A stretch of 64,000 bases of DNA from positions 5,952,001-6,016,000 of the forward strand of contig NZ_CP018047.1 in NCBI RefSeq assembly GCF_002009175.1, in the 5' to 3' direction. Positions 1-64,000 of this stretch are shown piece after piece; within the stretch, counting starts at the first letter, position 1; each line of letters opens with the position of its first letter. The notes below the pieces were generated by a model, which saw only the letters and a list, made by a program, of their open reading frames with translations, had not been told where the DNA came from and did no database searches. The translations under genes were made by a program, and so were the position numbers. The stretch is from Streptomyces niveus. Its GTDB lineage: Bacteria; Actinomycetota; Actinomycetes; Streptomycetales; Streptomycetaceae.

Positions 1-588
1 GCCGCTGAGGAATCGGAGCTGCTGGTGCTCGGCTCGCGGGACATGGCACCTCTGGCGAGCTACTTCCTCGGCGACATCGGACTGCACCTCATGGTGCACG
101 CGCGGGCCCCGACCGTGTTCGTGCGGGCGCGTGACGACTCCGTACCGGCCACCGACGAGGGCGACGTGGCCGTGGCCCTCGGTCTGCACGGCCCGTGTGA
201 CGAACTGCTGGAGTTCGCGTTCGCCGGCGCGGCCCGGCGCGGTGTCACGCTGCGCGCCGTCCACGGCAGGAACCTGCCGGCCTCCGCCTACACACGGGGC
301 GGCATCGTCGCCGACCCGTATCTCCCCGGCGTGGTCATCAGGGGCGCTCAACGGGAACTGGCCGACGCACTCCGTCCCTGGCGCGAGAAGTACCCGGACG
401 TGCGGGTGGTCGACACCGTGCGGGCGGAGAGCCCGGCGAGGGCCCTCGTACGGGGAGCGGCGGGCGCCGGCCTCCTCGTCGTCGGCCGCCGCGAGAGACA
501 CCCGAGGACCGCGGTGCGTGTGGGCAATGTCCTGGGGGCGGCCGTGCACCACGCACCGTGCCCGGTCGCGATCGTCCCGCACGGCTGA
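1..588 (+). CDS. Universal stress protein, tandem UspA domains (5' end outside window)
   Basis: The frame is open from base 1, so the gene starts before the window. What is visible is the end of a first UspA domain (LLVLGSRDMAPL, then HARAPTVFVRA) followed by a complete second one ending in LLVVGRRE and HHAPCPVAIVPHG. These are the usual nucleotide-loop and terminal strand signatures of the family. Tandem-domain Usp proteins are cytoplasmic and are typical members of DevR/DosR-type dormancy regulons. The neighbours here (DevS-like kinase, DevR-like regulator, CBS protein) agree with that role. The GTG at 25 is only an internal codon. The molecular activity of these proteins is not known. Confidence 0.85.
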   Translation, partial: AAEESELLVLGSRDMAPLASYFLGDIGLHLMVHARAPTVFVRARDDSVPATDEGDVAVALGLHGPCDELLEFAFAGAARRGVTLRAVHGRNLPASAYTRGGIVADPYLPGVVIRGAQRELADALRPWREKYPDVRVVDTVRAESPARALVRGAAGAGLLVVGRRERHPRTAVRVGNVLGAAVHHAPCPVAIVPHG

Positions 589-621
589 GACGCCGTGCGT
601 CCCGCACGGCTGAGACGCCGT
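574..621. repeat. 23-bp direct duplication across the stop codon of the Usp gene
   Basis: Bases 574-596 and 599-621 are identical (GTCCCGCACGGCTGAGACGC plus CGT), with a 2-bp spacer. The first copy contains the Usp stop codon, so the second is a non-coding duplicate just downstream. It looks like a recent slippage or tandem duplication. Confidence 0.8.
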
Positions 622-673
622 ACTGGGAAGACGCGCACGAAGGCGGAGACGTGACCAGGAGGAGGCGACCACG

Positions 674-1414
674 ATGACCGGTACGGAGCCGGACCACGGC
701 TTCCGGCCCGACGCCCCCGTACCGCATCGGTCCGATCTCGGCCGACGCGTGGCGGCCCGGCGCCAGGAACTGGGGCTGACCCGTGAGGACGTGGCGGTGC
801 GGGCGGGCTCGGCGCCCGGCTACATCCAGTACCTGGAGGAGTGGGCGGCGGCGCCCGGGACGGGCTTCCTGCTGCGCCTGGCCGACGCGCTGGAGACCAC
901 GGTCACGGAGCTGGTCGGCGGGACGGCCGATCTTCCGCCGGGCCCGGGGGCGGCGGGGAACGATCCGGAGCTGACCGACCTGAACGCGGAGGAGTGCCGG
1001 CAGCTGCTGTCCACCCACGGGGTGGGAAGAGTGGCCGTGACCCAGCACGGTGCGCCCGCGGTGTATCCCGTGAACTACACGGTCGACGGTGACCTGGTGG
1101 CCTTCAGGACAGCACCGGAGGCGGCGCCCGCGGCGGCCCGGGACCAGGCGGTCGCGTTCGAGGTGGACCACATCGACGAGGCGTTCAGCCAGGGCTGGAG
1201 CGTCCTTGTCATCGGTGACGGCCATGCGGTCACCGATCCCGAGCGCGTACTGCGCCTGGAAGAACGGGCCCACACCACGCCCTGGGCCGGCGGCGACCGC
1301 GGCCTGTGGATCGGGGTCACGCCGACCGAGATCACCGGGCGCCGGATCCGGCAGCGGCACAACCGGGGCCCGGTGGCCCCCGCGCCCCCGGCCGGAAGCG
1401 GCCCGCTTGCCTGA
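674..1414 (+). CDS. XRE helix-turn-helix and PPOX-fold flavin/nucleotide-binding fusion protein
   Basis: 246 aa. ATG 674 is preceded by GGAGG at 661-665. Residues about 20-75 form an XRE helix-turn-helix (LGRRVAARRQELGLTREDVA, then a helix ending VTELVGG). Residues about 100-235 form a pyridoxamine-5'-phosphate-oxidase-like split barrel (LNAEECRQLLSTHGVGRVAV, YPVNYTVDGDLVAFRT, GWSVLVIGDG). Stand-alone PPOX proteins bind FMN, F420 or haem-like ligands, so this is probably a redox- or ligand-sensing DNA-binding protein, but the ligand cannot be read from sequence. The same architecture occurs in actinobacterial dormancy clusters, which fits the neighbours. The tail after residue 235 is low-complexity Pro/Ala. 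Confidence 0.8.
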   Translation: MTGTEPDHGFRPDAPVPHRSDLGRRVAARRQELGLTREDVAVRAGSAPGYIQYLEEWAAAPGTGFLLRLADALETTVTELVGGTADLPPGPGAAGNDPELTDLNAEECRQLLSTHGVGRVAVTQHGAPAVYPVNYTVDGDLVAFRTAPEAAPAAARDQAVAFEVDHIDEAFSQGWSVLVIGDGHAVTDPERVLRLEERAHTTPWAGGDRGLWIGVTPTEITGRRIRQRHNRGPVAPAPPAGSGPLA

Positions 1415-1556
1415 ACCCGTAACGCTGAGCCCGTACGCCCCAGCCCCGCATCCATGGGGGAAGCGCCGTCCCGGGATGCGGTGACGGACGCAGTCGCTAC
1501 CGTGGAATTGCGGCCTCGTGGAGGCCCGACGGCAGGACTGCCCCGACGGAGGACTC

Positions 1557-3281
1557 GTGGGCGACGGCGACGACACGGGCAGGTACGGCGACGACGTACG
1601 ACGCCGGCAGGACGTCCTGCCCGCCGAGCTGCGGGCGCAGCTCGGCGCCGTACAGCACGGCAATCCCGAATCGGTGCAGAGCCTCCTCCAGGCCGTGCTC
1701 TCCGTCGGACGGGAGCTGGACCTCCCTCAGGTGCTGCGGCGCATCGTGGAAGCCGCGGTGGTGCTGGTGGACGCCGAGTACGGAGCACTGGGTGTCGTGG
1801 AGGAGGACACGCGCCTGTCCCAGTTCGTGACGGTCGGCGTCGACCCGGACCGGGCAGCCGCCATCGGACACCTTCCCGAAGGGCACGGAATCCTGGGTGA
1901 ACTCATCCGCCACCCGAGGCCGTTGCGCCTTTCGGACCTGACGAGTCATTCGGCGTCCTACGGGTTTCCGCCGAACCATCCCCCCATGCACTCGTTCCTC
2001 GGTGTGCCGATCAGGGTCCGCGACAACGTGTTCGGCAACCTCTATCTGACCGAGAAGCGCGGCGGCGGAGATTTCGACGACGACGACGAGACCGTCCTGT
2101 CCACGCTCGCCGTGGCCGCCGGGGTGGCGATCGAGAACGCACGGCTCTACGAGACCGCGCGGGGCAGACAGAGCTGGCTGCGGGCGAACGCCGAGGTGGT
2201 GGCCGATCTGCTCTCCGGAGCGGACGAGACACAGGTGCTGCGGCTGATCGTCGACCAGGCGCGCCACATCCTCTCCGCCGACCTCGGGGTGCTGGCCCTC
2301 CCCGACAGGGACGGTACGTCGCTGCGCGTCGCTCTCGCCGCCGGTGTCGACGCCGAAGCCCACCGCGGGCTGCTGCTGCCCCGGCGGGGCTCGTTCGTCG
2401 GTGCCGCTCTGCACGCCGGGAAGCCGCTCATCAGCGCCGATGTGGAGCACGACCCCAGAATCACCGCGGGGCCGCCGCGCTGGGGCGGTCTGGGACCGGC
2501 CGTCGCGGTGCCGATGATCGCCAGTGAGGAGGTGCGGGGAGTCCTGCTGCTGGCCAGACTCCGATCGGGCGCGCTGTTCACGCCGACCGAGACGGCGCCG
2601 CTCCAGACGTTCGCCGCGCAGGCGGCACTGGCCATGGAACTTGCCGAGCGGCGGCGCGCCTCCGAGCAGATGACCGTGCTGGAGGACCGCGACCGCATCG
2701 CGCGGGATCTGCACGATCTGGCGATCCAGCGGCTGTTCGCCACGGGGATGACGCTCCAGAGCGTCGTCCGGTTCGTCGAGCACCCCGGCGCGCAGGAGCG
2801 ACTGCTGCGCGCCGTGGACGACCTCGACGAGACGATCAAGATCATCCGCTCGACGATCTTCGGACTGCGTGTCCGTGAGGCGGGACGTTCCAACCGCGGG
2901 CTGCGGGGGCGCGTCACCGACACGGTCCAGCAGGCGGTGCGCCCGCTCGGTTTCACGCCGGCCCTGCGGATGGAGGGCCTGCTCGACACGGATGTTCCTC
3001 CGGAGACCGCCGAGCATGTCGTCGCCGTACTCGCGGAGGCGCTCAGCAACGTCGCGCGGCACGCGCGGGCCGGCTCCGCGTCGGTGTCGCTGGTGGTCCG
3101 CGGCGGCGTCCTGACGCTGTCCGTCTCGGACGACGGGGTGGGTATCGGGGCGGAGGGCCGGAGAAGCGGGCTGACGAACCTCGCGAAGCGGGCTCACGGG
3201 CTGGGCGGCACCATGACGCTCGAAACACCGGGCGACGGAGGTACGCGGCTCGTATGGACGGTGCCGGTCGTCCCGGCGTGA
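1557..3281 (+). CDS. GAF-domain sensor histidine kinase, DevS/DosS-like
   Basis: About 574 aa. Two GAF domains occupy roughly residues 35-190 and 200-360 (ILGELIRHPRPLRLSDL, FLGVPIRVRDNVFGNLYLTE; then FVGAALHAGKPLISADV). A HisKA_3 dimerisation segment follows with phospho-acceptor His in DRIARDLHDLAIQRLF, then a HATPase (EALSNVARHARA; SDDGVGIG). In DevS/DosT proteins the first GAF holds haem and senses O2, NO or CO; whether haem is bound here is inference. The likely partner is the DevR-like regulator at 3968-4693. I prefer GTG 1557, which has GGAGGA at 1548-1553, although the spacing is short; GTG 1518 in the same frame has no evident ribosome site. Confidence 0.85.
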   Translation: MGDGDDTGRYGDDVRRRQDVLPAELRAQLGAVQHGNPESVQSLLQAVLSVGRELDLPQVLRRIVEAAVVLVDAEYGALGVVEEDTRLSQFVTVGVDPDRAAAIGHLPEGHGILGELIRHPRPLRLSDLTSHSASYGFPPNHPPMHSFLGVPIRVRDNVFGNLYLTEKRGGGDFDDDDETVLSTLAVAAGVAIENARLYETARGRQSWLRANAEVVADLLSGADETQVLRLIVDQARHILSADLGVLALPDRDGTSLRVALAAGVDAEAHRGLLLPRRGSFVGAALHAGKPLISADVEHDPRITAGPPRWGGLGPAVAVPMIASEEVRGVLLLARLRSGALFTPTETAPLQTFAAQAALAMELAERRRASEQMTVLEDRDRIARDLHDLAIQRLFATGMTLQSVVRFVEHPGAQERLLRAVDDLDETIKIIRSTIFGLRVREAGRSNRGLRGRVTDTVQQAVRPLGFTPALRMEGLLDTDVPPETAEHVVAVLAEALSNVARHARAGSASVSLVVRGGVLTLSVSDDGVGIGAEGRRSGLTNLAKRAHGLGGTMTLETPGDGGTRLVWTVPVVPA

Positions 3282-3362
3282 TCCCCGGCCGACGGCGAAC
3301 GGGCCGGTCGGGCCCACCCCCGAAGCCGGACGGCCCCTGCCCGTGCCCGGCCACGGCAGGCA

Positions 3363-3379
3363 GTCTTGGATATCAAGAC
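3363..3379. promoter_or_regulatory. 17-bp palindrome upstream of the CRP-like gene
   Basis: GTCTTG-GATAT-CAAGAC has perfect 6-bp arms and lies 54 bp before the ATG at 3433. An AT-containing dyad in this very GC-rich intergenic DNA is a reasonable operator, perhaps for the DevR-like regulator or for the CRP-like product itself. No binding evidence is visible, so the regulator is a guess. Confidence 0.4.
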
Positions 3380-3432
3380 CCGTCCGGCGTGGTGGTGGGA
3401 CCGTCGCCGGAGCGGACCCGGGAGGTACGGCC

Positions 3433-3894
3433 ATGACCTTGACCCTGCTGAACGCTCTGCCCGGCCAGGGACGGGAGCGTCTGATGAAATGTTCCCGTCC
3501 GGTGTCCTTCGCGGCAGGCACCCGGATCTTCGAGGACCGGGGCCCGGCGGACCGGTTCTGGGTCATCCGTACGGGCGCGGTCAATCTCGATCTGCACGGG
3601 CCCGGTCAGAACGCGGGCACGCTGGAGATGCTGGGCCACGGTGACCTGCTGGGATGGTCGTGGCTGGTGCCGCCGTACACCTGGCGGCTGGGTGCGGAGG
3701 CCTTCAGCATGGTCCGGGCTGACGAGTTCGACGCCCGCGCCGTACGCGTCCTGTGCGACGAGGACCCCGTCCTCGGACTGGAACTGACCCGCCGGGTGCT
3801 GGAAGTGGTGGCGGACCGTTTGCAGTCGACACGGGTCCGGCTGCTGGGTGTGTACGCCCCGCACGGCAGCGAAGTCTCGTTGCCCGTCGAGTGA
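3433..3894 (+). CDS. Cyclic-nucleotide-binding-domain protein without HTH (CRP-like sensor)
   Basis: 153 aa. ATG 3433 has GGAGG at 3421-3425; the longer reading from 3343 would run through the upstream palindrome and lacks a ribosome site. The cNMP-binding fold is recognisable (SFAAGTRIFEDRGPADRFWV, IRTGAVNLDL, LGHGDLLGWSWLVPPYTWR). The protein ends after the domain's C-helix (LTRRVLEVVADRLQSTRVRL), with no winged-helix domain. It is therefore a sensor or adaptor rather than a DNA-binding CRP protein. Such single-domain proteins recur beside DevR/DevS pairs and Usp genes in actinobacteria. The ligand is unknown. Confidence 0.75.
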   Translation: MTLTLLNALPGQGRERLMKCSRPVSFAAGTRIFEDRGPADRFWVIRTGAVNLDLHGPGQNAGTLEMLGHGDLLGWSWLVPPYTWRLGAEAFSMVRADEFDARAVRVLCDEDPVLGLELTRRVLEVVADRLQSTRVRLLGVYAPHGSEVSLPVE

Positions 3895-3967
3895 CGACCG
3901 CTGCACGTCCCGTATTCATGCGGTCCGTGCGGTGCGGCCGGTGCGGTTCCCGCCGATCAGCGATGGA

Positions 3968-4693
3968 TCAGCGGCCCTCGCCCGCGAGCCCGTCGGACCT
4001 GACCGCGTGCCCGTCCGCCCGCGAAGCCGCCTGCGTGGCGAGAACGGCGGCCTGGATACGCCGCTCGACGCCGAGTTTGGCCAGCAGCCGCGAGATGTGG
4101 TTCTTGACCGTCTTCTCGGACAGATACAGGCGTCCGCCGATCTCACGGTTGGTGAGCCCTTCCCCGATCAGTACGAGGATCTCCCGCTCACGGGGGGAGA
4201 GCTGCGACAGGACGTCCTGCTCGGACGCCGTCCCGTCCTCCTCCCCGCGAAGACTCTTCATCAGCCGGGTGGTGGTCGCCGGGTCGAGCATGGACTGGCC
4301 GGAGGCGACCGTCCGTACGGCCGCGACCAGGTCGGACCCCTTGATCTCCTTCAGTACGTATCCCGCCGCCCCGGCCATGATCGCGTCGAGGAGCGCGTCG
4401 TCGTCGTCGAACGACGTCAGCATCAGACACGCGAGGTGGGGCATGAGGGAGCGCAGCTCCCGGCAGACGGTGATTCCGTCACCGTCCGGAATCCGCACGT
4501 CGAGCACGGCGACATCCGGGCGCAGGGCCGGGCCCCGCGCCAGCGTGTGGGCGGCCGTGCCCGTGTCGCCGACCACCTCGATGTCCGGTTCGGCGTCGAG
4601 AAGGTCCTGTACGCCGCGCCGTACGACCTCGTGGTCGTCGAGCAGGAAAACCCGGATCGGGTTCGACGGCGAGAACTCCCGCACCTCGCTCAT
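3968..4693 (-). CDS. NarL/LuxR-family response regulator, DevR/DosR-like
   Basis: 241 aa. ATG at 4693 is preceded on its strand by GGAAGG; the longer frame to 4840 is mostly non-conserved. The receiver domain covers residues about 11-130 ([18 protein letters not shown]; phospho-acceptor Asp in [13 protein letters not shown]; Thr in MLTSFDDDD; Lys in GYVLKEIKG). The LuxR-type HTH lies at about 165-225 ([36 protein letters not shown]). The DevR group controls the hypoxia/dormancy response with a GAF kinase such as 1557-3281. It is transcribed convergently to the CRP-like gene and is the probable regulator of this whole cluster. Confidence 0.88.
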
Positions 4694-4950
4694 TTCGGCC
4701 CTTCCGCCGGTCGTGGACCAACCCCCGGCTTCCATCGTGGCCCACCTTCCGGAACCGGGCCAGGGCCGAACGGGCCCATGCGCCGGCCGGAGGACTCCGG
4801 CCCCTTGTCCGGGGTACATGCCTCGTCCGGCCTCCCGCACGCGGACAGGATCCGGGGTGCGCGGACTGGGCAGCGGTGCGTTGGCCGGAAGCGTCCGTCG
4901 GGGGGACGCTGGAATACGGCGCCCGGCTCCACGACGATCCGGAGGAACCG

Positions 4951-5137
4951 ATGCGAGACGCGAGCACGCCGGTGCACGATTCGGTCACCGGCCCGGTCAC
5001 CCGCCCCGCCGGCGGCTCAGCTGCCCGCCCCAATGCCGGCGGTCCTGCCGGCGGTCCGGTCAGCGGCCCAGGTGCCGGCCCAGGCGCCGGCCCGTTCACG
5101 GGCCCGGTCACCGAGACGGAACTGGCGAACCTGGTGG
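4951..5137 (+). pseudogene. 5' fragment of an unidentified gene, truncated at a rearrangement junction
   Basis: ATG 4951 has a good ribosome site (GGAGG at 4941-4945). The first ~55 codons are Gly/Pro-rich with repeated GP(V/F)TGP-like units, followed by [10 protein letters not shown]. At about base 5137 the sequence switches to an inverted phosphoketolase remnant, so the reading frame is lost. The gene's identity cannot be determined; in related clusters an Acg-type nitroreductase often sits beside devR, and the short helix before the junction would not contradict that. Low confidence for function, moderate for being the start of a broken gene. Confidence 0.4.
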
Positions 5138-5305
5138 TACGTGGTCGACGAAGCCGGGGTCCTGGTGCGAGAAGCCGTTGTGGTCCTGGCGCCAGACGTG
5201 CGAGGTGAGCAGGTAGTTGAGGGAGGCGATCGGCCGGCGCCACGGCAGGGCGCGGGACACCTTCAGCCACTTGATGTGCTGGTTGACCATCGAGTCCACG
5301 ATGTG
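5138..5305 (-). pseudogene. Phosphoketolase C-terminal-half remnant (56 codons, inverted)
   Basis: On the minus strand the 56 codons read [20 protein letters not shown], then [18 protein letters not shown] and [18 protein letters not shown]. This is a diagnostic block of xylulose-5-phosphate/fructose-6-phosphate phosphoketolase (Xfp), an approximately 790-aa ThDP enzyme. The rest of the enzyme is absent on both sides. Its left end meets the unknown gene fragment at 5137; its right end meets the GH65 fragment at 5306. Phosphoketolase genes are common members of actinobacterial dormancy clusters, so this is likely the relic of a resident gene. Confidence 0.8.
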
Positions 5306-6955
5306 CTCACGGCCGCGACCGAGGCCGTACGGCGGGCGCCGGACTTCCCCGCTCTGCTCGCCTCGCACCACCGCGCCTGGCGGGAGATCTGGCCCCGGGC
5401 GGCTCTCGACGTGCCGGGGGAGGCGGGCGTGATCCTGCGGCTGCACCTGTTCCACGTCCTCCAGACGCTCTCCCCGCACACCGCCGACCTGGACGTCGGA
5501 GTACCCGCGAGGGGACTGCACGGCGAGGCGTACCGCGGCCATGTCTTCTGGGACGAACTGTTCGTCCTGCCCTATCTGAACCTCCACTTCCCCGAGGTGT
5601 CCCGGGCGCTGCTCGGCTACCGGTACCGGCGGCTGCCCGCCGCCTGCCGCGCCGCGCGCGACGCGGGACGCGCGGGGGCGATGTACCCCTGGCAGAGCGG
5701 GAGCGACGGGCGCGAGGAGTCGCAGGAGTTTCATCTGAATCCGCGCTCGGGCCGCTGGCTGCCCGACCACTCGCGCCTCCAGCACCACGTCGGATCGGCG
5801 GTCGCGTACAACGTGTGGCAGTACGCGCAGGCGAGCGGCGACACGTCGTTCCTGTACGGCGAGGGCGCGGAGATCCTCATCCAGGTCGCCCGCTTCTGGG
5901 CGGACTCGGCGGTCTGGGACCCCTCGCTGGAGCGGTATCGCGTCCGGGGTGTCGTCGGTCCCGACGAGTATCACGACGCCTACCCGGACTCCACGGCGCC
6001 GGGCCTCGACGACAACGCGTACACGAACGTCACCGCCGCGTGGGTCCTGACACGGGCCCTGGAACTCAGCCGCGCCCTCCCGCCCTCACGCGGACAGGAA
6101 CTCTTCGAGAGTCTTCGGCTGGACCCGGCCGAGCCCGACCGGTGGGACGACATCGCGCACCGGCTCCATGTGCCGTACCACGGTGGCGTCATCAGCCAGT
6201 TCGAGGGATACGCGGACCTCGGCGAACTCGACTGGGAGCGGTACCGCGCTCGGTACGGCGACATCCGCAGGCTGGACCGGATCCTGGAGGCCGAGGGGGA
6301 CTCGGTCAACCGGTACAAGGCGTCGAAGCAGGCGGACGTGCTCATGCTCGGCCATCTCTTCCCCCCACGGGAACTCGCGGGTCTCTTCCGCCAGCTCGGC
6401 CACCGGCTCGACGACGAGTCATGGCGCGCCACGATCGACTACTACCTGCCACGCACCAGCCACGGATCGACGCTCAGCGCCCTGGTCAGCGCATGGGTGC
6501 TGGCACGGGCGCGCAGGGACGAGGCATGGGCGTACGCCGAGGAAGCCCTGGTCGGGGACGTGGCGGACATCCAGGGCGGCACCACGGCGGAAGGCATCCA
6601 TCTGGGCGCCATGGCCGGCACTCTGGATTTCGTACAGCGCTGCCTGACCGGGCTGGAAGCCCGCGACGACGGGCTGTGGCTCGACCCGGCGCCGCTGCCC
6701 CAGCTGTCGAAGTTCCGGGTCGGCGTCCGCTACCGCGACCACTGGGACGTGGACCTGCGGATCAGGGCGCAGCGGGTACGGGTCGGCGTGCCGGAACCGG
6801 CGGAGGATCCCGTACGCGTCGTGCTCGGCGACAGCGAGTCGGCCGTCGCGCCCGGCACCGCCCGCTGGCTCGATCTGCCGGGACGCGAGCCGGGCGCCGG
6901 ACGCGATCCGGGCGGGGGCGGGGTCAGTCGGGCACGAGCACGGCGGCGCCGTTGA
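5306..6955 (+). pseudogene. GH65 glycoside phosphorylase/hydrolase, N-terminal domain missing
   Basis: The frame encodes the (alpha/alpha)6 catalytic and C-terminal domains of a GH65 enzyme (trehalose, kojibiose or maltose phosphorylase group). It has [18 protein letters not shown], the general-acid Glu in [11 protein letters not shown], the phosphate-site YKASKQADVLML, and TSHGSTLSALVSAWV. Homology begins about [14 protein letters not shown] at 5306. The N-terminal beta-sandwich (some 270 aa), the native start and the promoter are gone, replaced by the inverted phosphoketolase scrap. Codons upstream remain open, but only as antisense. The 3' end overlaps the convergent dehydrogenase gene by 32 bp. 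It could be expressed as a fragment but is unlikely to be an active enzyme. Confidence 0.75.
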
Positions 6956-7952
6956 CCCGGTCGCCCGCGAGATCGGCGAGCGCCTGGTCAGCCCGGCTCA
7001 ACGGGTACGGGCTCACCGTGACCCGGATGCCGATCCGTTCGGCGAGGGCCAGGAAGTCGCGTCCGTCCTGGCGGGTGTTGGAGGTGACGCTGCGCAGGTC
7101 CCGCTCCTGGAAGAGATGGCGCTGGTAGTTCAGCGAGGGGATGTCGGAGAGGTGGATGCCCGCGACGGCGAGCGTGCCCGACCGGTCGAGCGCTTCCAGG
7201 GCCACCGGTACCAGGTCGCCCACGGGGGCGAACAGGACGGCCGAGTCGAGCGGTTCGGGCGGGCGGTCGTACGCGCCGCCGGCCGAGGCGGCGCCCAGGC
7301 TCAGGGCGAGTTCACGTGCCCGCGCCGATCTGGTCAGCACATGGACGGTGGCCCCCTCGGCCAGGGCGACCTGGGCCGCCAGATGGGCCGAGGCGCCGAA
7401 GCCGTAGATACCGAGCCGGCCGCCCCGGGGCAGTGCGGAGCGGCGCAGCGCGCGGTAGCCGATGATCCCGGCACAGAGGAGGGGCGCGAGCGAGGCTGCG
7501 TCGTGGACTTCCGGGAGCGGGTAGGCGAAGTCCGCCGGGACCAGCGCCAGATCGGCGAAGCCGCCGTCCTCGTCCCACCCGGTGTAGGTGGACCGGGGGC
7601 AGAGGTTCTCCCGCCCGGCCAGGCAGTAACGGCACTCCCCGCATGTGGAACGCAGCCAGGCACCGCCGGCCCGGTCACCGACACGGAACGAGGTCACCGC
7701 CTCGCCGACGGCGACGACGCGGCCGACGATCTCATGGCCGGGGACGGTCGCGGGCCGCCGGGGCTCCAGATCCCCTTCGGCCAGATGCAGATCCGTCCGG
7801 CACACACCGCACGCCTCCACCCGCAGCAGCAGATCACCGGGACCGGGGTCTGGCGACCGCCGCCGTACCTGGGTCAGGGGGCGCGTGCCGATGGGGCCGG
7901 GCCTCTCGACGGCCCAGCCGTGCGTGGTCCGCGCGGAGGCTGTGAACGTCAT
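6924..7952 (-). CDS. Zinc-dependent alcohol dehydrogenase (MDR family)
   Basis: 342 aa, full family length. The catalytic-zinc signature [12 protein letters not shown] follows [15 protein letters not shown] structural-zinc Cys cluster is present ([17 protein letters not shown]). The Rossmann NAD(P) motif is degenerate but recognisable ([17 protein letters not shown]). It is predicted to oxidise or reduce alcohols/aldehydes in the cytoplasm. Single-subunit ADHs of this type often accompany CBS, Usp and phosphoketolase genes in dormancy clusters, which matches the location. ATG 7952 is the only plausible start; the ribosome site is weak. Confidence 0.85.
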
Positions 7953-8000
7953 GCTTCAAGCGTGCGGCGGGTGTACGGGCGGGGCAAACGGATCAGGACG

Positions 8001-8687
8001 TCAGGGCCGCAGCTCCGATGAGAAGGCGCTCATCGTCGCGGCCCGCGGCCCCACCAGGTCGCACTCGACATCCACCACACCCTCGACCGCCCGGACCAGC
8101 CTGGCCGCCACCGGCACGAGCGCGGTGTCCCGAACCCTGCCGCTGAGCGTGACGACCCCGTCGGTGACCGTCACCCGCACGTTCTCCCGCGACACCAGGA
8201 AGAGCCGTTCGACCACCTCGACGCGTACCTCCTCGGCGAGATCGGCGTCGGACCGCAGGAATACCTTGAGCAGATCGGACCGGCTGACGATCCCACGCAA
8301 CATCCCGGACCCATCGACCACCGGCAGCCGCTTCAGCCTCCCCTGCGCCATGGTCCGCGCGGCCTGCGCCAGCGTCGCGTCCTCCCGCACGGTGACAGCG
8401 GGCGCACTCATCAACTCCCCGGCCGTCACGGCCCCGGCCTTCCGCAGATCATCGAGCCGCCGCATCTGCTCCAGCCGACTGGGATCCGCGTCCCGGAACT
8501 CCTCCTTACCAAGCAAATCGGCCTCGGACACCACCCCGGTAACCCGCCCATCCCCTTCGAGCACCGGAACAGCGCTCACCTTCCACTGCCTCAAGGTCTC
8601 AACAATCTCCTTGAACCCAGCCTCGGGCCCAACCGCGACAACAGGATTACTCATCACATCGGCAACAAGATGCGGCGCATGACGCAT
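8001..8687 (-). CDS. CBS-domain pair plus BON-domain protein
   Basis: 228 aa. ATG 8687 has GAGGAGGG just upstream on the minus strand; the longer frame to 8909 runs into the island boundary. Two CBS motifs: VADVMSNPVVAVGPEA with VVSEADLLGKE, and AGELMSAPAVTVREDA with GIVSRSDLLKVF. The C-terminal ~70 residues form a BON domain (NVRVTVTDGVVTLSGRV). CBS pairs bind adenosine nucleotides and BON domains are lipid- or protein-binding. In hypoxia regulons such proteins are presumed energy sensors. It is the last gene before the 14-kb island. Confidence 0.85.
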   Translation of the reverse strand: MRHAPHLVADVMSNPVVAVGPEAGFKEIVETLRQWKVSAVPVLEGDGRVTGVVSEADLLGKEEFRDADPSRLEQMRRLDDLRKAGAVTAGELMSAPAVTVREDATLAQAARTMAQGRLKRLPVVDGSGMLRGIVSRSDLLKVFLRSDADLAEEVRVEVVERLFLVSRENVRVTVTDGVVTLSGRVRDTALVPVAARLVRAVEGVVDVECDLVGPRAATMSAFSSELRP

Positions 8688-8800
8688 GATCCCTCCTCGA
8701 ACACGCCCCCCTCCACTTCCCAGTGTGCCGCCACCGACCGGCACCCAGGAGGGGCCGACAGGCCCTGACCGGGGAATCGAGTCCGGCGGTGAGCTTGTCG

Positions 8801-8850
8801 GCGAGTCTTCCGCACAAGTGGCCGGACTCTGCGGTTTAGATGTCGTAGTA
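8801..8850. repeat. Left 50-bp boundary repeat of the accessory island (att-like)
   Basis: Aligned without gaps to 22891-22940, 42 of 50 bases are identical. The longest exact blocks are CAAGTGGCCGGAC and GGTTTAGATGTCG. The right copy spans the stop codon and last codons of glnA; here the same codons read Tyr-Tyr-Asp-Ile-stop on the minus strand instead of Tyr-Phe-Asp-Ile-stop. Copies are in direct orientation, as expected for attL/attR of an element integrated at the 3' end of glnA. No integrase gene is seen inside. Confidence 0.65.
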
Positions 8851-8856
8851 GAGACA

Positions 8857-8920
8857 AGAAGTCCCTTCTGACCAGCGCCGTTCCCCCTCCGTCGCTGGGG
8901 GCCGTGCACAACCGGTGCAC
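8857..8920. other. Left subterminal motif set: hairpin and paired GTGCAC
   Basis: AGAAG-TCC-CTTCT (8857-8869) is followed by GTGCAC (8904-8909) and GTGCAC (8915-8920), five bases apart. The same set occurs in mirror order inside the right boundary (22805-22872). Possible binding sites for a recombinase or other end-recognition protein. Confidence 0.45.
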
Positions 8921-9544
8921 GCCAGGACAGACAGCACGATGGCCTCCCAGTCCATTAGCGGCTCTCCTCGTCAGAGGACCAAGCTGAGCCGGGGGCATCG
9001 GAAGACGACGCGACGTCCGGGCTGTGCCCTGGCAGAACCTATCGAGCCACTTGACTGGAGAACCCAATCCTTCAGGCTTGATCCGCCTGCCGCCCACGTA
9101 GACGTCTGTCCCGTGCCGGAAACGTAGTTGTAGACCGCCACTGTTCATACCGCGGTGCACGAGCTCATACCTGCATCCTTAGCCCAATCCGTCCCGGGAC
9201 TGCCGCGCAGTACAAGGTGGCATTTGCTGTCCACGAGTGTGAGGTGCAGGTCTGATTTTCTTGGTGCCAACAAATCGAAGCCCAACGACGCCATTTACTT
9301 GCACGCCTGGCTCGGCGCTGGGCAGCAGTTGTCGAGAGAATGGCCGCTGCGGGCGTACAGGGTGCCGCTCCTGAGCGTGGTGTGGCTGTCGAGGCGCACG
9401 ACCGCAGACTTGGTTGTGGACTGCACCTGCGACAGCCCGAGTGGATCAGCCCACTACTGGCCTCCGCTGCAAATAGTTTGGCGAATACCTCAGATTCGAG
9501 GTGCGCATGTGGCCGTGGGGCGGAATGAATCGGGTGGCGATTGC
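8921..9544. other. Island DNA without a convincing gene
   Basis: Open frames on both strands exist (for example 9155-9562 plus and 9165-9614 minus). None has a ribosome site, a recognisable domain or Streptomyces third-position GC bias. Probably degraded coding DNA left from island turnover. Confidence 0.5.
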
Positions 9545-9997
9545 TTATTCCTTGGGGTGTAATCTGTTCTGCACCACGATGGAATTCAATGGCAATCCCG
9601 GTGGAAGCGCCCACTCAACGACATGAAGACCGGCCAGTTCAATCAATTCCTCAGGGACGCCCAGAAGATAGAGGGGCGTGGCTCCGTGCCGTCTCAGCCA
9701 TACAATCCGCCTGCGCTGTTCCGAAGGTTCTAATTGCGCCCACACGTCTAAAGAGACACCGGGCGGTACTCTTGTTTTTTTTCGCATGACCAAGCGGCGA
9801 ACGAGCGGCAACTCGGCAGGATCGTGGGCGAGCATGACCAGGCACCAAGCAGCCGAGGGAGAAAGTGATGGGCCGTGTGCCCGGCTTAGGCGACGAGTAC
9901 GCCACTGCTTTACCGGAGCGAGTATCCATTTTAAGATCCTCGTCACGGCCGAGCCCCATGATGTGTCGGCCGACAGGAAAACGCTACCGTGTCGCAT
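9545..9997 (-). CDS. Hypothetical protein, translationally coupled to the SLATT-like gene
   Basis: 150 aa. Its ATG overlaps the TAA stop of the upstream gene by one base (TAATG), a classical coupling arrangement. The N-terminal half is basic (LKWILAPVKQWRTRRLSRAH). The C-terminal half looks like an ordinary globular sequence (EPSEQRRRIVWLRRHGATPL, YLLGVPEELIELAGLHVVEW). I do not recognise a family. Base composition is more AT-rich than the chromosome flank, suggesting transfer. Its partnership with a SLATT-like effector suggests a regulator, antidote or second component of a conflict system, but that is inference only. Confidence 0.55.
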   Translation of the reverse strand: MRHGSVFLSADTSWGSAVTRILKWILAPVKQWRTRRLSRAHGPSLSPSAAWCLVMLAHDPAELPLVRRLVMRKKTRVPPGVSLDVWAQLEPSEQRRRIVWLRRHGATPLYLLGVPEELIELAGLHVVEWALPPGLPLNSIVVQNRLHPKE

Positions 9998-10878
9998 TAA
10001 CTGGATCGCTCGTCACCGGAGCTGGATTGCTCAAGTTGCAGCTCTCGTTTCCTCTGTTCCTCTTTGAGCCGTTCCACGAACCGAGCGAATTTGCGTAGCC
10101 GTTCAGACTCAGGCAACGGATTTTGGGGGTCACTTCCCGCATAATCGTCGAGCATGAATTGCGAGGCATTGTAGTGCTTTTCAATATCATCAGCGGTCGA
10201 TTGTAGGTTGTACCCACGTTCACGAAACTTGAAGTATCCGGTCACCCCAGCGGAGATCCCTACCAGTGCGCTGAGGGCAGATGTTGCGATAGCCAGAAAA
10301 CTCCCACTCCCCTGGTTCATGGCTGTGAGAGTGGAAGTCACAATTGAACCGCTAATGATAACCATTTGGAAGAGGTTGTGGATTCTTCGATTTTTGTTCG
10401 CGCCCCGACGATACTGTTCGATTAGATCAAGTGAAGCCTCTCGGTAAATCCGTAGACCCGAAGGGGAGTCCAAGGGTAACTCGGCGGCAGCCGTCTGACG
10501 GTCCTGTAGTGCATTTCGCAGCTCTCCACTCTTGGTGACAATCTTCTTTCGGTTGATCCATAAAATTCTCGTTAACGCAACCCAGATAATAAGGACAATT
10601 ACGAGGCCGGCCCACCTGACCATTTCCGGTTCGGAATTCCACAGGCCGACGATCACTGTGTAGCCGAGGAGAAACGTAAGGGCAACCGCGCCGGTTAGAG
10701 AAAGTAGATAAATGCGCTGGAACGTTCTGGATGCTTTTAGGTCATCGTCAATCTGGTCAAAGGCCTTGACGCGCTCCCGATATGCTTCCTGAAGGGCCCG
10801 CTCTTGCTCCTCGGAAATTGAAATCCCGCCGTTACCGAAAACCCCGCCACTCCCGGCACCGCCTGTCCCTTGCGACAT
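9997..10878 (-). CDS. SLATT/DUF4231-like two-helix membrane protein
   Basis: 293 aa from ATG 10878, which has GGGGGA just upstream; an in-frame ATG lies at 10941. Order: Gly-rich N-terminus, helix (EEQERALQEAYRERVKAFDQ), a first membrane hairpin (IYLLSLTGAVALTFLLGYTV, then VRWAGLVIVLIIWVALTRIL). The DUF4231-type core follows: YRRGANKNRRIHNLFQMVII, a second TM pair, GYFKFRERGYNLQSTADDIE, and a charged C-terminal coiled segment. SLATT proteins are predicted pore-forming effectors that accompany SMODS/SLOG nucleotide-signalling systems in phage defence. No cyclase or SLOG gene is next to it here, so the sensor, if any, is unknown. Visibly lower GC than its surroundings. Confidence 0.7.
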   Translation of the reverse strand: MSQGTGGAGSGGVFGNGGISISEEQERALQEAYRERVKAFDQIDDDLKASRTFQRIYLLSLTGAVALTFLLGYTVIVGLWNSEPEMVRWAGLVIVLIIWVALTRILWINRKKIVTKSGELRNALQDRQTAAAELPLDSPSGLRIYREASLDLIEQYRRGANKNRRIHNLFQMVIISGSIVTSTLTAMNQGSGSFLAIATSALSALVGISAGVTGYFKFRERGYNLQSTADDIEKHYNASQFMLDDYAGSDPQNPLPESERLRKFARFVERLKEEQRKRELQLEQSSSGDERSS

Positions 10879-11387
10879 GATCCCCCATTTTTCCGCCAAG
10901 GATGAACGTGGAGAGTACGGGAAGGCGTTATGGGGGCGCAATGCGGCATTGGTGGCGGTGGGAATTTTTTTGTTCAGTGATGTGATTGATGCAGTTGTGA
11001 CTTAGGGATAAATCGAATCCAGTCACCGGAAAATCGAATTGCGCCAATCGCAAGAGGAGGAAGAGGTTCACGCCCAATCCGCTCTCTTCACACATCCCGA
11101 GACGCCAGACGAGCATCTGCAACTCACCCAGTCAGTCCGCAGATCATGACAGTGGCCATCCGTGACCAGGATGCTGCGCCAGGTCAGGGGCATCAGTCAT
11201 TACCCAACATGCGCTGGTCGAACAGCGAACGCTGCGCGCTACACGACCCGGCCAGCACATACTCCTTGCCGTGGGGGCAGGTCCTGGCGCGCTGCTTCTG
11301 TTCCTCCCCTGTAGGCGCGGGACGAGGGGCCGATCAGTGCCAGGACTGACCGTTCGCATAGAGGGCGGGCCGCCGAGCCGGCCGTGG
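10879..11387. other. Intergenic DNA between the two SLATT-like loci
   Basis: About 500 bp, AT-richer near 10,950-11,050. Short open frames on both strands lack ribosome sites and recognisable domains. It presumably contains the promoter of the minus-strand gene ending at 9997, but no clear -10/-35 pair stands out. Confidence 0.5.
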
Positions 11388-11873
11388 TCACGCAGCCGAC
11401 GGCTGGCTGGCCGGGGCGGTCTGATCGGAGGGCTGGTCCAGCTGCTGCTGGCGTCGACGCTGCTCGTTGCGGTGGTCTTCGACGCATTGGGTGAACAGCT
11501 TCAGTGCCTCAGCTTCCCTGTCATCGTCGAACTCGCGGTAGGGGTAGATGCCGAGTCTGACGGCATTGGCCTCCTCCTCGATGGCGTCGGCGGTCTGCTG
11601 AAGGAAGTAGCTGCGCTCGCGGAACTTGTAATAGCCGGTGAACATCGCGGCCAACGTGATGGCCAAACTGATGACGGTCAGGGTGATGCTCTGTCAGGTC
11701 AGCTCCTTGCCCGTGTCCAGGGCTGCGATCGTGGTCATGGAGGCTGAGCCGATCATGATTAGGGTCTGCAGGCTGTTATGGATCCGCCGGTATCTGAGGC
11801 TGTCGGCCTGGGACTGCTCGATCGCGGTGGTGACTTCCTCGCGGGCGGGGCGCCTGTCTCCACTGGATAGCGT
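11388..11873 (-). pseudogene. Second SLATT/DUF4231-like gene, broken by an in-frame TGA and lacking its N-terminus
   Basis: The minus strand reads REEVTTAIEQSQADSLRYRR, IHNSLQTLIMIGSASMTTIA, then TGA (11694-11696), then QSITLTVISLAITLAAMFTG and YYKFRERSYFLQQTADAIEE to a Gln-rich tail. It aligns along its length with the intact copy (RRIHN, GYxKFRERxYxLQxTADxIE). A TAG at 11874-11876 closes the frame upstream, so the first membrane hairpin is missing. GC content is higher than in the intact copy, so it is a paralogue of separate origin rather than a recent duplicate. Confidence 0.7.
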
Positions 11874-12118
11874 CTAGCACCGAACCCGAGTAGCAGATCA
11901 GGCCGCTGCTTCGGCTAGTACGCCATCCACTGCGGGAACTACGCCCCTGCCAGCTTTCGGGCTGGAGGAAGGGTTCTCTCGTCACGCGCGGCGTCCCGCG
12001 GTCTGCTTTCGAACCGCGCGGAGAGAGCCGTACGGATCTCAACGGCCGCCCGTTCCGCGTGCTGCCAGGAGCCCCCTGCAGCGCGAGATCGAGGAGCTGG
12101 CCGTCGGTGACGGACGCG

Positions 12119-12649
12119 TCAGCCCGTGACTGCCGTCACCGCGTCCAGCGCCGCAGCCCACGGATACGGCTTCTTCTCGCCAGGCTGGTTCGGCTCGAAC
12201 CCTCCGGGGCCGTACAACACCCGTACCCCGGCGCCGCGGAGCGTCTCCAACGACCGGTGGAACGCCGGATGCTGCACGTACGCCGCGTTGACACAGGGCA
12301 TCGTCACCAGCGGAATGCCCTTCCCGATACCCTCGGCGACCACCCCGACGACGAAACTCGAAGTGATCCCCAGGGCCCACGAGTTGATCGTGTTGAACGT
12401 GGCCGGCGCGACGAGGATCGCATCCGCTTTCGGCCAGACGTCCGGCTGGCCCGGCAGCTTGTACTCGGATCGCACCGGGCCGCCCGTCCGCTCCTCCAGT
12501 GCGGGCAACTGATCACCGAGCCAACGGGCGGCCGTCGGTGTCAACCCGAGACGCACATCCCAACCGCGCTCCTGCGCGCTATTCACCACGTGTGCGATGT
12601 CGAACACCGGAGGTGCCGCGCTGCCGAACAGGTACAAGGTCCTCGTCAT
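12119..12649 (-). CDS. Flavoprotein (PPC decarboxylase-like fold)
   Basis: 176 aa, typical length. It has the nucleotide-fold start LYLFGSAAPPVFDIAHVV, the flavoprotein signature region AILVAPATFNTINSWALGIT, and MPCVNAAYVQHPAFHRSLET near the substrate flap. The family binds FMN and includes phosphopantothenoylcysteine decarboxylase and peptide Cys decarboxylases; the substrate here is unknown. It is divergent from the XRE/TPR regulator at 12746. Such flavoprotein-XRE pairs recur in Streptomyces accessory regions. Confidence 0.8.
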   Translation of the reverse strand: MTRTLYLFGSAAPPVFDIAHVVNSAQERGWDVRLGLTPTAARWLGDQLPALEERTGGPVRSEYKLPGQPDVWPKADAILVAPATFNTINSWALGITSSFVVGVVAEGIGKGIPLVTMPCVNAAYVQHPAFHRSLETLRGAGVRVLYGPGGFEPNQPGEKKPYPWAAALDAVTAVTG

Positions 12650-12710
12650 GCCGTCCAGTCGACCACATGCGAAAGCCGGGAACAGGTCGGCTCAGGGGTC
12701 GGCGCGAGTA

Positions 12711-12737
12711 CCGTTCCAAATGACGAGTCAGGAACGG
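12711..12737. promoter_or_regulatory. Inverted repeat in the flavoprotein/XRE divergent region
   Basis: CCGTTCC (12711-12717) and GGAACGG (12731-12737) form perfect 7-bp arms with a 13-bp spacer. They sit immediately before the XRE start and between two divergent genes. A plausible autoregulatory operator for the XRE protein. Confidence 0.45.
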
Positions 12738-12745
12738 AGACCCGT

Positions 12746-13924
12746 ATGCCCAAGGACGAGCACACAGGCACCCGCATCGCCGACCAGAGGAAACTCGCCG
12801 GGCTGACACAACGCGGCCTCGCCGGGCGCATTCCCTACTCATACAGCCTGCTCCATCAGGTCGAAGCGGGACACAAGAACGCGAGCCCAGACCTCGTGTC
12901 GTCCGTCGCCAGGGCACTTCGTATCGACGTCACCGCCCTGACAGGACAGCCCTACGTGACGGAACTCCAGCAGGACCGGCTCGCCGAACTCATCCGCCCC
13001 ATCCGCGAATCCCTCGATCTCTACGACCTCGGCGCCGATCCCGACCTCCGCCCCCGCAGTGTTCCGGAGTTGATCACTGCGGCGGACGACCTCTGCCGCC
13101 AGGTCCGTGCCACCCAGCTCAACAAGGCGGCCACCGCACTGCCTGCGGTTATCGCGGAGCTCACGACCGTCGCGCACCGAAACCCCACGAGGGAACTGTG
13201 GCGTTCCCTCGCGTCGACCTACCGCACCGCCCACGACATCACGGTCAAGCTCGGATACTTCGACCTGTCGAGCATCGCCCTCGCCCGAATGGACTGGGCA
13301 GCGCAGCGCGCCTCCGATCCCCTCCTCGCCGCGGTGCGCCAGTACATGAGGGCCTTGGTCTACTTCCGCGAGGGCGAACACACCATCGGACTCCGGCTTA
13401 TTGCCGCCGGCCAGAGTCTCATCGGCGACGCTGACGAGACCGTGGAGTCTCTTGCCGTTTCCGGGCAGCTTCATCTCGGAGCCACCGTGATCGCCGCACG
13501 GGCCCAGGACAAGACAACAGTCATGACGCACTTGGCGGAAGCGCGGCGCCTGGCCGGCCACACGGGCGAGGCGGGTCACGTTCACTGGCTCAGCTTCGGC
13601 CCGACGAATGTGCAACTGCACGAAGTGTCGGCTGATGTAGAACTGCGCCACTATGGCAAAGCGGTCACCGACGCGGCGGCGGTGACGATGCCGAACTCGT
13701 GGCCCCTGTCCCGCCGGGCTCACTTCTACGTCGACAGGGCACGCGCGGAGATGGAGATCGGGCGTACCGAGTCCGCGCTGGAAGACCTGGTGACGGCGCG
13801 GAAGATGGCCCCGCAGCAGACCCGCTATCACCCTGGGGCGCGCGAGACCATCAAGGGTCTGGTGCACAAGCGCCGTACAACCCCGGACACGTTGGACAGC
13901 ATGGCCGCGTGGATCGGTCTCTGA
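12746..13924 (+). CDS. XRE-family regulator with TPR-like C-terminal domain
   Basis: 392 aa. ATG 12746 has GGAGA five bases upstream. HTH at residues about 8-65 (RIADQRKLAGLTQRGLAGRI; SYSLLHQVEAGHKNASPDLV). The rest is helical repeat (ELWRSLASTYRTAHDITVKL, ALVYFREGEHTIGLRLIAAG, EMEIGRTESALEDLVTARKM), the architecture of Streptomyces XRE regulators that sense a small ligand or peptide through TPR-like repeats. It is the only full regulator in the island and lies just upstream of the nucleotide operon. It probably controls the divergent flavoprotein gene and perhaps the operon through the boxes at 13929-13999. Confidence 0.82.
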   Translation: MPKDEHTGTRIADQRKLAGLTQRGLAGRIPYSYSLLHQVEAGHKNASPDLVSSVARALRIDVTALTGQPYVTELQQDRLAELIRPIRESLDLYDLGADPDLRPRSVPELITAADDLCRQVRATQLNKAATALPAVIAELTTVAHRNPTRELWRSLASTYRTAHDITVKLGYFDLSSIALARMDWAAQRASDPLLAAVRQYMRALVYFREGEHTIGLRLIAAGQSLIGDADETVESLAVSGQLHLGATVIAARAQDKTTVMTHLAEARRLAGHTGEAGHVHWLSFGPTNVQLHEVSADVELRHYGKAVTDAAAVTMPNSWPLSRRAHFYVDRARAEMEIGRTESALEDLVTARKMAPQQTRYHPGARETIKGLVHKRRTTPDTLDSMAAWIGL

Positions 13925-13928
13925 CGAG

Positions 13929-13999
13929 TGTCACGCCCGCCCCGGCGGGTGTCACTGAAGAGTGACAGTTAGCCCCTTCCCCGCGCCACGCTGGTGACA
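13929..13999. promoter_or_regulatory. Cluster of TGTCAC/GTGACA boxes
   Basis: TGTCAC occurs at 13929-13934 and within the perfect dyad TGTCACT-GAAG-AGTGACA (13950-13967). A further GTGACA lies at 13994-13999. Four half-sites in 70 bp between the XRE gene and the operon suggest an operator or a dyad terminator. The absence of a T-tract and the repetition of the half-site favour an operator. Confidence 0.45.
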
Positions 14000-14029
14000 C
14001 CTCATCACTGACGAGCCGGGGAGCACGCC

Positions 14030-14387
14030 TTGGACGAGACCACTTTTCCGGCGACGCAGAGTACGTTCCCGCTCGACATCTCCACGATGACCAACACGGC
14101 AGCCGCCCTGCTCGACGATGTCGCCGAGCCTCCCGTCGGCGAAGCACTGGTCCTGCTCACTCTCCAACTTCACGGGCACCTCAACCTGCTTAGTCCCGGA
14201 GCTGGAACAGCGATGCGATGTAGCTACGCCACGAGATGTTGCCTGCGCTCAAGCAGGAATCGGCGAAGCGCAACGTCGTCTCGCGGCCGACCCCAACTCG
14301 CTCGGCCCCATACGCCACGCCATACTCCTCGCCCGCTCCGTCAAGACTCTGTGCCGCCACTTTCAGCGCCTGTCGATACCCGGATGA
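14030..14387 (+). pseudogene. DUF6415-like small gene with a +1 frameshift
   Basis: A TTG start at 14030 gives MDETTFPATQSTFPLDIST and LLTLQLHGHLNLL. At about 14193 the conserved sequence continues in the next frame as LVPELEQRCDVATPRDVACA, QAGIGEAQRRLAADPN, ILLARSVKTLCRHFQRL to a stop at 14387. Removing one T from CTGCTTAGTCCC restores a single ORF of about 118 codons. The product resembles the DUF6415 family that often accompanies Streptomyces natural-product genes; that assignment is from memory. Either a true pseudogene or a base-call error. Confidence 0.55.
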
Positions 14388-14587
14388 AAACCATGACTTT
14401 CTGGATCAGTGCCGGGGTCTTCAAGGTGCCGGGCTGAGGCAGTAAAGACCAACGGCACAACGCGTTTGCCCCGCAAGGCCAGCAGCGGAGCTGAGCGGCC
14501 GCTGTGACAAGCGAAAGCGGCTCAGAAGAACGCGAAGTCCAGCGTCCCGATCAGGGCTCGACCTTCCACGACCTCAGAGGAATTTCT

Positions 14588-15082
14588 ATGCATCCGACGC
14601 CTCTGGCACATCGCACTCCCGCTCTCCTCTCCCGGCGTTTACCGGACCGCCTCGACACGATCCGGGCGGGTGGCGAGACGGCGACTTGGAGGCGGCCGAT
14701 GAGAAATGCGCACGCTGAGATGTCGTTCGATGCCGATCCGAGGCGTGTGGAGACTGCGCGTAGGGTGACGGCGGCTGTGCTCGGAAGGGCCGGCATCAGG
14801 GACCGGGATGTGGTCGCAACGGTGCAGTTGCTGGTCAGCGAGATCGTGACCAACGCGATCGTCCACGGCAACGCCAACTCCGTCTCCTTTCGGGTCGCTT
14901 GTGACACCGCCGGTGAGGTGCTGATCGAGGTGGATGATCATTCCTCCGGCGCTCCGGAAGTGCGGGAGGCAGGTCCGGACGACGAGGGCGGACGCGGCAT
15001 GCAACTCGTCACCTTCCTCGCCCGCGACTGGGGCCGCAAAGGCACCTGCACCTGGTGCACGTTCGCCGTCGGGAGCGGCTGA
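14588..15082 (+). CDS. HATPase-domain protein (RsbW/anti-sigma-factor kinase-like)
   Basis: 164 aa from ATG 14588, with AGAGGA six bases upstream; GTG 14504 is an alternative. The N-box (LLVSEIVTNAIVHGNAN) and G1 box (VDDHSSGAPEV, then DDEGGRGMQLV) of the GHKL fold are present. A His-kinase dimerisation domain is absent. Single-domain ATPases of this type bind or phosphorylate anti-sigma antagonists, and are very numerous in Streptomyces. Its TGA overlaps the ATG of the next gene (TGATG). It is the first gene of the run of overlapping genes extending to the P-loop pseudogene. Confidence 0.8.
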   Translation: MHPTPLAHRTPALLSRRLPDRLDTIRAGGETATWRRPMRNAHAEMSFDADPRRVETARRVTAAVLGRAGIRDRDVVATVQLLVSEIVTNAIVHGNANSVSFRVACDTAGEVLIEVDDHSSGAPEVREAGPDDEGGRGMQLVTFLARDWGRKGTCTWCTFAVGSG

Positions 15083-15491
15083 TGCACTCTCCCTCCACGG
15101 TCCTCGCCGAGACCCGCCTCCCCTTACCGCCTACGACCTGGCTGCCGCCCTTCGACTCCGAGGGCCTCGCCGCATCGCCTGCCTGCTGAGTGACGTGAAG
15201 CCGTTGGAAGCGATCGTGGACGACGTAGGTGACGTACTGGCTGAACAGGATCCCCGCGAAAGCGAGTTCGGGGAAATCGCCGAGAGCCTGAGTGCCCATC
15301 TCGTACGGCTCGCCAACATCGCCATCGCCGCTGGAGACAAGGACCCCCAGGTGTACCGCCTCCTCCAGCGGGCGCACACGCTGCACGCCGAGACCCTGCC
15401 GGACGGCTCCCGCCAGGGCCTCGGGCACCTGCGGTGACTGGCCCAGGTCGTCAACGACCTGTTGGAACGGCTTGCAGAGACGAAGACGTAA
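15082..15491 (+). pseudogene. Conserved hypothetical gene with N-terminal frameshift and in-frame TGA
   Basis: ATG 15082 overlaps the previous stop, but its own frame closes after 35 codons. The protein-like sequence runs in the neighbouring frame: LTAYDLAAALRLRGPRRIAC, VKPLEAIVDDVGDVLAEQD, YRLLQRAHTLHAETLPDG, LGHLR. It meets TGA at 15435-15437 and then continues LAQVVNDLLERLAETKT to TAA at 15491. The two lesions (a shift near 15110-15125 and CGG-TGA-CTG for a likely CGG-CGA-CTG) indicate decay. An internal start giving a shorter protein cannot be excluded. Family not recognised. Confidence 0.5.
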
Positions 15492-15501
15492 AGGAAATCG
15501 C

Positions 15502-15849
15502 ATGACAACCATCGCTGCCGACCCTGCTCGACGACAGCCGGCTGCTGTTCCTCCTGAACACCTGCGAGACCACTGCACGGCTGGACACTGCGCGCTTCAT
15601 CCATGCCAGGTCTGCGGCACCTCCACCCACGGCCGACCTGATGAACGACACCTGTTCGTTAGGCGCTCCACCGACGGACGCCCCATTACCGAGGGGGAGC
15701 AGACCGCCACACGATGGGTGTGCGAGCCGTGCGCGGTCGAATCCTTCGGCGCCTGCCCGTACCTGGTGCTGGTCCACGGCCTGTACACCTACCTCAGCGT
15801 CATAGCCCTCCTCCTCGCCCTCATTACTGCCACCGCGATCGGGGGATGA
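15502..15849 (+). CDS. Small Cys-rich protein with C-terminal membrane helix, function unknown
   Basis: 115 aa, ATG 15502 with AAAGGAA upstream. Two CxxC pairs (CQVCG; CEPC) plus other Cys/His (HCTAGHCALHPC) look like a zinc-ribbon. The last ~25 residues (YLSVIALLLALITATAIGG) are a likely transmembrane helix, so the zinc domain should face the cytoplasm or be anchored at the membrane. It ends in an ATGA overlap with the next small gene. I do not recognise a family. Confidence 0.6.
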   Translation: MTTIAADPARRQPAAVPPEHLRDHCTAGHCALHPCQVCGTSTHGRPDERHLFVRRSTDGRPITEGEQTATRWVCEPCAVESFGACPYLVLVHGLYTYLSVIALLLALITATAIGG

Positions 15850-16133
15850 ACCGATGCCCCGGCACCGACGCCCATGGGCACGTCCACTCAACGAACTCCT
15901 CAGCAACTACGAACGCGCCATCCGCCGCATCCTCAACCCACCGGCCCCAACGTTTCGCGACAACTCAGCGCGAACTCTTCCGCCAGGTCGAAGCCATACG
16001 CGAGGACATGAACCGCGCCCGCCGAGGAATCACGGACCATCGCGAACGGCACCGAGGTGCGACCTGCCTCGCACGCCTGGCCACCGGCCGTCGGCAAGAC
16101 GAAACCCGGCCCGACTTACCACCGAGCAACTGA
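15846..16133 (+). CDS. Small hypothetical protein in the nucleotide operon
   Basis: 95 aa. ATG 15846 overlaps the previous TGA (ATGA). The N-terminal third is Ser/Thr/His-rich and unremarkable; the middle (QRELFRQVEAIREDMNRARR) is a good amphipathic helix. A neighbouring frame starting at 15854 gives a more natural N-terminus (LNELLSNYERAIRRIL), so a frameshift near 15,960 is possible. Stop TGA lies directly before the ribosome site of the thymidylate-synthase-like gene. Function unknown. Confidence 0.45.
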   Translation: MNRCPGTDAHGHVHSTNSSATTNAPSAASSTHRPQRFATTQRELFRQVEAIREDMNRARRGITDHRERHRGATCLARLATGRRQDETRPDLPPSN

Positions 16134-16143
16134 AGGAGGAGCT

Positions 16144-17169
16144 GTGTTAACTCCCTTTGCCTATTCGAACTTCGAGCATGCGTATGTAGATGTGCTCGAT
16201 CTGCTCATGGATCGGTTCGAGTACCAGAACGCGCCGCGTGGAAACGCCGCGCGCGAGCGCATCGGTCTCAGTTTTCAGATCGCCGATCCGCGTGCGCGTC
16301 TTCCGTATCTGGCCGAGCGGAAGGTCAATCCGGTCTGGCACTTCGCCGAGGCGCTCTGGTATCTCGCCGGCCGCAACGATGTGGAGATGCTGGCGTACTA
16401 CGCGCCGCATGTCCGGCAGTTCTCGCGTGACGGCCGGACGATGGGTGGCTCCGCGTACGGCTCGCGCATGTTCAACCCGGCCACGGTTGGCGACACGTCA
16501 CCGTTCGACCGGGTCCTGGAGCTGCTGCGTACGGAGCAGGACAGCAAGCGGGGCCTGCTGCCGATTTTCACGGCCGATGAGCTGGCCGTGGTCGACAACC
16601 CCGACATGTCCTGCGTGGTCGCGCTGCATCTTCTCGTCCGCGAGGGCCGACTCCACATGGTCTGCTACATGCGGGCCAACGACTGCGACCGTGGGCTGCT
16701 GTCCGACACGTTCTCCTTCACGATGATCCAGGAGTTCGCCGCCGTACAGCTCGGTCTCGAACTGGGCACCTACACCCATCACATCGGCTCGGCGCACGTC
16801 GGCGAGCGTGACGTCCCGCGCATCAGGCGAGTCCTGGCCGAGGCCGAACTGGCCACGTCACAGCGGCGGTTTCCGTTCCAGAGGATGCCTGCCGACACGT
16901 CCTTCTCAACCGTCTCCGACCTGCTCGTACACGAGGAGAGACTGCGCTCCGGGCGGGGTCGGTTACGGCCGCAGGAGATCGCGGCGCTCGGCTTCGACCC
17001 GTACTGGCAGCAGGTGCTGCTGCTCTTCGAGGTGCACCGGCAGATCCGCCACTGCCCGGCTGACCCGGTCGAGGAGAGCGTGCTGGAAGCCCTCGACCCC
17101 GGGCTTCGCTGGCTGGTGGGTCACCGCTGGCCCACGCGTATGCCGCCCGGGAAGGAAGTCGGGTCATGA
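16144..17169 (+). CDS. Thymidylate-synthase-superfamily protein, predicted cytosine-nucleotide C5 (hydroxy)methylase
   Basis: 341 aa from GTG 16144, with AAGGAGGA at 16133-16140; codon 2 is TTA (bldA-type). The ThyA fold is clear: Glu69 in HFAEALWYLAG, Lys135-Arg136 in DSKRGLLPIF (phosphate site), catalytic Cys157 in PDMSCVVALHLL, Arg177 and Asp180 in YMRANDCD, and a His in IGSAHVGERD. Two changes stand out. The His after the catalytic Cys is Val158, and the Asn that reads uracil (GLPFN in E. coli ThyA, Asn177) is Asp188 in GLLSD. Asn-to-Asp at this position is characteristic of dCMP/CMP hydroxymethylases, so cytosine nucleotide is the predicted substrate. It is followed by an NDP-kinase-like gene through an ATGA overlap. 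Confidence 0.8.
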   Translation: MLTPFAYSNFEHAYVDVLDLLMDRFEYQNAPRGNAARERIGLSFQIADPRARLPYLAERKVNPVWHFAEALWYLAGRNDVEMLAYYAPHVRQFSRDGRTMGGSAYGSRMFNPATVGDTSPFDRVLELLRTEQDSKRGLLPIFTADELAVVDNPDMSCVVALHLLVREGRLHMVCYMRANDCDRGLLSDTFSFTMIQEFAAVQLGLELGTYTHHIGSAHVGERDVPRIRRVLAEAELATSQRRFPFQRMPADTSFSTVSDLLVHEERLRSGRGRLRPQEIAALGFDPYWQQVLLLFEVHRQIRHCPADPVEESVLEALDPGLRWLVGHRWPTRMPPGKEVGS

Positions 17170-17777
17170 CGATGCCCGGTAAGCCGTCCTGGAGCGGCGG
17201 TGTTGTCGACGGCGTCGACTGGGAACGGTGGACGGTGATTCTCTGCAAGCCGGACTGCGTGGCAACCGGGCTCACCGACCGGGTTCTTGAGCGGATCGCC
17301 GCCTGCGGTGTCACCGTCCTCGGCCGGCTCGACCTGACCGCGAGGGCGTGGCAGGCCCACGTGCACTACTGGGATCTGTTGGTGGATGCCGACTGGTTCA
17401 CCGGCCGTGACATTCCCACCGCGCTCGACACCCTGTACGCGGACAAGCCGGTGACCGTCGCCCTCGCCCACGGTGATGCCGGTATCCACAGCAGGGTGCG
17501 GGACCTGCTCGGTCACTTCGACCCCACGCAGGCCGCCAAGGGAACCATCCGCGGGGACCTCGGCCGCGACAGCCTGGAGGCGGCGCTCGCCGGCGGCCGG
17601 CTGGTGAACAACCTCGTGCACACCTCGGACGACCCCGACGCCGCGCGCCGTGACTTCGGCACCTGGTACGGCGCCCGCCGCCGGGGGCTGCTCACCCCGC
17701 CGGACCACCGCCCGCCGCACCAGCGTGCGGCAGCCGAGCACCCGCTCCGCCACACCCCCGACTGGAGGTCCACATGA
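17166..17777 (+). CDS. Nucleoside-diphosphate-kinase-like protein
   Basis: 203 aa; ATG 17166 overlaps the previous stop. NDPK features: Lys28 in TVILCKPDCV, TIRGDLGRDS (residues 127-136, like TIRGDFxID), and the phospho-acceptor His152 in NNLVHTSDD followed by DAARRDFGTWYG. It is longer than housekeeping NDPK (about 137 aa), with an insert around residues 60-110 and a basic Pro-rich tail. The family moves the gamma phosphate from ATP to NDPs. In this operon it would supply the triphosphate of the modified nucleotide; that role is inference. Confidence 0.8.
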   Translation: MTMPGKPSWSGGVVDGVDWERWTVILCKPDCVATGLTDRVLERIAACGVTVLGRLDLTARAWQAHVHYWDLLVDADWFTGRDIPTALDTLYADKPVTVALAHGDAGIHSRVRDLLGHFDPTQAAKGTIRGDLGRDSLEAALAGGRLVNNLVHTSDDPDAARRDFGTWYGARRRGLLTPPDHRPPHQRAAAEHPLRHTPDWRST

Positions 17778-18952
17778 CCACTCCCGCTGCCCCGTTACGC
17801 CGCGCTCTGGCCATCCTGTCCACCGAGAAGATCGGCGGACTCAAGCCGGAACTCGCCGACGTGATCGAGTACCGCAAGTCGGGGCTGTCGCTGAACTGGA
17901 TCGTCGGCTGCCCGCTGGAATGCGGGTACTGCGTCCGGCACCTCTTCGACAACTTCGAGATGAAGGCTCCCCGGCGCCTCATGTCGGACGAGGAGGCCGC
18001 CGCCCGCCTCGTGGGGCACCCGTACTTCCGGCCGCACAAGACGCCCGTCCAGCTCCTGAACCGGGCCACGGACCCCATGCTCCCCGTCGTCAAGCCGCAC
18101 GTGTTCAACGTGCTGCGGGCACTGGACGAACAGGGCCTGACCAACCACGTCCTGATCATCACCCGGTGGCGCGTGACGCCCGAGGACTGCGCGATCCTCA
18201 ACAGCTTCACCCACCTGCGCCTGACCATCCTCGTCACCCACTCCAACATCGCCAACCCCGCGATCGAACCCGTCGACTCGACCATCGCCGCGCGCAGCCT
18301 GCGCACCCTGTACGAGCACGCCGAGCGCTACCGCACCGTCCTGTACTGGCGTCCGATCGTGCCCGGCCTCAACGACTCCGCCGCCGACATCGAACGGGCA
18401 CGGGAGTTGTCCCGGCACGCGCACGCGACCGTCTTCACCGGACTGTTCTTCCGCGAGGAGATCGCCTCCTACTACCAGGCGCACGGGCTGCCGATGCCCT
18501 ACGACGAGACGGCGCGGCGGAAGATCATGCCCGAGGTCTCCGAGCAGCGGATCCTCGACGCCTTCCAACAGGACGGCACGTGGGGGGCGTTGTTCCGCAA
18601 GACGAGCTGCGGGGTCGCGTACGCGCACGGAGAGGCCGACTACAACGGTCACTTCGGTGTCCGGGAGTTGTGCGACATCTGCCCCGAGGACCAGATCGCA
18701 CGATGCCAGGCGGCCTGGGTCAAGCCGGATCCGGTCACCGTCACGGCCGAAGCCCGAGCACTCGGTGCGACCGGTGTGGTGGAGGTCAACGACCGTGCCA
18801 TCGTCGTGGAGGGACTGGACGAGCCGCCGCGCTACTTCCTCCAGCACGGCTTCGGCTACCAGTGCCACGACCGCACCAAGCCCCATCACCACCGCCAGCA
18901 CGGCCGGGCCCCCATCGGCTGGACGGCGGAGAACGGACCCACCCCCGCATGA
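17774..18952 (+). CDS. Radical SAM enzyme with extra C-terminal Cys cluster (spore-photoproduct-lyase-like)
   Basis: 392 aa; ATG 17774 in an ATGA overlap. The radical SAM motif CX3CX2C is Cys46, Cys50 and Cys53 (VGCPLECGYCVRH). The barrel continues through LLNRATDPMLPVVKPHV, VLIITRWRVTPEDC and VLYWRPIVPGLND. Late cysteines Cys279 (KTSCGVAYAHG), Cys300, Cys303 and Cys311 (LCDICPEDQIARC) could ligate an auxiliary cluster. The arrangement recalls SPL-type proteins but lacks clear identity with known DNA-repair members. Beside a TS-like enzyme and an NDPK it is a good candidate to modify the base or sugar further. Substrate unknown. Confidence 0.8.
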   Translation: MTTPAAPLRRALAILSTEKIGGLKPELADVIEYRKSGLSLNWIVGCPLECGYCVRHLFDNFEMKAPRRLMSDEEAAARLVGHPYFRPHKTPVQLLNRATDPMLPVVKPHVFNVLRALDEQGLTNHVLIITRWRVTPEDCAILNSFTHLRLTILVTHSNIANPAIEPVDSTIAARSLRTLYEHAERYRTVLYWRPIVPGLNDSAADIERARELSRHAHATVFTGLFFREEIASYYQAHGLPMPYDETARRKIMPEVSEQRILDAFQQDGTWGALFRKTSCGVAYAHGEADYNGHFGVRELCDICPEDQIARCQAAWVKPDPVTVTAEARALGATGVVEVNDRAIVVEGLDEPPRYFLQHGFGYQCHDRTKPHHHRQHGRAPIGWTAENGPTPA

Positions 18953-19551
18953 ACTTCTCCTCCTGGCCCCCGCTGCTCGTGGTCGACGTCGAAGGCAACG
19001 GCGCCAACCCGCCCGACCTCGTGGAGGTCGCCGCCCTCCCCGTACGCGAGGGACGGCCGGACACCAGCGTGGCCGGGGCATGGCTGACCAAGCCCAGGCA
19101 CCCTGTGACCCCGTTCGCCGCCCGCGTCCACGGTCTGACGAACGAGCGCCTGGAAAGCGAGCCGGGCTGGGAGGAGATCGCCGACCAGGTCCACACGCTC
19201 ATGGGCACCTCGTGGATCTGCGCGCACAACGCACATGTGGACCACCGGGTGCTGTCCGCGCACCTCCCGACGTGGCGGCCGGCCGGAGTTCTGGACACCC
19301 TCCGCCTCGCCAAGGCCACCCGTCCCGGCCTGCCCAAGTACGCCCTCGACGCCCTGATCGAGCACCTTCGTCCGGACCTGAGCGCGGCGCCCGCACACCG
19401 GCACCGCGCGACGTTCGACGCCTACGCCACCGCCCAGCTCCTGATCCTCATGGCCGACCACTACGACACCTGGGACCAGCTCGTTGCCGCGGCCGTGCCA
19501 CCGGGCCTGCCCGGAGCCCCCGAACCAGAAAAGGACCCCACCCTGTGGTGA
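18949..19551 (+). CDS. DEDDh 3'-5' exonuclease (DnaQ-like)
   Basis: 200 aa; ATG 18949 overlaps the previous stop. Exonuclease motifs: Asp13-x-Glu15 in LLVVDVEGNG, Asp98 in AHNAHVDHRVL, and His152-x4-Asp157 in HRATFDAYATAQ, i.e. a complete DEDDh set. Helical motif KATRPGLPKYALDALI is as in RNase T/PolIII-epsilon relatives. Stand-alone proteins of this type degrade or proofread oligonucleotides. Here it may remove unmodified ends, salvage nucleotides, or act as an effector of a conflict system. It is coupled to the P-loop gene by GTGA. Confidence 0.82.
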   Translation: MNFSSWPPLLVVDVEGNGANPPDLVEVAALPVREGRPDTSVAGAWLTKPRHPVTPFAARVHGLTNERLESEPGWEEIADQVHTLMGTSWICAHNAHVDHRVLSAHLPTWRPAGVLDTLRLAKATRPGLPKYALDALIEHLRPDLSAAPAHRHRATFDAYATAQLLILMADHYDTWDQLVAAAVPPGLPGAPEPEKDPTLW

Positions 19552-20067
19552 CCACCCCTCAGCCCATCCGCATCGGCATCATGGGCACCCACTCCACCGG
19601 CAAGACCACACTCCTCAAACGTATCGAGATGGACTGCGCGCCCACGGAATCCCCGTAGCCCGCACCGGCCGACTCGGGAAACGAGCCGCACTCGCCGGCC
19701 TGCCCAAGATGCAGCACCACACCGCCGCCTCCACCGAATGGATCATCACCCAAGGCATCGCCGACGAAATCGCCGCCACTTGCCCCGCCCCTGAACCGAT
19801 CCAGATGGTCCTCGCGGACTGCGCGGTCTAGGACGCCCTCGCCTACTTCCACGCCGCCCAGCAATGGCGCCATGAAACCCCCGACCCGCTGGAGCGGGAA
19901 CGCCTACGCTTTCTCGACTCCACCCAGACGCCGAAGTACCACCTGCTCCTCGCCCCAGTCCTCGACCCGGCACTACCCTCGAGAACAAGCACGACTACGA
20001 CGCCTGCTACCGCACGTTGGTCAACCACCACCCCCAACGCCCGCAGCGCAGTCGCCCGCAGCCATAG
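19548..20067 (+). pseudogene. P-loop nucleotide-kinase-like (AAA) gene with two frameshifts and an amber stop
   Basis: A GTG at 19548 (GTGA overlap) opens IRIGIMGTHSTGKTTLL, a clean Walker A. Near 19628-19640 homology jumps frame to RAHGIPVARTGRLGKRAALA and TEWIITQGIADEIAATCPAP to LADCAV. An in-frame TAG (19829-19831) follows, then DALAYFHAAQQWRHETPDPL and KYHLLLAPVLDPALP, then another shift near 19,975-19,985 to ENKHDYDACYRTLVNHH and a stop at 20067. The corrected protein (about 170 aa) resembles NadR/thymidylate-kinase-like AAA_28 ATPases. It would be the natural NMP kinase of the operon, and it is the only operon gene with three lesions. Confidence 0.65.
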
Positions 20068-20319
20068 GCTGCGTCTACTCAAGACCTCCACGCGGCATCC
20101 CATACCTCCAGGGTCCTGCGAAGGCTGGCGTCCCCGGCGCGCGCCATTCACCCGCGTCGATGCGGCGAGACGCGTCGCCTGCCTGCGCTGTCGGCCACAG
20201 TCAGTTCAACATCTCCAACTCGATGTCCATCAATGGCCTTCACGCCTACGCTGGGTGTGCTGCATCTGAAGCCTGGACGCAGCCGAGTGTTCAGATTCTC
20301 TCTGGGCGAAGGGAACGCG

Positions 20320-21012
20320 TTGCCCACTTCCCCCACTGAGAAGGGCCAGTGCCGACTCTGCGGCGGTGTCATACGGATCGACCGGCGTACCGGAAAGGTG
20401 CTCGCCCATCCTCGTGCCGACCGGCGAGTAGGGCAGTGCCCGGAGTCGGCGAAGCAGCGCTATCAGCCTGGATTGCCCGAGATCCCTCTCTACAGGGTCT
20501 CCCCCTCCAGCGACTCGCCTTCCGCGCTGCGGCGCCCTCGCAGCACGATTCGGGAGGTTCCCGTACCGAGACCGTCGTGGATCCCGCTGTGGGGCGACAT
20601 CGACGCACCCATCGTCACTCTCCCCGCCAAGGGGCGCACCGGCTACTGGATCCCTAAGCACGGCTGGCAGAAACATGAGCAGTTCGTGCACGACTATGTA
20701 CACGGTCGAGCCAGGCCGGAGTGGGAACGGGACAACGACTCCTGGGCTGTGGCCACGGACCACTTCATCGAACTCGCCGGCGCTCTTGTGCTGAGGCACG
20801 GTCGCATTCTTCTCGGCAGGGAGTTCAACCGCTCCGAGAAGTGCAACGCTCGCTGCATGAACGCGCTCGGCTTTGTGTGCACCTGTTCGTGCCGGGCACG
20901 CAATCACGGCGGTGGCCGATGGATGAGCGGATGGCGTATCGCGGACGACACCACGTTGGCAACCGACGGGCGCTCGTGGAGCTGGAGCGTGTTGGAGAAG
21001 ATCCCGCCATAG
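20320..21012 (+). CDS. Cys-rich protein of unknown function (zinc-ribbon-like N-terminus)
   Basis: About 230 aa from TTG 20320, which has GAAGGGAA upstream; ATG 20233 in the same frame has no ribosome site. N-terminal CRLCGGVIRID with a later His and Cys (VLAHPRADRRVGQCPES) suggests a treble-clef or zinc ribbon. The C-terminal part has a second cluster (SEKCNARCMNALGFVCTCSC, then RARNHGGG). Between them is a globular domain (WIPKHGWQKHEQFVHDYVHG; WAVATDHFIELAGALVLRHG). I know no characterised homologue. It precedes the helical protein 21152-22408 on the same strand and may function with it. Confidence 0.6.
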   Translation: MPTSPTEKGQCRLCGGVIRIDRRTGKVLAHPRADRRVGQCPESAKQRYQPGLPEIPLYRVSPSSDSPSALRRPRSTIREVPVPRPSWIPLWGDIDAPIVTLPAKGRTGYWIPKHGWQKHEQFVHDYVHGRARPEWERDNDSWAVATDHFIELAGALVLRHGRILLGREFNRSEKCNARCMNALGFVCTCSCRARNHGGGRWMSGWRIADDTTLATDGRSWSWSVLEKIPP

Positions 21013-21151
21013 GCGTCTCGCCTTTGATCGCTCCAACAGGGGATGCCGCTCGTGTCTGCGCACGTGATGTCAGAGAACCTCGACCCCGCCCAGCGATCAG
21101 CACGCAGACCTTGCCCACTTCCACAGCGAGAAGCCACTTCAGGAGCGGACG

Positions 21152-22408
21152 ATGAACAACGCGATTCAGCTGATCAGTGACGGTGATGGGCTGACAGTCA
21201 TCGGGAATGCGACGGATGTCTCAGACTTCCTTGTATCGGAGGAGCTGCCGTCGAAGGACCTCGGACCGCGATGGCTCAAGTCCTTCTTAGGTACAGGAGC
21301 CGCAGTCGCGCAGGCAGGTTCGGAGTTTGCCACCAACTCCGCTCACTGGGTGAAGCTGACCCCGAAGTCGGCACGGCTTTTCAAGAAGTACGGGCTGAGA
21401 GAAAGCTCGAAGACCGGACTGAGCACAGGTGTGCTGAAGGGCCACAAGGGCCAGATCAAGGGTTTCGTTGAATTCGCGAAAGCTCCCCGCTCGTTTCTGA
21501 CCAACCCGGCGAATCTTGCGAATGCTGGGAGATTCATGGCGCAGGTTGCGATGCAACAGACCATGGACGAGATCACCGACTATCTGGCAGAGATCGACAA
21601 GAAGGTCGACGACATACTTCGCGCCCAGAAGGACACTCTGCTGGTCCGCACGATCGGGCTGGGTTTCGTCATCGAGGAGGCCATGACCATCCGAAAGACA
21701 AGAGGGAGGGTAGACGAGATTACGTGGTCGAAGGTGCAGGCCGCGCCTGCGACCATCGCAGAAACCCAGGCGTACGCATTGCGCCAACTTGACGCAATTG
21801 CGGAGAAGATGGAGCACAGGGCCAAGATCGGCGATCTCGCTACGGCGGCCAAGGAAGCCGAGTCCACGGTTCGGGAGTGGCTCGCTGTTCTGGCTCGTAG
21901 CTTCCAACTGCAGGACGCGATCGCCGTGCTCGAACTCGACCGGGTGCTGGACGCGTCTCCGGAGGAACTGAACGGCCATCGCCTCGGGCTGAAGGCCGCC
22001 CGGCAGACTCGGTTGGAACACATCTTGCGGACCACCGAGCGTCTGGTGGCCAGGATGAATGCAGCGGCTGGCACGGCCAACGCGAAGGTTTTGCTGCACC
22101 CGAGCACGTCCCCGGCTGTGGTCCAGTCGAGCAACCATGTTGCGACCGGTGTCCATGAATTCCACGGGCGGCTCGGAATTGAGTCTGGTCGGCAGTCATC
22201 GGAGGCGAGACGATGGGCGGAAGCGGCCGCAGAGGTGAAGGACAAGGCGCTCGAGACAGGAGCAAAGGGCGTTGGCGCCGCCAGAAGCTTCGGCAGTGAG
22301 ACTCTGGACCGGGCCAGCTCAGTGAAGGGCAAGCTCTCCAGTGGGATCGTCGAGCGAGCGCGCCGTAGGCGCGGGGACGAGAAGGAACGCGTAAAGGAGA
22401 CTGAGTGA
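21152..22408 (+). CDS. Large helical protein of unknown function
   Basis: 418 aa; ATG 21152 with AGGAG six bases upstream. N-terminal ~60 residues are beta-like (NAIQLISDGDGLTVIGNAT; WLKSFLGTGAAVAQAGSEF). The long middle is helical (MAQVAMQQTMDEITDYLAEI, DKKVDDILRAQKDTLLVRTI) with coiled-coil character. The tail is Lys/Arg/Glu-rich and disordered (IVERARRRRGDEKERVKETE). No transmembrane helix or catalytic motif is evident. Composition is lower in GC than core genes. Possibly the partner of the upstream Cys-rich protein. Confidence 0.65.
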   Translation: MNNAIQLISDGDGLTVIGNATDVSDFLVSEELPSKDLGPRWLKSFLGTGAAVAQAGSEFATNSAHWVKLTPKSARLFKKYGLRESSKTGLSTGVLKGHKGQIKGFVEFAKAPRSFLTNPANLANAGRFMAQVAMQQTMDEITDYLAEIDKKVDDILRAQKDTLLVRTIGLGFVIEEAMTIRKTRGRVDEITWSKVQAAPATIAETQAYALRQLDAIAEKMEHRAKIGDLATAAKEAESTVREWLAVLARSFQLQDAIAVLELDRVLDASPEELNGHRLGLKAARQTRLEHILRTTERLVARMNAAAGTANAKVLLHPSTSPAVVQSSNHVATGVHEFHGRLGIESGRQSSEARRWAEAAAEVKDKALETGAKGVGAARSFGSETLDRASSVKGKLSSGIVERARRRRGDEKERVKETE

Positions 22409-22639
22409 GCGCGAACCGTCGGCCATGCGCCCAACCGGATACGCCCTCAACGGTGAAGAGCCTGTTTCCTCCCCGAGGCGGCGGATCGCGGCCTCCTCGC
22501 CAGGGTGGATCTCGCTGTAGCCCAGGCTGGAGTGGTCCTTGACCGCGCGGATTGGATGAAGTCGAAGCCCATACCTGTGCAGGGCGCGCGCCAGCCTTTC
22601 GGCTGCCGCCGTCTGGGATCCGGCGAGCACTAGCGGCAC
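22319..22639 (-). pseudogene. Possible truncated gene near the island's right end
   Basis: GTG 22639 opens VPLVLAGSQTAAAERLARAL, HRYGLRLHPIRAVKDHSSLG and YSEIHPGEEAAIRRLGEETG, which reads like genuine protein. The rest runs antisense through the 3' end of the 21152-22408 gene and has no sense. No family recognised; perhaps the end of a replication or mobility gene of the element. Confidence 0.3.
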
Positions 22640-22673
22640 GCCAGAACTGCCAATCCCTGGCTGCAGTTCTGGC
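22640..22673. terminator. 11-bp-stem hairpin
   Basis: GCCAGAACTGC (22640-22650) pairs perfectly with GCAGTTCTGGC (22663-22673) around a 12-base loop. It lies downstream of the 21152-22408 gene and inside the island end. Likely a terminator, without a T-run. Confidence 0.5.
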
Positions 22674-22726
22674 GCATTCGCCTGTCTCGGCTACCTGTCG
22701 CCGCACACAGAGATCGAACAAGCCGA

Positions 22727-22764
22727 CGAGGGCCGCTACCCCGACAATGAGGTAGCGGCCCTCG
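22727..22764. terminator. 14-bp-stem hairpin terminator near the right island boundary
   Basis: CGAGGGCCGCTACC (22727-22740) pairs perfectly with GGTAGCGGCCCTCG (22751-22764) around a 10-base loop. Hairpins of this kind frequently end integrase or excisionase units next to att sites in Streptomyces elements, but no such gene is seen here. Confidence 0.65.
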
Positions 22765-22804
22765 CGGTGTTTCTGACATCACGTCAGGGAATCGGCCCGG
22801 CGCG

Positions 22805-22872
22805 GTGCACACTCGGTGCACAAGGGGGTGGAAAGCAAGCGGTCGCCGTGAGAACTGATGAGAAGCGTTCTC
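22805..22872. other. Right subterminal motif set: paired GTGCAC and hairpin
   Basis: GTGCAC at 22805-22810 and 22816-22821, then GAGAA-GCG-TTCTC at 22860-22872, then the boundary repeat. The order mirrors the left end, as expected for a two-ended recognition system. Confidence 0.45.
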
Positions 22873-22890
22873 GCAGGTCAGCGCCTGTTT

Positions 22891-22940
22891 GTGAGGCTTC
22901 CGCCCAAGTGGCCGGACCTCGTGGTTTAGATGTCGAAGTA
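22891..22940. repeat. Right 50-bp boundary repeat, overlapping the end of glnA (att-like)
   Basis: Direct-repeat partner of 8801-8850 (42/50). Bases 22926-22940 are the last five codons, stop included, of glnA, so integration here leaves glnA intact, the usual choice of integrative elements. Confidence 0.65.
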
Positions 22941-24335
22941 AAGCTCGAACTCGTGCGGGTGCGGGCGGAGTTGGATCGGGGCGATTTCGTTCGTGCGCTT
23001 GTAGTCGATCCACGTCTCGATCAGGTCCGACGTGAACACGCCGCCCGCCTGGAGGTACTCGTTGTCGGCCTCGAGGGCCTCAAGTACCGCCGGGAGCGAG
23101 GTCGGGACCTGGGCCACGCCCGCGTGCTCCTCCGGGGCCAGCTCGTAGAGGTCCTTGTCGATCGGCTCCGCCGGCTCGATCTTGTTCTTGATGCCGTCGA
23201 GGCCCGCGAGGAGCAGGGCCGAGAAGGCCAGGTACGGGTTGGACGACGGGTCCGGGGCGCGGAATTCGACGCGCTTGGCCTTCGGGTTGGAGCCCGTGAT
23301 CGGGATGCGCATCGCGGCCGAGCGGTTGCGCTGCGAGTAGACCAGGTTGACCGGGGCCTCGAAGCCGGGGACCAGGCGGTGGTAGGAGTTCACCGTCGGG
23401 TTCGTGAACGCCAGCAGCGACGGCGCGTGGCGCAGGATGCCGCCGATGTAGTAGCGGGCGGTGTCCGACAGGCCCGCGTAACCCTGCTCGTCGTAGAAGA
23501 GCGGGTCGCCACCGGCCCACAGGGACTGGTGGACGTGCATGCCGGAGCCGTTGTCACCGAAGATCGGCTTGGGCATGAAGGTCGCGGTCTTGTTGTTGCG
23601 CCAGGCGACGTTCTTCACGATGTACTTGAAGAGCATCAGGTCGTCCGCCGCGGCCAGCAGCGTGTTGAACTTGTAGTTGATCTCGGCCTGGCCGGCGGTG
23701 CCGACCTCGTGGTGCTGGCGCTCGACCTGGAGGCCGACCGCGTCCAGCTCCAGGGAGATCTCGGCGCGCAGGTCGGCGAAGTGGTCGACCGGCGGGGCCG
23801 GGAAGTAGCCGCCCTTGTAACGGACCTTGTAGCCGCGGTTGTCCTCGGTCGAGCCCGTGTTCCAGGCGCCGGCCTCGGAGTCGATGTGGTAGAAGCTCTC
23901 GTTCGACGTCGTGTTGAAGCGCACGCTGTCGAAGACGTAGAACTCTGCCTCCGGGCCGAAGTACGCGGTGTCCGCGATGCCGGTGGAGGCGAGGTACGCC
24001 TCGGCCTTCTTGGCGATGTTGCGCGGGTCGCGGCTGTACTGCTCACCCGTGATCGGGTCGTGGATGAAGAAGTTGATGTTCACCGTCTTGTCGCGACGGA
24101 AGGGGTCCACGCGAGCGGTCGACAGGTCCGCGCGAAGCGCCATGTCCGACTCGTGGATCGCCTGGAAACCGCGGATCGACGAGCCGTCGAAAGCCAGCTC
24201 GTCCGCCGGGTCGAACGCCTTCGCCGGGATCGTGAAGTGCTGCATCACGCCAGGCAGGTCGCAGAACCGGACGTCTACGAATTTCACGTCCTCGTCCGCG
24301 ATGAACTTCTTGGCCTCGTCGGCGTTCTGGAACAT
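22926..24335 (-). CDS. glnA: Glutamine synthetase type I
   Basis: 469 aa, full length, cytoplasmic dodecamer that makes glutamine from glutamate, ammonia and ATP. Visible signatures: [18 protein letters not shown], the ATP-binding [18 protein letters not shown], glutamate-binding [10 protein letters not shown], and the adenylylation site Tyr397 in [13 protein letters not shown], so it is the GlnE-regulated GSI-beta form. Expression is predicted to be under GlnR through the box at 24439-24476. The 3' end is the right boundary of the island. Confidence 0.97.
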
Positions 24336-24438
24336 CCAGCTCCTCCTCCTCCCGTCCCGGGGAGGGGCGGGGGTTTATCGCTACTGGTCGTGCGGCCAGT
24401 GCGGTGGCACACGCAGGACCCGACCATAGGTATGCGGG

Positions 24439-24476
24439 ATTTCTCAGGCATGACCCGTTTGTTTCGCCGAAGTTAA
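24439..24476 (-). promoter_or_regulatory. GlnR-type a-b-a-b operator upstream of glnA
   Basis: Read on the minus strand: TTAAC-n6-GAAAC-n6-GTCAT-n6-GAAAT. Each half-site is five bases with six-base spacers, matching the published GlnR box pattern (gTnAC-n6-GaAAC repeated). The box lies about 100 bp before the glnA start, so GlnR activation or repression in response to nitrogen is predicted. Confidence 0.8.
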
Positions 24477-24641
24477 CCGGCCTGGGTGTGTGCCGTTCCA
24501 CAGACAGGCCACCGCGGCCGGAAACGACCGGCCCGGTGGGTGGCGTGGCACGGAATCCGTCTCTTGCCCCTCGGCTACCCCGTGGCCCGTCCCGTACCCC
24601 CTGGACCCCGTACGCGGGCGCCCGCGCAGTACCGTGTTCTG

Positions 24642-25106
24642 GTGGACAACAGGGAAGCAATCGGATCGTGGCTCTCCGGACCGCGTGCGGCGGCCGAGGG
24701 GATGGGTACGGACTTCGGGTACCGGGGCGAGCGCCTCGGGCTGCCGAAGGAAGGCCCCGGTTCCGCCGCCCCGCTCGGGCGGCGCTTCGGCGCGCTCTTC
24801 GTCGACTGGGCGCTGTGCATGCTCATCGCGTACGGGCTCCTCGCCGACGACCCGCAGTCGGCGAGCAACTACGCGATCGGCGTTCTCCTCCTCATGAACA
24901 TCCTGACCGTCGGGACGGTCGGCTCCACGATCGGCAAGCGCCTGTTCGGTCTGCGGGTCATCTCCGAGGGCCGCGACCGGCTCGGCCTCGGGTGGGCCGT
25001 GGTCCGCAGCGTGCTGCTGTGCCTCGCCGTACCCGCCCTCATCTGGGACCGGGACGGGCGCGGGCTGCACGACCGGCTCGGCCGCGCCGTACAGGTACGG
25101 ATCTAG
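24642..25106 (+). CDS. RDD-family integral membrane protein
   Basis: 154 aa from GTG 24642 (VDNREAIGSWLSGPRAAAEG). The RDD signature appears as PLGRRFGALFVDWALCMLIA and GLHDRLGRAVQV. Three hydrophobic segments: FVDWALCMLIAYGLLA, YAIGVLLLMNILTVGTVG and VVRSVLLCLAVPALIW. Function of the family is unclear (proposed transport). It is divergent from glnA and ends at a bidirectional hairpin. Confidence 0.82.
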   Translation: MDNREAIGSWLSGPRAAAEGMGTDFGYRGERLGLPKEGPGSAAPLGRRFGALFVDWALCMLIAYGLLADDPQSASNYAIGVLLLMNILTVGTVGSTIGKRLFGLRVISEGRDRLGLGWAVVRSVLLCLAVPALIWDRDGRGLHDRLGRAVQVRI

Positions 25107-25139
25107 CAGCTGCGGCCCTTCGGGGCGCGGGACATAGGA

Positions 25140-25174
25140 GAGGGCGGCGGGAACTCGCGTTCCGCGCCGCCCTC
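25140..25174. terminator. Bidirectional hairpin between RDD and DUF4191 genes
   Basis: GAGGGCGGCG...CGCCGCCCTC with inner GGAAC/GTTCC around TCGC lies between two convergent genes. Confidence 0.7.
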
Positions 25175-25202
25175 ACATGTGTCCGGAGACCGGAGAGACC
25201 GG

Positions 25203-25901
25203 TCAGCGCATCTTTCCGCCGCGCGGCATCCGCATGCCCTTCGGCATCGGGCCCTTCGGCAGCGGCATGTTGCTCATCAGGTCGCCCATCGCCCGCAACC
25301 GGTCGTTGGCCGCCGTCACCTGCGGGCCGGAGAGCACCCGAGGCAGCTTGAGCATCGTCGTACGGACCTTCTTCAGCGGCACCTGACCCTCACCGTCGCC
25401 GACGATGATGTCGTGCACCGGCACATCGATGACGATGCGCGCCATCTTCTTCTTCTCGGCCGCCAGCAGGCCCTTCAGCCGGTTCGGATTGCCCTCCGCC
25501 ACCAGCACGATGCCGGCCTTGCCGACCGCGCGATGGATCACGTCCTGGCTGCGGTTCATCGCGACCGCCGGAGTGGTGGACCAGCCGCGGCCCACGTTCT
25601 CCAGCACGGCCGCCGCCGCTCCCGGCTGGCCCTCCATCTGCCCGAAGGCAGCACGCTCGGCGCGGCGTCCGAAGACGATCGCCATCGCGAGGAAGGCCAG
25701 GATGAAGCCCAGAATGCCCAGATAAATGGGGTGGCCGACCAGAAAGCCGATCGCGAGGAAGACACCGAAGGTGACGATTCCCACACCCGCGACGACGAGA
25801 CCGACCTTCTTGTCGGCCCGTCGGGTCATCTTGTAGGTAAGAGCGATCTGCTTCAGTCGCCCAGTTTCCGCCGCAGTGTCTGCGTTTTCCTTCCTCGCCA
25901 T
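25203..25901 (-). CDS. DUF4191 family membrane protein
   Basis: 232 aa from ATG 25901; the longer frame to 26042 is antisense-like. Short basic N-terminus (MARKENADTAAETGRLKQIA) is followed by two membrane helices (VGLVVAGVGIVTFGVFLAIG; YLGILGFILAFLAMAIVFG) and a cytoplasmic domain (WSTTPAVAMNRSQDVIHRAV; IVLVAEGNPNRLKGLLAAEK). The C-terminus is Met/Pro/Lys-rich. Conserved in actinobacteria next to glnA and lipA; function unknown. Confidence 0.85.
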   Translation of the reverse strand: MARKENADTAAETGRLKQIALTYKMTRRADKKVGLVVAGVGIVTFGVFLAIGFLVGHPIYLGILGFILAFLAMAIVFGRRAERAAFGQMEGQPGAAAAVLENVGRGWSTTPAVAMNRSQDVIHRAVGKAGIVLVAEGNPNRLKGLLAAEKKKMARIVIDVPVHDIIVGDGEGQVPLKKVRTTMLKLPRVLSGPQVTAANDRLRAMGDLMSNMPLPKGPMPKGMRMPRGGKMR

Positions 25902-25920
25902 GAACGGAAGTTTACGTGGC

Positions 25921-26154
25921 TCAGGAAGTGCGGCCCGACACGGCCTCCAGTACGTGCTGCGCCTCGACCCGGTCCTTGGCCCTGCGGCGGTCCTCCAGGA
26001 CGGCTGTCCAGGCGTTCCTGCGGGCCGTGCGCTGGCCGCCACCGAGGAGGAGTGACTCCACGGCGCGCAGGGCGTGGGAGACGGAGGGCAGGGCGGTGGG
26101 GCGGTTGGCTGCCGCCATCACCTGGGTGACGGGTCGTACCGGCGCGGCCTGCAT
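25921..26154 (-). CDS. Small conserved actinobacterial protein
   Basis: 77 aa. The core ALPSVSHALRAVESLLLGGG and RRAKDRVEAQHVLEAV is helical, and a gene of this size occurs at the same place in other Streptomyces between lipA and DUF4191. ATG 26154 is chosen; a second Met at residue 13 (MAAANRP) is possible. No function known. Confidence 0.7.
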   Translation of the reverse strand: MQAAPVRPVTQVMAAANRPTALPSVSHALRAVESLLLGGGQRTARRNAWTAVLEDRRRAKDRVEAQHVLEAVSGRTS

Positions 26155-26229
26155 TGTGGCTGTTCCCCCTAGGAACGAGTGCGGTGACGGTGCGGGAGTG
26201 GGGCGCGAGCGGGTTCGGGGCCGGTGCGC

Positions 26230-26284
26230 GCTCCGGTACGGGAACGGGCTCCGGTGCTAGAACGGGCTCCGGTAAGGGAACCGG
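26230..26284. repeat. Three 18-bp tandem repeats
   Basis: GCTCCGGTACGGGAACGG, GCTCCGGTGCTAGAACGG and GCTCCGGTAAGGGAACCGG follow one another directly. They lie in the 380-bp gap between the small gene (ends its upstream side at 26154) and lipA. No further gene is visible in that gap. Confidence 0.75.
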
Positions 26285-26386
26285 TGTGCGCGGTGCGTAC
26301 TGATGAGGGTTACCCGATGGTGTTACCAGTGCGTGACCAAGCGGTCAAACGGCCGTGAATGCCCGGAGCCGTACCCCCGAACAGCG

Positions 26387-26435
26387 CCGCGGCCCGTACG
26401 CGGCCCCCGACCTGCGGGGAGCGTACGGGCCGCGG
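26387..26435 (-). terminator. Strong terminator of the lipB-lipA unit
   Basis: CCGCGGCCCGTACGC (26387-26401) pairs perfectly with GCGTACGGGCCGCGG (26421-26435); the loop itself can pair CCCCGACCTGCGGGG. It is 100 bp past the lipA stop. Confidence 0.75.
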
Positions 26436-26533
26436 CGATACGGCCGTTACCGTCGGGTAGTCGCTTGTGCTCGGGTTCACACGCCGGGTTCACGCGGCGG
26501 GCGCGCGGAGCGAGTGGGCGCAAGCCCCCGGAT

Positions 26534-27499
26534 TCACACCGCCTGGTGCACGGACTCCGTGCCCCGGCGCTCCATCGCCTGCTGGAACAGCCGCCCCGCG
26601 CGGTACGAGGAGCGGACCAGCGGTCCGGACATCACACCGGAGTAGCCGATCGCGTCGGCCTCGTCCTTCAGCTCCACGAACTCGTGCGGCTTCACCCACC
26701 GTTCGACGGGGTGATGGCGCGCGGAGGGCCGCAGATACTGCGTGATGGTGATCAGCTCGCAGCCCGCGTCGTGCAGATCGCGCAGCGCGTCACTGACCTC
26801 CTCGCGGGTCTCGCCCATACCGAGGATCAGATTCGACTTCGTGATCAGACCGGCCTCGCGGGCCTGGGTGATGACGTCGAGGGAGCGCTCGTAACGGAAG
26901 CCGGGGCGGATCCGCTTGAAGATCCGCGGCACCGTCTCGACGTTGTGCGCGAGTACCTGGGGGCGCGAGGAGAAGACCTCGGCGAGCGCGTCGGCCTCCG
27001 CGTTGAAGTCGGGGATGAGCAGTTCGACCTTCGTACGGCCCGCCTCACGCCCCGCGGTCTGCGCGTGGATCTGGCGCACCGTCTCCGCGTACAGCCACGC
27101 GCCGCCGTCCGCCAGGTCGTCGCGGGCGACGCCGGTGATCGTGGCGTAGTTCAGGTCCATCGTGACGACGGACTCGCCGACCCGGCGCGGCTCGTCGCGG
27201 TCCAGCGCCTCGGGCTTGCCCGTGTCGATCTGGCAGAAGTCGCAACGCCGCGTGCACTGGTCGCCGCCGATGAGGAAGGTCGCCTCGCGGTCCTCCCAGC
27301 ATTCGTAGATGTTGGGACAGCCGGCCTCCTGGCACACGGTGTGCAGACCCTCGCTCTTCACGAGCTTCTGCATCGCGGTGTACTCGGGCCCCATCTTCGC
27401 CCGGGTCTTGATCCACTCGGGCTTGCGCTCGATGGGGGTCTGGCTGTTCCGGACCTCCAGGCGCAGCATCTTGCGTCCGTCGGGTGCGACAGCGGACAC
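26534..27499 (-). CDS. lipA: Lipoyl synthase
   Basis: 321 aa. A radical SAM enzyme inserting two sulfurs into octanoyl-lipoyl domains. The auxiliary-cluster cysteines are in [14 protein letters not shown] and the radical SAM motif is CTRRCDFC. Further landmarks: [17 protein letters not shown] [13 protein letters not shown], and the C-terminal [15 protein letters not shown] 27499 has AGAGAGG upstream; longer frames have none. It serves the lipoyl domains of E2 proteins such as the sucB product in this window. Confidence 0.96.
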
Positions 27500-27673
27500 G
27501 TCCGGCACCTCTCTCTGCTGGCGCGGCATTCGAATCTTCGGCGAAGACCAGAGTACGCCCGTTGATTGCTTGGTACTACGTGGCCATGGCGTCGCATGGC
27601 ACAGGGACAACCGGTGGCCGGTGAAGGGCATTCCCCCTCCGGGCGCGACCGTGCGCCGTGGTGGCCACCGGGG

Positions 27674-28516
27674 TCAGGCGCGCGCCGGCTCGACGGTCTG
27701 GGCCGCGCGGGCCCCCGCCTGGGCTTCGACGGCCTCGGCCTCGCGGGGTTTCGGCTCCGCGTGCTCCAGCACGTCCCGCAGATGGTGCTCCATGACGGGA
27801 AGCACCTCCGCGACGGTGAGGTCGTGGCCGAGTTCGTACGAGAGCGAGGTCACGCCCGCGTCCCGGATCCCGCACGGCACGATCCGGTCGAACCAGGTGT
27901 TGTCCGGGTTCACGTTCAGCGAGAAGCCGTGCATCGTCACGCCCTTGGCGACGCGGATGCCGATCTGGGCGAGCTTGCGGTCCTCGCGGCGCTGGCCCGC
28001 GTTGGACGGCGCGTACTCGGGGCCGTTCAGCCGGGGGTCGAACTCCCCGTCGTTCACCCGGGGATCGAGGTCCAGCGACAGACCGCCCACGGTCCGGCGC
28101 TCCTCCACCGGATCGCCGAGCACCCATACGCCGCTGCGGCCCTCCACCCGGGTCGTCGCCACCCCGAAGTCCGTCGCCGTACGGATCAGCGCCTCCTCAA
28201 GACGGCGTACGTGCGCCACCACGTCCACGGGACGCGGCAGCTTCAGGATGGGGTAGCCGACGAGTTGGCCGGGACCGTGCCAGGTGATCTTGCCGCCGCG
28301 GTCGACATCGACGACGGGAGTGCCGTCCAGGGGGCGCTCACTGTCCTCGGTACGCCGCCCGGCGGTGTAGACGGGCGGATGTTCGAGCAGCAGGCAGGTG
28401 TCGGGGATCTCATCCGCGAAGCGGGCCGCGTGGACCTCGCGCTGCTTCTGCCACGCCTCCCGGTATTCGACGGCGTCGCCGCCGAAGCCCAGCTGGACGA
28501 ACCGCAGCTCACTCAC
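27674..28516 (-). CDS. lipB: Lipoyl(octanoyl) transferase
   Basis: 280 aa. It transfers octanoate from ACP to lipoyl domains, the step before LipA. Conserved [32 protein letters not shown], catalytic Lys in [16 protein letters not shown], and catalytic Cys in [17 protein letters not shown] 28516 has GGGAGG seven bases upstream. C-terminal 25 residues are Ala/Glu-rich and dispensable-looking. Cotranscribed with lipA (gap about 175 bp). Confidence 0.95.
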
Positions 28517-28818
28517 GGCATTGCCTCCCTCGCTCTGTGCCCGGCATCCGGGGGGTGTCCCCACGGCAGCCGGGCACGGTGCACGTATCGCGCCCCAGCC
28601 ACTGTACGACCGCGTCCCGCGGAGCGGTCCGGCAGGCCCGAAGGGCTCCTGGGGCCGTACCGGACCCCTATGAGCGGCCCGTCAGCCAAGGCCGCAATCC
28701 TCACACGATCGGATGAATGTGCGACGAACGTGACGGTGCGGGCAGCTCCGACCGCTAAATTCGCGCCGTTCCATGAGGGCTGCTCCCGGGGCCCGGAAGG
28801 CAGGAGACCGTACAGCTG
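28517..28818. other. Divergent promoter region between lipB and the NsdA-like gene
   Basis: About 300 bp without a gene. TAAATT at 28756-28761 is a possible -10 for the rightward gene. No repeats or operators stand out. Confidence 0.4.
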
Positions 28819-30486
28819 ATGTCGGAACGACCTCCGCAGCGCATCCCCAACCGCCAGCTCGCCGCGCTCATCGCAGAAGCCGGTTTCTCCAACGCAGGTC
28901 TCGCCCGCCGGGTGGACCAGCTCGGGCTCGAACACGGCCTCGACCTGCGGTACGACAAAACGTCCGTGACCCGCTGGCTGCGCGGCCAGCAGCCACGCGG
29001 CACCACACCCGCACTGATCGCCGAGGTCTTCACCCGCCGGCTCGGCCGCCGGCTCTCCGCCCAGGACCTGGGCCTGGACGCCTGCGCGCCCGTCTACGCG
29101 GGGCTGGAGTTCGCCGCGACCCCCGAGGAAGCCGTCGACATCGTCGGCGGACTCTGGCGCAAGGACTCGGGGAGCCACGCGGAGCTGCGCAAGATCGCGT
29201 TCACCCCGGCGGGGCTCGTCGTGCCGAGCCGCGACTGGCTGATCGGACGCGCGGACGAACGGGTCGGGCACGACGGCTCGGCCGCGACGACGGCCGCCGG
29301 CCAGGCCCGGACGCCGGGGCAGGTGCCCGGCCGAGGGGCATCGCAGGTGCCGGGACAGCCCACCGGCCATCAGCTCGCCGCCGCCACGGGCGCGGGGCCG
29401 GGGACACCGTCGTACGGCACTCGCTCCTACGGAGGCGGCGGCGCGGACGGCGGCGGAGGTACGGGCCGCGCGGCGGACGCCGCGGGCGTCCGGGTGCCCG
29501 CACAGGGCCGCGCCACCATGCCCCGTCAGGCCGCCGTCCCCGCCGGTGTCCCGCCGGCCCGGCCGACGGACCGCGTCGCCGGACAGCGGGTCGGCGGCGG
29601 TGACGTCGCCGCCCTGCGCTCCGTCAGCGAGCTGTTCCGCACCCTCGACCAGGCGTACGGCGGCGGCCACGCCCGGCAGGCGCTCGTCCGGTACCTGGAG
29701 CACGAGTGCGAGCCGATGCTCCGCGGCGTGTACGGCGAGACCACCGGGCGCCGGCTGTTCGCCGCCGCGGCCGACCTGACCCGACTGGCAGGCTGGACCT
29801 CGTACGACATCGCCGCGCACGGGCTCGCGCAGCGCTACTTCGTACAGGCGCTGCGGCTGTCCCAGGCGGCGGGCGACCGGGCGTACGGCTCCTTCGTCCT
29901 GATCACCATGAGCCGCCAGGCCGTCTACCTCGGACACGGCCGGGAGGCGGTCCAGCTCGCCCGCGTCGCCCAACAGGGCGTCGGCTCGGCCGCGCCGCCC
30001 GTCGTGCAGTCGCTGCTGCACTCCGTCGAGGCGCGCGGGCACGCCGTGCTGGGCGAGCCGCGGGCCTGCACCGCCTCCCTCGTACGGGCCGAGCGCGCCC
30101 TGGAGTCGGCCCGTCCCGGCGACGAAGTGCCGCACTGGGCGCGGTCCTTCGACGAAGGGCAGCTCGCCGACGAGTTCGGGCACAGCTACCGGGATCTCCA
30201 GCAGTACCGCGCGGCCGTCCAACACGCGGAGCGCGCACTTCAGTTACGGGCGCCCGGGTTCGCGCGCAGCCGGCTCTTCTGCCGGGTGGTGCTCGCCTCC
30301 GCCCGGCTGGGACTCGGCGAGCTGGACCAGGCGTGCGCGCTGGGGGCGGAAGCCGCGCAGCAGGCGACGGAGATCCGCTCGGCACGCGCGGTGGACTACG
30401 TACGGGACTTCGAGCGGCGCCTGGAGCCGTACCGGGACGCGGCGGCCGTACGCACCTACCGCGACCGGATCGCGGCGATCGGCTGA
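28819..30486 (+). CDS. NsdA-like regulatory protein (HTH-like N-terminus, TPR-like C-terminus)
   Basis: 555 aa. The N-terminal ~110 residues (IPNRQLAALIAEAGFSNAGL; DKTSVTRWLRGQQPRGTTPA) are characteristic of the Streptomyces NsdA/BldD-neighbour group of developmental regulators. A low-complexity Gly/Ala/Pro linker spans residues about 155-260. The C-terminal half is TPR-like (YFVQALRLSQAAGDRAYGSF; QYRAAVQHAERALQLRAPGF). NsdA itself is a negative regulator of sporulation and antibiotics in S. coelicolor; this protein is a homologue whose target is unknown. Confidence 0.75.
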   Translation: MSERPPQRIPNRQLAALIAEAGFSNAGLARRVDQLGLEHGLDLRYDKTSVTRWLRGQQPRGTTPALIAEVFTRRLGRRLSAQDLGLDACAPVYAGLEFAATPEEAVDIVGGLWRKDSGSHAELRKIAFTPAGLVVPSRDWLIGRADERVGHDGSAATTAAGQARTPGQVPGRGASQVPGQPTGHQLAAATGAGPGTPSYGTRSYGGGGADGGGGTGRAADAAGVRVPAQGRATMPRQAAVPAGVPPARPTDRVAGQRVGGGDVAALRSVSELFRTLDQAYGGGHARQALVRYLEHECEPMLRGVYGETTGRRLFAAAADLTRLAGWTSYDIAAHGLAQRYFVQALRLSQAAGDRAYGSFVLITMSRQAVYLGHGREAVQLARVAQQGVGSAAPPVVQSLLHSVEARGHAVLGEPRACTASLVRAERALESARPGDEVPHWARSFDEGQLADEFGHSYRDLQQYRAAVQHAERALQLRAPGFARSRLFCRVVLASARLGLGELDQACALGAEAAQQATEIRSARAVDYVRDFERRLEPYRDAAAVRTYRDRIAAIG

Positions 30487-30516
30487 GTGGCGTCCAGGAA
30501 GGGCGCCACGGGCCCG

Positions 30517-31917
30517 CTAAGCCGCTGTCGGGATCTGTGCCGTCCCCTGGTCCGGTCGTACGCCCAGGTCGTCCAGGATCGCGTACGCGGCCCTGCGGCC
30601 CGACGAGAGCGCGCCCTGGACGGTGCTGGTGTCGCGGTGGTCCCCGCACACGTACAGCCCCGACAGCAGCCGCACCTGACGGCGCAGATCGTGCGGCGGC
30701 GGCATGGCGGGGACCGCCTCCGGGTCGTGCTGGACGGCCAGCAGCTCCCAGTCGTCGGTCGACACGCCGTACAGCGTGGCCAGATGGGCGCGGACCGCGC
30801 CGTCGAGTTCCGCCCCGGGGGGCGGCGTACGGAGCCCGAGCACCGTCGAGGAGATCAGCGTCCGGCCGGCCGGGGCGCGCGACGGGTCCACCGCGCTCAT
30901 GACGGTCGTGTGCGCCACCGGGCCGCCGCGCCGGTCCCCGTCCAGGAGCAGCGCGGGATCTGTCAGAGGGGCTGTGGGGGCCGTGTGGTGAAGGACCGTC
31001 ACGGGGTGGAAGTCCGGCACCCGCAGGCCCGGCAGCAGCTCGGCGGCGGCGCGGGCGCCCGTCGCGACGAGCAGCGAGCGGCAGGTGATCTCGCCGTGCT
31101 CCTTCGTACCGACGGCGCTGATCGACGCGTCCGTCACGCACACGCCCGTCCGCACGGTGCCGGGCGGCAGCGTGGCCGCCAGCAGCTCCGGCAGGGCGGC
31201 GGCGCCGCCCTCGGGGACGCACAGCCGGCCCCGGGCGAAGCTGCGCAGCGCCAGGTCGGCGCAGCGGCTGGACGTGGTGAGGTCCGGGTCGCAGAGCAGT
31301 GCGGAGAGCAGCGGGCGTACGAAGCCGTCGACGGTCCGCGCGGGCAGACCGCGCGCGGACAGCGCGGCGAGCGCGGGGCGTTCGGGGCGGGCCAGCAGCC
31401 GGGTCACGGGGGTGGTCGCGAGGCGGCCGAGGGCCGCGTGGAGACGGGCCTGGTCGAGCGCGTTGCCCAGCGGGGGGCGGGAGCCCGGACGGGTGGCGGC
31501 CCTGGTCCCCGGGACGCGGCTCCGTACGGCCCTGGCGCGTGGGGCGCTTGCCAGGGCGCGTGCGGCGGTGAGTGCGCCCCGTGCGCTCCCCGCCGTGACG
31601 GTCGCTGTGACGGTGACGCCCGCGCGGTGGCGCCGGCCCTCGCTGTGGACGAGCACGCCCGGCGAGAACATCCGTAAGGAGGCGTCGCGGAGTGCCGGGG
31701 CGCGGATCAGTTCCGGGTACGAGGTGTTGAGCAACTGGCCGATGCGGTCGAGGCGGAAGCCGTCGAGGTTCTCGGTGGCCATCCGGCCGCCGATGTAAGG
31801 GGCGGCCTCCAGGACGCTGACTGTTACGCCCGCGCGGGTCAGCTGGTGAGCTGCCGACAGGCCGGCGATTCCGGCGCCAATGATGACGACGTCCGCGTGA
31901 TGTTCTGAGCTGAGCAC
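30517..31917 (-). CDS. FAD-dependent oxidoreductase (amine-oxidase/phytoene-desaturase-like)
   Basis: 466 aa from GTG 31917. Dinucleotide-binding motif VVIIGAGIAGLSAAHQLTRA, then VSVLEAAPYIGGRMATENLD. Central region matches flavin amine oxidases (LCVPEGGAAALPELLA). C-terminal FAD motif LSGLYVCGDHRDTSTVQGAL, with SSGRRAAYAIL. Substrate unknown. A conserved Streptomyces gene located between the NsdA-like gene and the epimerase gene. Confidence 0.85.
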   Translation of the reverse strand: MLSSEHHADVVIIGAGIAGLSAAHQLTRAGVTVSVLEAAPYIGGRMATENLDGFRLDRIGQLLNTSYPELIRAPALRDASLRMFSPGVLVHSEGRRHRAGVTVTATVTAGSARGALTAARALASAPRARAVRSRVPGTRAATRPGSRPPLGNALDQARLHAALGRLATTPVTRLLARPERPALAALSARGLPARTVDGFVRPLLSALLCDPDLTTSSRCADLALRSFARGRLCVPEGGAAALPELLAATLPPGTVRTGVCVTDASISAVGTKEHGEITCRSLLVATGARAAAELLPGLRVPDFHPVTVLHHTAPTAPLTDPALLLDGDRRGGPVAHTTVMSAVDPSRAPAGRTLISSTVLGLRTPPPGAELDGAVRAHLATLYGVSTDDWELLAVQHDPEAVPAMPPPHDLRRQVRLLSGLYVCGDHRDTSTVQGALSSGRRAAYAILDDLGVRPDQGTAQIPTAA

Positions 31918-32172
31918 GGGCCCCTCCCCGAGGTCGGCGCGGCTGTGCGGTCCTGGCTGATGCCCGGGCCCCACTCAGGGAATACCCGAGTGCGGCTCGA
32001 GACTAGGAAGGGAACCGGCCGTTCGCAGTCGCGCAGTGGGGGCGGCATGGGTGCGTGTGGGGCGCACGGGTTGCCGTCCGGCGGTTGTCTGTTGCCGTCC
32101 GGCGGGGGTGCGGGGGTCTTGGTTGCGGGTTCGTTGCCGGGGGCGGGGTGCGGGGTCTCCGGAGGGGTGTGT

Positions 32173-32451
32173 CCGGACGGCGTGATTTACGGCGCGTGCA
32201 ACGCTCGTTGGACCCGTTGACCCGGCTTGTTCACGCGCCACAAATCAGCCTGAGTGTCCGAACACACCCCTCCTGCGACCCCGCCCCCCTCACGCCATCA
32301 CGGGGTGCTGTTCACACCCCACCGGTCCGCGGGTTGGAAGGGGGACGCGCAGGGGTCGTGGCCGGACACTCAGGCTGATTTGTGGCGCGTGGGAAACCCG
32401 GTTCCCCCGGGTCCAACGAGCCCTGCACGCGCCGTAAATCACGCCGTCCGG
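32173..32451. repeat. 279-bp element with 88-bp inverted arms
   Basis: The arms are 32173-32260 and 32363-32451. They match as reverse complements over most of their length, with differences only in a short inner patch around GACCCGTTGACCC versus GACCCGGGGGAACC. Landmarks: CCGGACGGCGTGATTTACGG at the outer end and CACAAATCAGCCTGAGTGTC at the inner end. The 102-bp centre has no ORF. It lies between two minus-strand genes. It could form a very long RNA hairpin or be a MITE-like mobile element; no target duplication is evident. Confidence 0.85.
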
Positions 32452-32505
32452 GCATGACCCCGGAGCGGCACCCGGCCCCCGACCCGCACCAACCAAGCCC
32501 GGCCG

Positions 32506-32580
32506 GCGATTGAGGCCACAACCCACCGGGCCGGCACATTTCAAGCCCGGCCGGCGATTGAGGCCAGAACCCACCAGAAC
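32506..32580. repeat. Two copies of a Streptomyces dispersed intergenic repeat
   Basis: AAGCCCGGCCGGCGATTGAG (continuing GCCA.AACCCACC) occurs twice about 41 bp apart. Variants of the CCGGCGATTGAGG motif are widespread between genes in Streptomyces genomes. They sit directly after the stop of the epimerase gene. Confidence 0.8.
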
Positions 32581-33473
32581 TACACCCGCAGCGCCGCGAG
32601 GATCGACTCGTCGATCTTTGGGAACGCGAACGTGAACCCCGACTCCAGCAGCCGCCCCGGCAGCACCCGTTGGCTCCCCAGCACGTCCTCCGAGAACTCA
32701 CCCAGCGCCACCTTCAGCGCCACCGACGGCACCGCGAAGAGCGTCGGCCGGCGCAGTACGCGGCCCATCGCCGCCGTGACCTCGCGGTTCGTCACCGGCT
32801 CGGGGGCCGTGAGGTTCACCGGACCCGACAGGGACTCCGTGTCGATCAGATGCCGCAGCGCCGCCACATGGTCGTGCAGGGAGATGAAGCTCCAGTACTG
32901 CCGTCCGTCGCCCAGCCGGCCCCCCAGCCCCGCCCGGAAGATGGGGAACAGCCGCCCCCACGCGCCGCCCTCGCGCGCCACGACGAGCCCCGTGCGGGCG
33001 AACACCGTCCGTACGCCCGCGTCAGACGCGGCGGACGCCGCCTCCTCCCACTCGACGCACACGGAGGGCAGGAACCCCTCTCCGGGCGGCGCCGACTCGT
33101 CCACCGGGCGGTCGCCCGTGTCGCCGTAGAAGCCGATGGCCGACCCGCACACCAGGACCTTCGGCGGGGTGTCGAGGGACGCGACGGCCTCGGCGATCGC
33201 CGCCGTACCGAGGACGCGGCTGTCCCTGATCTCCTTCTTGTACGCGTCGGTCCACCGGTGGTCCGCGACCCCCGCGCCCGCGAGATGGACGACGGCCTCG
33301 CAGCCGTACAGCCCGCTCACGTCGACGTACTGGCGGGAGGGGTTCCACTCGACCTCGTCGCCCGCCCGGGAGGGGCGGCGGACCAGGCGGACCACCTCGT
33401 GCCCGTCCGCTCGCAGGGAGCGCGTGAGCGCCGTGCCGATGAGCCCGTTGGAGCCGGTGATCGCGATCCTCAT
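32580..33473 (-). CDS. TIGR01777-family NAD-dependent epimerase-like protein
   Basis: 297 aa from ATG 33473, with AGGATGG upstream; ATG 33482 is an alternative. Extended SDR features: MRIAITGSNGLIGTALTRSL, VVHLAGAGVADHRW, GSAIGFYGDTGDRPVDESAP, and the DUF1731 C-terminus LGSQRVLPGRLLESGFTFAF. The family (YfcH-like) is cytoplasmic and of unknown substrate. Confidence 0.9.
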   Translation of the reverse strand: MRIAITGSNGLIGTALTRSLRADGHEVVRLVRRPSRAGDEVEWNPSRQYVDVSGLYGCEAVVHLAGAGVADHRWTDAYKKEIRDSRVLGTAAIAEAVASLDTPPKVLVCGSAIGFYGDTGDRPVDESAPPGEGFLPSVCVEWEEAASAASDAGVRTVFARTGLVVAREGGAWGRLFPIFRAGLGGRLGDGRQYWSFISLHDHVAALRHLIDTESLSGPVNLTAPEPVTNREVTAAMGRVLRRPTLFAVPSVALKVALGEFSEDVLGSQRVLPGRLLESGFTFAFPKIDESILAALRV

Positions 33474-33518
33474 GAAACCCATCCTGCCCGTACCCGCCCA
33501 CGTGGGACAGTTGGTGCC

Positions 33519-34013
33519 ATGCCGGAACCGCACATACGTGGCGCTCTCCTCTCGGACGACGACGCCCTGAGCCGCCTCGACCACGACACCTGGTCGTCCC
33601 TGCACGCGGTGACGCCCAGGCAGGAGCCGCCGTACGAGCCGTTCTTCGACACGCGGCACCGGCCCGGCGACTATCTGGTCGCCGAAGCCGACGGCCGGAT
33701 CGCCGGCTATCTCCGGCTGGCGGCGCCCACCCCGCTGGCCTGCAACGCGCACGTCCGGCAGATCCAGGGGCTCGCCGTGCACGAGTGGGCGCGCGGCCGG
33801 GGCGTGGCGAGGCTGCTGCTGCGCGCGGCGATGGAGCGGGCGCGCGCCGAGGGCGCGGTGCGCATCACGCTGCGTGTGCTCGGGCACAACAAGCCGGCGC
33901 GCACGCTCTACGAGTCGGAGGGGTTCGTCGTGGAGGGCGTGCTGCCGGGGGAGTTCTTCCTGGACCGGAGCTATGTGGACGACGTGCTCATGGGGCGTTC
34001 GCTGGACGTCTGA
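33519..34013 (+). CDS. GNAT-family N-acetyltransferase
   Basis: 164 aa from ATG 33519. GNAT motif A is QIQGLAVHEWARGRGVARLL, with the acetyl-CoA pyrophosphate loop RGRGVA; motif B is LGHNKPARTLYESEGF. Divergent from the epimerase gene. Substrate not predictable. Confidence 0.87.
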   Translation: MPEPHIRGALLSDDDALSRLDHDTWSSLHAVTPRQEPPYEPFFDTRHRPGDYLVAEADGRIAGYLRLAAPTPLACNAHVRQIQGLAVHEWARGRGVARLLLRAAMERARAEGAVRITLRVLGHNKPARTLYESEGFVVEGVLPGEFFLDRSYVDDVLMGRSLDV

Positions 34014-34033
34014 GAAGCGAGGGGAGCGAGGGG

Positions 34034-34558
34034 TCAGTCGACGCCGAACCGTTCCCACAGGCGCGGCAGCCGGTCGGCCAGCGCCTGTGAGTCCTCGAAG
34101 TCGACGGGGGTGCCCTCGGGCTCCGGGGCCTGCGGGGCGACCCCCAGATCGGGCGCGACGGAGCCGGTGAGCTGTTCGTACGCCTCGTCGGCCGCGTACC
34201 CCAGCTCCTCGTCGTCGCCGTCGATCTCCTCGTCGAACTCGTCGATGAGTTCGGCCAGGCTGTCCGGCTCGTGCACGGCGCCCTCGAAGATCTCCCGGCC
34301 CTGGCCGATGAGCCAGCAGCGGAAGTAGTCGAACGCGTCGTCGCTCGCGCCGCCGAGCAGGATCGCGGCGGCCGCCCACAGATCCCAGTGGTACGCGCGG
34401 TTGTAGCGGGTCTCGAAGTGCCGGGCGAAGTCCAGGACCGAGTCGGGGTCCAGCTGGAGCAGCCGCTCCACGAGGAGATCGGCGTGCTCGTCGGGATCGC
34501 CGCCGGCCGCCTCACGCGTGGCGTCGATGATCTCCCAGAACTCCGTCTCGTCGGTCAC
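34034..34558 (-). CDS. DUF4240 domain protein
   Basis: 174 aa. N-terminal TEFWEIIDATREAAGGDPDE and HWDLWAAAAILLGGASDDAF with FRCWLIGQGREIFEGAVHEP define DUF4240 (WGR-neighbour family). Acidic overall. Function unknown; convergent with the GNAT gene. Confidence 0.85.
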   Translation of the reverse strand: MTDETEFWEIIDATREAAGGDPDEHADLLVERLLQLDPDSVLDFARHFETRYNRAYHWDLWAAAAILLGGASDDAFDYFRCWLIGQGREIFEGAVHEPDSLAELIDEFDEEIDGDDEELGYAADEAYEQLTGSVAPDLGVAPQAPEPEGTPVDFEDSQALADRLPRLWERFGVD

Positions 34559-34707
34559 GGGTACAGCATCGTGCTTGGCGGGGGGCGGCGCACGCGGAGT
34601 GCGGAAAGCGGGGCATCCGCGCCACGCGGGGTGATGAAGCCGGACAGAAGATGTCTTCTTTCCGTGGAACGATCACCGGGAAAGATCAACAGAGAGGGAG
34701 CCGGCCG

Positions 34708-35637
34708 ATGACCGACAACCACGACAAGCCGCTGACAGGAAAGATCGCACTGGTCGCCGGGGCCACCCGGGGCGCGGGCCGGGCGATCGCCGTGGAGCTC
34801 GGCGCCGCGGGCGCGACGGTGTACGTGACGGGGCGCACCACGCGGCAGAAGGTCAGCGAGGTGGGGCGGTCCACGGAGACCATCGAGGAGACCGCCGAGC
34901 TGGTCACCCACGCGGGCGGCGAGGGCATCGCCGTACCGACCGACCATCTGGAGATCGAGCAAGTACGGGCGCTGGTGGAGCGGATCGACCGGGAGCAGGG
35001 CCGGCTGGATGTGCTGGTCAACGACGTATGGGGCGGGAACAAGCTCCTGGACTTCGACACCCCTGTGTGGGAACTCGATCTGGAGCGCGGGCTGCGGATG
35101 CTCGATCTGGGGGTGAAGACCCATCTGATCACCAGCTCCGTCGCCCTGCCGCTGCTGGTACGGCAGCCGGGCGGGCTGGTCGTCGAGGTCACCGACGGAA
35201 CGGCCGAGTCGAACAGGACGCCGCGCAACAACCTCTACTACGACCTCGCCAAGAACGCCCCGATCCGGATGGCCTACCTGCTGGCCGAGGAGCTGAGGAG
35301 TGTGGGCGGCACGGCGGTGGCGGTCACCCCCGGCTTCATGCGCTCCGAGGAGATGCTCGACGGCTTCGGCATCACCGAGGAGACCTGGCGGGACGGAATC
35401 AAGGTCCACCGGCACTTCGCGCTCTCGGAGACGCCCGTCTACGTGGGCCGGGGCATCGCGGCGCTCGCCGCCGACCCGGAGCGGGACCGCTGGGCGGGGC
35501 AGGCGCTCTCCAGCGGGCAGTTGGCGAAGGAGTACGGCGTCACGGACGCGGACGGCAGCCGGCCGGACGTGTGGGCGTACATGGCGGCCGAGGCGGCTGC
35601 ACCCGGCACGGAGGTCTCCATGCACGGCTACCGGTAG
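34708..35637 (+). CDS. Short-chain dehydrogenase/reductase
   Basis: 309 aa from ATG 34708 (GAGGGAG upstream). Rossmann motif IALVAGATRGAGRAIAVELG, then TVYVTGRTT and LDVLVNDVWGG in place of the common NNAG. The catalytic region reads YYDLAKNAPIRMAY, so a Tyr-x-x-x-Lys motif is present. The cofactor loop TGRTTR suggests NADPH. The 3' end overlaps the convergent WYL regulator by 10 bp. Confidence 0.88.
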   Translation: MTDNHDKPLTGKIALVAGATRGAGRAIAVELGAAGATVYVTGRTTRQKVSEVGRSTETIEETAELVTHAGGEGIAVPTDHLEIEQVRALVERIDREQGRLDVLVNDVWGGNKLLDFDTPVWELDLERGLRMLDLGVKTHLITSSVALPLLVRQPGGLVVEVTDGTAESNRTPRNNLYYDLAKNAPIRMAYLLAEELRSVGGTAVAVTPGFMRSEEMLDGFGITEETWRDGIKVHRHFALSETPVYVGRGIAALAADPERDRWAGQALSSGQLAKEYGVTDADGSRPDVWAYMAAEAAAPGTEVSMHGYR

Positions 35638-36593
35638 AGACGCGCGGTGCGCTCGGCGGAGTCGGCGAAGCGGGCGCGCAGCTCCGCCGGCTCCACCACC
35701 TCCAGCTCCGGGCCGAAGGCGAGGAGCTGGGTGAACGCCACGTCGGCGGACTCGACCGGAAGCGTGAGGGTCGTCCAGCCGTCTCCGTCCGGCGGGCCGG
35801 CCGCCTCCGCCGCCTCCTGGGCCGAGGCCCGGTCGGTCAGATACGGCAGTTGGCGCAGGCCCTCCGGGGAGAGCCGGAGCACCACCTCCGTACGGAGGAT
35901 GGACCGGGTGAACTGCGCGGCCCGCTCGTCCCAGAACGCGGGCAGGTCGAAGGACTCGTCCCGTTCGAAGCGCTCCTGCGAGAGCGTGATCTCCGTGAAG
36001 CGGTCGATGCGGTAGACCCGGAAGGACGTGTCGACACGGGCGCAGAGGTACCAGACGCCCGCCTTGAGCACGAGTCCGTACGGTGCCAACTCCCGCTCCA
36101 CCTCGGTGTCCTGGCGCCGGTAGCGGGCCATGACGGTGCGGTCGTCCCACACGGCCTCGGCGACGGCCGGCAGCAGCTCCGGCGTCTCCGGCTCCTTGTA
36201 CCAGCCGGGCGCGTCCAGATGGAACCGCTGCGCGGCCGAGTCCGACGCGCCCCGCAGGGAGGGCAGCAGCGCCGCCGACACCTTCAGCCGGGCGGCGGAC
36301 GCCGCGTCCTCCAGACCCATCTCACGGAGCGCGTTCGGCAGCCCGGAGAGGAACAGGGCCTCCGCCTCGCCGCGTGCCAGGCCCGTGAGGCGGGTGCGGT
36401 AGCCGCCCACGAGCCGGTAGCCGCCCGAACGCCCCCGGTCCGAGTAGACCGGAACCCCGGCCTCGGAGAGGGCCAGCGCGTCGCGTGTGACGGTCCGCTC
36501 GGACACCTCCAGCTCCCGTGCCAGCTCGGCCCCGGTCATTGAGGGCCGCGCCTGGAGGAGCAGCACCATCTTGATCAGCCGGGCAGCGCGCAT
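35628..36593 (-). CDS. WYL-domain transcriptional regulator (DeoR/YafY-type)
   Basis: 321 aa from ATG 36593. N-terminal winged helix (LIKMVLLLQARPSMTGAELA; VSERTVTRDALALSEAGVPV). WYL domain with YGLVLKAGVWYLCARVDTSF and FRVYRIDRFTEITLS. WYL domains bind ligands or nucleic acid. It could regulate the overlapping convergent SDR gene. Confidence 0.88.
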   Translation of the reverse strand: MRAARLIKMVLLLQARPSMTGAELARELEVSERTVTRDALALSEAGVPVYSDRGRSGGYRLVGGYRTRLTGLARGEAEALFLSGLPNALREMGLEDAASAARLKVSAALLPSLRGASDSAAQRFHLDAPGWYKEPETPELLPAVAEAVWDDRTVMARYRRQDTEVERELAPYGLVLKAGVWYLCARVDTSFRVYRIDRFTEITLSQERFERDESFDLPAFWDERAAQFTRSILRTEVVLRLSPEGLRQLPYLTDRASAQEAAEAAGPPDGDGWTTLTLPVESADVAFTQLLAFGPELEVVEPAELRARFADSAERTARLYR

Positions 36594-36637
36594 GGAGCCA
36601 TTGTCCTGTACGCCGCGGCGCGCCCGGACCGGCCGTG

Positions 36638-37468
36638 CTACGCCAGGGGTTCCTGGATCTCCGTCACCCACTTCTCACGGTCCGGCGGGCATTCGAGACT
36701 GACCTCGCGCGGGTATCCGGCCGAGACATGGCCGCCCGCGTCCTTCCAGGCGGCCAGGATCTGTTCCGTACGGAGCATGTCGCCCACCGCCGCGTCCATC
36801 GGGCCGCGGTGCACGATCGTCGCCGCGCGTTCGACGGGGGGCAGGTCGACGATCCGGAAGCCGTGGGCGGGGTCGGGTTCGACGGAGACCGTGAGAGCGG
36901 CGTGCACGACGACCGCGCCGTCGCCGTCCGGCACGTCCTCGTAATAGGCGATGCCGGGCCCTGTGCCCGCGACTCCGGCCGCCTCCAGCCGCCGGAACAG
37001 CTCCTCGTACAGCGGGCCGATCACGGGCCCGATGTCCTGGGGTTCGAAACTGGCGGCCACGGCGGACAGTTCGGCCACCCGTACCGCGGGGATGCTCTTG
37101 ACGACGACGTCCTCGGTGGGCATGTGCCCCTCACTCTCGATCGACCGGAGCCGCGCCTCGACCTGGCCCAGCCTGGCGGCCGCCGCGGCCATCGCCGCTT
37201 CCAGCTCGGCCCGCCGCAGCGTGAGCATCCCGCGCAGCTCGTCCGGGCCCACACGGTCCTCCAGGATCTCCCGCACCTGCTGGAGCGTGAAGCCGAGGTC
37301 CTTGAGGGCGATGACCCGGTTGAGCTCGGCGAGCTGCGCCGCGGTGTAGTAGCGGTACCCGCTGAAGGGGTCGGTGCGGGCGGGACGCAGCAGCCCGATC
37401 GCGTCGTAGTGACGCAGCATGCGGGCCGACACACGGCCGTGCCTGGCGAAGTCTCCGATGGTGAACAT
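36638..37468 (-). CDS. MerR-family regulator with GyrI-like effector domain
   Basis: 276 aa. MerR HTH: MFTIGDFARHGRVSARMLRH, then YDAIGLLRPARTDPFSGYRY. Dimer helix VREILEDRVGPDELRGMLTL. C-terminal GyrI/SOUL-like domain (VVVKSIPAVRVAELSAVAAS; VHRGPMDAAVGDMLR). BmrR-like ligand-sensing activator architecture; target unknown. Confidence 0.88.
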   Translation of the reverse strand: MFTIGDFARHGRVSARMLRHYDAIGLLRPARTDPFSGYRYYTAAQLAELNRVIALKDLGFTLQQVREILEDRVGPDELRGMLTLRRAELEAAMAAAAARLGQVEARLRSIESEGHMPTEDVVVKSIPAVRVAELSAVAASFEPQDIGPVIGPLYEELFRRLEAAGVAGTGPGIAYYEDVPDGDGAVVVHAALTVSVEPDPAHGFRIVDLPPVERAATIVHRGPMDAAVGDMLRTEQILAAWKDAGGHVSAGYPREVSLECPPDREKWVTEIQEPLA

Positions 37469-37546
37469 GACGTCCCCTACTGCACGGGTTCACACGGTGT
37501 CAGGGTCAACCATGCCGTGGACGGGACCTCAGAGGGCACCTCATGA

Positions 37547-37592
37547 GGAAGCGGCTTCCGCCGGCCACGAGGGGCCGGCGGAAGCCGCTTCC
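37547..37592 (-). terminator. Terminator of aceE (20-bp perfect stem)
   Basis: GGAAGCGGCTTCCGCCGGCC (37547-37566) and its exact complement (37573-37592) around ACGAGG, directly after the aceE stop. Confidence 0.85.
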
Positions 37593-37610
37593 TTACAGAT
37601 GTGACGTCGT

Positions 37611-40280
37611 TCAGAGGCCGTAGCGCTCCCGCGCCTCCTTGACCGCCGACGCGGGCACCTCGCCGCGCCGCGCGAGCTGCGCCAGCGCCGCGACCGTGAT
37701 CGAGTGCGCGTCCACACCGAAGTGACGGCGGGCCGCCTCACGCGTGTCGGAGAGGCCGAAGCCGTCCGTACCGAGCGAGGAGTAGTCCTGCTCGACCCAC
37801 TGGCTGATCTGGTCGGGCACCTGGCGCATCCAGTCGCTGACGGCCAGCACCGGGCCCGGCGCCCCGTCCAGGGCCTGCGTCACGTACGGCGTGCGCTGTT
37901 CGCCCCGCAGCAGCGCCTCGTCGGCCTCCAGGGCGTCCCTGCGCAGCTCGCCCCAGGACGTCGCCGACCAGACGTCGGCCGTGACACCCCACTCGGCGGC
38001 GAGCAGTTCCTGGGCCGCGAGGACCCAGTGGATGGCCGTGCCGGAGGCGAGCAACTGGAGCCTCGGCGAGTCCGCCTTGGCGGGCACGCCCTCCTTGAAG
38101 CGGTAGAGGCCCTTGACGATGCCCTCCTCCACGCCCTCGGGCATGGCGGGCTGCGGCATCGGCTCGTTGTAGACCGTGAGGTAGTAGAAGACGTCCTCGG
38201 CGTCGGGTCCGTACATCCGCCGCAGCCCGTCCTTGACGATGACCGCGAGCTCGTACGCGAACGCCGGGTCGTAGTTGAGCGAGGCCGGGTTCGTCGCCGC
38301 GAGCAGGTGCGAGTGGCCGTCCGCGTGCTGGAGGCCCTCGCCCGTCAGGGTCGTACGGCCCGCCGTCGCGCCGACGATGAAGCCCTTGCCGAGCTGGTCG
38401 GCGAGCTGCCACATCTGGTCGCCCGTGCGCTGCCAGCCGAACATCGAGTAGAAGATGTAGAACGGGATCATCGTCTCGCCGTGCGTCGCGTACGACGTCG
38501 CGGCGGCGATGAAGTCGGCCATCGAACCGGCCTCGGTGATCCCCTCGTTGAGGATCTGGCCGTCCTTGGCCTCCTTGTAGTACATGATCTGGTCGCGGTC
38601 GACAGGGTCGTACGTCTGGCCCAGCGGCGAGTAGATGCCGGCCGACGGGAACAGCGCCTCCATGCCGAACGTTCGCGCCTCGTCGGGGACGATCGGCACC
38701 CAGCGCCGGCCGGTCTCCTTGTCCCGCATCAGGTCCTTCACCAGCCGGACGAACGCCATGGTGGTGGCGACCGACTGCTTTCCGGAGCCCTTGTAGACGG
38801 ACTGGAACGCCTTCTCGGAGGGCTCGGGCAGGGCGACGGCATGCACTCGGCGGGCCGGGGCGGGCCCGCCGAGCTCCGCACGCCGCTCCTGCAGATAGCG
38901 GACTTCGGGGGAGTCGGCGCCGGGGTGGCCGTACGGCACCAGCTCGTCGTTCAGCTTCGAGTCGGGGATGGGAAGTCCGAGCAGGTCCCGCATGGTGCGG
39001 AACTGGTCGCCCGAGAGCTTCTTCATCTGGTGGTTGGCGTTGCGCGACTCGAAGCCGGTGCCGAGCGTGTAGCCCTTCACCGTCTGGGCGAGGACCACGG
39101 TCGGCGCGCCCTTGTGGGCGAGCGCGGCACGGTAGGCGGCGTAGACCTTGCGGGCCTCGTGGCCGCCGCGCGAGGTGTGGAAGCACTCGTCGATCTTCGC
39201 GTCGGTCAGCAGCTTCGCCAGCTCGGTGAGCGCGGGCTCGGCGCCGAAGAAGTGCTCACGGATGTACGCCACGTCGCGGGTCGCGTACGTCTGGAACTGC
39301 GCGTCCGGCACCTCGCGCAGCCTCCGTACGAGGGCGCCGGTGGTGTCGAGCGCGAACAGCTCGTCCCAGGCGGTGCCCCACAGCGACTTCACGACGTTCC
39401 AGCCCGCACCGCGGAACTGGGACTCCAGCTCCTGCACGATCTTGAAGTTCGCGCGGACGGGGCCGTCGAGGCGCTGGAGGTTGCAGTTGATGACGAAGGT
39501 GAGGTTGTCGAGCCCTTCGCGGGCCGCGAGGGCGAGTGCCGCCGTCGACTCGGGCTCGTCCATCTCGCCGTCACCGAGGAACGCCCATACGTGGGAGGCG
39601 GAGGTGTCCTTGATCCCGCGGTTCGTCAGGTAGCGGTTGAAACGCGCCTGGTAGATCGCGGAGAGCGGGCCGAGGCCCATGGAGACGGTGGGGAACTCCC
39701 ACAGCCAGGGCAGCCGCCGCGGATGCGGGTAGGAGGGAAGGCCCTTGCCGCCCGCCTCCTGACGGAAGTTGTCGAGGTGCGCCTCGGTGAGCCGGCCGTC
39801 GAGGAAGGCGCGGGCGTAGATGCCGGGGGAGGCGTGGCCCTGGATGTAGAGCTGGTCGCCCGAACCGTCACCCTCCTTGCCGCGGAAGAAGTGGTTGAAG
39901 CCCGTCTCGTAGAGCCACGCGGCCGAGGCGAAGGTGGCGATGTGGCCGCCGACGCCGAGGCGCGAGCCACGGGTGACCATCGCGGCCGCGTTCCAGCGGT
40001 TCCAGCCGGCGATCCGGGTCTCCATCGCCTCGTCGCCGTCGAAGGCGGGCTCGGCGGCGGTCGGGATGGTGTTCACATAGTCCGTCTCCAGCAGAGCGGG
40101 CACGGGAACCCCGCCGCGCTCGGCGTGCTGGAGCGTGCGCCGCATCAGATACGCCGCACGGTGCGGGCCCGCGTGCTCGGTGACGGCGTCGAGTGAGGCC
40201 GCCCACTCGGCGGTTTCCTCGGCGTCGCGGTCCGGGAGCTGGTCGAGCTCGCTCGGAAGCTTGCCTACGGGGTCGGGCAT
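37611..40280 (-). CDS. aceE: Pyruvate dehydrogenase E1 component, homodimeric type
   Basis: 889 aa, full length. The ThDP motif is GDGEMDEPESTAALALAARE with the NCNLQRLDGPV closing block. Active-site and interface regions include YIQGHASPGIYARAFLDGRL and GGHEARKVYAAY. It decarboxylates pyruvate and transfers acetyl to the lipoyl domain of E2. There is no E2/E3 gene immediately adjacent; sucB and lpdA lie 1 kb upstream, after the GntR gene. Predicted control through the palindrome at 40393-40409. Confidence 0.96.
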   Translation of the reverse strand: MPDPVGKLPSELDQLPDRDAEETAEWAASLDAVTEHAGPHRAAYLMRRTLQHAERGGVPVPALLETDYVNTIPTAAEPAFDGDEAMETRIAGWNRWNAAAMVTRGSRLGVGGHIATFASAAWLYETGFNHFFRGKEGDGSGDQLYIQGHASPGIYARAFLDGRLTEAHLDNFRQEAGGKGLPSYPHPRRLPWLWEFPTVSMGLGPLSAIYQARFNRYLTNRGIKDTSASHVWAFLGDGEMDEPESTAALALAAREGLDNLTFVINCNLQRLDGPVRANFKIVQELESQFRGAGWNVVKSLWGTAWDELFALDTTGALVRRLREVPDAQFQTYATRDVAYIREHFFGAEPALTELAKLLTDAKIDECFHTSRGGHEARKVYAAYRAALAHKGAPTVVLAQTVKGYTLGTGFESRNANHQMKKLSGDQFRTMRDLLGLPIPDSKLNDELVPYGHPGADSPEVRYLQERRAELGGPAPARRVHAVALPEPSEKAFQSVYKGSGKQSVATTMAFVRLVKDLMRDKETGRRWVPIVPDEARTFGMEALFPSAGIYSPLGQTYDPVDRDQIMYYKEAKDGQILNEGITEAGSMADFIAAATSYATHGETMIPFYIFYSMFGWQRTGDQMWQLADQLGKGFIVGATAGRTTLTGEGLQHADGHSHLLAATNPASLNYDPAFAYELAVIVKDGLRRMYGPDAEDVFYYLTVYNEPMPQPAMPEGVEEGIVKGLYRFKEGVPAKADSPRLQLLASGTAIHWVLAAQELLAAEWGVTADVWSATSWGELRRDALEADEALLRGEQRTPYVTQALDGAPGPVLAVSDWMRQVPDQISQWVEQDYSSLGTDGFGLSDTREAARRHFGVDAHSITVAALAQLARRGEVPASAVKEARERYGL

Positions 40281-40392
40281 GGTCGCCGCCTTCCGGTCAC
40301 ACAGGAGGGGGTGGAGAGGGGGTGGAGAGAAGCCTTGTCTGGCAGGACAGGGCGAAGGGCTGGGGTACAGCCCGCCAACGACTGTAAGTCGC

Positions 40393-40409
40393 TGATCGAT
40401 GATCGATCA
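40393..40409. promoter_or_regulatory. 17-bp palindromic GntR-type operator before aceE
   Basis: TGATCGAT-G-ATCGATCA is a perfect palindrome 113 bp upstream of the aceE start and 103 bp past the GntR stop. FadR/PdhR-type GntR proteins recognise such dyads with conserved GT/TGATC halves. The AT-rich dyad stands out in this sequence. Confidence 0.6.
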
Positions 40410-40511
40410 AAGAGTTGACGGCAAAATTTCATGATCTGCAGAAATTGGCATCCAGTGCCGGTGGGCAGGGCACGCGGTGACGCCGTAAATCGGTAGGAAT
40501 CGGGCGGACGA

Positions 40512-41135
40512 TCAGGCGCGCGGTGCGCATCCGAGCACGTGGTCCTTCACCAGTGCGCCGATGAGCGGATCCCGGCGCCGGAACGCCTCCACCAGTTCCT
40601 GGTGCTCCTCCGCGTACGACTTCTGGACGGTGCCGAGCCACCGGATGGACAGCGCCGTGAACACCTCGATGCCGAGCCCCTCCCAGGTGTGCAGCAGGAC
40701 GCTGTTCCCGGCGGCGCGCACCAGCTCGCGGTGGAAGTCGACGGTGTGCCGCACCTGCGCGGTCCCGTCGGCCCGCCGGTCGGCCTCGTACAGCGCCGTC
40801 ACGTGGGGTTCCAGGGCGGAGGTGTCGGTTGCCAGCCGCTCGGCGGCCAGCTCGGCGGCGATCTGCTCCAGACCGGCCCGCACGGGGTAGCTCTCCTCGA
40901 GATCGGCGGCGGTCAGATTCCGTACGCGTACGCCCTTGTTCGGCGCGGACTCGATCAGCCGCAGCGACTCCAGCTCGCGCAGCGCCTCACGTACGGGCGT
41001 CTGACTGACCGCCAGCTCGGTCGCGATCCGCCGCTCGACGATCCGCTCACCCGGCTTCCAGCGTCCGCTGACGATGCCCTCCACGATGTGCTCGCGGATC
41101 TGTTCGCGCAGCGAGTGGACGACGGGCGGGATCAT
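40512..41135 (-). CDS. GntR-family (FCD) transcriptional regulator, PdhR-like by position
   Basis: 207 aa from ATG 41135 (AAGGAG eight bases upstream). wHTH: LREQIREHIVEGIVSGRWKP, TELAVSQTPVREALRELESL. FCD effector domain helices (LEESYPVRAGLEQIAAELAA; VDFHRELVRAAGNSVLLHTW) with metal/acid-binding His. Same strand as aceE and directly upstream; regulation of aceE by pyruvate or another acid is inference. Confidence 0.87.
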   Translation of the reverse strand: MIPPVVHSLREQIREHIVEGIVSGRWKPGERIVERRIATELAVSQTPVREALRELESLRLIESAPNKGVRVRNLTAADLEESYPVRAGLEQIAAELAAERLATDTSALEPHVTALYEADRRADGTAQVRHTVDFHRELVRAAGNSVLLHTWEGLGIEVFTALSIRWLGTVQKSYAEEHQELVEAFRRRDPLIGALVKDHVLGCAPRA

Positions 41136-41227
41136 GACGGGGCTCCTTCGGATGGCCGTGGCCGAGGTTACCTCTCCCGGACGGGCGGCCAGGGGGATCA
41201 TGACTGAGGGACAACGAGACCTTTACG

Positions 41228-41271
41228 CGACGGCGCCCCCGGCCGGATCTCTCCGGGCGGGGGCGCCGTCG
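41228..41271 (-). terminator. Terminator of sucB
   Basis: CGACGGCGCCCCCG (41228-41241) pairs with CGGGGGCGCCGTCG (41258-41271), about 30 bp past the sucB stop. Confidence 0.75.
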
Positions 41272-41301
41272 TGACATACGGACGTGCCGTACGGGTGCTG
41301 A

Positions 41302-43119
41302 CTACAGGCCCAGCTCGACCTCGAACTCGCCCGCTTCCAGGATTCCCTTGACCGCCGTCAGATAGCGGGCGGCGTCCGCGCCGTCCACCAGGCGGTGGTC
41401 GTAGGAGAGCACGACGTGGACCATGTCGCGCACCGCGATCGTCTCGCCGAGGTCCGGGTGGTTGATGACCACCGGACGGCGGACCGTCGCGCCGATGCCC
41501 AGGATGCCCACCTGGTTCGGGGGCACGATGATCGTGTCGAACAGGGCGCCGCGCGAGCCGGTGTTGCTGATGGTGAACGTCGCACCGGACAGCTCGTCCG
41601 GCGTGATCTTGCTGCCGCGGACCTTGCCCGCCAGCTCGGCGGTCTTCTTGGCGATGCCGGCGAGGTTCAGGTCGCCCGCGCCCTTGATGACCGGCGTCAT
41701 CAGACCCTTCTCGGAGTCCACGGCGATGCCGATGTTCTCCGAGTCGAAGTACGTGATGGTGCCCTCGTCCTCGTTGATACGGGCGTTGACGACCGGGTAC
41801 GCCTTCAGCGCCTGGGCGGCGGCCTTGACGAAGAACGGCATCGGGGACAGCTTCACGCCCTCACGGGCGGCGAAGGCGTCCTTGGCCTGCGCGCGGAGCC
41901 TCATCAGCTTGGTGATGTCGACCTCGACGACCGACGTCAGCTGAGCCTGGCCGTGCAGCGCCTTCATCATGTTCTCGCCGATGACCTTGCGCATGCGCGG
42001 CATCTTGACCGTCTGGCCGCGCAGCGGGGAGGCCTCCAGCTTGGGGGCCTTCGACGCGGCGGGAGCCGGAGCGGCGGCGGGCGCCGGAGCCTGGGCGGCG
42101 GCCTTGGCGGCCTCCGCGGCGGCGACGACGTCCTGCTTACGGATGCGGCCACCGACGCCGGTGCCCTTGACCGAGGCCAGGTCGACGCCGTTCTCGGCGG
42201 CGAGCTTGCGCACGAGCGGAGTCACGTACGCGCCCTCGTCACCCGAGACCGCGGCGGGTGCCGCGGCGGCGGGAGCGGGAGCGGCGGGGGCCGACGGGGC
42301 CGGGGCGGCGGGAGCGGGCGCGGCCTGGGCGGGCGGAGCCTGCGGGGCCGGTGCCGGAGTCGGCGCCGGAGCGGCGGGGGCGGGGGCGGGAGCCGGTGCC
42401 GGAGCGGGGGCCTCCTGCTTCGGAGCCTCCTCCTTCGGCGCGGCCGGAGCCGGTGCCGGGGCGGCCGCCGGAGCGGCACCTTCGGCGCCGATCACGGCCA
42501 GCTTCCCGCCGACCTCGGCGGTCTCGTCCTCGGCGACCACGATCTCCAGCAGCACACCGGAGACCGGGGCGGGAATCTCGGTGTCGACCTTGTCGGTGGA
42601 GACCTCCAGCAGCGGCTCGTCGGCCTCGACGGCGTCGCCGACCTCCTTGAGCCAGCGGGTGACGGTGCCCTCGGTGACGCTCTCGCCGAGCGCCGGGAGG
42701 GTGACGTCGGTGCCCTGGGCCGAGCCGCCGGACGGCGCCTCGGCGGCCGGAGCGGGCGCGGGGGCCTCGGCGGCGGGAGCGGCCGGGGCCGCCGGAGCCT
42801 CCTGAGCGGGTGCCGGCGCGGGCGCGGCCTCGGCCGGAGCCGCGGCCTGCTGCGGCGCCTCGGCGGCGGCACCGTCGCCCGAACCGTCGTCGATGACGGC
42901 CAGTTCGGCGCCGACCTCGACCGTCTCGTCCTCGGCGACCTTGATCGAGGCCAGGACCCCGGCGGCGGGCGCCGGGATCTCGGTGTCGACCTTGTCGGTG
43001 GAGACCTCCAGCAACGGCTCGTCGGCCTCGACGCGCTCGCCCTCGGCCTTCAGCCAGCGGGTGACTGTGCCCTCGGTGACGCTCTCGCCGAGCGCCGGCA
43101 GGGTTACGGAAACCGCCAT
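41302..43119 (-). CDS. sucB: 2-oxoacid dehydrogenase E2, two lipoyl domains (SucB-type)
   Basis: 605 aa. Two N-terminal lipoyl domains, each with the lipoyl-Lys motif [14 protein letters not shown] (about residues 40 and 165), separated by Ala/Pro linkers. An E3-binding domain follows ([35 protein letters not shown]). The catalytic domain ends in [20 protein letters not shown] with the active-site His. The product serves the pyruvate and/or 2-oxoglutarate complex; annotation as SucB follows actinobacterial practice, where this E2 is shared. Downstream of lpdA in one unit. Confidence 0.93.
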
Positions 43120-43215
43120 GGTCTCAGTTGCTCCTAACGGTGGGATCTCCCCAGCTTGCGCGGAGCGCCGAGCGAGGGGAAGTGCGGTAGTGGTCGTCGC
43201 GCCCGGACTGACGCA

Positions 43216-44604
43216 TCAGTCGTGGGAGTGGAGCGGCTTGCCGGCCAGGGCCAGGTGGGCCTCGCCGAGGGCTTCGTTCTGCGTCGGGTGCGCGTGGATG
43301 AGCTGCGCGACCTCGGCCGGCAGAGCCTCCCAGTTGTAGATCAGCTGGGCTTCGCCGACCTGCTCGCCCATACGGTCACCGACCATGTGGACGCCGACGA
43401 CGGCACCGTCCTTGACCTGGACGAGCTTGATCTCGCCCGCGGTCTTCAGGATCTTGCTCTTGCCGTTGCCCGCCAGGTTGTACTTCAGAGCGACGACCTT
43501 GTCCGCACCGTAGATCTCCTTGGCCTTGGCCTCGGTGATACCGACGGAGGCGACCTCGGGGTGGCAGTACGTCACCCGGGGCACGCCGTCGTAGTCGACG
43601 GGGACGGTCTGCAGGCCCGCCAGCCGCTCCGCCACGAGGATGCCCTCGGCGAAGCCGACGTGCGCGAGCTGGAGCGTCGGGACGAGGTCGCCGACGGCCG
43701 AGATCGTCTCCACGTTCGTACGCATGTACTCGTCGACGAGCACGAAGCCGCGGTCCATCGCGACGCCCTGCTCCTCGTAGCCGAGGCCCTGGGAGACGGG
43801 GCCGCGGCCGATCGCGACCAGCAGCACCTCCGCCTCGAAGGTCTTGCCGTCGGCCAGCGTGACGCGCACACCGTCCTGCGTGTACTCGGCCTTCTCGAAG
43901 AAGGTGCCGAGGTTGAACTTGATACCGCGCTTGCGGAAGGCACGCTCCAGGAGCTTGGAGCTGTTCTCGTCCTCCACCGGTACGAGGTGCTTGAGGCCCT
44001 CGATGACGGTGACGTCCGTACCGAAGGACTTCCACGCCGAGGCGAACTCGACGCCGATGACGCCGCCGCCCAGGACGATGGCCGACTCCGGGACGCGGTT
44101 CAGCTTCAGCGCGTGGTCCGAGGAGATGATCCGCTCGCCGTCGATGTCCAGGCCGGGCAGCGACCTCGGTACGGAGCCGGTGGCGAGCAGGACATGACGG
44201 CCCTGGACGCGGCGGCCGTCGACGTCGACGGAGGTCGGGGAGGAGAGCCGCCCCTCACCCTCGATGTAGGTCACCTTGCGGGAGGCGACCAGACCCTGAA
44301 GTCCCTTGTAGAGGCCGGAGACGACCTCGTCCTTGTACTTGTGGACACCCGCGATGTCGATGCCCTCGAAGGTGGCCTTGACCCCGAACTGCTCGGACTC
44401 GCGCGCCTGGTCGGCGATCTCGCCGGCGTGCAGCAGGGCCTTCGTGGGGATGCAGCCGTTGTGCAGGCAGGTGCCGCCGAGCTTGTTCTTCTCGATCAGG
44501 GCGACGTCCAGGCCCAGCTGCGCTCCGCGCAGCGCCGCGGCGTAACCGCCGCTACCGCCGCCGAGGATCACTAGGTCGAAAACGGTGCTGGCGTCGTTCG
44601 CCAC
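43216..44604 (-). CDS. lpdA: Dihydrolipoyl dehydrogenase (E3)
   Basis: 462 aa from GTG 44604 with GGAGG upstream. FAD motif VILGGGSGGYAAALRGAQLG, redox disulfide GGTCLHNGCIPTKALLHAGE, NAD motif VLGGGVIGVEFASAWKSFGT, and the C-terminal His-Glu pair in HAHPTQNEALGEAH. Reoxidises the dihydrolipoyl groups of the E2 encoded 97 bp downstream. Confidence 0.95.
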   Translation of the reverse strand: MANDASTVFDLVILGGGSGGYAAALRGAQLGLDVALIEKNKLGGTCLHNGCIPTKALLHAGEIADQARESEQFGVKATFEGIDIAGVHKYKDEVVSGLYKGLQGLVASRKVTYIEGEGRLSSPTSVDVDGRRVQGRHVLLATGSVPRSLPGLDIDGERIISSDHALKLNRVPESAIVLGGGVIGVEFASAWKSFGTDVTVIEGLKHLVPVEDENSSKLLERAFRKRGIKFNLGTFFEKAEYTQDGVRVTLADGKTFEAEVLLVAIGRGPVSQGLGYEEQGVAMDRGFVLVDEYMRTNVETISAVGDLVPTLQLAHVGFAEGILVAERLAGLQTVPVDYDGVPRVTYCHPEVASVGITEAKAKEIYGADKVVALKYNLAGNGKSKILKTAGEIKLVQVKDGAVVGVHMVGDRMGEQVGEAQLIYNWEALPAEVAQLIHAHPTQNEALGEAHLALAGKPLHSHD

Positions 44605-44921
44605 GTCACGTCCTCCATGCATGTGCGCCGGGCGCGGTCGATGACCGGGCGGCGGCTGGTGTTCGGCCGCTGTTTCGTCGGCCCTGTGGTGGGGCCCTGT
44701 CCTGCCGAGAACCCATCTTCGCACTTGTCGGAGGGCGGCGGGACGCGGGGCCGGGGTCTGAGACGGCCGGTCGGCCGCGATCAGGGGTTACTGACTCGTA
44801 CGGTGCCGTACGTGTGCCCGTGCGGATGCCCGAACGTGCGTCGTACACACGTCGCAGACGAAACCGGGGTGCGACACCCCGGCGTCCGGCGCGCACGCAC
44901 GGGTTTCGCCGGAGGCGGAAG
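44605..44921. other. Intergenic DNA upstream of lpdA
   Basis: About 320 bp between the lpdA start and the pepA terminator. It should hold the lpdA promoter; I see no operator-like dyad and no gene. Confidence 0.4.
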
Positions 44922-44970
44922 GGCCCGCCCCGCGAGCCCCGGTACTCAACCGGAACCCGTGGGGCGGGCC
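44922..44970 (-). terminator. Terminator of pepA
   Basis: GGCCCGCCCC (44922-44931) pairs with GGGGCGGGCC (44961-44970), with inner CCGGT/ACCGG pairing. It lies 40 bp past the pepA stop. Confidence 0.75.
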
Positions 44971-45011
44971 GCGCATTCCCGGTGACGGCCGGGGAGCCGG
45001 CCGCCCTCCGG

Positions 45012-46556
45012 TCAGCCCAGGTCGCCCGCGGCGGTGCGCTCGGCGAGCCTGACCAGCGTGCGGATCGACGAACCAGTACCGCCCTTGGGCGTGTAGCCGT
45101 ACGGCGCGCCTTCGTGGAAGGCCGGGCCGGCGATGTCGAGGTGCGCCCAGGTGATGCCCTCGCCCACGAACTCCTTCAGGAAGAGTCCGGCGACCAGGCC
45201 GCCGCCCATGCGCTCACCCATGTTCGCGATGTCGGCGGTGGGGGAGTCCATGCCCTTGCGCAGCTCGGTCGGCAGCGGCATCGGCCAGGACGCCTCGCCT
45301 ACCTCCTCGGCGATCTCGTGCACGGAGGTACGGAACGCCTCGTCGTTCGACATGATGCCGAAGGTGCGGTTGCCCAGCGCCACGACCATGGCGCCGGTCA
45401 GCGTCGCCACGTCCACGATCGCGTCGGGCTTCTCCTCGGAGGCGCGGGTGATCGCGTCCGCGAGGACGAGCCGGCCCTCGGCGTCGGTGTTCAGGACCTC
45501 GACGGTCTTGCCGCTGTACATGCGCAGGACGTCGCCGGGGCGGGTCGCGGTGCCCGACGGCATGTTCTCGGCGAGCGCGAGCCAGCCGGTCACATTGACC
45601 TGGAGGCCGAGGCGGGCGGCCGACACGACGGCGGCGAGGACGGCGGCGGCGCCACTCATGTCGCACTTCATCGTCTCGTTGTGGCCCGGCGGCTTGAGCG
45701 AGATGCCGCCCGAGTCGTAGGTGATGCCCTTGCCCACGAGGGCGATCGTCTTCTTCGCCTTGGCGTGCGTGTACTCCAGGCGTACGAGGCGCGGGCCGTG
45801 CTCCGACCCCTTGCCGACGCCGAGGAGACCGCCGTAGCCGCCCTTGACGAGCGCCTTCTCGTCGGTGACCTGGACCTTGACGCCGTGCTCCTTGCCGGCC
45901 GCCGTCGCGATGGCGGCGAACGTCTCCGGGTAGAGGTCGTTCGGCGGGGTGTTGACCAGGTCGCGGGCGCGGTTGATCTCCTCGGTCAGCGAGATCGCGC
46001 GCTCGACCGCGGCCTTGTGCGCCTTGTCGCGCGGCTTCGCGCCGAGCAGGGTGACCTCGCCGAGCGGCTGCTTCACACCGCTGTCGCCCTTGTCACCGGC
46101 GGACTTGGCGGACTTCTCCGTACCGCGGTAGGCGGTGAAGGCGTACGCGCCGAGCAGCGCGCCCTCCGCGACGGCCTCGATGTCCTCGGCCCCCTCCAGG
46201 GGAAGCGCGAACGCGCCCTTCTTGGCAGCGGAGAGCATGCGGGCGGCGACACCGGCGGCGCGGCGGAGGGTCTCGGCGCCGTACGCCTCGTCCTTCTCCG
46301 GGGCGGTGCCGAGGCCGACGGCGATGACGATCGGGACCTTGAGGCCGGACGGCGCGGGGAGCTTGGTCGCCTCGCCCTCGGCACCCGTGGCGCCGAGGGA
46401 CTCCAGGACGGAGGCGAGCTTGCCGTCGTACGCCTTGTCCACGGCCTCCGCGCCCGGCGCGACGGTCGGGCCCTTCGCGCCCTTGGCGACGCCGACGACG
46501 ATCGCGTCGGCGCGCAACGTCGCCGCGCCGGCTGTGCTGAGAGTGAGAGCAGTCAC
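45012..46556 (-). CDS. pepA: Leucyl aminopeptidase (M17)
   Basis: 514 aa. Metal/active-site signature NTDAEGRLVLADAITRASEE, and the Lys/Asp site in LVGKGITYDSGGISLKPPGH with MKCDMSGAAAVL. The N-terminal domain is typical. Hexameric cytosolic exopeptidase with two metal ions. Divergent from the lipoprotein gene at 46812. Confidence 0.94.
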   Translation of the reverse strand: MTALTLSTAGAATLRADAIVVGVAKGAKGPTVAPGAEAVDKAYDGKLASVLESLGATGAEGEATKLPAPSGLKVPIVIAVGLGTAPEKDEAYGAETLRRAAGVAARMLSAAKKGAFALPLEGAEDIEAVAEGALLGAYAFTAYRGTEKSAKSAGDKGDSGVKQPLGEVTLLGAKPRDKAHKAAVERAISLTEEINRARDLVNTPPNDLYPETFAAIATAAGKEHGVKVQVTDEKALVKGGYGGLLGVGKGSEHGPRLVRLEYTHAKAKKTIALVGKGITYDSGGISLKPPGHNETMKCDMSGAAAVLAAVVSAARLGLQVNVTGWLALAENMPSGTATRPGDVLRMYSGKTVEVLNTDAEGRLVLADAITRASEEKPDAIVDVATLTGAMVVALGNRTFGIMSNDEAFRTSVHEIAEEVGEASWPMPLPTELRKGMDSPTADIANMGERMGGGLVAGLFLKEFVGEGITWAHLDIAGPAFHEGAPYGYTPKGGTGSSIRTLVRLAERTAAGDLG

Positions 46557-46811
46557 GGTGGTGAAATCTCGCTTCCATAGAAGTTCTTCGGCGGAAGCCG
46601 GTCTTTCGCAGGCCCGGCCGTGCCCGCCGCGTCGTGATTCGGCCTGCGGAACACCTGGAACGAGCCTACGCGCGCTGCGGGGCCTCTCTCACGGCGGCGG
46701 TCGTGCTCGGCCGGAACCGGACGTGGTTCCCGCGTGGTCCGTGTGTGATCTGCTGAGGCGGGCCCTCCGGCCCGACGATCACGCACCGAGCACGAAGGAC
46801 CCGCGACAGCC

Positions 46812-47633
46812 GTGAAGACCCCGCTCCCCCTTGTCCTGCTCCTCGTGTCGCTGCTGCTCGTGGGCGGCTGCGCCGGCGGCACCCCGCCCGACGCGGCCCA
46901 GGGGCCGGACGACGGCCCGGGCGGGGGCGCGGGGGAGCGCTGGCGGCCCGAGCCGGGGCTGGACTGGCAGTGGCAGCTCAGCGGCGCTCTGGACCCCACT
47001 GTGGACGTCCCCGTCTACGACATCGACGGCTTCGACCATCCCGCTTCGGCGGTCGCCGATCTTCATCGCCGGGGACGCAAGGTGATCTGCTACCTGTCCA
47101 CCGGCGCGTGGGAGGACTTCCGGCCGGACGCCGCGAAGTTCCCCAAGTCCCTGCTGGGCAAGGGGAACGGCTGGGAGGGCGAACGATGGCTGGACATCCG
47201 CCGCACCGACGTCCTCGGCCCGTTGATGGCCGAACGGATCGACATGTGCAAGAAGAAGGGCTTCGACGCGGTGGAGCCCGACAACATGGACGGCTACCGC
47301 AACCCGACCGGGTTCCCCCTCACCGCCGCCGACCAGCTCCGCTACAACCGGCTCGTCGCCCGTCTCGCCCACGAGCGCGGGCTGTCCGTCGGCCTGAAGA
47401 ACGACCTCCCCCAAATCCCCGAGCTGGTCGGGGACTTCGACTTCGCCGTCAACGAACAGTGCGCGCAGTACGAGGAGTGCGCCGAGCTGACGCCGTTCAT
47501 CGAGGCGGGCAAGGCGGTCTTCCATGTGGAGTACGAGCTGCCGACGCGGGAGTTCTGTCCCGAGGCGAGGCGGCTGAAGCTGAGCGCGATGCTGAAGGAG
47601 TACGACCTGGGGGTCTGGCGCCGGGCCTGCTGA
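46812..47633 (+). CDS. Lipoprotein, GH114-type endo-alpha-1,4-polygalactosaminidase-like
   Basis: 273 aa from GTG 46812. Signal peptide with lipobox LLLVGGCAGG, so it is exported and lipid-anchored. The barrel has VDVPVYDIDGFDHPASAVAD, KVICYLSTGAWEDFRPDAAK, GFDAVEPDNMDGYRNPTGFP and GLKNDLPQIPELVGDFDFAV, the TM1410/GH114 pattern with acidic catalytic residues. GH114 enzymes cleave galactosamine polymers; the actual substrate here is unproven. Confidence 0.85.
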   Translation: MKTPLPLVLLLVSLLLVGGCAGGTPPDAAQGPDDGPGGGAGERWRPEPGLDWQWQLSGALDPTVDVPVYDIDGFDHPASAVADLHRRGRKVICYLSTGAWEDFRPDAAKFPKSLLGKGNGWEGERWLDIRRTDVLGPLMAERIDMCKKKGFDAVEPDNMDGYRNPTGFPLTAADQLRYNRLVARLAHERGLSVGLKNDLPQIPELVGDFDFAVNEQCAQYEECAELTPFIEAGKAVFHVEYELPTREFCPEARRLKLSAMLKEYDLGVWRRAC

Positions 47634-47729
47634 GACTTGAGCCCTTTTCGGCGACCTCAGTTGAAGGCCTGTCAGCCGAGAGCGCGTCAACTGAGGGTCG
47701 TCGGGGAGATCCCATTGGGCGAGAGCCCG

Positions 47730-48527
47730 TCAGCCCAGGGTCAGGACGACCAGGGCCGCGGTGACCGCCGTCTCGGCGAGAGCGCCGAAGACATCCCCCG
47801 TCACCCCGCCGAAGCGGCGCACGCAGTGCGCGAGAAGCGACTGAGCGGCCGCGAGACCGGCGGCCAGGGCCAGGGCGTGGTGCAGGGCGCCGTACCAGCC
47901 GAACAGGCCGCCGCACGCCGCCGCGGTGACCGCCGTCACCAGCAGCGCGGCGAACACCGCCGTCCGCGCGGGCACGGAGCCCGCGACGGCGGCGCCCAGA
48001 CCGTCGGGCCGCGCGGGCGGCACGCCGCCGCGCGCGGCCAGCGTGAGGGCGAGCCGCGCGGTGACGGCCGCGAGGGCGGCGGCGACGGCGCCGTACGCCC
48101 AGCCCTCGTCGTACAGCTCCGTCAGCGCGGCCACCTGTGCCAGCAGGACGAGCAGCAGGGTGATCACACCGAACGGGCCGATGTCCGACCGCTTCATGAT
48201 CCGCAGCGCGTCCTCGGCCGGTTTCGCGCTGCCGAGGCCGTCGGCGGTGTCGGCCAGACCGTCCAGATGCAGCCCCCGGGTGAGCACGGGGGGGACGGCG
48301 GTGGTGGCCACGGCGGCGAGCAGCGCGCCCGCGCCCGCCAGGAGCAGCAGACCGCCCACGGCGGCCGCGCACAGGCCGACGACGAGACCGGCCAGCGGCG
48401 CCGCCAGCATCCCGGCGCGGGCGGCGTCGCGGTCCCAGCGGGTGACCCGGACCGGGAGCGCGGTGAGCGTGCCGAAGGCGAACCGTATGCCGTCGGCCGC
48501 CGTATGGGTGGAACGGGGGGCGCTCAT
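47730..48527 (-). CDS. cobS: Adenosylcobinamide-GDP ribazoletransferase (cobalamin synthase)
   Basis: 265 aa from ATG 48527. Signature region TRGLHLDGLADTADGLGSAK and RIMKRSDIGPFGVITLLLVL (DGL-A-D acid cluster binding metal). Several membrane helices. It joins adenosylcobinamide-GDP with alpha-ribazole, the last steps of B12 assembly. CobT and CobU are encoded 1.2-4 kb away on the same strand, with a membrane-protein gene between. Confidence 0.92.
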   Translation of the reverse strand: MSAPRSTHTAADGIRFAFGTLTALPVRVTRWDRDAARAGMLAAPLAGLVVGLCAAAVGGLLLLAGAGALLAAVATTAVPPVLTRGLHLDGLADTADGLGSAKPAEDALRIMKRSDIGPFGVITLLLVLLAQVAALTELYDEGWAYGAVAAALAAVTARLALTLAARGGVPPARPDGLGAAVAGSVPARTAVFAALLVTAVTAAACGGLFGWYGALHHALALAAGLAAAQSLLAHCVRRFGGVTGDVFGALAETAVTAALVVLTLG

Positions 48528-48626
48528 CGCGCGAAGAGTAGCCGGGACGAGGTGGGCGGCCGGACGGCTGCCCGGACGATAGGTTGCCCATAAGCGCACA
48601 AAGCGGGCCGAAGTGAAGGCGGGTGC

Positions 48627-49400
48627 ATGGGTTCCTGGTTCCACCAGAACTTCGTCGAGCCGGGCAAGGTGCCCATGCTGCTCGCGCTGGTCTCCTTCGT
48701 ACTGACCTTCCTGATCACGCGGATGATCACCCGTCTCATCCGGGCGGGGAAGGGGCCGTTCCGTAACGTCCGGCCCGGCGGGATGCACATCCACCACGTG
48801 GTGCCCGGCGTCGTGCTCATGGTGATCGGCGGCTTCGGCGCGGTCGGCAGCGACAGACACGGCGTCGGGGCGGCGGTGTGCGCGGTGATCTTCGGGATGG
48901 GCGCGGGTCTGGTCCTCGACGAGTTCGCGCTGATCCTGCACCTGGACGACGTGTACTGGACCGAGCAGGGCCGGCGGAGCGTGGAGGTCGTGGTCCTCGC
49001 CGCCGCGCTCGCGCTCCTCGTACTGAGCGGCTTCTCGCCGCTCGGCGTCGACTCGCTCTCTCAGGAGGAACGGCAGGACCGTGTCTCGCTGCTGCTGAGT
49101 CTCGGCCTCAGCTTCGTCTTCGTACTGATCGCGCTGTCCAAGGGGAAGCTCTGGATGGCGCTCGTGGGCACGCTGGTGCCCCCGGTGGCGATCGTCGCCG
49201 CGCTGAGGCTGGCGCGGCCGGGGTCGCCCTGGGCCCGCCGGTTCTACCGCCGCCGCCACCGGGCACGCGCCCGGATGACACTGCGCGCGTACCACCGCGA
49301 CCGCCGCTGGTCGGCCCCGCGCCGCCGCGTGCAGGACTGGATCGGCGGCGCCCCGGACGACGAGCCGAAGCGACCCGCGACACCCACACCGCCGCGCTGA
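48627..49400 (+). CDS. Integral membrane protein, conserved in actinobacteria
   Basis: 257 aa. Five or so hydrophobic helices (VPMLLALVSFVLTFLITRMI; MHIHHVVPGVVLMVIGGFGA; VVVLAAALALLVLSGFSPLG; LLLSLGLSFVFVLIALSKGK). The HIHH motif and a following DDVYWTEQGRRS loop suggest metal or proton handling. The C-terminus is Arg-rich. Function unknown; often next to cobS. Confidence 0.8.
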   Translation: MGSWFHQNFVEPGKVPMLLALVSFVLTFLITRMITRLIRAGKGPFRNVRPGGMHIHHVVPGVVLMVIGGFGAVGSDRHGVGAAVCAVIFGMGAGLVLDEFALILHLDDVYWTEQGRRSVEVVVLAAALALLVLSGFSPLGVDSLSQEERQDRVSLLLSLGLSFVFVLIALSKGKLWMALVGTLVPPVAIVAALRLARPGSPWARRFYRRRHRARARMTLRAYHRDRRWSAPRRRVQDWIGGAPDDEPKRPATPTPPR

Positions 49401-49748
49401 GGCGTGCGGGCGGCCGTGCGGGCGGAGGGCTTTGGTTTTACGGCTCCGAGGCCGGGCCCGCTCGCCACCGGGGGCCGCGCCGTGGCGCCCCGCGGCCCGA
49501 CGAACGCCCGTGCCTGCCGGGCTACTTGGCCGGCTCCTACAAAGCAGGGGGCCCTCCCGTGCCCCCTCGGGGAGCTACCGGGAGAGGCGCGGCACCACGG
49601 ACCGTGAGCCCGGCAGGGCCGGGGAGACGCCCCCGGGCCGTGTCCGCGAAGTAGCGCCGTCCGCCCGCAGGGCGCGCACAGGCTGATGACTCGGTCGATG
49701 CGGTGGGGTGCATCGCCAGGCGGCATTCGTCAGACACGGCCCAACGGA
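49401..49748. other. Intergenic DNA after the membrane-protein gene and past the end of cobT
   Basis: About 350 bp between convergent genes. GC-rich inverted segments around 49,545-49,585 (GGGGGCCCTCCCG...CCCCTCGGGGAG) may be terminators. No cobalamin riboswitch features (no B12-box-like GCCACTG/AGCCAGGAGACC arrangement) are seen. Confidence 0.4.
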
Positions 49749-50861
49749 CTAGGTGACGTCCTCGATGCCGGCGCTCTCCGTCTCGGCCGCCTCCGCGGCG
49801 ACAGGCTCCGGCGTCTCCGGGTGTTCCGGCAGTTCCGCCGCCAGTGCCGCGGCGGCCTGGACCATCGGCAGCGCCAGCAGTGCACCCGTTCCCTCGCCCA
49901 CGATCACCCCGTGGTCGAGCAGCGGATTGATCGCCATCCGGTCCAGCGCCTTGCCCTGTGCCGGCTCCCCGCTCACCTGGCCCGCGAGCCACCAGTCCGG
50001 CGCCCGGAACGCCGCGCGCTGGCCGACCAGCGCGCACGCCGCCGACACGACGCCGTCCAGGATCACCGGCATCCGCCGCACCGCGCTCTGGAGCAGGAAC
50101 CCGGTCGTCGCCGCCAGATCCGCGCCGCCCACCGTCGCCAGCAGCTCCAACTGGTCACCCAGCACCGGCCGCGCCCTGCGCAGCGCGTCCCTGATCGCCG
50201 CGCACTTGCGCATCCACGCGAGGTCGTCGATCCCCGCGCCGCCGCGCCCCGTGACCACGGAGGCGTCCGTGCCGCACAGCGCCGCGATCAGCGCGGCGGC
50301 CGCGGTCGTGCCGCCGACACTCAGGTCGCCGAGTACGACGAGATCCGTGCCGGAGTCGGCCTCCTCGTCGGCGATCGCCATACCCAGCCGTACGGCCTGC
50401 TCCGCCTCCTCGATCGTCAGCGCGTCCTCGACGTCGATACGCCCGCTGCCGCGCCGCACCCGGTGGCGTACGACCTCTGTGGGAAGCAGCTCCGGATCGC
50501 AGTCGAGACCCGCGTCCACGACCCGTACCGGCACCCCCGCCCGGCGTGCCAGCACGGCCACGGGGCTCTCGCCCTCGAGTACCGCCCGCACCAGCAGATG
50601 CGCGCTCTTGGCCGGGCGCGCCGAGACGTTCAGCGAGGCGACACCGTGGTCACCGGCGAAGAGCACCACGCGCGGCTGCTCGATGGCCTTGACGGGCACG
50701 GTCGCCTGCGCGGCCGACAGCCACTCGGCCAGTTCGTCGAGCCGGCCCAGCGCGCCGGGCGGGACGATCAGCCGCTCGCGGCGTTCCTCGGCGTCACGCC
50801 GCAGACCGCCGTCGGGGCGCTCGATCAGATCGGAGAAGTCGTCGAGATTCAGCGAGCTCAT
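49749..50861 (-). CDS. cobT: Nicotinate-nucleotide-dimethylbenzimidazole phosphoribosyltransferase
   Basis: 370 aa. Activates the lower-ligand base of B12. Conserved VVLFAGDHGVASLNVSARPA, LSVGGTTAAAALIAALCG, GGADLAATTGFLLQSAVRRM and the catalytic-Glu loop HGVIVGEGTGALLALPMVQ. Followed on the same strand 50 bp upstream by cobU. Confidence 0.93.
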   Translation of the reverse strand: MSSLNLDDFSDLIERPDGGLRRDAEERRERLIVPPGALGRLDELAEWLSAAQATVPVKAIEQPRVVLFAGDHGVASLNVSARPAKSAHLLVRAVLEGESPVAVLARRAGVPVRVVDAGLDCDPELLPTEVVRHRVRRGSGRIDVEDALTIEEAEQAVRLGMAIADEEADSGTDLVVLGDLSVGGTTAAAALIAALCGTDASVVTGRGGAGIDDLAWMRKCAAIRDALRRARPVLGDQLELLATVGGADLAATTGFLLQSAVRRMPVILDGVVSAACALVGQRAAFRAPDWWLAGQVSGEPAQGKALDRMAINPLLDHGVIVGEGTGALLALPMVQAAAALAAELPEHPETPEPVAAEAAETESAGIEDVT

Positions 50862-50910
50862 TCGCCGAACAGTACCGGCAGCACCGCCGCTCGTACCGGC
50901 CCGCCCGCCG

Positions 50911-52185
50911 TCAGCCGCGCAGTGTGAGCGCCTGCCCGGCGACGACCAGCAGGACGTGTTCGCACTCGGCGGCCACGGCCGCGTTCAGCCGCCCCAACTC
51001 GTCCCGGAAACGCCTGCCGGAGGCCGTCGCGGGCACCACGCCCGAGCCGACCTCGTTGGTCACCAGGACCACCGTGCGGCGCGTCGCGCGCACGGCGGCG
51101 ACCAGCTCGCCCGTCCGCCCCCGCAGCGCCTCCTCGCCGCCGGCCGCCCACGCCTCGTCGTCCCAGGCGTCCACCCGGTCCATCGCGTCCGTCAGCCACA
51201 GCGACAGACAGTCGACGAGCAGGGGCGGGCCCTCGCCCGTGAGCAGCGGCGTCAGGTCGCAGGTCTCGGCGGTCCGCCAGGACCCCGGCCGGCGGTCGCG
51301 GTGCGCGGAGACCCTGGCCCGCCACTCCTGGTCGCCGTCCCGCGCGCCGCCGGTCGCCACGTACAGCACGCCGGGGAACGCGGCGAGCCGACGCTCGGCC
51401 TCGAAGGACTTCCCGGAGCGCGCGCCGCCCGTCACCAGGGTGCGGCGCGGCAGATCGGGTACGGCGTGGTACTCGCCGACCGTCAGCGTCGTCCCGTCCG
51501 GCACGGCCCGCGCGCCCGCCGCCGCCAGCCGGCGGTCCAACTCGTCGCCCGGCGGCACCTCGTGGCCGATATGGACGGCGATGACGTCGGTGGTCGGACC
51601 CACCGATCCGGCGGCGCGCAGCCGGGCCAGGGCGTCGGGGCGGCCGATCACATCCGCGAGGAGCATGTCGTACGGCGCGAGCGCGGCGTCCCGCGCCGAG
51701 CGCGCGCCGGACCGGCCCGTCCCGCTGCCACCGCCGGCCGCGCCGCCGTTCCCGTTGCCGGTGGGGAGTCCCGCCGGGGCGCCGCCCGGTGGCAGATACA
51801 GCAGCCGCTCGCCGCCGGGGGCCGTCACCTCGTACCCCGTGCCGGGGGAGTCCATCGGCACGGCCCGCACGCGGTGCCCGCTGATCAGCGTCAGCACCCG
51901 CCCGTCCGCGACCCGTCCGGCCGTCGGCAGTCCGGCGGGCAGCTCGACGGGCGGGCCGTCGTGCGGATGCGTGAGCAGCACCTGCCGTACGCCGGTCAGC
52001 GAGTGCCCGGCCCGGGCGGCGGCGAGCGCGGCACCGGGGGTGAGGTCGAGCAGCACCGCACCGTCCACGAGCAGCGCGGTCGCCGCCCGCGCGAGGGGGC
52101 CGCGGGCGGTGGCGCACGCGGCGCAGGGGCAGTGGGGGCGGGGGAGCCCGTCGGGGGCGCCGGTGCCGAGCAGAGTCAGTTCCAC
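50911..52185 (-). CDS. cobU: MBL-fold domain fused to adenosylcobinamide kinase/guanylyltransferase (CobU)
   Basis: 424 aa, more than twice the usual CobU (about 180 aa). The first ~240 residues are a metallo-beta-lactamase-like domain (MELTLLGTGAPDGLPRPHCP, LLTHPHDGPPVELPAG, VIAVHIGHEVPPGDELDRRL) with a reduced metal site. The C-terminal CobU part has P-loop LVTGGARSGKSFEAERRLAA, the guanylylation His in SAHRDRRPGSW, LVDCLSLWLTD, and VTNEVGSGVVPATASGRRF. It phosphorylates and guanylylates adenosylcobinamide. The fusion is found in other Streptomyces; the MBL part may be an inactive or phosphatase-like partner. Confidence 0.9.
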   Translation of the reverse strand: MELTLLGTGAPDGLPRPHCPCAACATARGPLARAATALLVDGAVLLDLTPGAALAAARAGHSLTGVRQVLLTHPHDGPPVELPAGLPTAGRVADGRVLTLISGHRVRAVPMDSPGTGYEVTAPGGERLLYLPPGGAPAGLPTGNGNGGAAGGGSGTGRSGARSARDAALAPYDMLLADVIGRPDALARLRAAGSVGPTTDVIAVHIGHEVPPGDELDRRLAAAGARAVPDGTTLTVGEYHAVPDLPRRTLVTGGARSGKSFEAERRLAAFPGVLYVATGGARDGDQEWRARVSAHRDRRPGSWRTAETCDLTPLLTGEGPPLLVDCLSLWLTDAMDRVDAWDDEAWAAGGEEALRGRTGELVAAVRATRRTVVLVTNEVGSGVVPATASGRRFRDELGRLNAAVAAECEHVLLVVAGQALTLRG

Positions 52186-52278
52186 GCGGTCGATCCTCCC
52201 GTGTCACCGCGCTGGGTGCGCGCCCGGCTACGCTGCGGGCAGCAAACAGATCATTTCGGCGGGCCCCTGGAGGCGGAC

Positions 52279-52506
52279 ATGGCGTGGACGTGGCGGTTCG
52301 AGAAGGCCGACGGGACGGAAGTCCAGCCGGCCGTGGAACCGGAGGAGTTCACCACACAGGGCGACGCCGAGTCCTGGATCGGCGAGGCCTGGAAGGACCT
52401 GCTGGAGGGCGGCGCCGACCAGGTGTTCCTCTTCGACGACGGCACCAAGATCTACGGGCCGATGAGCCTTCAGGCCGACCCGGAGACCCAGCCCGACGAA
52501 GCCTGA
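52279..52506 (+). CDS. Small conserved acidic protein
   Basis: 75 aa. ATG 52279 has GGAGG at 52269-52273. Sequence WTWRFEKADGTEVQPAVEPE and WIGEAWKDLLEGGADQVFLF fold predictably as a small alpha-beta protein. Conserved at this locus in Streptomyces; function unknown. Confidence 0.8.
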   Translation: MAWTWRFEKADGTEVQPAVEPEEFTTQGDAESWIGEAWKDLLEGGADQVFLFDDGTKIYGPMSLQADPETQPDEA

Positions 52507-52518
52507 CAGCGGGGCCGT

Positions 52519-52553
52519 GTCCGGCCGCGAGCGCCGTTCGCTCGCGGCCGGAC
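52519..52553. terminator. Bidirectional terminator
   Basis: GTCCGGCCGCGAGCG (52519-52533) and CGCTCGCGGCCGGAC (52539-52553), perfect 15-bp stem with a 5-base loop, between convergent genes. Confidence 0.85.
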
Positions 52554-52599
52554 CGGCCACCTGACCAGAGGCCCGGCCACCTGACCGGCCCGGCCCGGT

Positions 52600-54465
52600 T
52601 CAGCCCGCCGACGCCAGGAACTGTGTCGCCGCCAGCTCCGCGTACAGCGGATCGTCCCTGACCAGCTCCTCGTGCGTGCCCACCGCCCGCACCCGCCCCG
52701 CGTCCATCACCACGATCCGGTCCGCCAGCGTGACCGTCGACAGCCGGTGGGCCACCACCAGCACCGTCACGTCCCCGGCCACCTCGGCGACCACGTCCCG
52801 CAGCGCCATCTCGTTGACCGCGTCCAGCTGGGACGTCGCCTCGTCCAGGAGCAGCAGCCGGGGCGCGCGCAGCAGCGCGCGGGCGATCGCCACACGCTGG
52901 CGCTCGCCGCCGGACAGCTTGGAGCCCCGGTGGCCGACGAGTGTCCCGAGCCCGTCGGGCAGCCGCTCCACGACCCCCTCCAGTCGGGTCCGTACGAGGA
53001 CGTCCCTGATCTGCTCGTCGGTGGCGTCCGGCGCGGCGAAGACCAGGTTCTCGCGGAGCGTGCCGGCGAGGACGGGCGCGTCCTGCTCGACGTAGCCGAT
53101 GGCCGCGCGCAGTTCGCCCAGCGGCCAGTCGCGTACGTCCCTGCCGTCGATCAGGATCCGGCCGCCCGTCGCGTCGTAGAACCGCTCGATCAGACCGAAC
53201 ACGGTCGTCTTGCCCGCACCTGAGGGCCCGACGAAGGCCGTCATCCCGGCGCCCGGCACCTCGAAGGAGACGCCGTGATGGACGAGCGGAAGCCCGTCGC
53301 GGTAGCGGAAGGTGACGTCGTCGAAGACGACGGAGGCCGCGCCTGGACCGCCGTCCGCCGCCGCCTCTTCAGGAGGATCGACCTCTTCCGTCTCCAGCCG
53401 CTCCGCCTCGATGATGCGGGCGATGGCCGCCGTGCCGACCTGGTACTGCGCCGCCGCGTCGACCAGTCGCGACACCGGGTCGATCAGATAGAAGAGGAAC
53501 AGCAGGAAGGCGATCAGGGTCGAGATCGAGATCGCGCCCGACGCGACCCGCGCCCCGCCGATCCCGAGCACGGCGAGGAACGACACCTGGACGGCGAGGC
53601 CGACCGAGGACGAGGTCAGAGACTGCCACTTCGCGGAGTTGACGCCGTGCCGCCAGGCGTCCCGCGCGGCCGTCTCCACGATCGCGGCCTCCCGTTCCTC
53701 GGCGCCGGACGCCTTCAGCGTGCGGAAGGCACCGAAGGCGCGTTCCAGGACGGTGGAGATCCGTCCGACCGCCTCCTGTGAACGTCGCGTGGCCTGGGCG
53801 ATCTTGGGCAGGACGAGCGCGAACGCGCTGCCGATCAGCACGATCACGCCGAGGGTGACGCCGAGCAGCACCGGGTCCATGAACCCCATCAGCACGATCG
53901 TCGCGATGAAGGAGAGCCCGCCGGTGGCGGCGGACACGATCGACTGGGTGGTCACGGCGCGCAGCAGTGTGGTGTCCGAGGTGACGCGGGACATCAGATC
54001 GCCCGGCTGGGTCCGCTCCACCTCCGGGAGCCGCAGTCGCAGCAGCCTTCCGATGAGGGTGCGCCGGGCGGCGAGGACGACGGACTCGGCGGTCCGCTCC
54101 AGGATGTAGCTGCCGACCGCCTCGACGGCCGTGCCGACCACCACCAGGGCGGTGAGAAGCAGCAGGATCCCGGTGATCGAGCCGTTCTCGCCGAGCCGGT
54201 CGACCAGGGCCTTGGCCGCGAGCGGCTGCGCGAGCCCCGTGGCGGCGCCGACGAGGGTGAACAGCGCGCCGAGGGCGACGGTCCACCGGTGCGGCCGGAA
54301 GTGCCCGTACAGGGCCCGCCAGGTCTCCCCGGCTGAGAGCTTCGGAGTCTTCTCCGCGCCGCCGATCGCCGCCTTGCCGGCGCTTCCGTCGGCGTTCCAG
54401 TCAGTGGTGTTGTCGTTGTCGCTGTCCGTGTTCCGGACCGTCTCGGTCGTCCCCGTGGCGCTCAC
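52600..54465 (-). CDS. ABC exporter half-transporter (permease fused to ATPase)
   Basis: 621 aa. N-terminal ~60 residues are polar and low complexity. Six membrane helices form the type I exporter domain ([40 protein letters not shown]). The NBD has Walker [14 protein letters not shown], signature [13 protein letters not shown], Walker [13 protein letters not shown] and switch [13 protein letters not shown]. MsbA/LmrA-like homodimer; substrate unknown. Confidence 0.93.
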
Positions 54466-54528
54466 ATCAGTACGGACGCGGCGCGGACCCGTTCGCCTGA
54501 GAGCCGTGGCCCGCCGTCGCCGTAGCCG

Positions 54529-55326
54529 TCACCCGCGCACACCGCACAGGTGCAGCAGCGCGGCGACCCTCCGGTACGGCTCCGTACGGCCCGCCCGGTC
54601 CTCCGCGGCGAGCAGCCGCTCCAGTTCGTCGGGCGGGGGCAGTTCGGAGTCGTTGGATATGTTGTCGGAGAAGACGCGCACCCCGTACCAGGTGTGCAGC
54701 GGTGCGGCGATCCCCGCGAGCGTCGCCGTCAGCGCGGACAGCCGGTCGGCGCGGACCGGCAGACCGATCCTGTTCGTGTACGAGGGGGAGTCGAAGGCCT
54801 CCAGCGCCCCCGCCCAGTCCCCGGCGATGCCCGGCCGCAGGGCGAGCGCGTCCGCGTTCCGGACGAGGAGCGAGAGCAGCCCGCCGGGCGCCAGCATCCT
54901 GGCCAGACCCGCGAGCATGGCGTCCGGCTCCTCGACGTACATCAGCACGCCGTGGCAGAGCACCACGTCGAAACTGCCCGGCAGGAAGTGCACACCCGTG
55001 TGGAGGCCGTCGCCCTCGACCAGCCTGACCCGCTCACGGATCCCGGCGGGCTCGACCTCCAGCGATTCGCGGGCCGCGGCCATCATCTCGGGATCGGACT
55101 CCAGCCCGGTCACCGTGTGCCCGGCGCGCGCCAGGCGCAGGGCCTGGGTGCCCTGGCCCATGCCGACGTCCAGGACCCGCAGCCGCTGTCCGACCGGATA
55201 GCGCGAGGTCAGCTGTTCGTCGAGCTGCCGGGAGACCAGCTCCTGACGGACGACGTTCCGCAGCCCAGCCAGTCCGGCCAGCCATTCGGCCGAGCCCCCC
55301 GCGAAGCCGGATGCCCCAGTGCTCAG
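54529..55326 (-). CDS. SAM-dependent methyltransferase, apparent CTG start
   Basis: 265 aa if it begins at CTG 55326 (LSTGASGFAGGSAEWLAGLA). The first canonical start in frame, ATG 55161, would cut inside SAM motif I (VLDVGMGQGTQALRLA), so it cannot be the real start. Between 55161 and 55326 there is no ATG, GTG or TTG. The CTG overlaps the stop of the upstream gene exactly as in ATGA coupling (CTGA), and the resulting N-terminus LSTGASG looks like a natural MSTGASG. Later motifs: SFDVVLCHGVLMYVEEPDAM, LAPGGLLSLLVRN. Substrate unknown. Confidence 0.8.
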   Translation of the reverse strand: MSTGASGFAGGSAEWLAGLAGLRNVVRQELVSRQLDEQLTSRYPVGQRLRVLDVGMGQGTQALRLARAGHTVTGLESDPEMMAAARESLEVEPAGIRERVRLVEGDGLHTGVHFLPGSFDVVLCHGVLMYVEEPDAMLAGLARMLAPGGLLSLLVRNADALALRPGIAGDWAGALEAFDSPSYTNRIGLPVRADRLSALTATLAGIAAPLHTWYGVRVFSDNISNDSELPPPDELERLLAAEDRAGRTEPYRRVAALLHLCGVRG

Positions 55327-55919
55327 GGCCGGTCCCCGCGCTTGACCTGCGGCTTGGGCAGGCGCAGCCGGCGCATCTGGAGCGTACGCATCAGGGCGTA
55401 GGCCACTGCGCCGCGCTTGGGCTCGTTCGGGAAGCGGATGGCGAGCTGCTTCTTCAACCGGATCGAGATGCCGATGGAGTCGACGACGATCAGGATGATG
55501 ATGCCCAGCCAGAGCAGCAGCGCGATGTTCTGGAGCTGACCGACGCGGATCATGCTCAGTACGAGGATGATCACGGCGAGTGGCAGGAAGAACTCGGCCA
55601 TGCAGAAGCGCGCGTCCACGTAGTCGCGGACGAAGCGGCGCACCGGACCCTTGTCGCGGGCGGGCAGATAGCGCTCGTCGCCGCTGGCCAGCGCCTGGCG
55701 CTGCTTGGCGAGATCGATACGGCGAGCCTCGCGCTGCTTCTTCATCGCCGACTTGCGGTCGGTCGGCGTCGTCGAGGCACGGCGACGCTGCGTCTGGGCC
55801 TCACTGCGCTTCGGGGTCGGGCGGCCCTTCGGGGCCTGCGGGTCACGGGTCTGCGTGGAGAGGTCCGCCGTCACCTTGCCGGTGGGGGCCTTCTCGTCCT
55901 TGGAGCGGCTACGGAACAC
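55323..55919 (-). CDS. DUF3043 family membrane protein
   Basis: 198 aa from GTG 55919. Basic N-terminus (PKRSEAQTQRRRASTTPTDR; KSAMKKQREARRIDLAKQRQ), then YVDARFCMAEFFLPLAVIIL, the DUF3043 core, and a second helix WLGIIILIVVDSIGISIRLK. The end overlaps the methyltransferase start by four bases. Function unknown; divergently placed relative to pspA. Confidence 0.87.
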   Translation of the reverse strand: MFRSRSKDEKAPTGKVTADLSTQTRDPQAPKGRPTPKRSEAQTQRRRASTTPTDRKSAMKKQREARRIDLAKQRQALASGDERYLPARDKGPVRRFVRDYVDARFCMAEFFLPLAVIILVLSMIRVGQLQNIALLLWLGIIILIVVDSIGISIRLKKQLAIRFPNEPKRGAVAYALMRTLQMRRLRLPKPQVKRGDRP

Positions 55920-56191
55920 AAAGCCCAAGGGTACGGGGTTCCCCTCCGGCGCCCCACCCCCGAGGGGAACGATCCGGCAACGGACGACGTCCTTACCGGT
56001 ACAGAGGGGACTTAGTCCCCACTGCCCCCGAAGATCACCTACTCCCTGCGCCGGACCGACGCGGGGGTCAGTCGTCCTTGGGGATGAGCCCATCCGTGCC
56101 CGAACAGTGCGGTAATAGAGACAGGGCCCGTACTGTGGGTTCTGTAGGAGTGCTGGATCCGGAGTCCGTCAGAAGGGGGCGCGCGAAGCCC

Positions 56192-56989
56192 ATGAGCGGT
56201 GTGATGAAACGTATGGGGATGATCTTCCGCGCGAAGGCCAACAAGGCCCTGGACAGGGCTGAGGATCCGCGCGAAACCCTCGACTACTCGTACCAGAAGC
56301 AGCTCGAACTGCTTCAGAAGGTACGGCGCGGTGTCGCCGATGTGGCCACGTCGCGCAAGCGGCTGGAACTGCAGCTGAACCAGCTCCAGGGCCAGTCCAC
56401 CAAGCTGGAGGACCAGGGCCGCAAGGCACTGGCGCTCGGCCGCGAGGATCTGGCGCGTGAGGCGCTGTCCCGCCGCGCCGCGCTCCAGCAGCAGGTGAGC
56501 GATCTGGAGACGCAGCACACCACGCTGCAGGGCGAGGAGGAGAAGCTCACTCTCGCGGCCCAGCGACTCCAGGCCAAGGTCGACGCCTTCCGTACGAAGA
56601 AGGAGACCATCAAGGCCACCTACACGGCCGCGCAGGCGCAGACCCGGATCGGGGAGGCCTTCTCGGGCATCTCCGAGGAGATGGGCGACGTCGGCATGGC
56701 CATCCAGCGTGCCGAGGACAAGACCGCGCAGCTCCAGGCGCGGGCCGGCGCGATCGACGAGCTGCTCGCCTCCGGCGCCCTGGACGACCACTCGGGTCTG
56801 GCGAAGGACGACATCGCCGCCGAGCTGGACCGGATCTCCGGTGGTACGGATGTAGAGCTGGAGCTTCAGCGGATGAAGGCCGAGCTGGCCGGCGGATCGT
56901 CGTCGCAGCAGGCCATCGAGGGTGGTGCGGCCGACCGGCAGGACGACGCACAGTCCTCGGGGACTCCGAACAAATTCGACAAGAGCTAA
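56192..56989 (+). CDS. pspA: PspA/IM30 family protein
   Basis: 265 aa from ATG 56192. A long coiled coil: GMIFRAKANKALDRAEDPRE, TLDYSYQKQLELLQKVRRGV, LEDQGRKALALGREDLAREA, QTRIGEAFSGISEEMGDVGM. Phage-shock-protein A oligomers protect the membrane under stress; in Streptomyces they respond to envelope damage. The C-terminal tail is disordered. Followed after 9 bp by pspAA. Confidence 0.92.
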   Translation: MSGVMKRMGMIFRAKANKALDRAEDPRETLDYSYQKQLELLQKVRRGVADVATSRKRLELQLNQLQGQSTKLEDQGRKALALGREDLAREALSRRAALQQQVSDLETQHTTLQGEEEKLTLAAQRLQAKVDAFRTKKETIKATYTAAQAQTRIGEAFSGISEEMGDVGMAIQRAEDKTAQLQARAGAIDELLASGALDDHSGLAKDDIAAELDRISGGTDVELELQRMKAELAGGSSSQQAIEGGAADRQDDAQSSGTPNKFDKS

Positions 56990-56998
56990 GGGCGCGTC

Positions 56999-57280
56999 AT
57001 GATCGTACGGATCATGGGAGAGGGCCAGGTGAAGCTCGCGGACAGCCACCTGGCCGAACTGGACAAGCTCGACGACGAACTCCTCGCCGAGATCAACGCG
57101 GACGACGGGGACGGCTTCCGCCGGACCTTCCACGCGCTTCTCGACAAGGTGCGCGAGCTGGGCGAGCCGGTGCCCGACGACTCCCTGGAGCCGTCGGGGC
57201 TGATCCTGCCCGCGCCGGGCGCGACGCTCGAAGAGGTACGCGCACTGCTCAGCGACGACGGTCTGATCCCCTCGCCCTGA
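56999..57280 (+). CDS. pspAA: PspA-associated protein (PspAA domain)
   Basis: 93 aa. IVRIMGEGQVKLADSHLAEL and DDELLAEINADDGDGFRRTF match the PspAA domain that partners PspA in actinobacteria and archaea. Ends at the hairpin at 57311-57340. Presumed to modulate PspA at the membrane. Confidence 0.88.
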   Translation: MIVRIMGEGQVKLADSHLAELDKLDDELLAEINADDGDGFRRTFHALLDKVRELGEPVPDDSLEPSGLILPAPGATLEEVRALLSDDGLIPSP

Positions 57281-57310
57281 CCCTCCGGTCGTTCCGCACC
57301 CCGCACTCCC

Positions 57311-57340
57311 GGTGCCCCGTGCCTCCGCGCACGGGGCACC
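57311..57340 (+). terminator. Terminator after pspA-pspAA
   Basis: GGTGCCCCGTGC (57311-57322) and GCACGGGGCACC (57329-57340) around CTCCGC. It rules out a start at GTG 57319 for the following kinase. Confidence 0.8.
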
Positions 57341-57384
57341 GTGCTGTGCCGGACGAACCGGCCACCGGCGTACCGTTGTCGGCT

Positions 57385-58629
57385 GTGACCTCACTCGGAT
57401 CCGGCTTCGACCGCGTAAGAGGCCGGCTGCGGGCCCACCCGCTCGTGTTCGACGCCGGTCTGGCCGCGGCCGTACTGGTCTGCATGGTGGCGGGCGCGTT
57501 CGCCGAACCGCGCTCACGCCACGACGCGCTGCCCGCGCTGGTCCAGGAGACCCCTGGGCTGCGCAGCGTGCTCCTGATGGCCCTCGGCGCGGGCGCGCTC
57601 GTCTTCCGGCGCCGCAACCCCTTCCCCGTGCTCGTCTTCACCGGAGCCGTGAGCGTCGCCGAACTGCTGATGAACGACGCGGTGTCGCCGGTCGCGATGA
57701 GCTGTGTCATCGCCCTCTACACCGTCGCCTCGCGCACCGACCGCCCCACCACCTGGCGGGTCGGCCTGGTCACCATGGCCACGCTGACGCTAGCCGCGAT
57801 GCTCTCCGGACCCACCCCCTGGTACGCGCAGGAGAATCTGGGGATCTTCGCCTGGACCGGTATGGCCGGCGCCGCGGGCGACGCCGTACGCAGCCGCCGC
57901 GCCTTCATCGACGCCATCCGCGAGCGCGCCGAACGCGCGGAACGCACCCGCGAGGAGGAGGCGCGCCGCCGGGTCGCCGAGGAGCGGCTGCGGATCGCCC
58001 GCGACCTGCACGACGTCGTCGCGCACCACATCGCGCTGGTCAACGTCCAGGCGGGCGTCGCCTCGCACGTCATGGACAAGCGCCCCGACCAGGCCAAGGA
58101 GGCGCTGGCGCACGTACGCGAGGCCAGCCGCTCCGCGCTCAACGAACTGCGCGCCACGGTCGGGCTGCTCCGCCAGTCCGGCGACCCGGCGGCCCCCACC
58201 GAACCGGCCCCCGGCCTCGCGCTCCTCGACGAACTCGTCGGCACCTTCCGGCACGCGGGCCTGCCCGTCGACGTGGCCCGCGGCGACCCGGACAGCCGGC
58301 TGCCCGCCGCCGTCGACCTCGCGGCGTACCGGATCATCCAGGAGGCACTGACCAATGTCCGAAAGCACGCGGGCCCCGGCGCGAAGGCGGAGGTGAGCGT
58401 CGTACGGGTCGGCCCGACCGTCGAGGTCACCGTCCTGGACAACGGCACGGGCACCGGCGAGCCCGCCGACGGCAGCGGCCACGGCCTCCTGGGAATGCGC
58501 GAGCGCGTGACCGCACTCGGCGGCACCCTCACCGCGGGCCCCCGCTACGGAGGCGGCTTCCGTACCCAGGCGATACTTCCGGTCAAGGTCCGTACGGCGC
58601 GTACGGGCCGGACGGGGGAGGACACATGA
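57385..58629 (+). CDS. Two-component sensor histidine kinase (HisKA_3)
   Basis: About 414 aa from GTG 57385. Four or five membrane helices in the first ~150 residues (AGLAAAVLVCMVAGAFAEP; LLMALGAGALVF; VLVFTGAVSVAELLMND; VGLVTMATLTLAAMLSG). Phospho-acceptor His in RIARDLHDVVAHHIALVNVQ. HATPase N-box IIQEALTNVRKHAGP and G box VLDNGTGTGEPADGSGHGLL. A TACCGT at 57371-57376 eight bases before GTG 57385 would fit a leaderless transcript; GTG 57346 is an alternative. Partner: the response regulator that overlaps by ATGA. Confidence 0.88.
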   Translation: MTSLGSGFDRVRGRLRAHPLVFDAGLAAAVLVCMVAGAFAEPRSRHDALPALVQETPGLRSVLLMALGAGALVFRRRNPFPVLVFTGAVSVAELLMNDAVSPVAMSCVIALYTVASRTDRPTTWRVGLVTMATLTLAAMLSGPTPWYAQENLGIFAWTGMAGAAGDAVRSRRAFIDAIRERAERAERTREEEARRRVAEERLRIARDLHDVVAHHIALVNVQAGVASHVMDKRPDQAKEALAHVREASRSALNELRATVGLLRQSGDPAAPTEPAPGLALLDELVGTFRHAGLPVDVARGDPDSRLPAAVDLAAYRIIQEALTNVRKHAGPGAKAEVSVVRVGPTVEVTVLDNGTGTGEPADGSGHGLLGMRERVTALGGTLTAGPRYGGGFRTQAILPVKVRTARTGRTGEDT

Positions 58630-59312
58630 CGATCAGGGTGCTGCTGGCCGACGACCAGACCCTGCTGCGCAGCGCGTTCCGGGTACTGGTGGACTCGGAG
58701 CCCGACATGGAGGTCGTGGGGGAGGCCGCCGACGGGGCCGAGGCCGTGGCACTGGCCCGCTCGGAGAAGGCCGACGTCGTCCTGATGGACATCCGTATGC
58801 CCGGTACGGACGGACTCGCCGCCACCCGCATGATCAGCGCCGACCCGGAGCTGGACGGGGTCAGGGTGGTCATGCTGACGACCTTCGAGGTCGACGAGTA
58901 CGTGGTCCAGTCGCTGCGCGCCGGCGCCTCCGGGTTTCTCGGCAAGGGCGCCGAGCCCGAAGAACTCCTCAACGCCATCCGGATCGCCGCCGCCGGTGAG
59001 GCCCTGCTGTCGCCCGTCGCGACGAAGGGGCTCATCGCCACCTTCCTGGCCCAGGGCGACAGCGCGGGCGAGAGGCCGGACTCGGCCGCGTACTCCCAGC
59101 GGCTCGCCGCCCTGACGGTGCGCGAGCGCGAGGTGCTCGTCCTCGTCGCCGGGGGCCACTCCAACGACGAGATCGCGGAGCGTCTGGTGGTCAGTCCGCT
59201 CACCGTCAAGACCCATGTCAACCGGGCCATGGCGAAACTGGGCGCCCGGGACAGGGCCCAATTGGTGGTAATCGCCTACGAATCGGGCCTGGTACGTCCA
59301 AGGGTGGAGTAG
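58626..59312 (+). CDS. NarL/LuxR-family response regulator
   Basis: 228 aa; ATG 58626 overlaps the kinase stop. Receiver: IRVLLADDQTLLRSAFRVLV, phospho-acceptor Asp in VVLMDIRMPGTDGLA, MLTTFEVDEYVV, Lys in GFLGKGAEPEE. HTH: LTVREREVLVLVAGGHSNDE and LVVSPLTVKTHVNRAMAKLG. It may control the RND transporter gene that follows on the same strand after 145 bp and a hairpin. Confidence 0.92.
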   Translation: MTIRVLLADDQTLLRSAFRVLVDSEPDMEVVGEAADGAEAVALARSEKADVVLMDIRMPGTDGLAATRMISADPELDGVRVVMLTTFEVDEYVVQSLRAGASGFLGKGAEPEELLNAIRIAAAGEALLSPVATKGLIATFLAQGDSAGERPDSAAYSQRLAALTVREREVLVLVAGGHSNDEIAERLVVSPLTVKTHVNRAMAKLGARDRAQLVVIAYESGLVRPRVE

Positions 59313-59406
59313 GTACCCACCATCGCGTACTACAGGCGCGGTATGCGGCGGGTAAGGAAATCGACCTGGGGTCGCCCGATCGGCCGCGCCGGATGGCAGA
59401 TCGTAT

Positions 59407-59427
59407 AGAAGGGCCCTGCGCCCTTCT
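59407..59427 (+). terminator. Small hairpin between the response-regulator gene and the RND gene
   Basis: AGAAGGGC-CCTGC-GCCCTTCT, 8-bp perfect stem, 30 bp before the RND start. Could terminate the two-component operon or shape the leader of the transporter mRNA. Confidence 0.5.
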
Positions 59428-59456
59428 GAACGCGTACACCACAGAAGAGAGACCCC

Positions 59457-62400
59457 ATGTCCTGGCTGTCCAGATTCAGCCTCGCGCAACGGGCCCTGAT
59501 AGGGCTGATATCGATCATCGCGCTCGTCTTCGGAGCGATCGCGATCCCCCAGCTCAAGCAGCAGCTGCTGCCCTCCATCGAACTTCCGATGGTCTCGGTT
59601 CTCGCTCCCTACCAGGGCGCTTCGCCCGACGTGGTCGAGAAGCAGGTCGTCGAGCCGATCGAGGCCTCCATCGAGGCCGTCGACGGCATCACGGGCGTCA
59701 CCTCCACGGCGAGCGAGGGCAACGCCGTGATCATGGCCAGTTTCGACTTCGGCGGAAGTGACACGAAGCAGCTGGTCGCCGACATCCAGCAGGCCGTCAA
59801 CCGCGCCCGCGCCCAGCTCCCCGAGGACGTCGACCCGCAGGTCGTCGCCGGCTCGACGGACGACATCCCGACCGTCGTTCTCGCCGCCTCCTCCGGCGAG
59901 GACCAGCAGGCGCTCGCCGACCGGCTGGAGCGTACGGTCGTCCCCGCCCTCGAGGACATCGACGGCGTCGGCCAGGTCTCCATCGACGGAGTCAGGGACC
60001 TCCAGGTCTCCGTCACCCCCGACGAGAAGAAGCTCGCGGCCGCGGGCCTCAACACCATGGCGCTCTCGGAGGCGCTGAAGGCCGGCGGCGCGACCGTCCC
60101 GGCGGGATCGTTCTCCGAGGACGGCAAGAGCCGCACCGTGCAGGTCGGCGGCGGCTTCACCGACCTGAAGCAGATCGAGGACCTGCGGGTCGGCGGCCCG
60201 CAGGCCGGCGCGCCGCAGCAGGGCGGCGGGCAGGGCAGTGGCCCCGTACGCCTGGGTGACATCGCCACCGTCGAGCAGGAGCCGTCCGCGGCGACGTCCC
60301 TGACCCGTACGAACGGCGAGCCCAGCCTCGCCGTGATGGCCACGATGGACAACGACGGCAGCGCCGTCGCCATCTCCGACGCCGTCAAGGACAAGCTCCC
60401 GGATCTACGCAAGGACCTCGGCGACGGCGCCGAACTGACCGTGGTCAGCGACCAGGGCCCGGCCGTCTCCAAGTCGATCTCCGGCCTGACGACCGAGGGC
60501 GCGCTCGGTCTGGTCTTCGCGGTTCTGGTCATCCTGGTGTTCCTGGCCTCGATCCGCTCCACCCTGGTCACGGCGGTCTCCATCCCGCTCTCGGTCGTCC
60601 TCGCGCTGATCGTGCTGTGGACCCGCGACCTGTCGCTCAACATGCTCACGCTCGGCGCGCTCACCATCGCGATCGGACGCGTCGTCGACGACTCGATCGT
60701 GGTTCTGGAGAACATCAAGCGGCACCTCGGCTACGGCGAGGAGCGCGAGTTCGCGATCACCTCCGCGGTCAAGGAGGTCGCGGGCGCGGTCACCGCCTCC
60801 ACGCTCACCACGGTCGCGGTGTTCCTGCCGATCGGCCTCGTCGGCGGCATGGTGGGCGAGCTGTTCGGCTCGTTCTCGCTGACCATCACGGCGGCCCTGC
60901 TGGCGTCGCTGCTCGTCTCGCTCACCGTCGTTCCCGTGCTCTCGTACTGGTTCCTGCGCGCCCCGAAGGCCGTACGCGGGCTGGACGCGGAGGAGGCCCG
61001 GCGGATCGCGGAGGAGAAGGAGTCCAACAGCCGGATGCAGCGCCTGTACGTCAAGGTGCTGCGCTTCGCGACCCGGCGCCGGATCACCAGCATCGTCCTG
61101 GCGTTCGTCGTCCTGCTCGGCACGTTCGCCATGGCACCGCTGCTCAAGACCAACTTCTTCGACCAGGGCGAGCAGGAAGTCCTCACCGTCAAGCAGGAGT
61201 TGGCACCGGGCACCAGCCTGGAGGCGGCCGACGAGGCGGCGAAGAAGGTCGAGAAGACCCTCGCGGGCTTCGACGAGATCAAGGACTACCAGGTCACCGT
61301 CGGCTCCTCCGGCTTCATGGCGGCGTTCGGCGGCGGTACGGGTGCCAACCAGGCGTCCTACCAGGTGACCCTGAAGGACTCGGGTACGTACGAGAAGACC
61401 AGCGACGCCATCGACGAGGCCCTGGACAAGCTCGACGGCATCGGCGAGACGACCATCGCGGCCGGCGACGGCTTCGGCAGCCAGGACCTGAGCGTCGTCG
61501 TCAAGGCGTCCGACGCGGGGACCCTGGCGAAGGCCGCCGAGCAGGTACGGGACGAGGTCGCCGGTATCGACGACGTCACCGACGTGCAGAGCGACCTGGC
61601 GCAGAGCATCCCGCGTATCTCGGTCAGGGCCAACGAGAAGGCCGCCGACGCCGGGTTCAACGACGCAACGCTCGGCATGGCCGTCGGCCAGGCCGTCCGC
61701 GGCACCCCGTCGGGCAAGGCGATTCTCGGTGACACCGAACGCGACGTGTACGTCACCTCCGCGAAGCCGGCCAAGACGATCGCCGAGCTGAAGGCGCTGC
61801 CGCTCGGCGGCGTGAAGCTCGGTCAGATCGCCGAGGTGAAGCTCGCGCCGGGTCCGCTGTCGATGACCCGGATCGACGGCTCCAGGGCCGCGACGATCTC
61901 CGCCAAGCCCGTCGGTGACAACACCGGCGCGGTCGGCACCACGCTCCAGACGAAGATCAGCGCGCTCGACCTGCCGGAGGGGGCGACCGCCTCCATCGGC
62001 GGCGTGTCCGAGGACCAGGACGAGGCGTTCATGCAGCTGGCGCTCGCCATGCTGGCGGCCGTCGCGATCGTCTTCATGCTGCTGGTCGGCACGTTCAGGT
62101 CGCTGGTCCAGCCGATGATCCTGCTGGTCTCCATCCCGTTCGCGGCGACCGGCGCGATCGGTCTGCTGCTCGTCACGGGTACGCCGCTGGGTGTGCCGGC
62201 GATGATCGGCATGCTGATGCTGATCGGCATCGTGGTGACCAACGCGATCGTGCTGATCGACCTGATCAACCAGTACAGGTCGCAGGGGCTCGGTGTGGTC
62301 GAGGCGGTCATCGAGGGCGGCAGGCACCGTCTGCGGCCGATCCTGATGACCGCGCTGGCCACGATCTTCGCGCTGCTTCCGATGGCGATGGGGATCACCG

Positions 62401-62642
62401 GCGAGGGCGGCTTCATCGGACAGCCGCTGGCCGTGGTGGTGATCGGCGGTCTGCTGACGTCGACACTGCTGACGCTGCTGCTGGTGCCGACGCTGTACTC
62501 GATGGTCGAGCTCCGCAAGGAGCGCCGCGCCGAGAAGAAGATGGCGAAGCGGTTGGCGAAGTCCGACGGCGGGGACGGCGGGAACGGTGGCGGCGAGACG
62601 CCGCGCTCCGACGCGCCGTCGCCGGAGCCGGTGAACGTCTGA
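59457..62642 (+). CDS. RND-superfamily efflux transporter (AcrB/HAE1-like)
   Basis: 1061 aa. N-terminal helix and porter loop (LAQRALIGLISIIALVFGAI; ASPDVVEKQVVEPIEASIEA). Proton-relay helix has GRVVDDSIVVLENIKRHLGY, the Asp-Asp pair of TM4. The second half repeats the fold (AVAIVFMLLVGTFRSLVQPM; MLIGIVVTNAIVLIDLINQY). Acts in the cytoplasmic membrane as a proton-driven exporter. Gram-positive HAE1-like proteins lack a TolC partner, so the route and substrate are unknown. Confidence 0.93.
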   Translation: MSWLSRFSLAQRALIGLISIIALVFGAIAIPQLKQQLLPSIELPMVSVLAPYQGASPDVVEKQVVEPIEASIEAVDGITGVTSTASEGNAVIMASFDFGGSDTKQLVADIQQAVNRARAQLPEDVDPQVVAGSTDDIPTVVLAASSGEDQQALADRLERTVVPALEDIDGVGQVSIDGVRDLQVSVTPDEKKLAAAGLNTMALSEALKAGGATVPAGSFSEDGKSRTVQVGGGFTDLKQIEDLRVGGPQAGAPQQGGGQGSGPVRLGDIATVEQEPSAATSLTRTNGEPSLAVMATMDNDGSAVAISDAVKDKLPDLRKDLGDGAELTVVSDQGPAVSKSISGLTTEGALGLVFAVLVILVFLASIRSTLVTAVSIPLSVVLALIVLWTRDLSLNMLTLGALTIAIGRVVDDSIVVLENIKRHLGYGEEREFAITSAVKEVAGAVTASTLTTVAVFLPIGLVGGMVGELFGSFSLTITAALLASLLVSLTVVPVLSYWFLRAPKAVRGLDAEEARRIAEEKESNSRMQRLYVKVLRFATRRRITSIVLAFVVLLGTFAMAPLLKTNFFDQGEQEVLTVKQELAPGTSLEAADEAAKKVEKTLAGFDEIKDYQVTVGSSGFMAAFGGGTGANQASYQVTLKDSGTYEKTSDAIDEALDKLDGIGETTIAAGDGFGSQDLSVVVKASDAGTLAKAAEQVRDEVAGIDDVTDVQSDLAQSIPRISVRANEKAADAGFNDATLGMAVGQAVRGTPSGKAILGDTERDVYVTSAKPAKTIAELKALPLGGVKLGQIAEVKLAPGPLSMTRIDGSRAATISAKPVGDNTGAVGTTLQTKISALDLPEGATASIGGVSEDQDEAFMQLALAMLAAVAIVFMLLVGTFRSLVQPMILLVSIPFAATGAIGLLLVTGTPLGVPAMIGMLMLIGIVVTNAIVLIDLINQYRSQGLGVVEAVIEGGRHRLRPILMTALATIFALLPMAMGITGEGGFIGQPLAVVVIGGLLTSTLLTLLLVPTLYSMVELRKERRAEKKMAKRLAKSDGGDGGNGGGETPRSDAPSPEPVNV

Positions 62643-62677
62643 CGCCCGACGTCCGACCGCGGTCAAGTGAATGAGTG

Positions 62678-62706
62678 AGGGGCGCCCGCCATCGGCGGGC
62701 GCCCCT
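62678..62706. terminator. Bidirectional terminator between RND gene and nadA
   Basis: AGGGGCGCCCGCC (62678-62690) and GGCGGGCGCCCCT (62694-62706) around ATC; perfect 13-bp stem between convergent genes. Confidence 0.85.
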
Positions 62707-62745
62707 TACCGCTGTCTACGGCCTGTCTGCTGTACGGCCTGTCGG

Positions 62746-63933
62746 CTACGGCAGCGCCAGCATCCGCTCCAGCGCGAGCTGGGCGAATCTCGCCGTCTCC
62801 TTCTCGACCTGGATCCGGTTGATGTCCTTGCCCTCGGCGAGCGATTCGAGCGTCCACACCAGGTGCGGCAGGTCGATGCGGTTCATCGTCGAGCAGAAGC
62901 AGACCGTCCTGTCGAGGAAGACGATCTCCTTGTCGTCGGCGGCGAATCGGTTCGCCAGCCGCTGCACCAGATTCAGCTCGGTGCCGATCGCCCACTTGGA
63001 GCCGGCCGGCGCCTCTTCCAGCATCTTGATGATGTACTCCGTCGAGCCCACGTAGTCGGCCGCGGAGACGACCTCGTGCTTGCACTCCGGGTGCACCAGC
63101 ACATTCACCCCGGGGACCCGCTCGCGGACCTCGTTGACCGAGTCCAGCGAGAAACGGCCGTGCACGGAGCAGTGCCCGCGCCACAGGATCATCTTCGCGT
63201 TCCGCAGCTCCTCGGCCGTCAGGCCGCCGTTCGGCTTGTGCGGGTTGTAGAGGACGCAGTCCTCCAGCGACAGCCCCAGGTCCCGTACGGCGGTGTTGCG
63301 CCCCAGATGCTGGTCGGGGAGGAAGAGGACCTTGTCGCCCTGCTCGAAGGCCCAGTTGAGGGCGCGCTCGGCGTTGGACGAGGTGCAGATCGTGCCGCCG
63401 TGCTCGCCGGTGAACGCCTTGATGTCGGCGGAGGAGTTCATGTACGAGACGGGGACGACCCGCTCGGCTATCCCGGCCTCGGTCAGCACGTCCCAGCACT
63501 CGGCGACCTGCTCGGCCGTCGCCATGTCCGCCATCGAACAGCCGGCGGCCAGATCGGGCAGGACGACCTTCTGGTCGTCGGCCGTCAGGATGTCCGCCGA
63601 CTCGGCCATGAAGTGCACGCCGCAGAAGACGATGTACTCGGCCTCGGGGCGCGCGGCGGCGTCCTTGGCGAGCTTGAACGAGTCACCGGTCACGTCGGCG
63701 AACTGGATGACCTCGTCGCGCTGGTAGTGGTGGCCGAGGATGAAGACCTTCTCCCCGAGCTTCTCCTTCGCCGCGCGGGCGCGTTCGACCAGATCCGGGT
63801 CGGACGGCGACGGCAGGTCACCGGGGCACTCCACGCCGCGCTCGCTCCGGGTGTCGGCATCGCGGCCGAGCAGGAGCAGTGCGAGGGGCGTCGGCTGTAC
63901 ATCGAGATCCTGACGGGCTTGGGCCGTGGTCAC
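62746..63933 (-). CDS. nadA: Quinolinate synthase A
   Basis: 395 aa from GTG 63933, which has AAAGG nine bases upstream; GTG 63942 has its ribosome site too close. 4Fe-4S and active-site cysteines in IVFCGVHFMAESADIL, HPECKHEV and VCFCSTMNRIDLPHL; substrate loops VSYMNSSADIKAF and GTICTSSNAERAL. It condenses iminoaspartate and DHAP to quinolinate for NAD. nadB/nadC would be expected beyond the window on the upstream side. Confidence 0.94.
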   Translation of the reverse strand: MTTAQARQDLDVQPTPLALLLLGRDADTRSERGVECPGDLPSPSDPDLVERARAAKEKLGEKVFILGHHYQRDEVIQFADVTGDSFKLAKDAAARPEAEYIVFCGVHFMAESADILTADDQKVVLPDLAAGCSMADMATAEQVAECWDVLTEAGIAERVVPVSYMNSSADIKAFTGEHGGTICTSSNAERALNWAFEQGDKVLFLPDQHLGRNTAVRDLGLSLEDCVLYNPHKPNGGLTAEELRNAKMILWRGHCSVHGRFSLDSVNEVRERVPGVNVLVHPECKHEVVSAADYVGSTEYIIKMLEEAPAGSKWAIGTELNLVQRLANRFAADDKEIVFLDRTVCFCSTMNRIDLPHLVWTLESLAEGKDINRIQVEKETARFAQLALERMLALP

Positions 63934-63981
63934 GTCACGCACCCTTTCTTCTCTGCGGAGGAGCCTTTTCGTCTAATTGAC

Positions 63982-63996
63982 GTTATCTATCATAAC
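63982..63996. promoter_or_regulatory. 15-bp AT-rich dyad upstream of nadA
   Basis: GTTAT-CTATC-ATAAC, perfect 5-bp arms, about 50 bp before the nadA start in a distinctly AT-rich leader. Candidate promoter/operator for NAD-biosynthesis control; the regulator is not known from this sequence. Confidence 0.4.
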
Positions 63997-64000
63997 CGCT

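Follow-up and report, generated by a model that had tools for sequence, protein, structure and literature searches.

A mobile radical SAM, exonuclease and kinase operon with a MilA-like TS homologue in Streptomyces niveus, a candidate nucleotide-analogue system

The window analyzed here, a stretch of 64,000 nucleotides from Streptomyces niveus, carries on its forward strand an operon of four intact genes and a broken fifth. The first gene (16144-17169, +) has a GTG start preceded by AAGGAGG and encodes a thymidylate synthase (TS) homologue of 341 residues that matches PF00303 with 64.3 bits. It is followed by the genes for a 203-residue NDP kinase (NDPK) homologue (17166-17777, +; PF00334, 58.5 bits against a gathering cut-off of 27), a 392-residue radical SAM enzyme (17774-18952, +) and a 200-residue DEDDh 3′-5′ exonuclease (18949-19551, +) recognized both by PF00929 (55.9 bits, cut-off 24) and by the PADLOC DEDDh model (E 1.6e-26). 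In several relatives the NDPK has two NDK domains. The initial annotation had described five genes joined by four 4-bp overlaps; the overlaps (17166-17169, 17774-17777, 18949-18952 and 19548-19551) and the first four genes were confirmed, and the operon is real rather than a chance arrangement, but the last gene does not encode the intact P-loop kinase-like protein that had been proposed. The frame of this P-loop nucleotide-kinase-like gene (19548-20031, +) stops after 36 codons; compared with intact relatives it contains two one-base frameshifts and lacks its 3′ end, homology ending at 20031. The second operon copy in this genome (L045) and many relatives carry the kinase gene intact; an intact relative matches AAA_28, while a search of the kinase sequence against the PDB was uninformative. 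Upstream, at 14714-15494 (+), tblastn with the neighbours of L133-L135 located genes for a HATPase-like ATP-binding protein and a DUF6415-like protein. Relatives of these possible regulators also lie upstream of other operon copies.

The closest solved relatives of the TS homologue are CMP 5-hydroxymethylase structures (5jnh and 5b6d, E 5.4e-76 and 1.5e-75), the next best being an ordinary TS at only 4.1e-13, and identity to MilA is 42% across the aligned MilA stretch. All residues named earlier (Glu69, Lys135-Arg136, Cys157, Arg177, Asp180 and the late His, H218) align with MilA, as does the Asp that had been placed at the base-reading position: D188 corresponds to the cytosine-reading D186 of MilA and is invariant in 120/120 relatives (the best 120 of 437 matches). 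These similarities support a MilA-like cytidylate hydroxymethylase. According to the MilA study (PMC5175136), Lys133 and Ala176 account for ribose preference while His216 and Tyr218 bind the 2′-OH. The first two correspond to K135 and A178, conserved in all of the same best 120 of 437 matches, Gly replacing the Ala in a distant TS (L144). K135/A178 together with D188 therefore favour CMP or a derivative as the predicted substrate, which narrows the earlier dCMP-or-CMP proposal toward the ribonucleotide. The counterpart of His216, H218, is likewise kept in 120/120 of these best matches out of 437. Tyr218, the sugar contact, is G220 in the window, and the same 120 (of 437) have N in 69, G in 36, C in 13 and R or A in one each, with no Tyr at all. 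Because the His is kept but the Tyr is absent, we have filed the protein as a sister group of MilA, MilA-like rather than MilA proper. The missing Tyr in the 120 closest relatives also suggests that the substrate could be a cytidylate whose sugar the radical SAM enzyme has already altered, and provides a sharp, testable pointer to the real substrate. The host genome encodes ThyX and the TS homologue is thus not required for dTMP; ordinary dTMP synthesis was rejected on the strength of the MilA-like residues and ThyX together.

In the radical SAM enzyme, the CxxxCxxC motif (C46/C50/C53) and a second set of four cysteines (C279/C300/C303/C311) are both invariant in an alignment of 135 sequences. 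The window protein has no Pfam match to PF04055 and a relative (L083) reaches 20.3 bits against a cut-off of 29.5; the family matches PDB sequences at chance level only. An AF2 model (pLDDT 86.5) contains a barrel resembling SPL and PFL-AE, its closest folds, in a structure comparison that barely covers the C-terminal part of the model. The motif, together with the modelled barrel, places the enzyme in the radical SAM superfamily. No PADLOC family, viperin models included, matched the enzyme at E<=1, and membership of the viperin/pVip family was rejected on this basis. SPL and PFL-AE act on DNA or protein. The enzyme of the operon differs from SPL and the PFL-activating enzyme in its operon context and in the region with the four cysteines, which falls outside the SPL-aligned part. 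One could imagine a nucleic-acid repair module, with lesion reversal by a photolyase-like radical SAM enzyme, trimming by the DEDDh exonuclease and pools filled by the nucleotide enzymes; we attach very little credence to this explanation.

The whole cassette occurs with 93% nucleotide identity at a second site of the same genome (L045) and in S. camponoticapitis (L041), with different flanks. The blastn boundaries of the shared segment are 16133-20031 (+) and 16131-20031, and no match was found beyond 16133-20031 in the available flanks. Among 63 entries, some of which are one genome under two handles (e.g. L036/L079, L039/L076) or near-identical plasmids (L118/L130/L132 and L127/L128), the order TS-NDPK-rSAM (rSAM, radical SAM gene) is found in 33/33 TS-bearing entries mapped, counting a partial rSAM in L088 and a TS split in two in L143, and the DEDDh gene in 32/33. 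A 34-residue TS scrap on the opposite strand in L136 was scored as without TS. Over all 63 entries, 58 have DEDDh and 49 a complete or partial nucleotide kinase; an aldo/keto reductase gene lies downstream in 28, one of them broken. Partial or broken matches to the kinase and reductase concern the window, L134, L137 and L140. In 295 Streptomyces genomes, an rSAM match accompanies a near-full-length TS (at least 55%) in 11/11 cases against 14/284 of the other genomes (p 1.5e-13), and a near-full-length rSAM does so in 10/11 against 5/284 (p 2.8e-14), both p values counting genomes as independent and ignoring phylogeny. A TS without rSAM match is found in G101 and G162 (partial TS, 55-57%) and G317 (full-length, 45%). 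The co-occurrence predicted for these genes is borne out, far beyond chance, and those refuting outcomes named in the initial annotation that sequence analysis could address did not materialize. A record (P0204) of Streptomyces sp. ML694-90F3, a strain that makes incednine, was also among the search matches but led no further.

The genes could be imagined as ordinary accessory nucleotide metabolism, passengers on a mobile element with no dedicated function, and decayed copies are indeed common: 8 of the 25 Streptomyces genomes with a match hold fragments only. However, comparing the two copies in the window's genome gives dN/dS values of 0.14-0.19 for the four intact genes, and the values from three comparisons span 0.14-0.23, indicating purifying selection. 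This, the strict gene order and the rSAM-DEDDh pair, which is kept between Actinobacteria and Alphaproteobacteria, make a passenger status highly improbable. The conserved centre is the radical SAM enzyme, the exonuclease and the nucleotide kinase, a core that exists without TS and NDPK in Alphaproteobacteria and other Actinobacteria. Cytosine modification, first proposed for the set, is therefore one branch and not the whole function.

The absence of TS from that core also bears on whether the operon makes a hypermodified base for host DNA or RNA, as a self/non-self mark or an RNA modification, with 5-hydroxymethylcytidine triphosphate being incorporated and the exonuclease editing. A TS-type hydroxymethylase, an NMP kinase and an NDPK form the set that phages use for modified dNTPs, and phage pyrimidine hydroxymethylases are recognizable TS relatives. 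On the other hand, the alphaproteobacterial core would be left unaccounted for, K135 and A178 point to CMP, the ribonucleotide, and neither a dedicated polymerase nor a restriction partner is seen in the cassette. Nothing specific speaks for this explanation, which we regard as very unlikely. The operon itself was carried by four IMG/VR contigs whose phage status rests on the database label. Among 471 phage records matching the TS of S. alboflavus L122, the 12 listed have 29-36% identity, and coverage of the query reaches 80% in just one of the 471. A phage origin of the operon was rejected, the radical SAM enzyme having 0 matches in 50,697 phage records.

A defence role, the other option raised initially, gains comparative evidence from the alphaproteobacterial relatives. 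Seven plasmids, the non-duplicate contexts among ten examined of 17 alphaproteobacterial records (L128, L130 and L132, being duplicates, were set aside; Nostoc and Nocardia contexts lay outside the comparison), were compared with seven control windows from the same plasmids. Test windows spanned 17-19 kb and controls 19 kb; core genes, adjacent HD genes, edge-cut CDS and some small or transposase CDS were left out. The best 25 of 210 PADLOC families among the neighbours included GajA (4.6e-242), GajB (1.8e-225), CBASS E1-E2, cyclase and CapP, as well as dGTPase, SduA and ThsB. The best 25 of 81 in the controls included AbiEi, SoFic, AriA, PDC-M02, mad3 and mad8. The totals of 210 and 81 reflect overlapping models and are not counts of systems, and the output does not specify the matching member within each set. 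By annotation, 4/7 contexts are defence islands, with Gabija, CBASS, Shedu and dGTPase among the systems, and the other three contain toxin-antitoxin genes or a lone N-6 methylase and no established anti-phage system. An HD gene lies directly downstream in 6/10 of the alphaproteobacterial entries examined (4/7 without duplicates), the best solved relatives of its product being 2o6i, an HD domain protein (E 3.7e-44), and, lower down, SAMHD1. In contrast, the Streptomyces neighbours retrieved have, by their looks, the character of regulators, toxin-antitoxin and plasmid genes and not of a defence island.

Taken together, we tentatively read the operon, at somewhat under even chances, as the actinobacterial form of a mobile nucleotide-analogue system with a radical SAM, DEDDh and kinase core. 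The radical SAM enzyme would alter a nucleotide, which, judging from their families, the NMP-kinase-like protein and NDPK would lift to the triphosphate; the polymerases of a competitor or an incoming phage would then misuse it. The exonuclease would provide self-immunity by clearing the analogue off the 3′ ends of the producer itself, much as coronavirus nsp14 ExoN excises viperin's ddhCMP (PMC9415739). Streptomyces and relatives add NDPK and a hydroxymethylase of the CMP type, the latter supported by sequence, to the core, and the product there is therefore probably a 5-hydroxymethyl-cytidine-type analogue. As the loss of Tyr218 hints, the hydroxymethylase may act after the radical SAM enzyme. 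Several observations speak against this reading: the radical SAM family matches PDB sequences at chance level only, has no PADLOC hit and is closest in fold to enzymes of DNA or protein; some TS genes come without rSAM, and L144 has Gly at the ribose position; many Streptomyces copies are decayed, and the kinase of the window is broken; and the Streptomyces neighbours and three of the seven alphaproteobacterial contexts do not look like defence islands.

Alternatively, the cassette could produce a secreted nucleoside antibiotic as do those for mildiomycin, albomycin and thmABC. A modified cytidine nucleoside would then come from the radical SAM enzyme and the TS homologue, with the kinases in the pathway and the exonuclease as resistance. 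The homology to MilA, the frequent aldo/keto reductase downstream and S. anthocyanicus L131, in which a MurA-like/aldolase/GT4/radical SAM cassette takes the place of TS-NDPK-rSAM, are in line with this. The thmABC cluster is also a precedent for a three-gene nucleoside cluster including its own resistance gene (PMC12691670). An upstream gene is annotated as ‘DUF6415 family natural product biosynthesis protein’, although such labels are not evidence of function. However, no phosphatase, nucleosidase, transporter or peptide ligase is visible in the cassette, the NMP kinase and NDPK suggest a triphosphate retained inside the cell, and several of the alphaproteobacterial versions are found within defence islands. 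We consider a secreted product unlikely.

For the intracellular nucleotide-analogue system, a more specific form, possible but doubtful, is an immune system distinct from viperin. A two-cluster radical SAM enzyme would make a sugar-altered nucleotide that becomes a triphosphate terminator, the exonuclease would spare the host, and in Actinobacteria a hydroxymethylase would mark C5. By analogy with albomycin, for which sulfur from a sacrificial second cluster has reportedly been proposed, sulfur might come from the four-cysteine cluster. In rhizobia the SAMHD1-like protein would join the exonuclease, giving a matched poison and antidote at the polymerase. The operon may thus be an undescribed way to poison phage replication; in the literature covered, mostly abstract openings with subscription papers largely outside, we found no description of it. 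If this is true, a second radical SAM family, unrelated in sequence to viperin and associated with a kinase, a hydroxymethylase and an exonuclease, would mean that the strategy was invented more than once. It would also offer new nucleotide chemistry, a directly testable principle of self-immunity and scaffolds from which antiviral nucleosides could be drawn.

Viperin is the best-known case of nucleotide-analogue immunity. Viperin and prokaryotic viperins act with CMPK2-type kinases to yield ddhNTP; the radical SAM enzyme of the operon is not a viperin by sequence, and the operon adds the four-cysteine set, the exonuclease and, in part, the hydroxymethylase. With MilA and BcmA of the mildiomycin and bacimethrin pathways, the TS homologue shares the catalytic Cys and Glu, the cytosine Asp and the ribose-selecting Lys/Ala, but it and its 120 closest relatives lack the Tyr218 sugar contact, and no MilB-like N-glycosidase was seen in the cassette. 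The SAMHD1-like HD gene adjoining the core in rhizobial and Labrenzia relatives recalls dNTP depletion by dGTPase/SAMHD1-type defence, whereas neither the window nor the actinobacterial entries among the 63 yielded a member of this HD family. The thmABC cluster of Photorhabdus, encoding a radical SAM enzyme, a kinase and an NTPase that produce 4′-thiothymidine (PMC12691670), is similarly compact, with a radical SAM enzyme, a nucleoside kinase, a self-resistance gene and changing neighbours. There, resistance is provided by the NTPase, while in the operon it would fall to the exonuclease, with the HD protein in some relatives only; the thm cluster is without TS and NDPK, and the likeness drawn here is one of gene content.

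The operon occupies 16144-20031 on the + strand and consists of four intact genes followed by a broken one, each sharing 4 bp with the next. Pfam places the first product among the thymidylate synthases (TS; PF00303, 64.3 bits, cut-off 24.3), the second, an NDK protein, in PF00334 (58.5 bits, cut-off 27) and the fourth among the RNase_T/DEDDh exonucleases (PF00929, 55.9 bits, cut-off 24); the third, a radical SAM (rSAM) protein, had zero matches in this search. The fifth gene, encoding a kinase, starts at 19548 and has a Walker A motif and a stop after 36 codons. Compared with the intact copy in the second operon of the same genome (L045) and that of S. camponoticapitis (L041), the gene is truncated and contains two one-base frameshifts. 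The intact L041 kinase matches AAA_28 with 30 bits (cut-off 27). One might guess that the lost kinase could come in trans from the copy at 3572 kb.

The best solved relatives of the TS homologue are the CMP 5-hydroxymethylases 5jnh (E 5.4e-76) and 5b6d (1.5e-75), the next being an ordinary TS at 4.1e-13. According to the study of the CMP hydroxymethylase MilA (PMC5175136), Asp186 is the mark of cytosine substrates and Lys133 and Ala176 account for the ribose preference, an A176S/K133R double mutant preferring dCMP. The window protein carries the counterparts D188, K135 and A178, each kept in 120/120 relatives (the best 120 of 437 matches); the distant TS of L144, from another genus group, has Gly in place of the ribose-position Ala. 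The same study states that MilA His216 and Tyr218 bind the 2'-OH of CMP, and that Tyr218 is "extremely conserved" across MilA, BcmA, T4 dCMP hydroxymethylase, SPO1 dUMP hydroxymethylase and E. coli TS. The window protein differs in having G220 at this position, which among the best 120 of 437 relatives is occupied by N (69), G (36), C (13), R (1) or A (1), and by Tyr in none. Because Tyr218 is replaced in the window protein and its relatives, we infer from these sequences that the true substrate would have an altered sugar; it is perhaps the rSAM product. A flavin-dependent ThyX is encoded in the same genome at 1964 kb, and the TS homologue is therefore dispensable for dTMP.

The rSAM query matched 25 of 295 Streptomyces genomes: 15 gave a nearly full-length match of at least 54%, 8 gave fragments only and 2 matched distantly. 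Of the 295, 11 encode a nearly full-length TS of at least 55%, and all 11 had an rSAM match, against 14 of the other 284 (p 1.5e-13, phylogeny ignored). Outside this TS count were G101 and G162 (partial TS, 55-57%) and G317 (45% TS), none of which gave a match in the rSAM search of the 295 genomes. Matches extend to 21 of 394 genomes of the class, own genome included, and to 40 plasmid records, 32 of them covering at least 80% of the query; four IMG/VR contigs (L114-L117) carry TS-NDPK-rSAM-DEDDh-kinase followed by an aldo/keto reductase. No account of the operon was found in a literature search with little reach into subscription papers.

The second operon (G000:C1:3572626-3575422) is 90-91% identical in TS and 98% in rSAM, has an intact kinase gene and adjoins apparent relaxase and MobC genes, named by reading of the sequences. 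Since nucleotide identity of the window with L045 and L041 is confined to 16133-20031 and 16131-20031, respectively, the operon seems to move as one unit into differing surroundings. The four intact genes have dN/dS values of 0.14-0.23 in three pairwise comparisons. Between the two copies, the dS of the rSAM gene (0.046) is far below that of its neighbour genes (0.16-0.28), which suggests that rSAM has undergone gene conversion or recombination. A third, distant TS homologue (36%; G000:C1:3612517-3613095, L027/L046) lies some 38 kb from the second operon, near genes reading as HAD phosphatase, epimerase, methyltransferase and small P-loop protein; TS matches of 36-38% also occur in 11 other Streptomyces among the 295 genomes. 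This region is possibly a separate nucleoside pathway.

Upstream genes at the Streptomyces loci read include those for HTH, HATPase-like, DUF6415 and DUF6302 proteins, with MazE7/Doc at two. A YfbR-like HD-domain protein (by reading; L045:18103-18705) and its cluster occur in the stretch around six operon-bearing loci. The window has a flavoprotein-like ORF (PPCDC-like, by reading) at 12119-12649 (-), whose cluster has members near the operon at two other loci, L036 and L080. A low-GC (about 0.53) membrane protein at 9997-10941 (-), perhaps SLATT-like, lies in the operon's low-GC stretch beside a second similar-looking fragment (11388-11666, -); to the right of the operon is a low-GC ORF of 418 aa (21152-22408, +), family unassigned.

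A role in making a natural product competes seriously with the defence reading, and one locus speaks for it: on a Streptomyces anthocyanicus plasmid (L131:4868-11765), a MurA-like/aldolase/GT4/radical SAM cassette occupies the place of TS-NDPK-rSAM. The radical SAM protein of this cassette is 25% identical, and of the original rSAM 70 C-terminal residues are left, together with DEDDh and a kinase match; the arrangement looks like a cassette swap. The nearest folds of the rSAM protein belong to enzymes acting on DNA or protein, which counts against the mechanism proposed below.

The defence reading draws on alphaproteobacterial plasmids, and for Streptomyces it is more tentative, which counts against the proposal. 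In Sinorhizobium, Rhizobium and Labrenzia (L118, L125, L127, L128, L129, L132), a SAMHD1-like HD gene directly follows the rSAM-DEDDh-kinase core; in a search with the L118 protein, the solved structure closest to it was 2o6i, an HD domain protein (E 3.7e-44), with SAMHD1 following from 1.3e-19. In S. meliloti, just past the operon and its HD gene, TcmP (three-Cys-motif partner) stands beside a DUF5131 protein (L125:11805-13949), which may be another unexplained pair. With PADLOC we compared 75 neighbour proteins from seven non-duplicate contexts, core and adjacent HD genes omitted, with 106 proteins from seven 19-kb control windows about half a plasmid away. Among the matches listed, the neighbours gave Gabija GajA/GajB, dGTPase, Shedu SduA, LmuB, ThsB and, for CBASS, E1-E2, cyclase, CapP and a phospholipase effector (lowest E 4.6e-242), and the controls AbiEi, SoFic, PDC-M02, AriA and mad3/mad8 (lowest E 5e-142, candidate family PDC-M02B). 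By annotation, four of the seven test windows contain an established anti-phage system (dGTPase; CBASS; Shedu twice); in the other three are toxin-antitoxin genes or, standing alone, an N-6 DNA methylase. No such system is annotated in the seven controls, but an AbiEi antitoxin domain protein is present in one and a Fic protein along with a RelE/ParE toxin in another.

We regard gene content, residues, conservation and mobility as established, as is the setting of several alphaproteobacterial relatives; we infer all of the rSAM chemistry, the sequence in which the steps occur, a triphosphate as the end product, and the target. In a mobile nucleotide-analogue system of this kind, the rSAM enzyme would alter a nucleotide, the kinases could raise it to the triphosphate, this might poison the polymerase of an invader or competitor, and the exonuclease would clear the analogue from the host's own ends, with C5 hydroxymethylation of a cytidylate as a putative extra step in the actinobacterial operon. 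We propose this mechanism by analogy, because two precedents match the parts. In one report (PMC12691670), the Photorhabdus genes thmABC, for a radical SAM enzyme, a nucleoside kinase and an NTPase, yield 4'-thiothymidine and ThmC alone makes E. coli resistant to it, a set of radical SAM, kinase and self-resistance gene that fits the operon. In the other (PMC9415739), the coronavirus nsp14 exonuclease excises ddhCMP, the chain terminator of viperin, and an exonuclease set against a chain terminator fits the role proposed for DEDDh.
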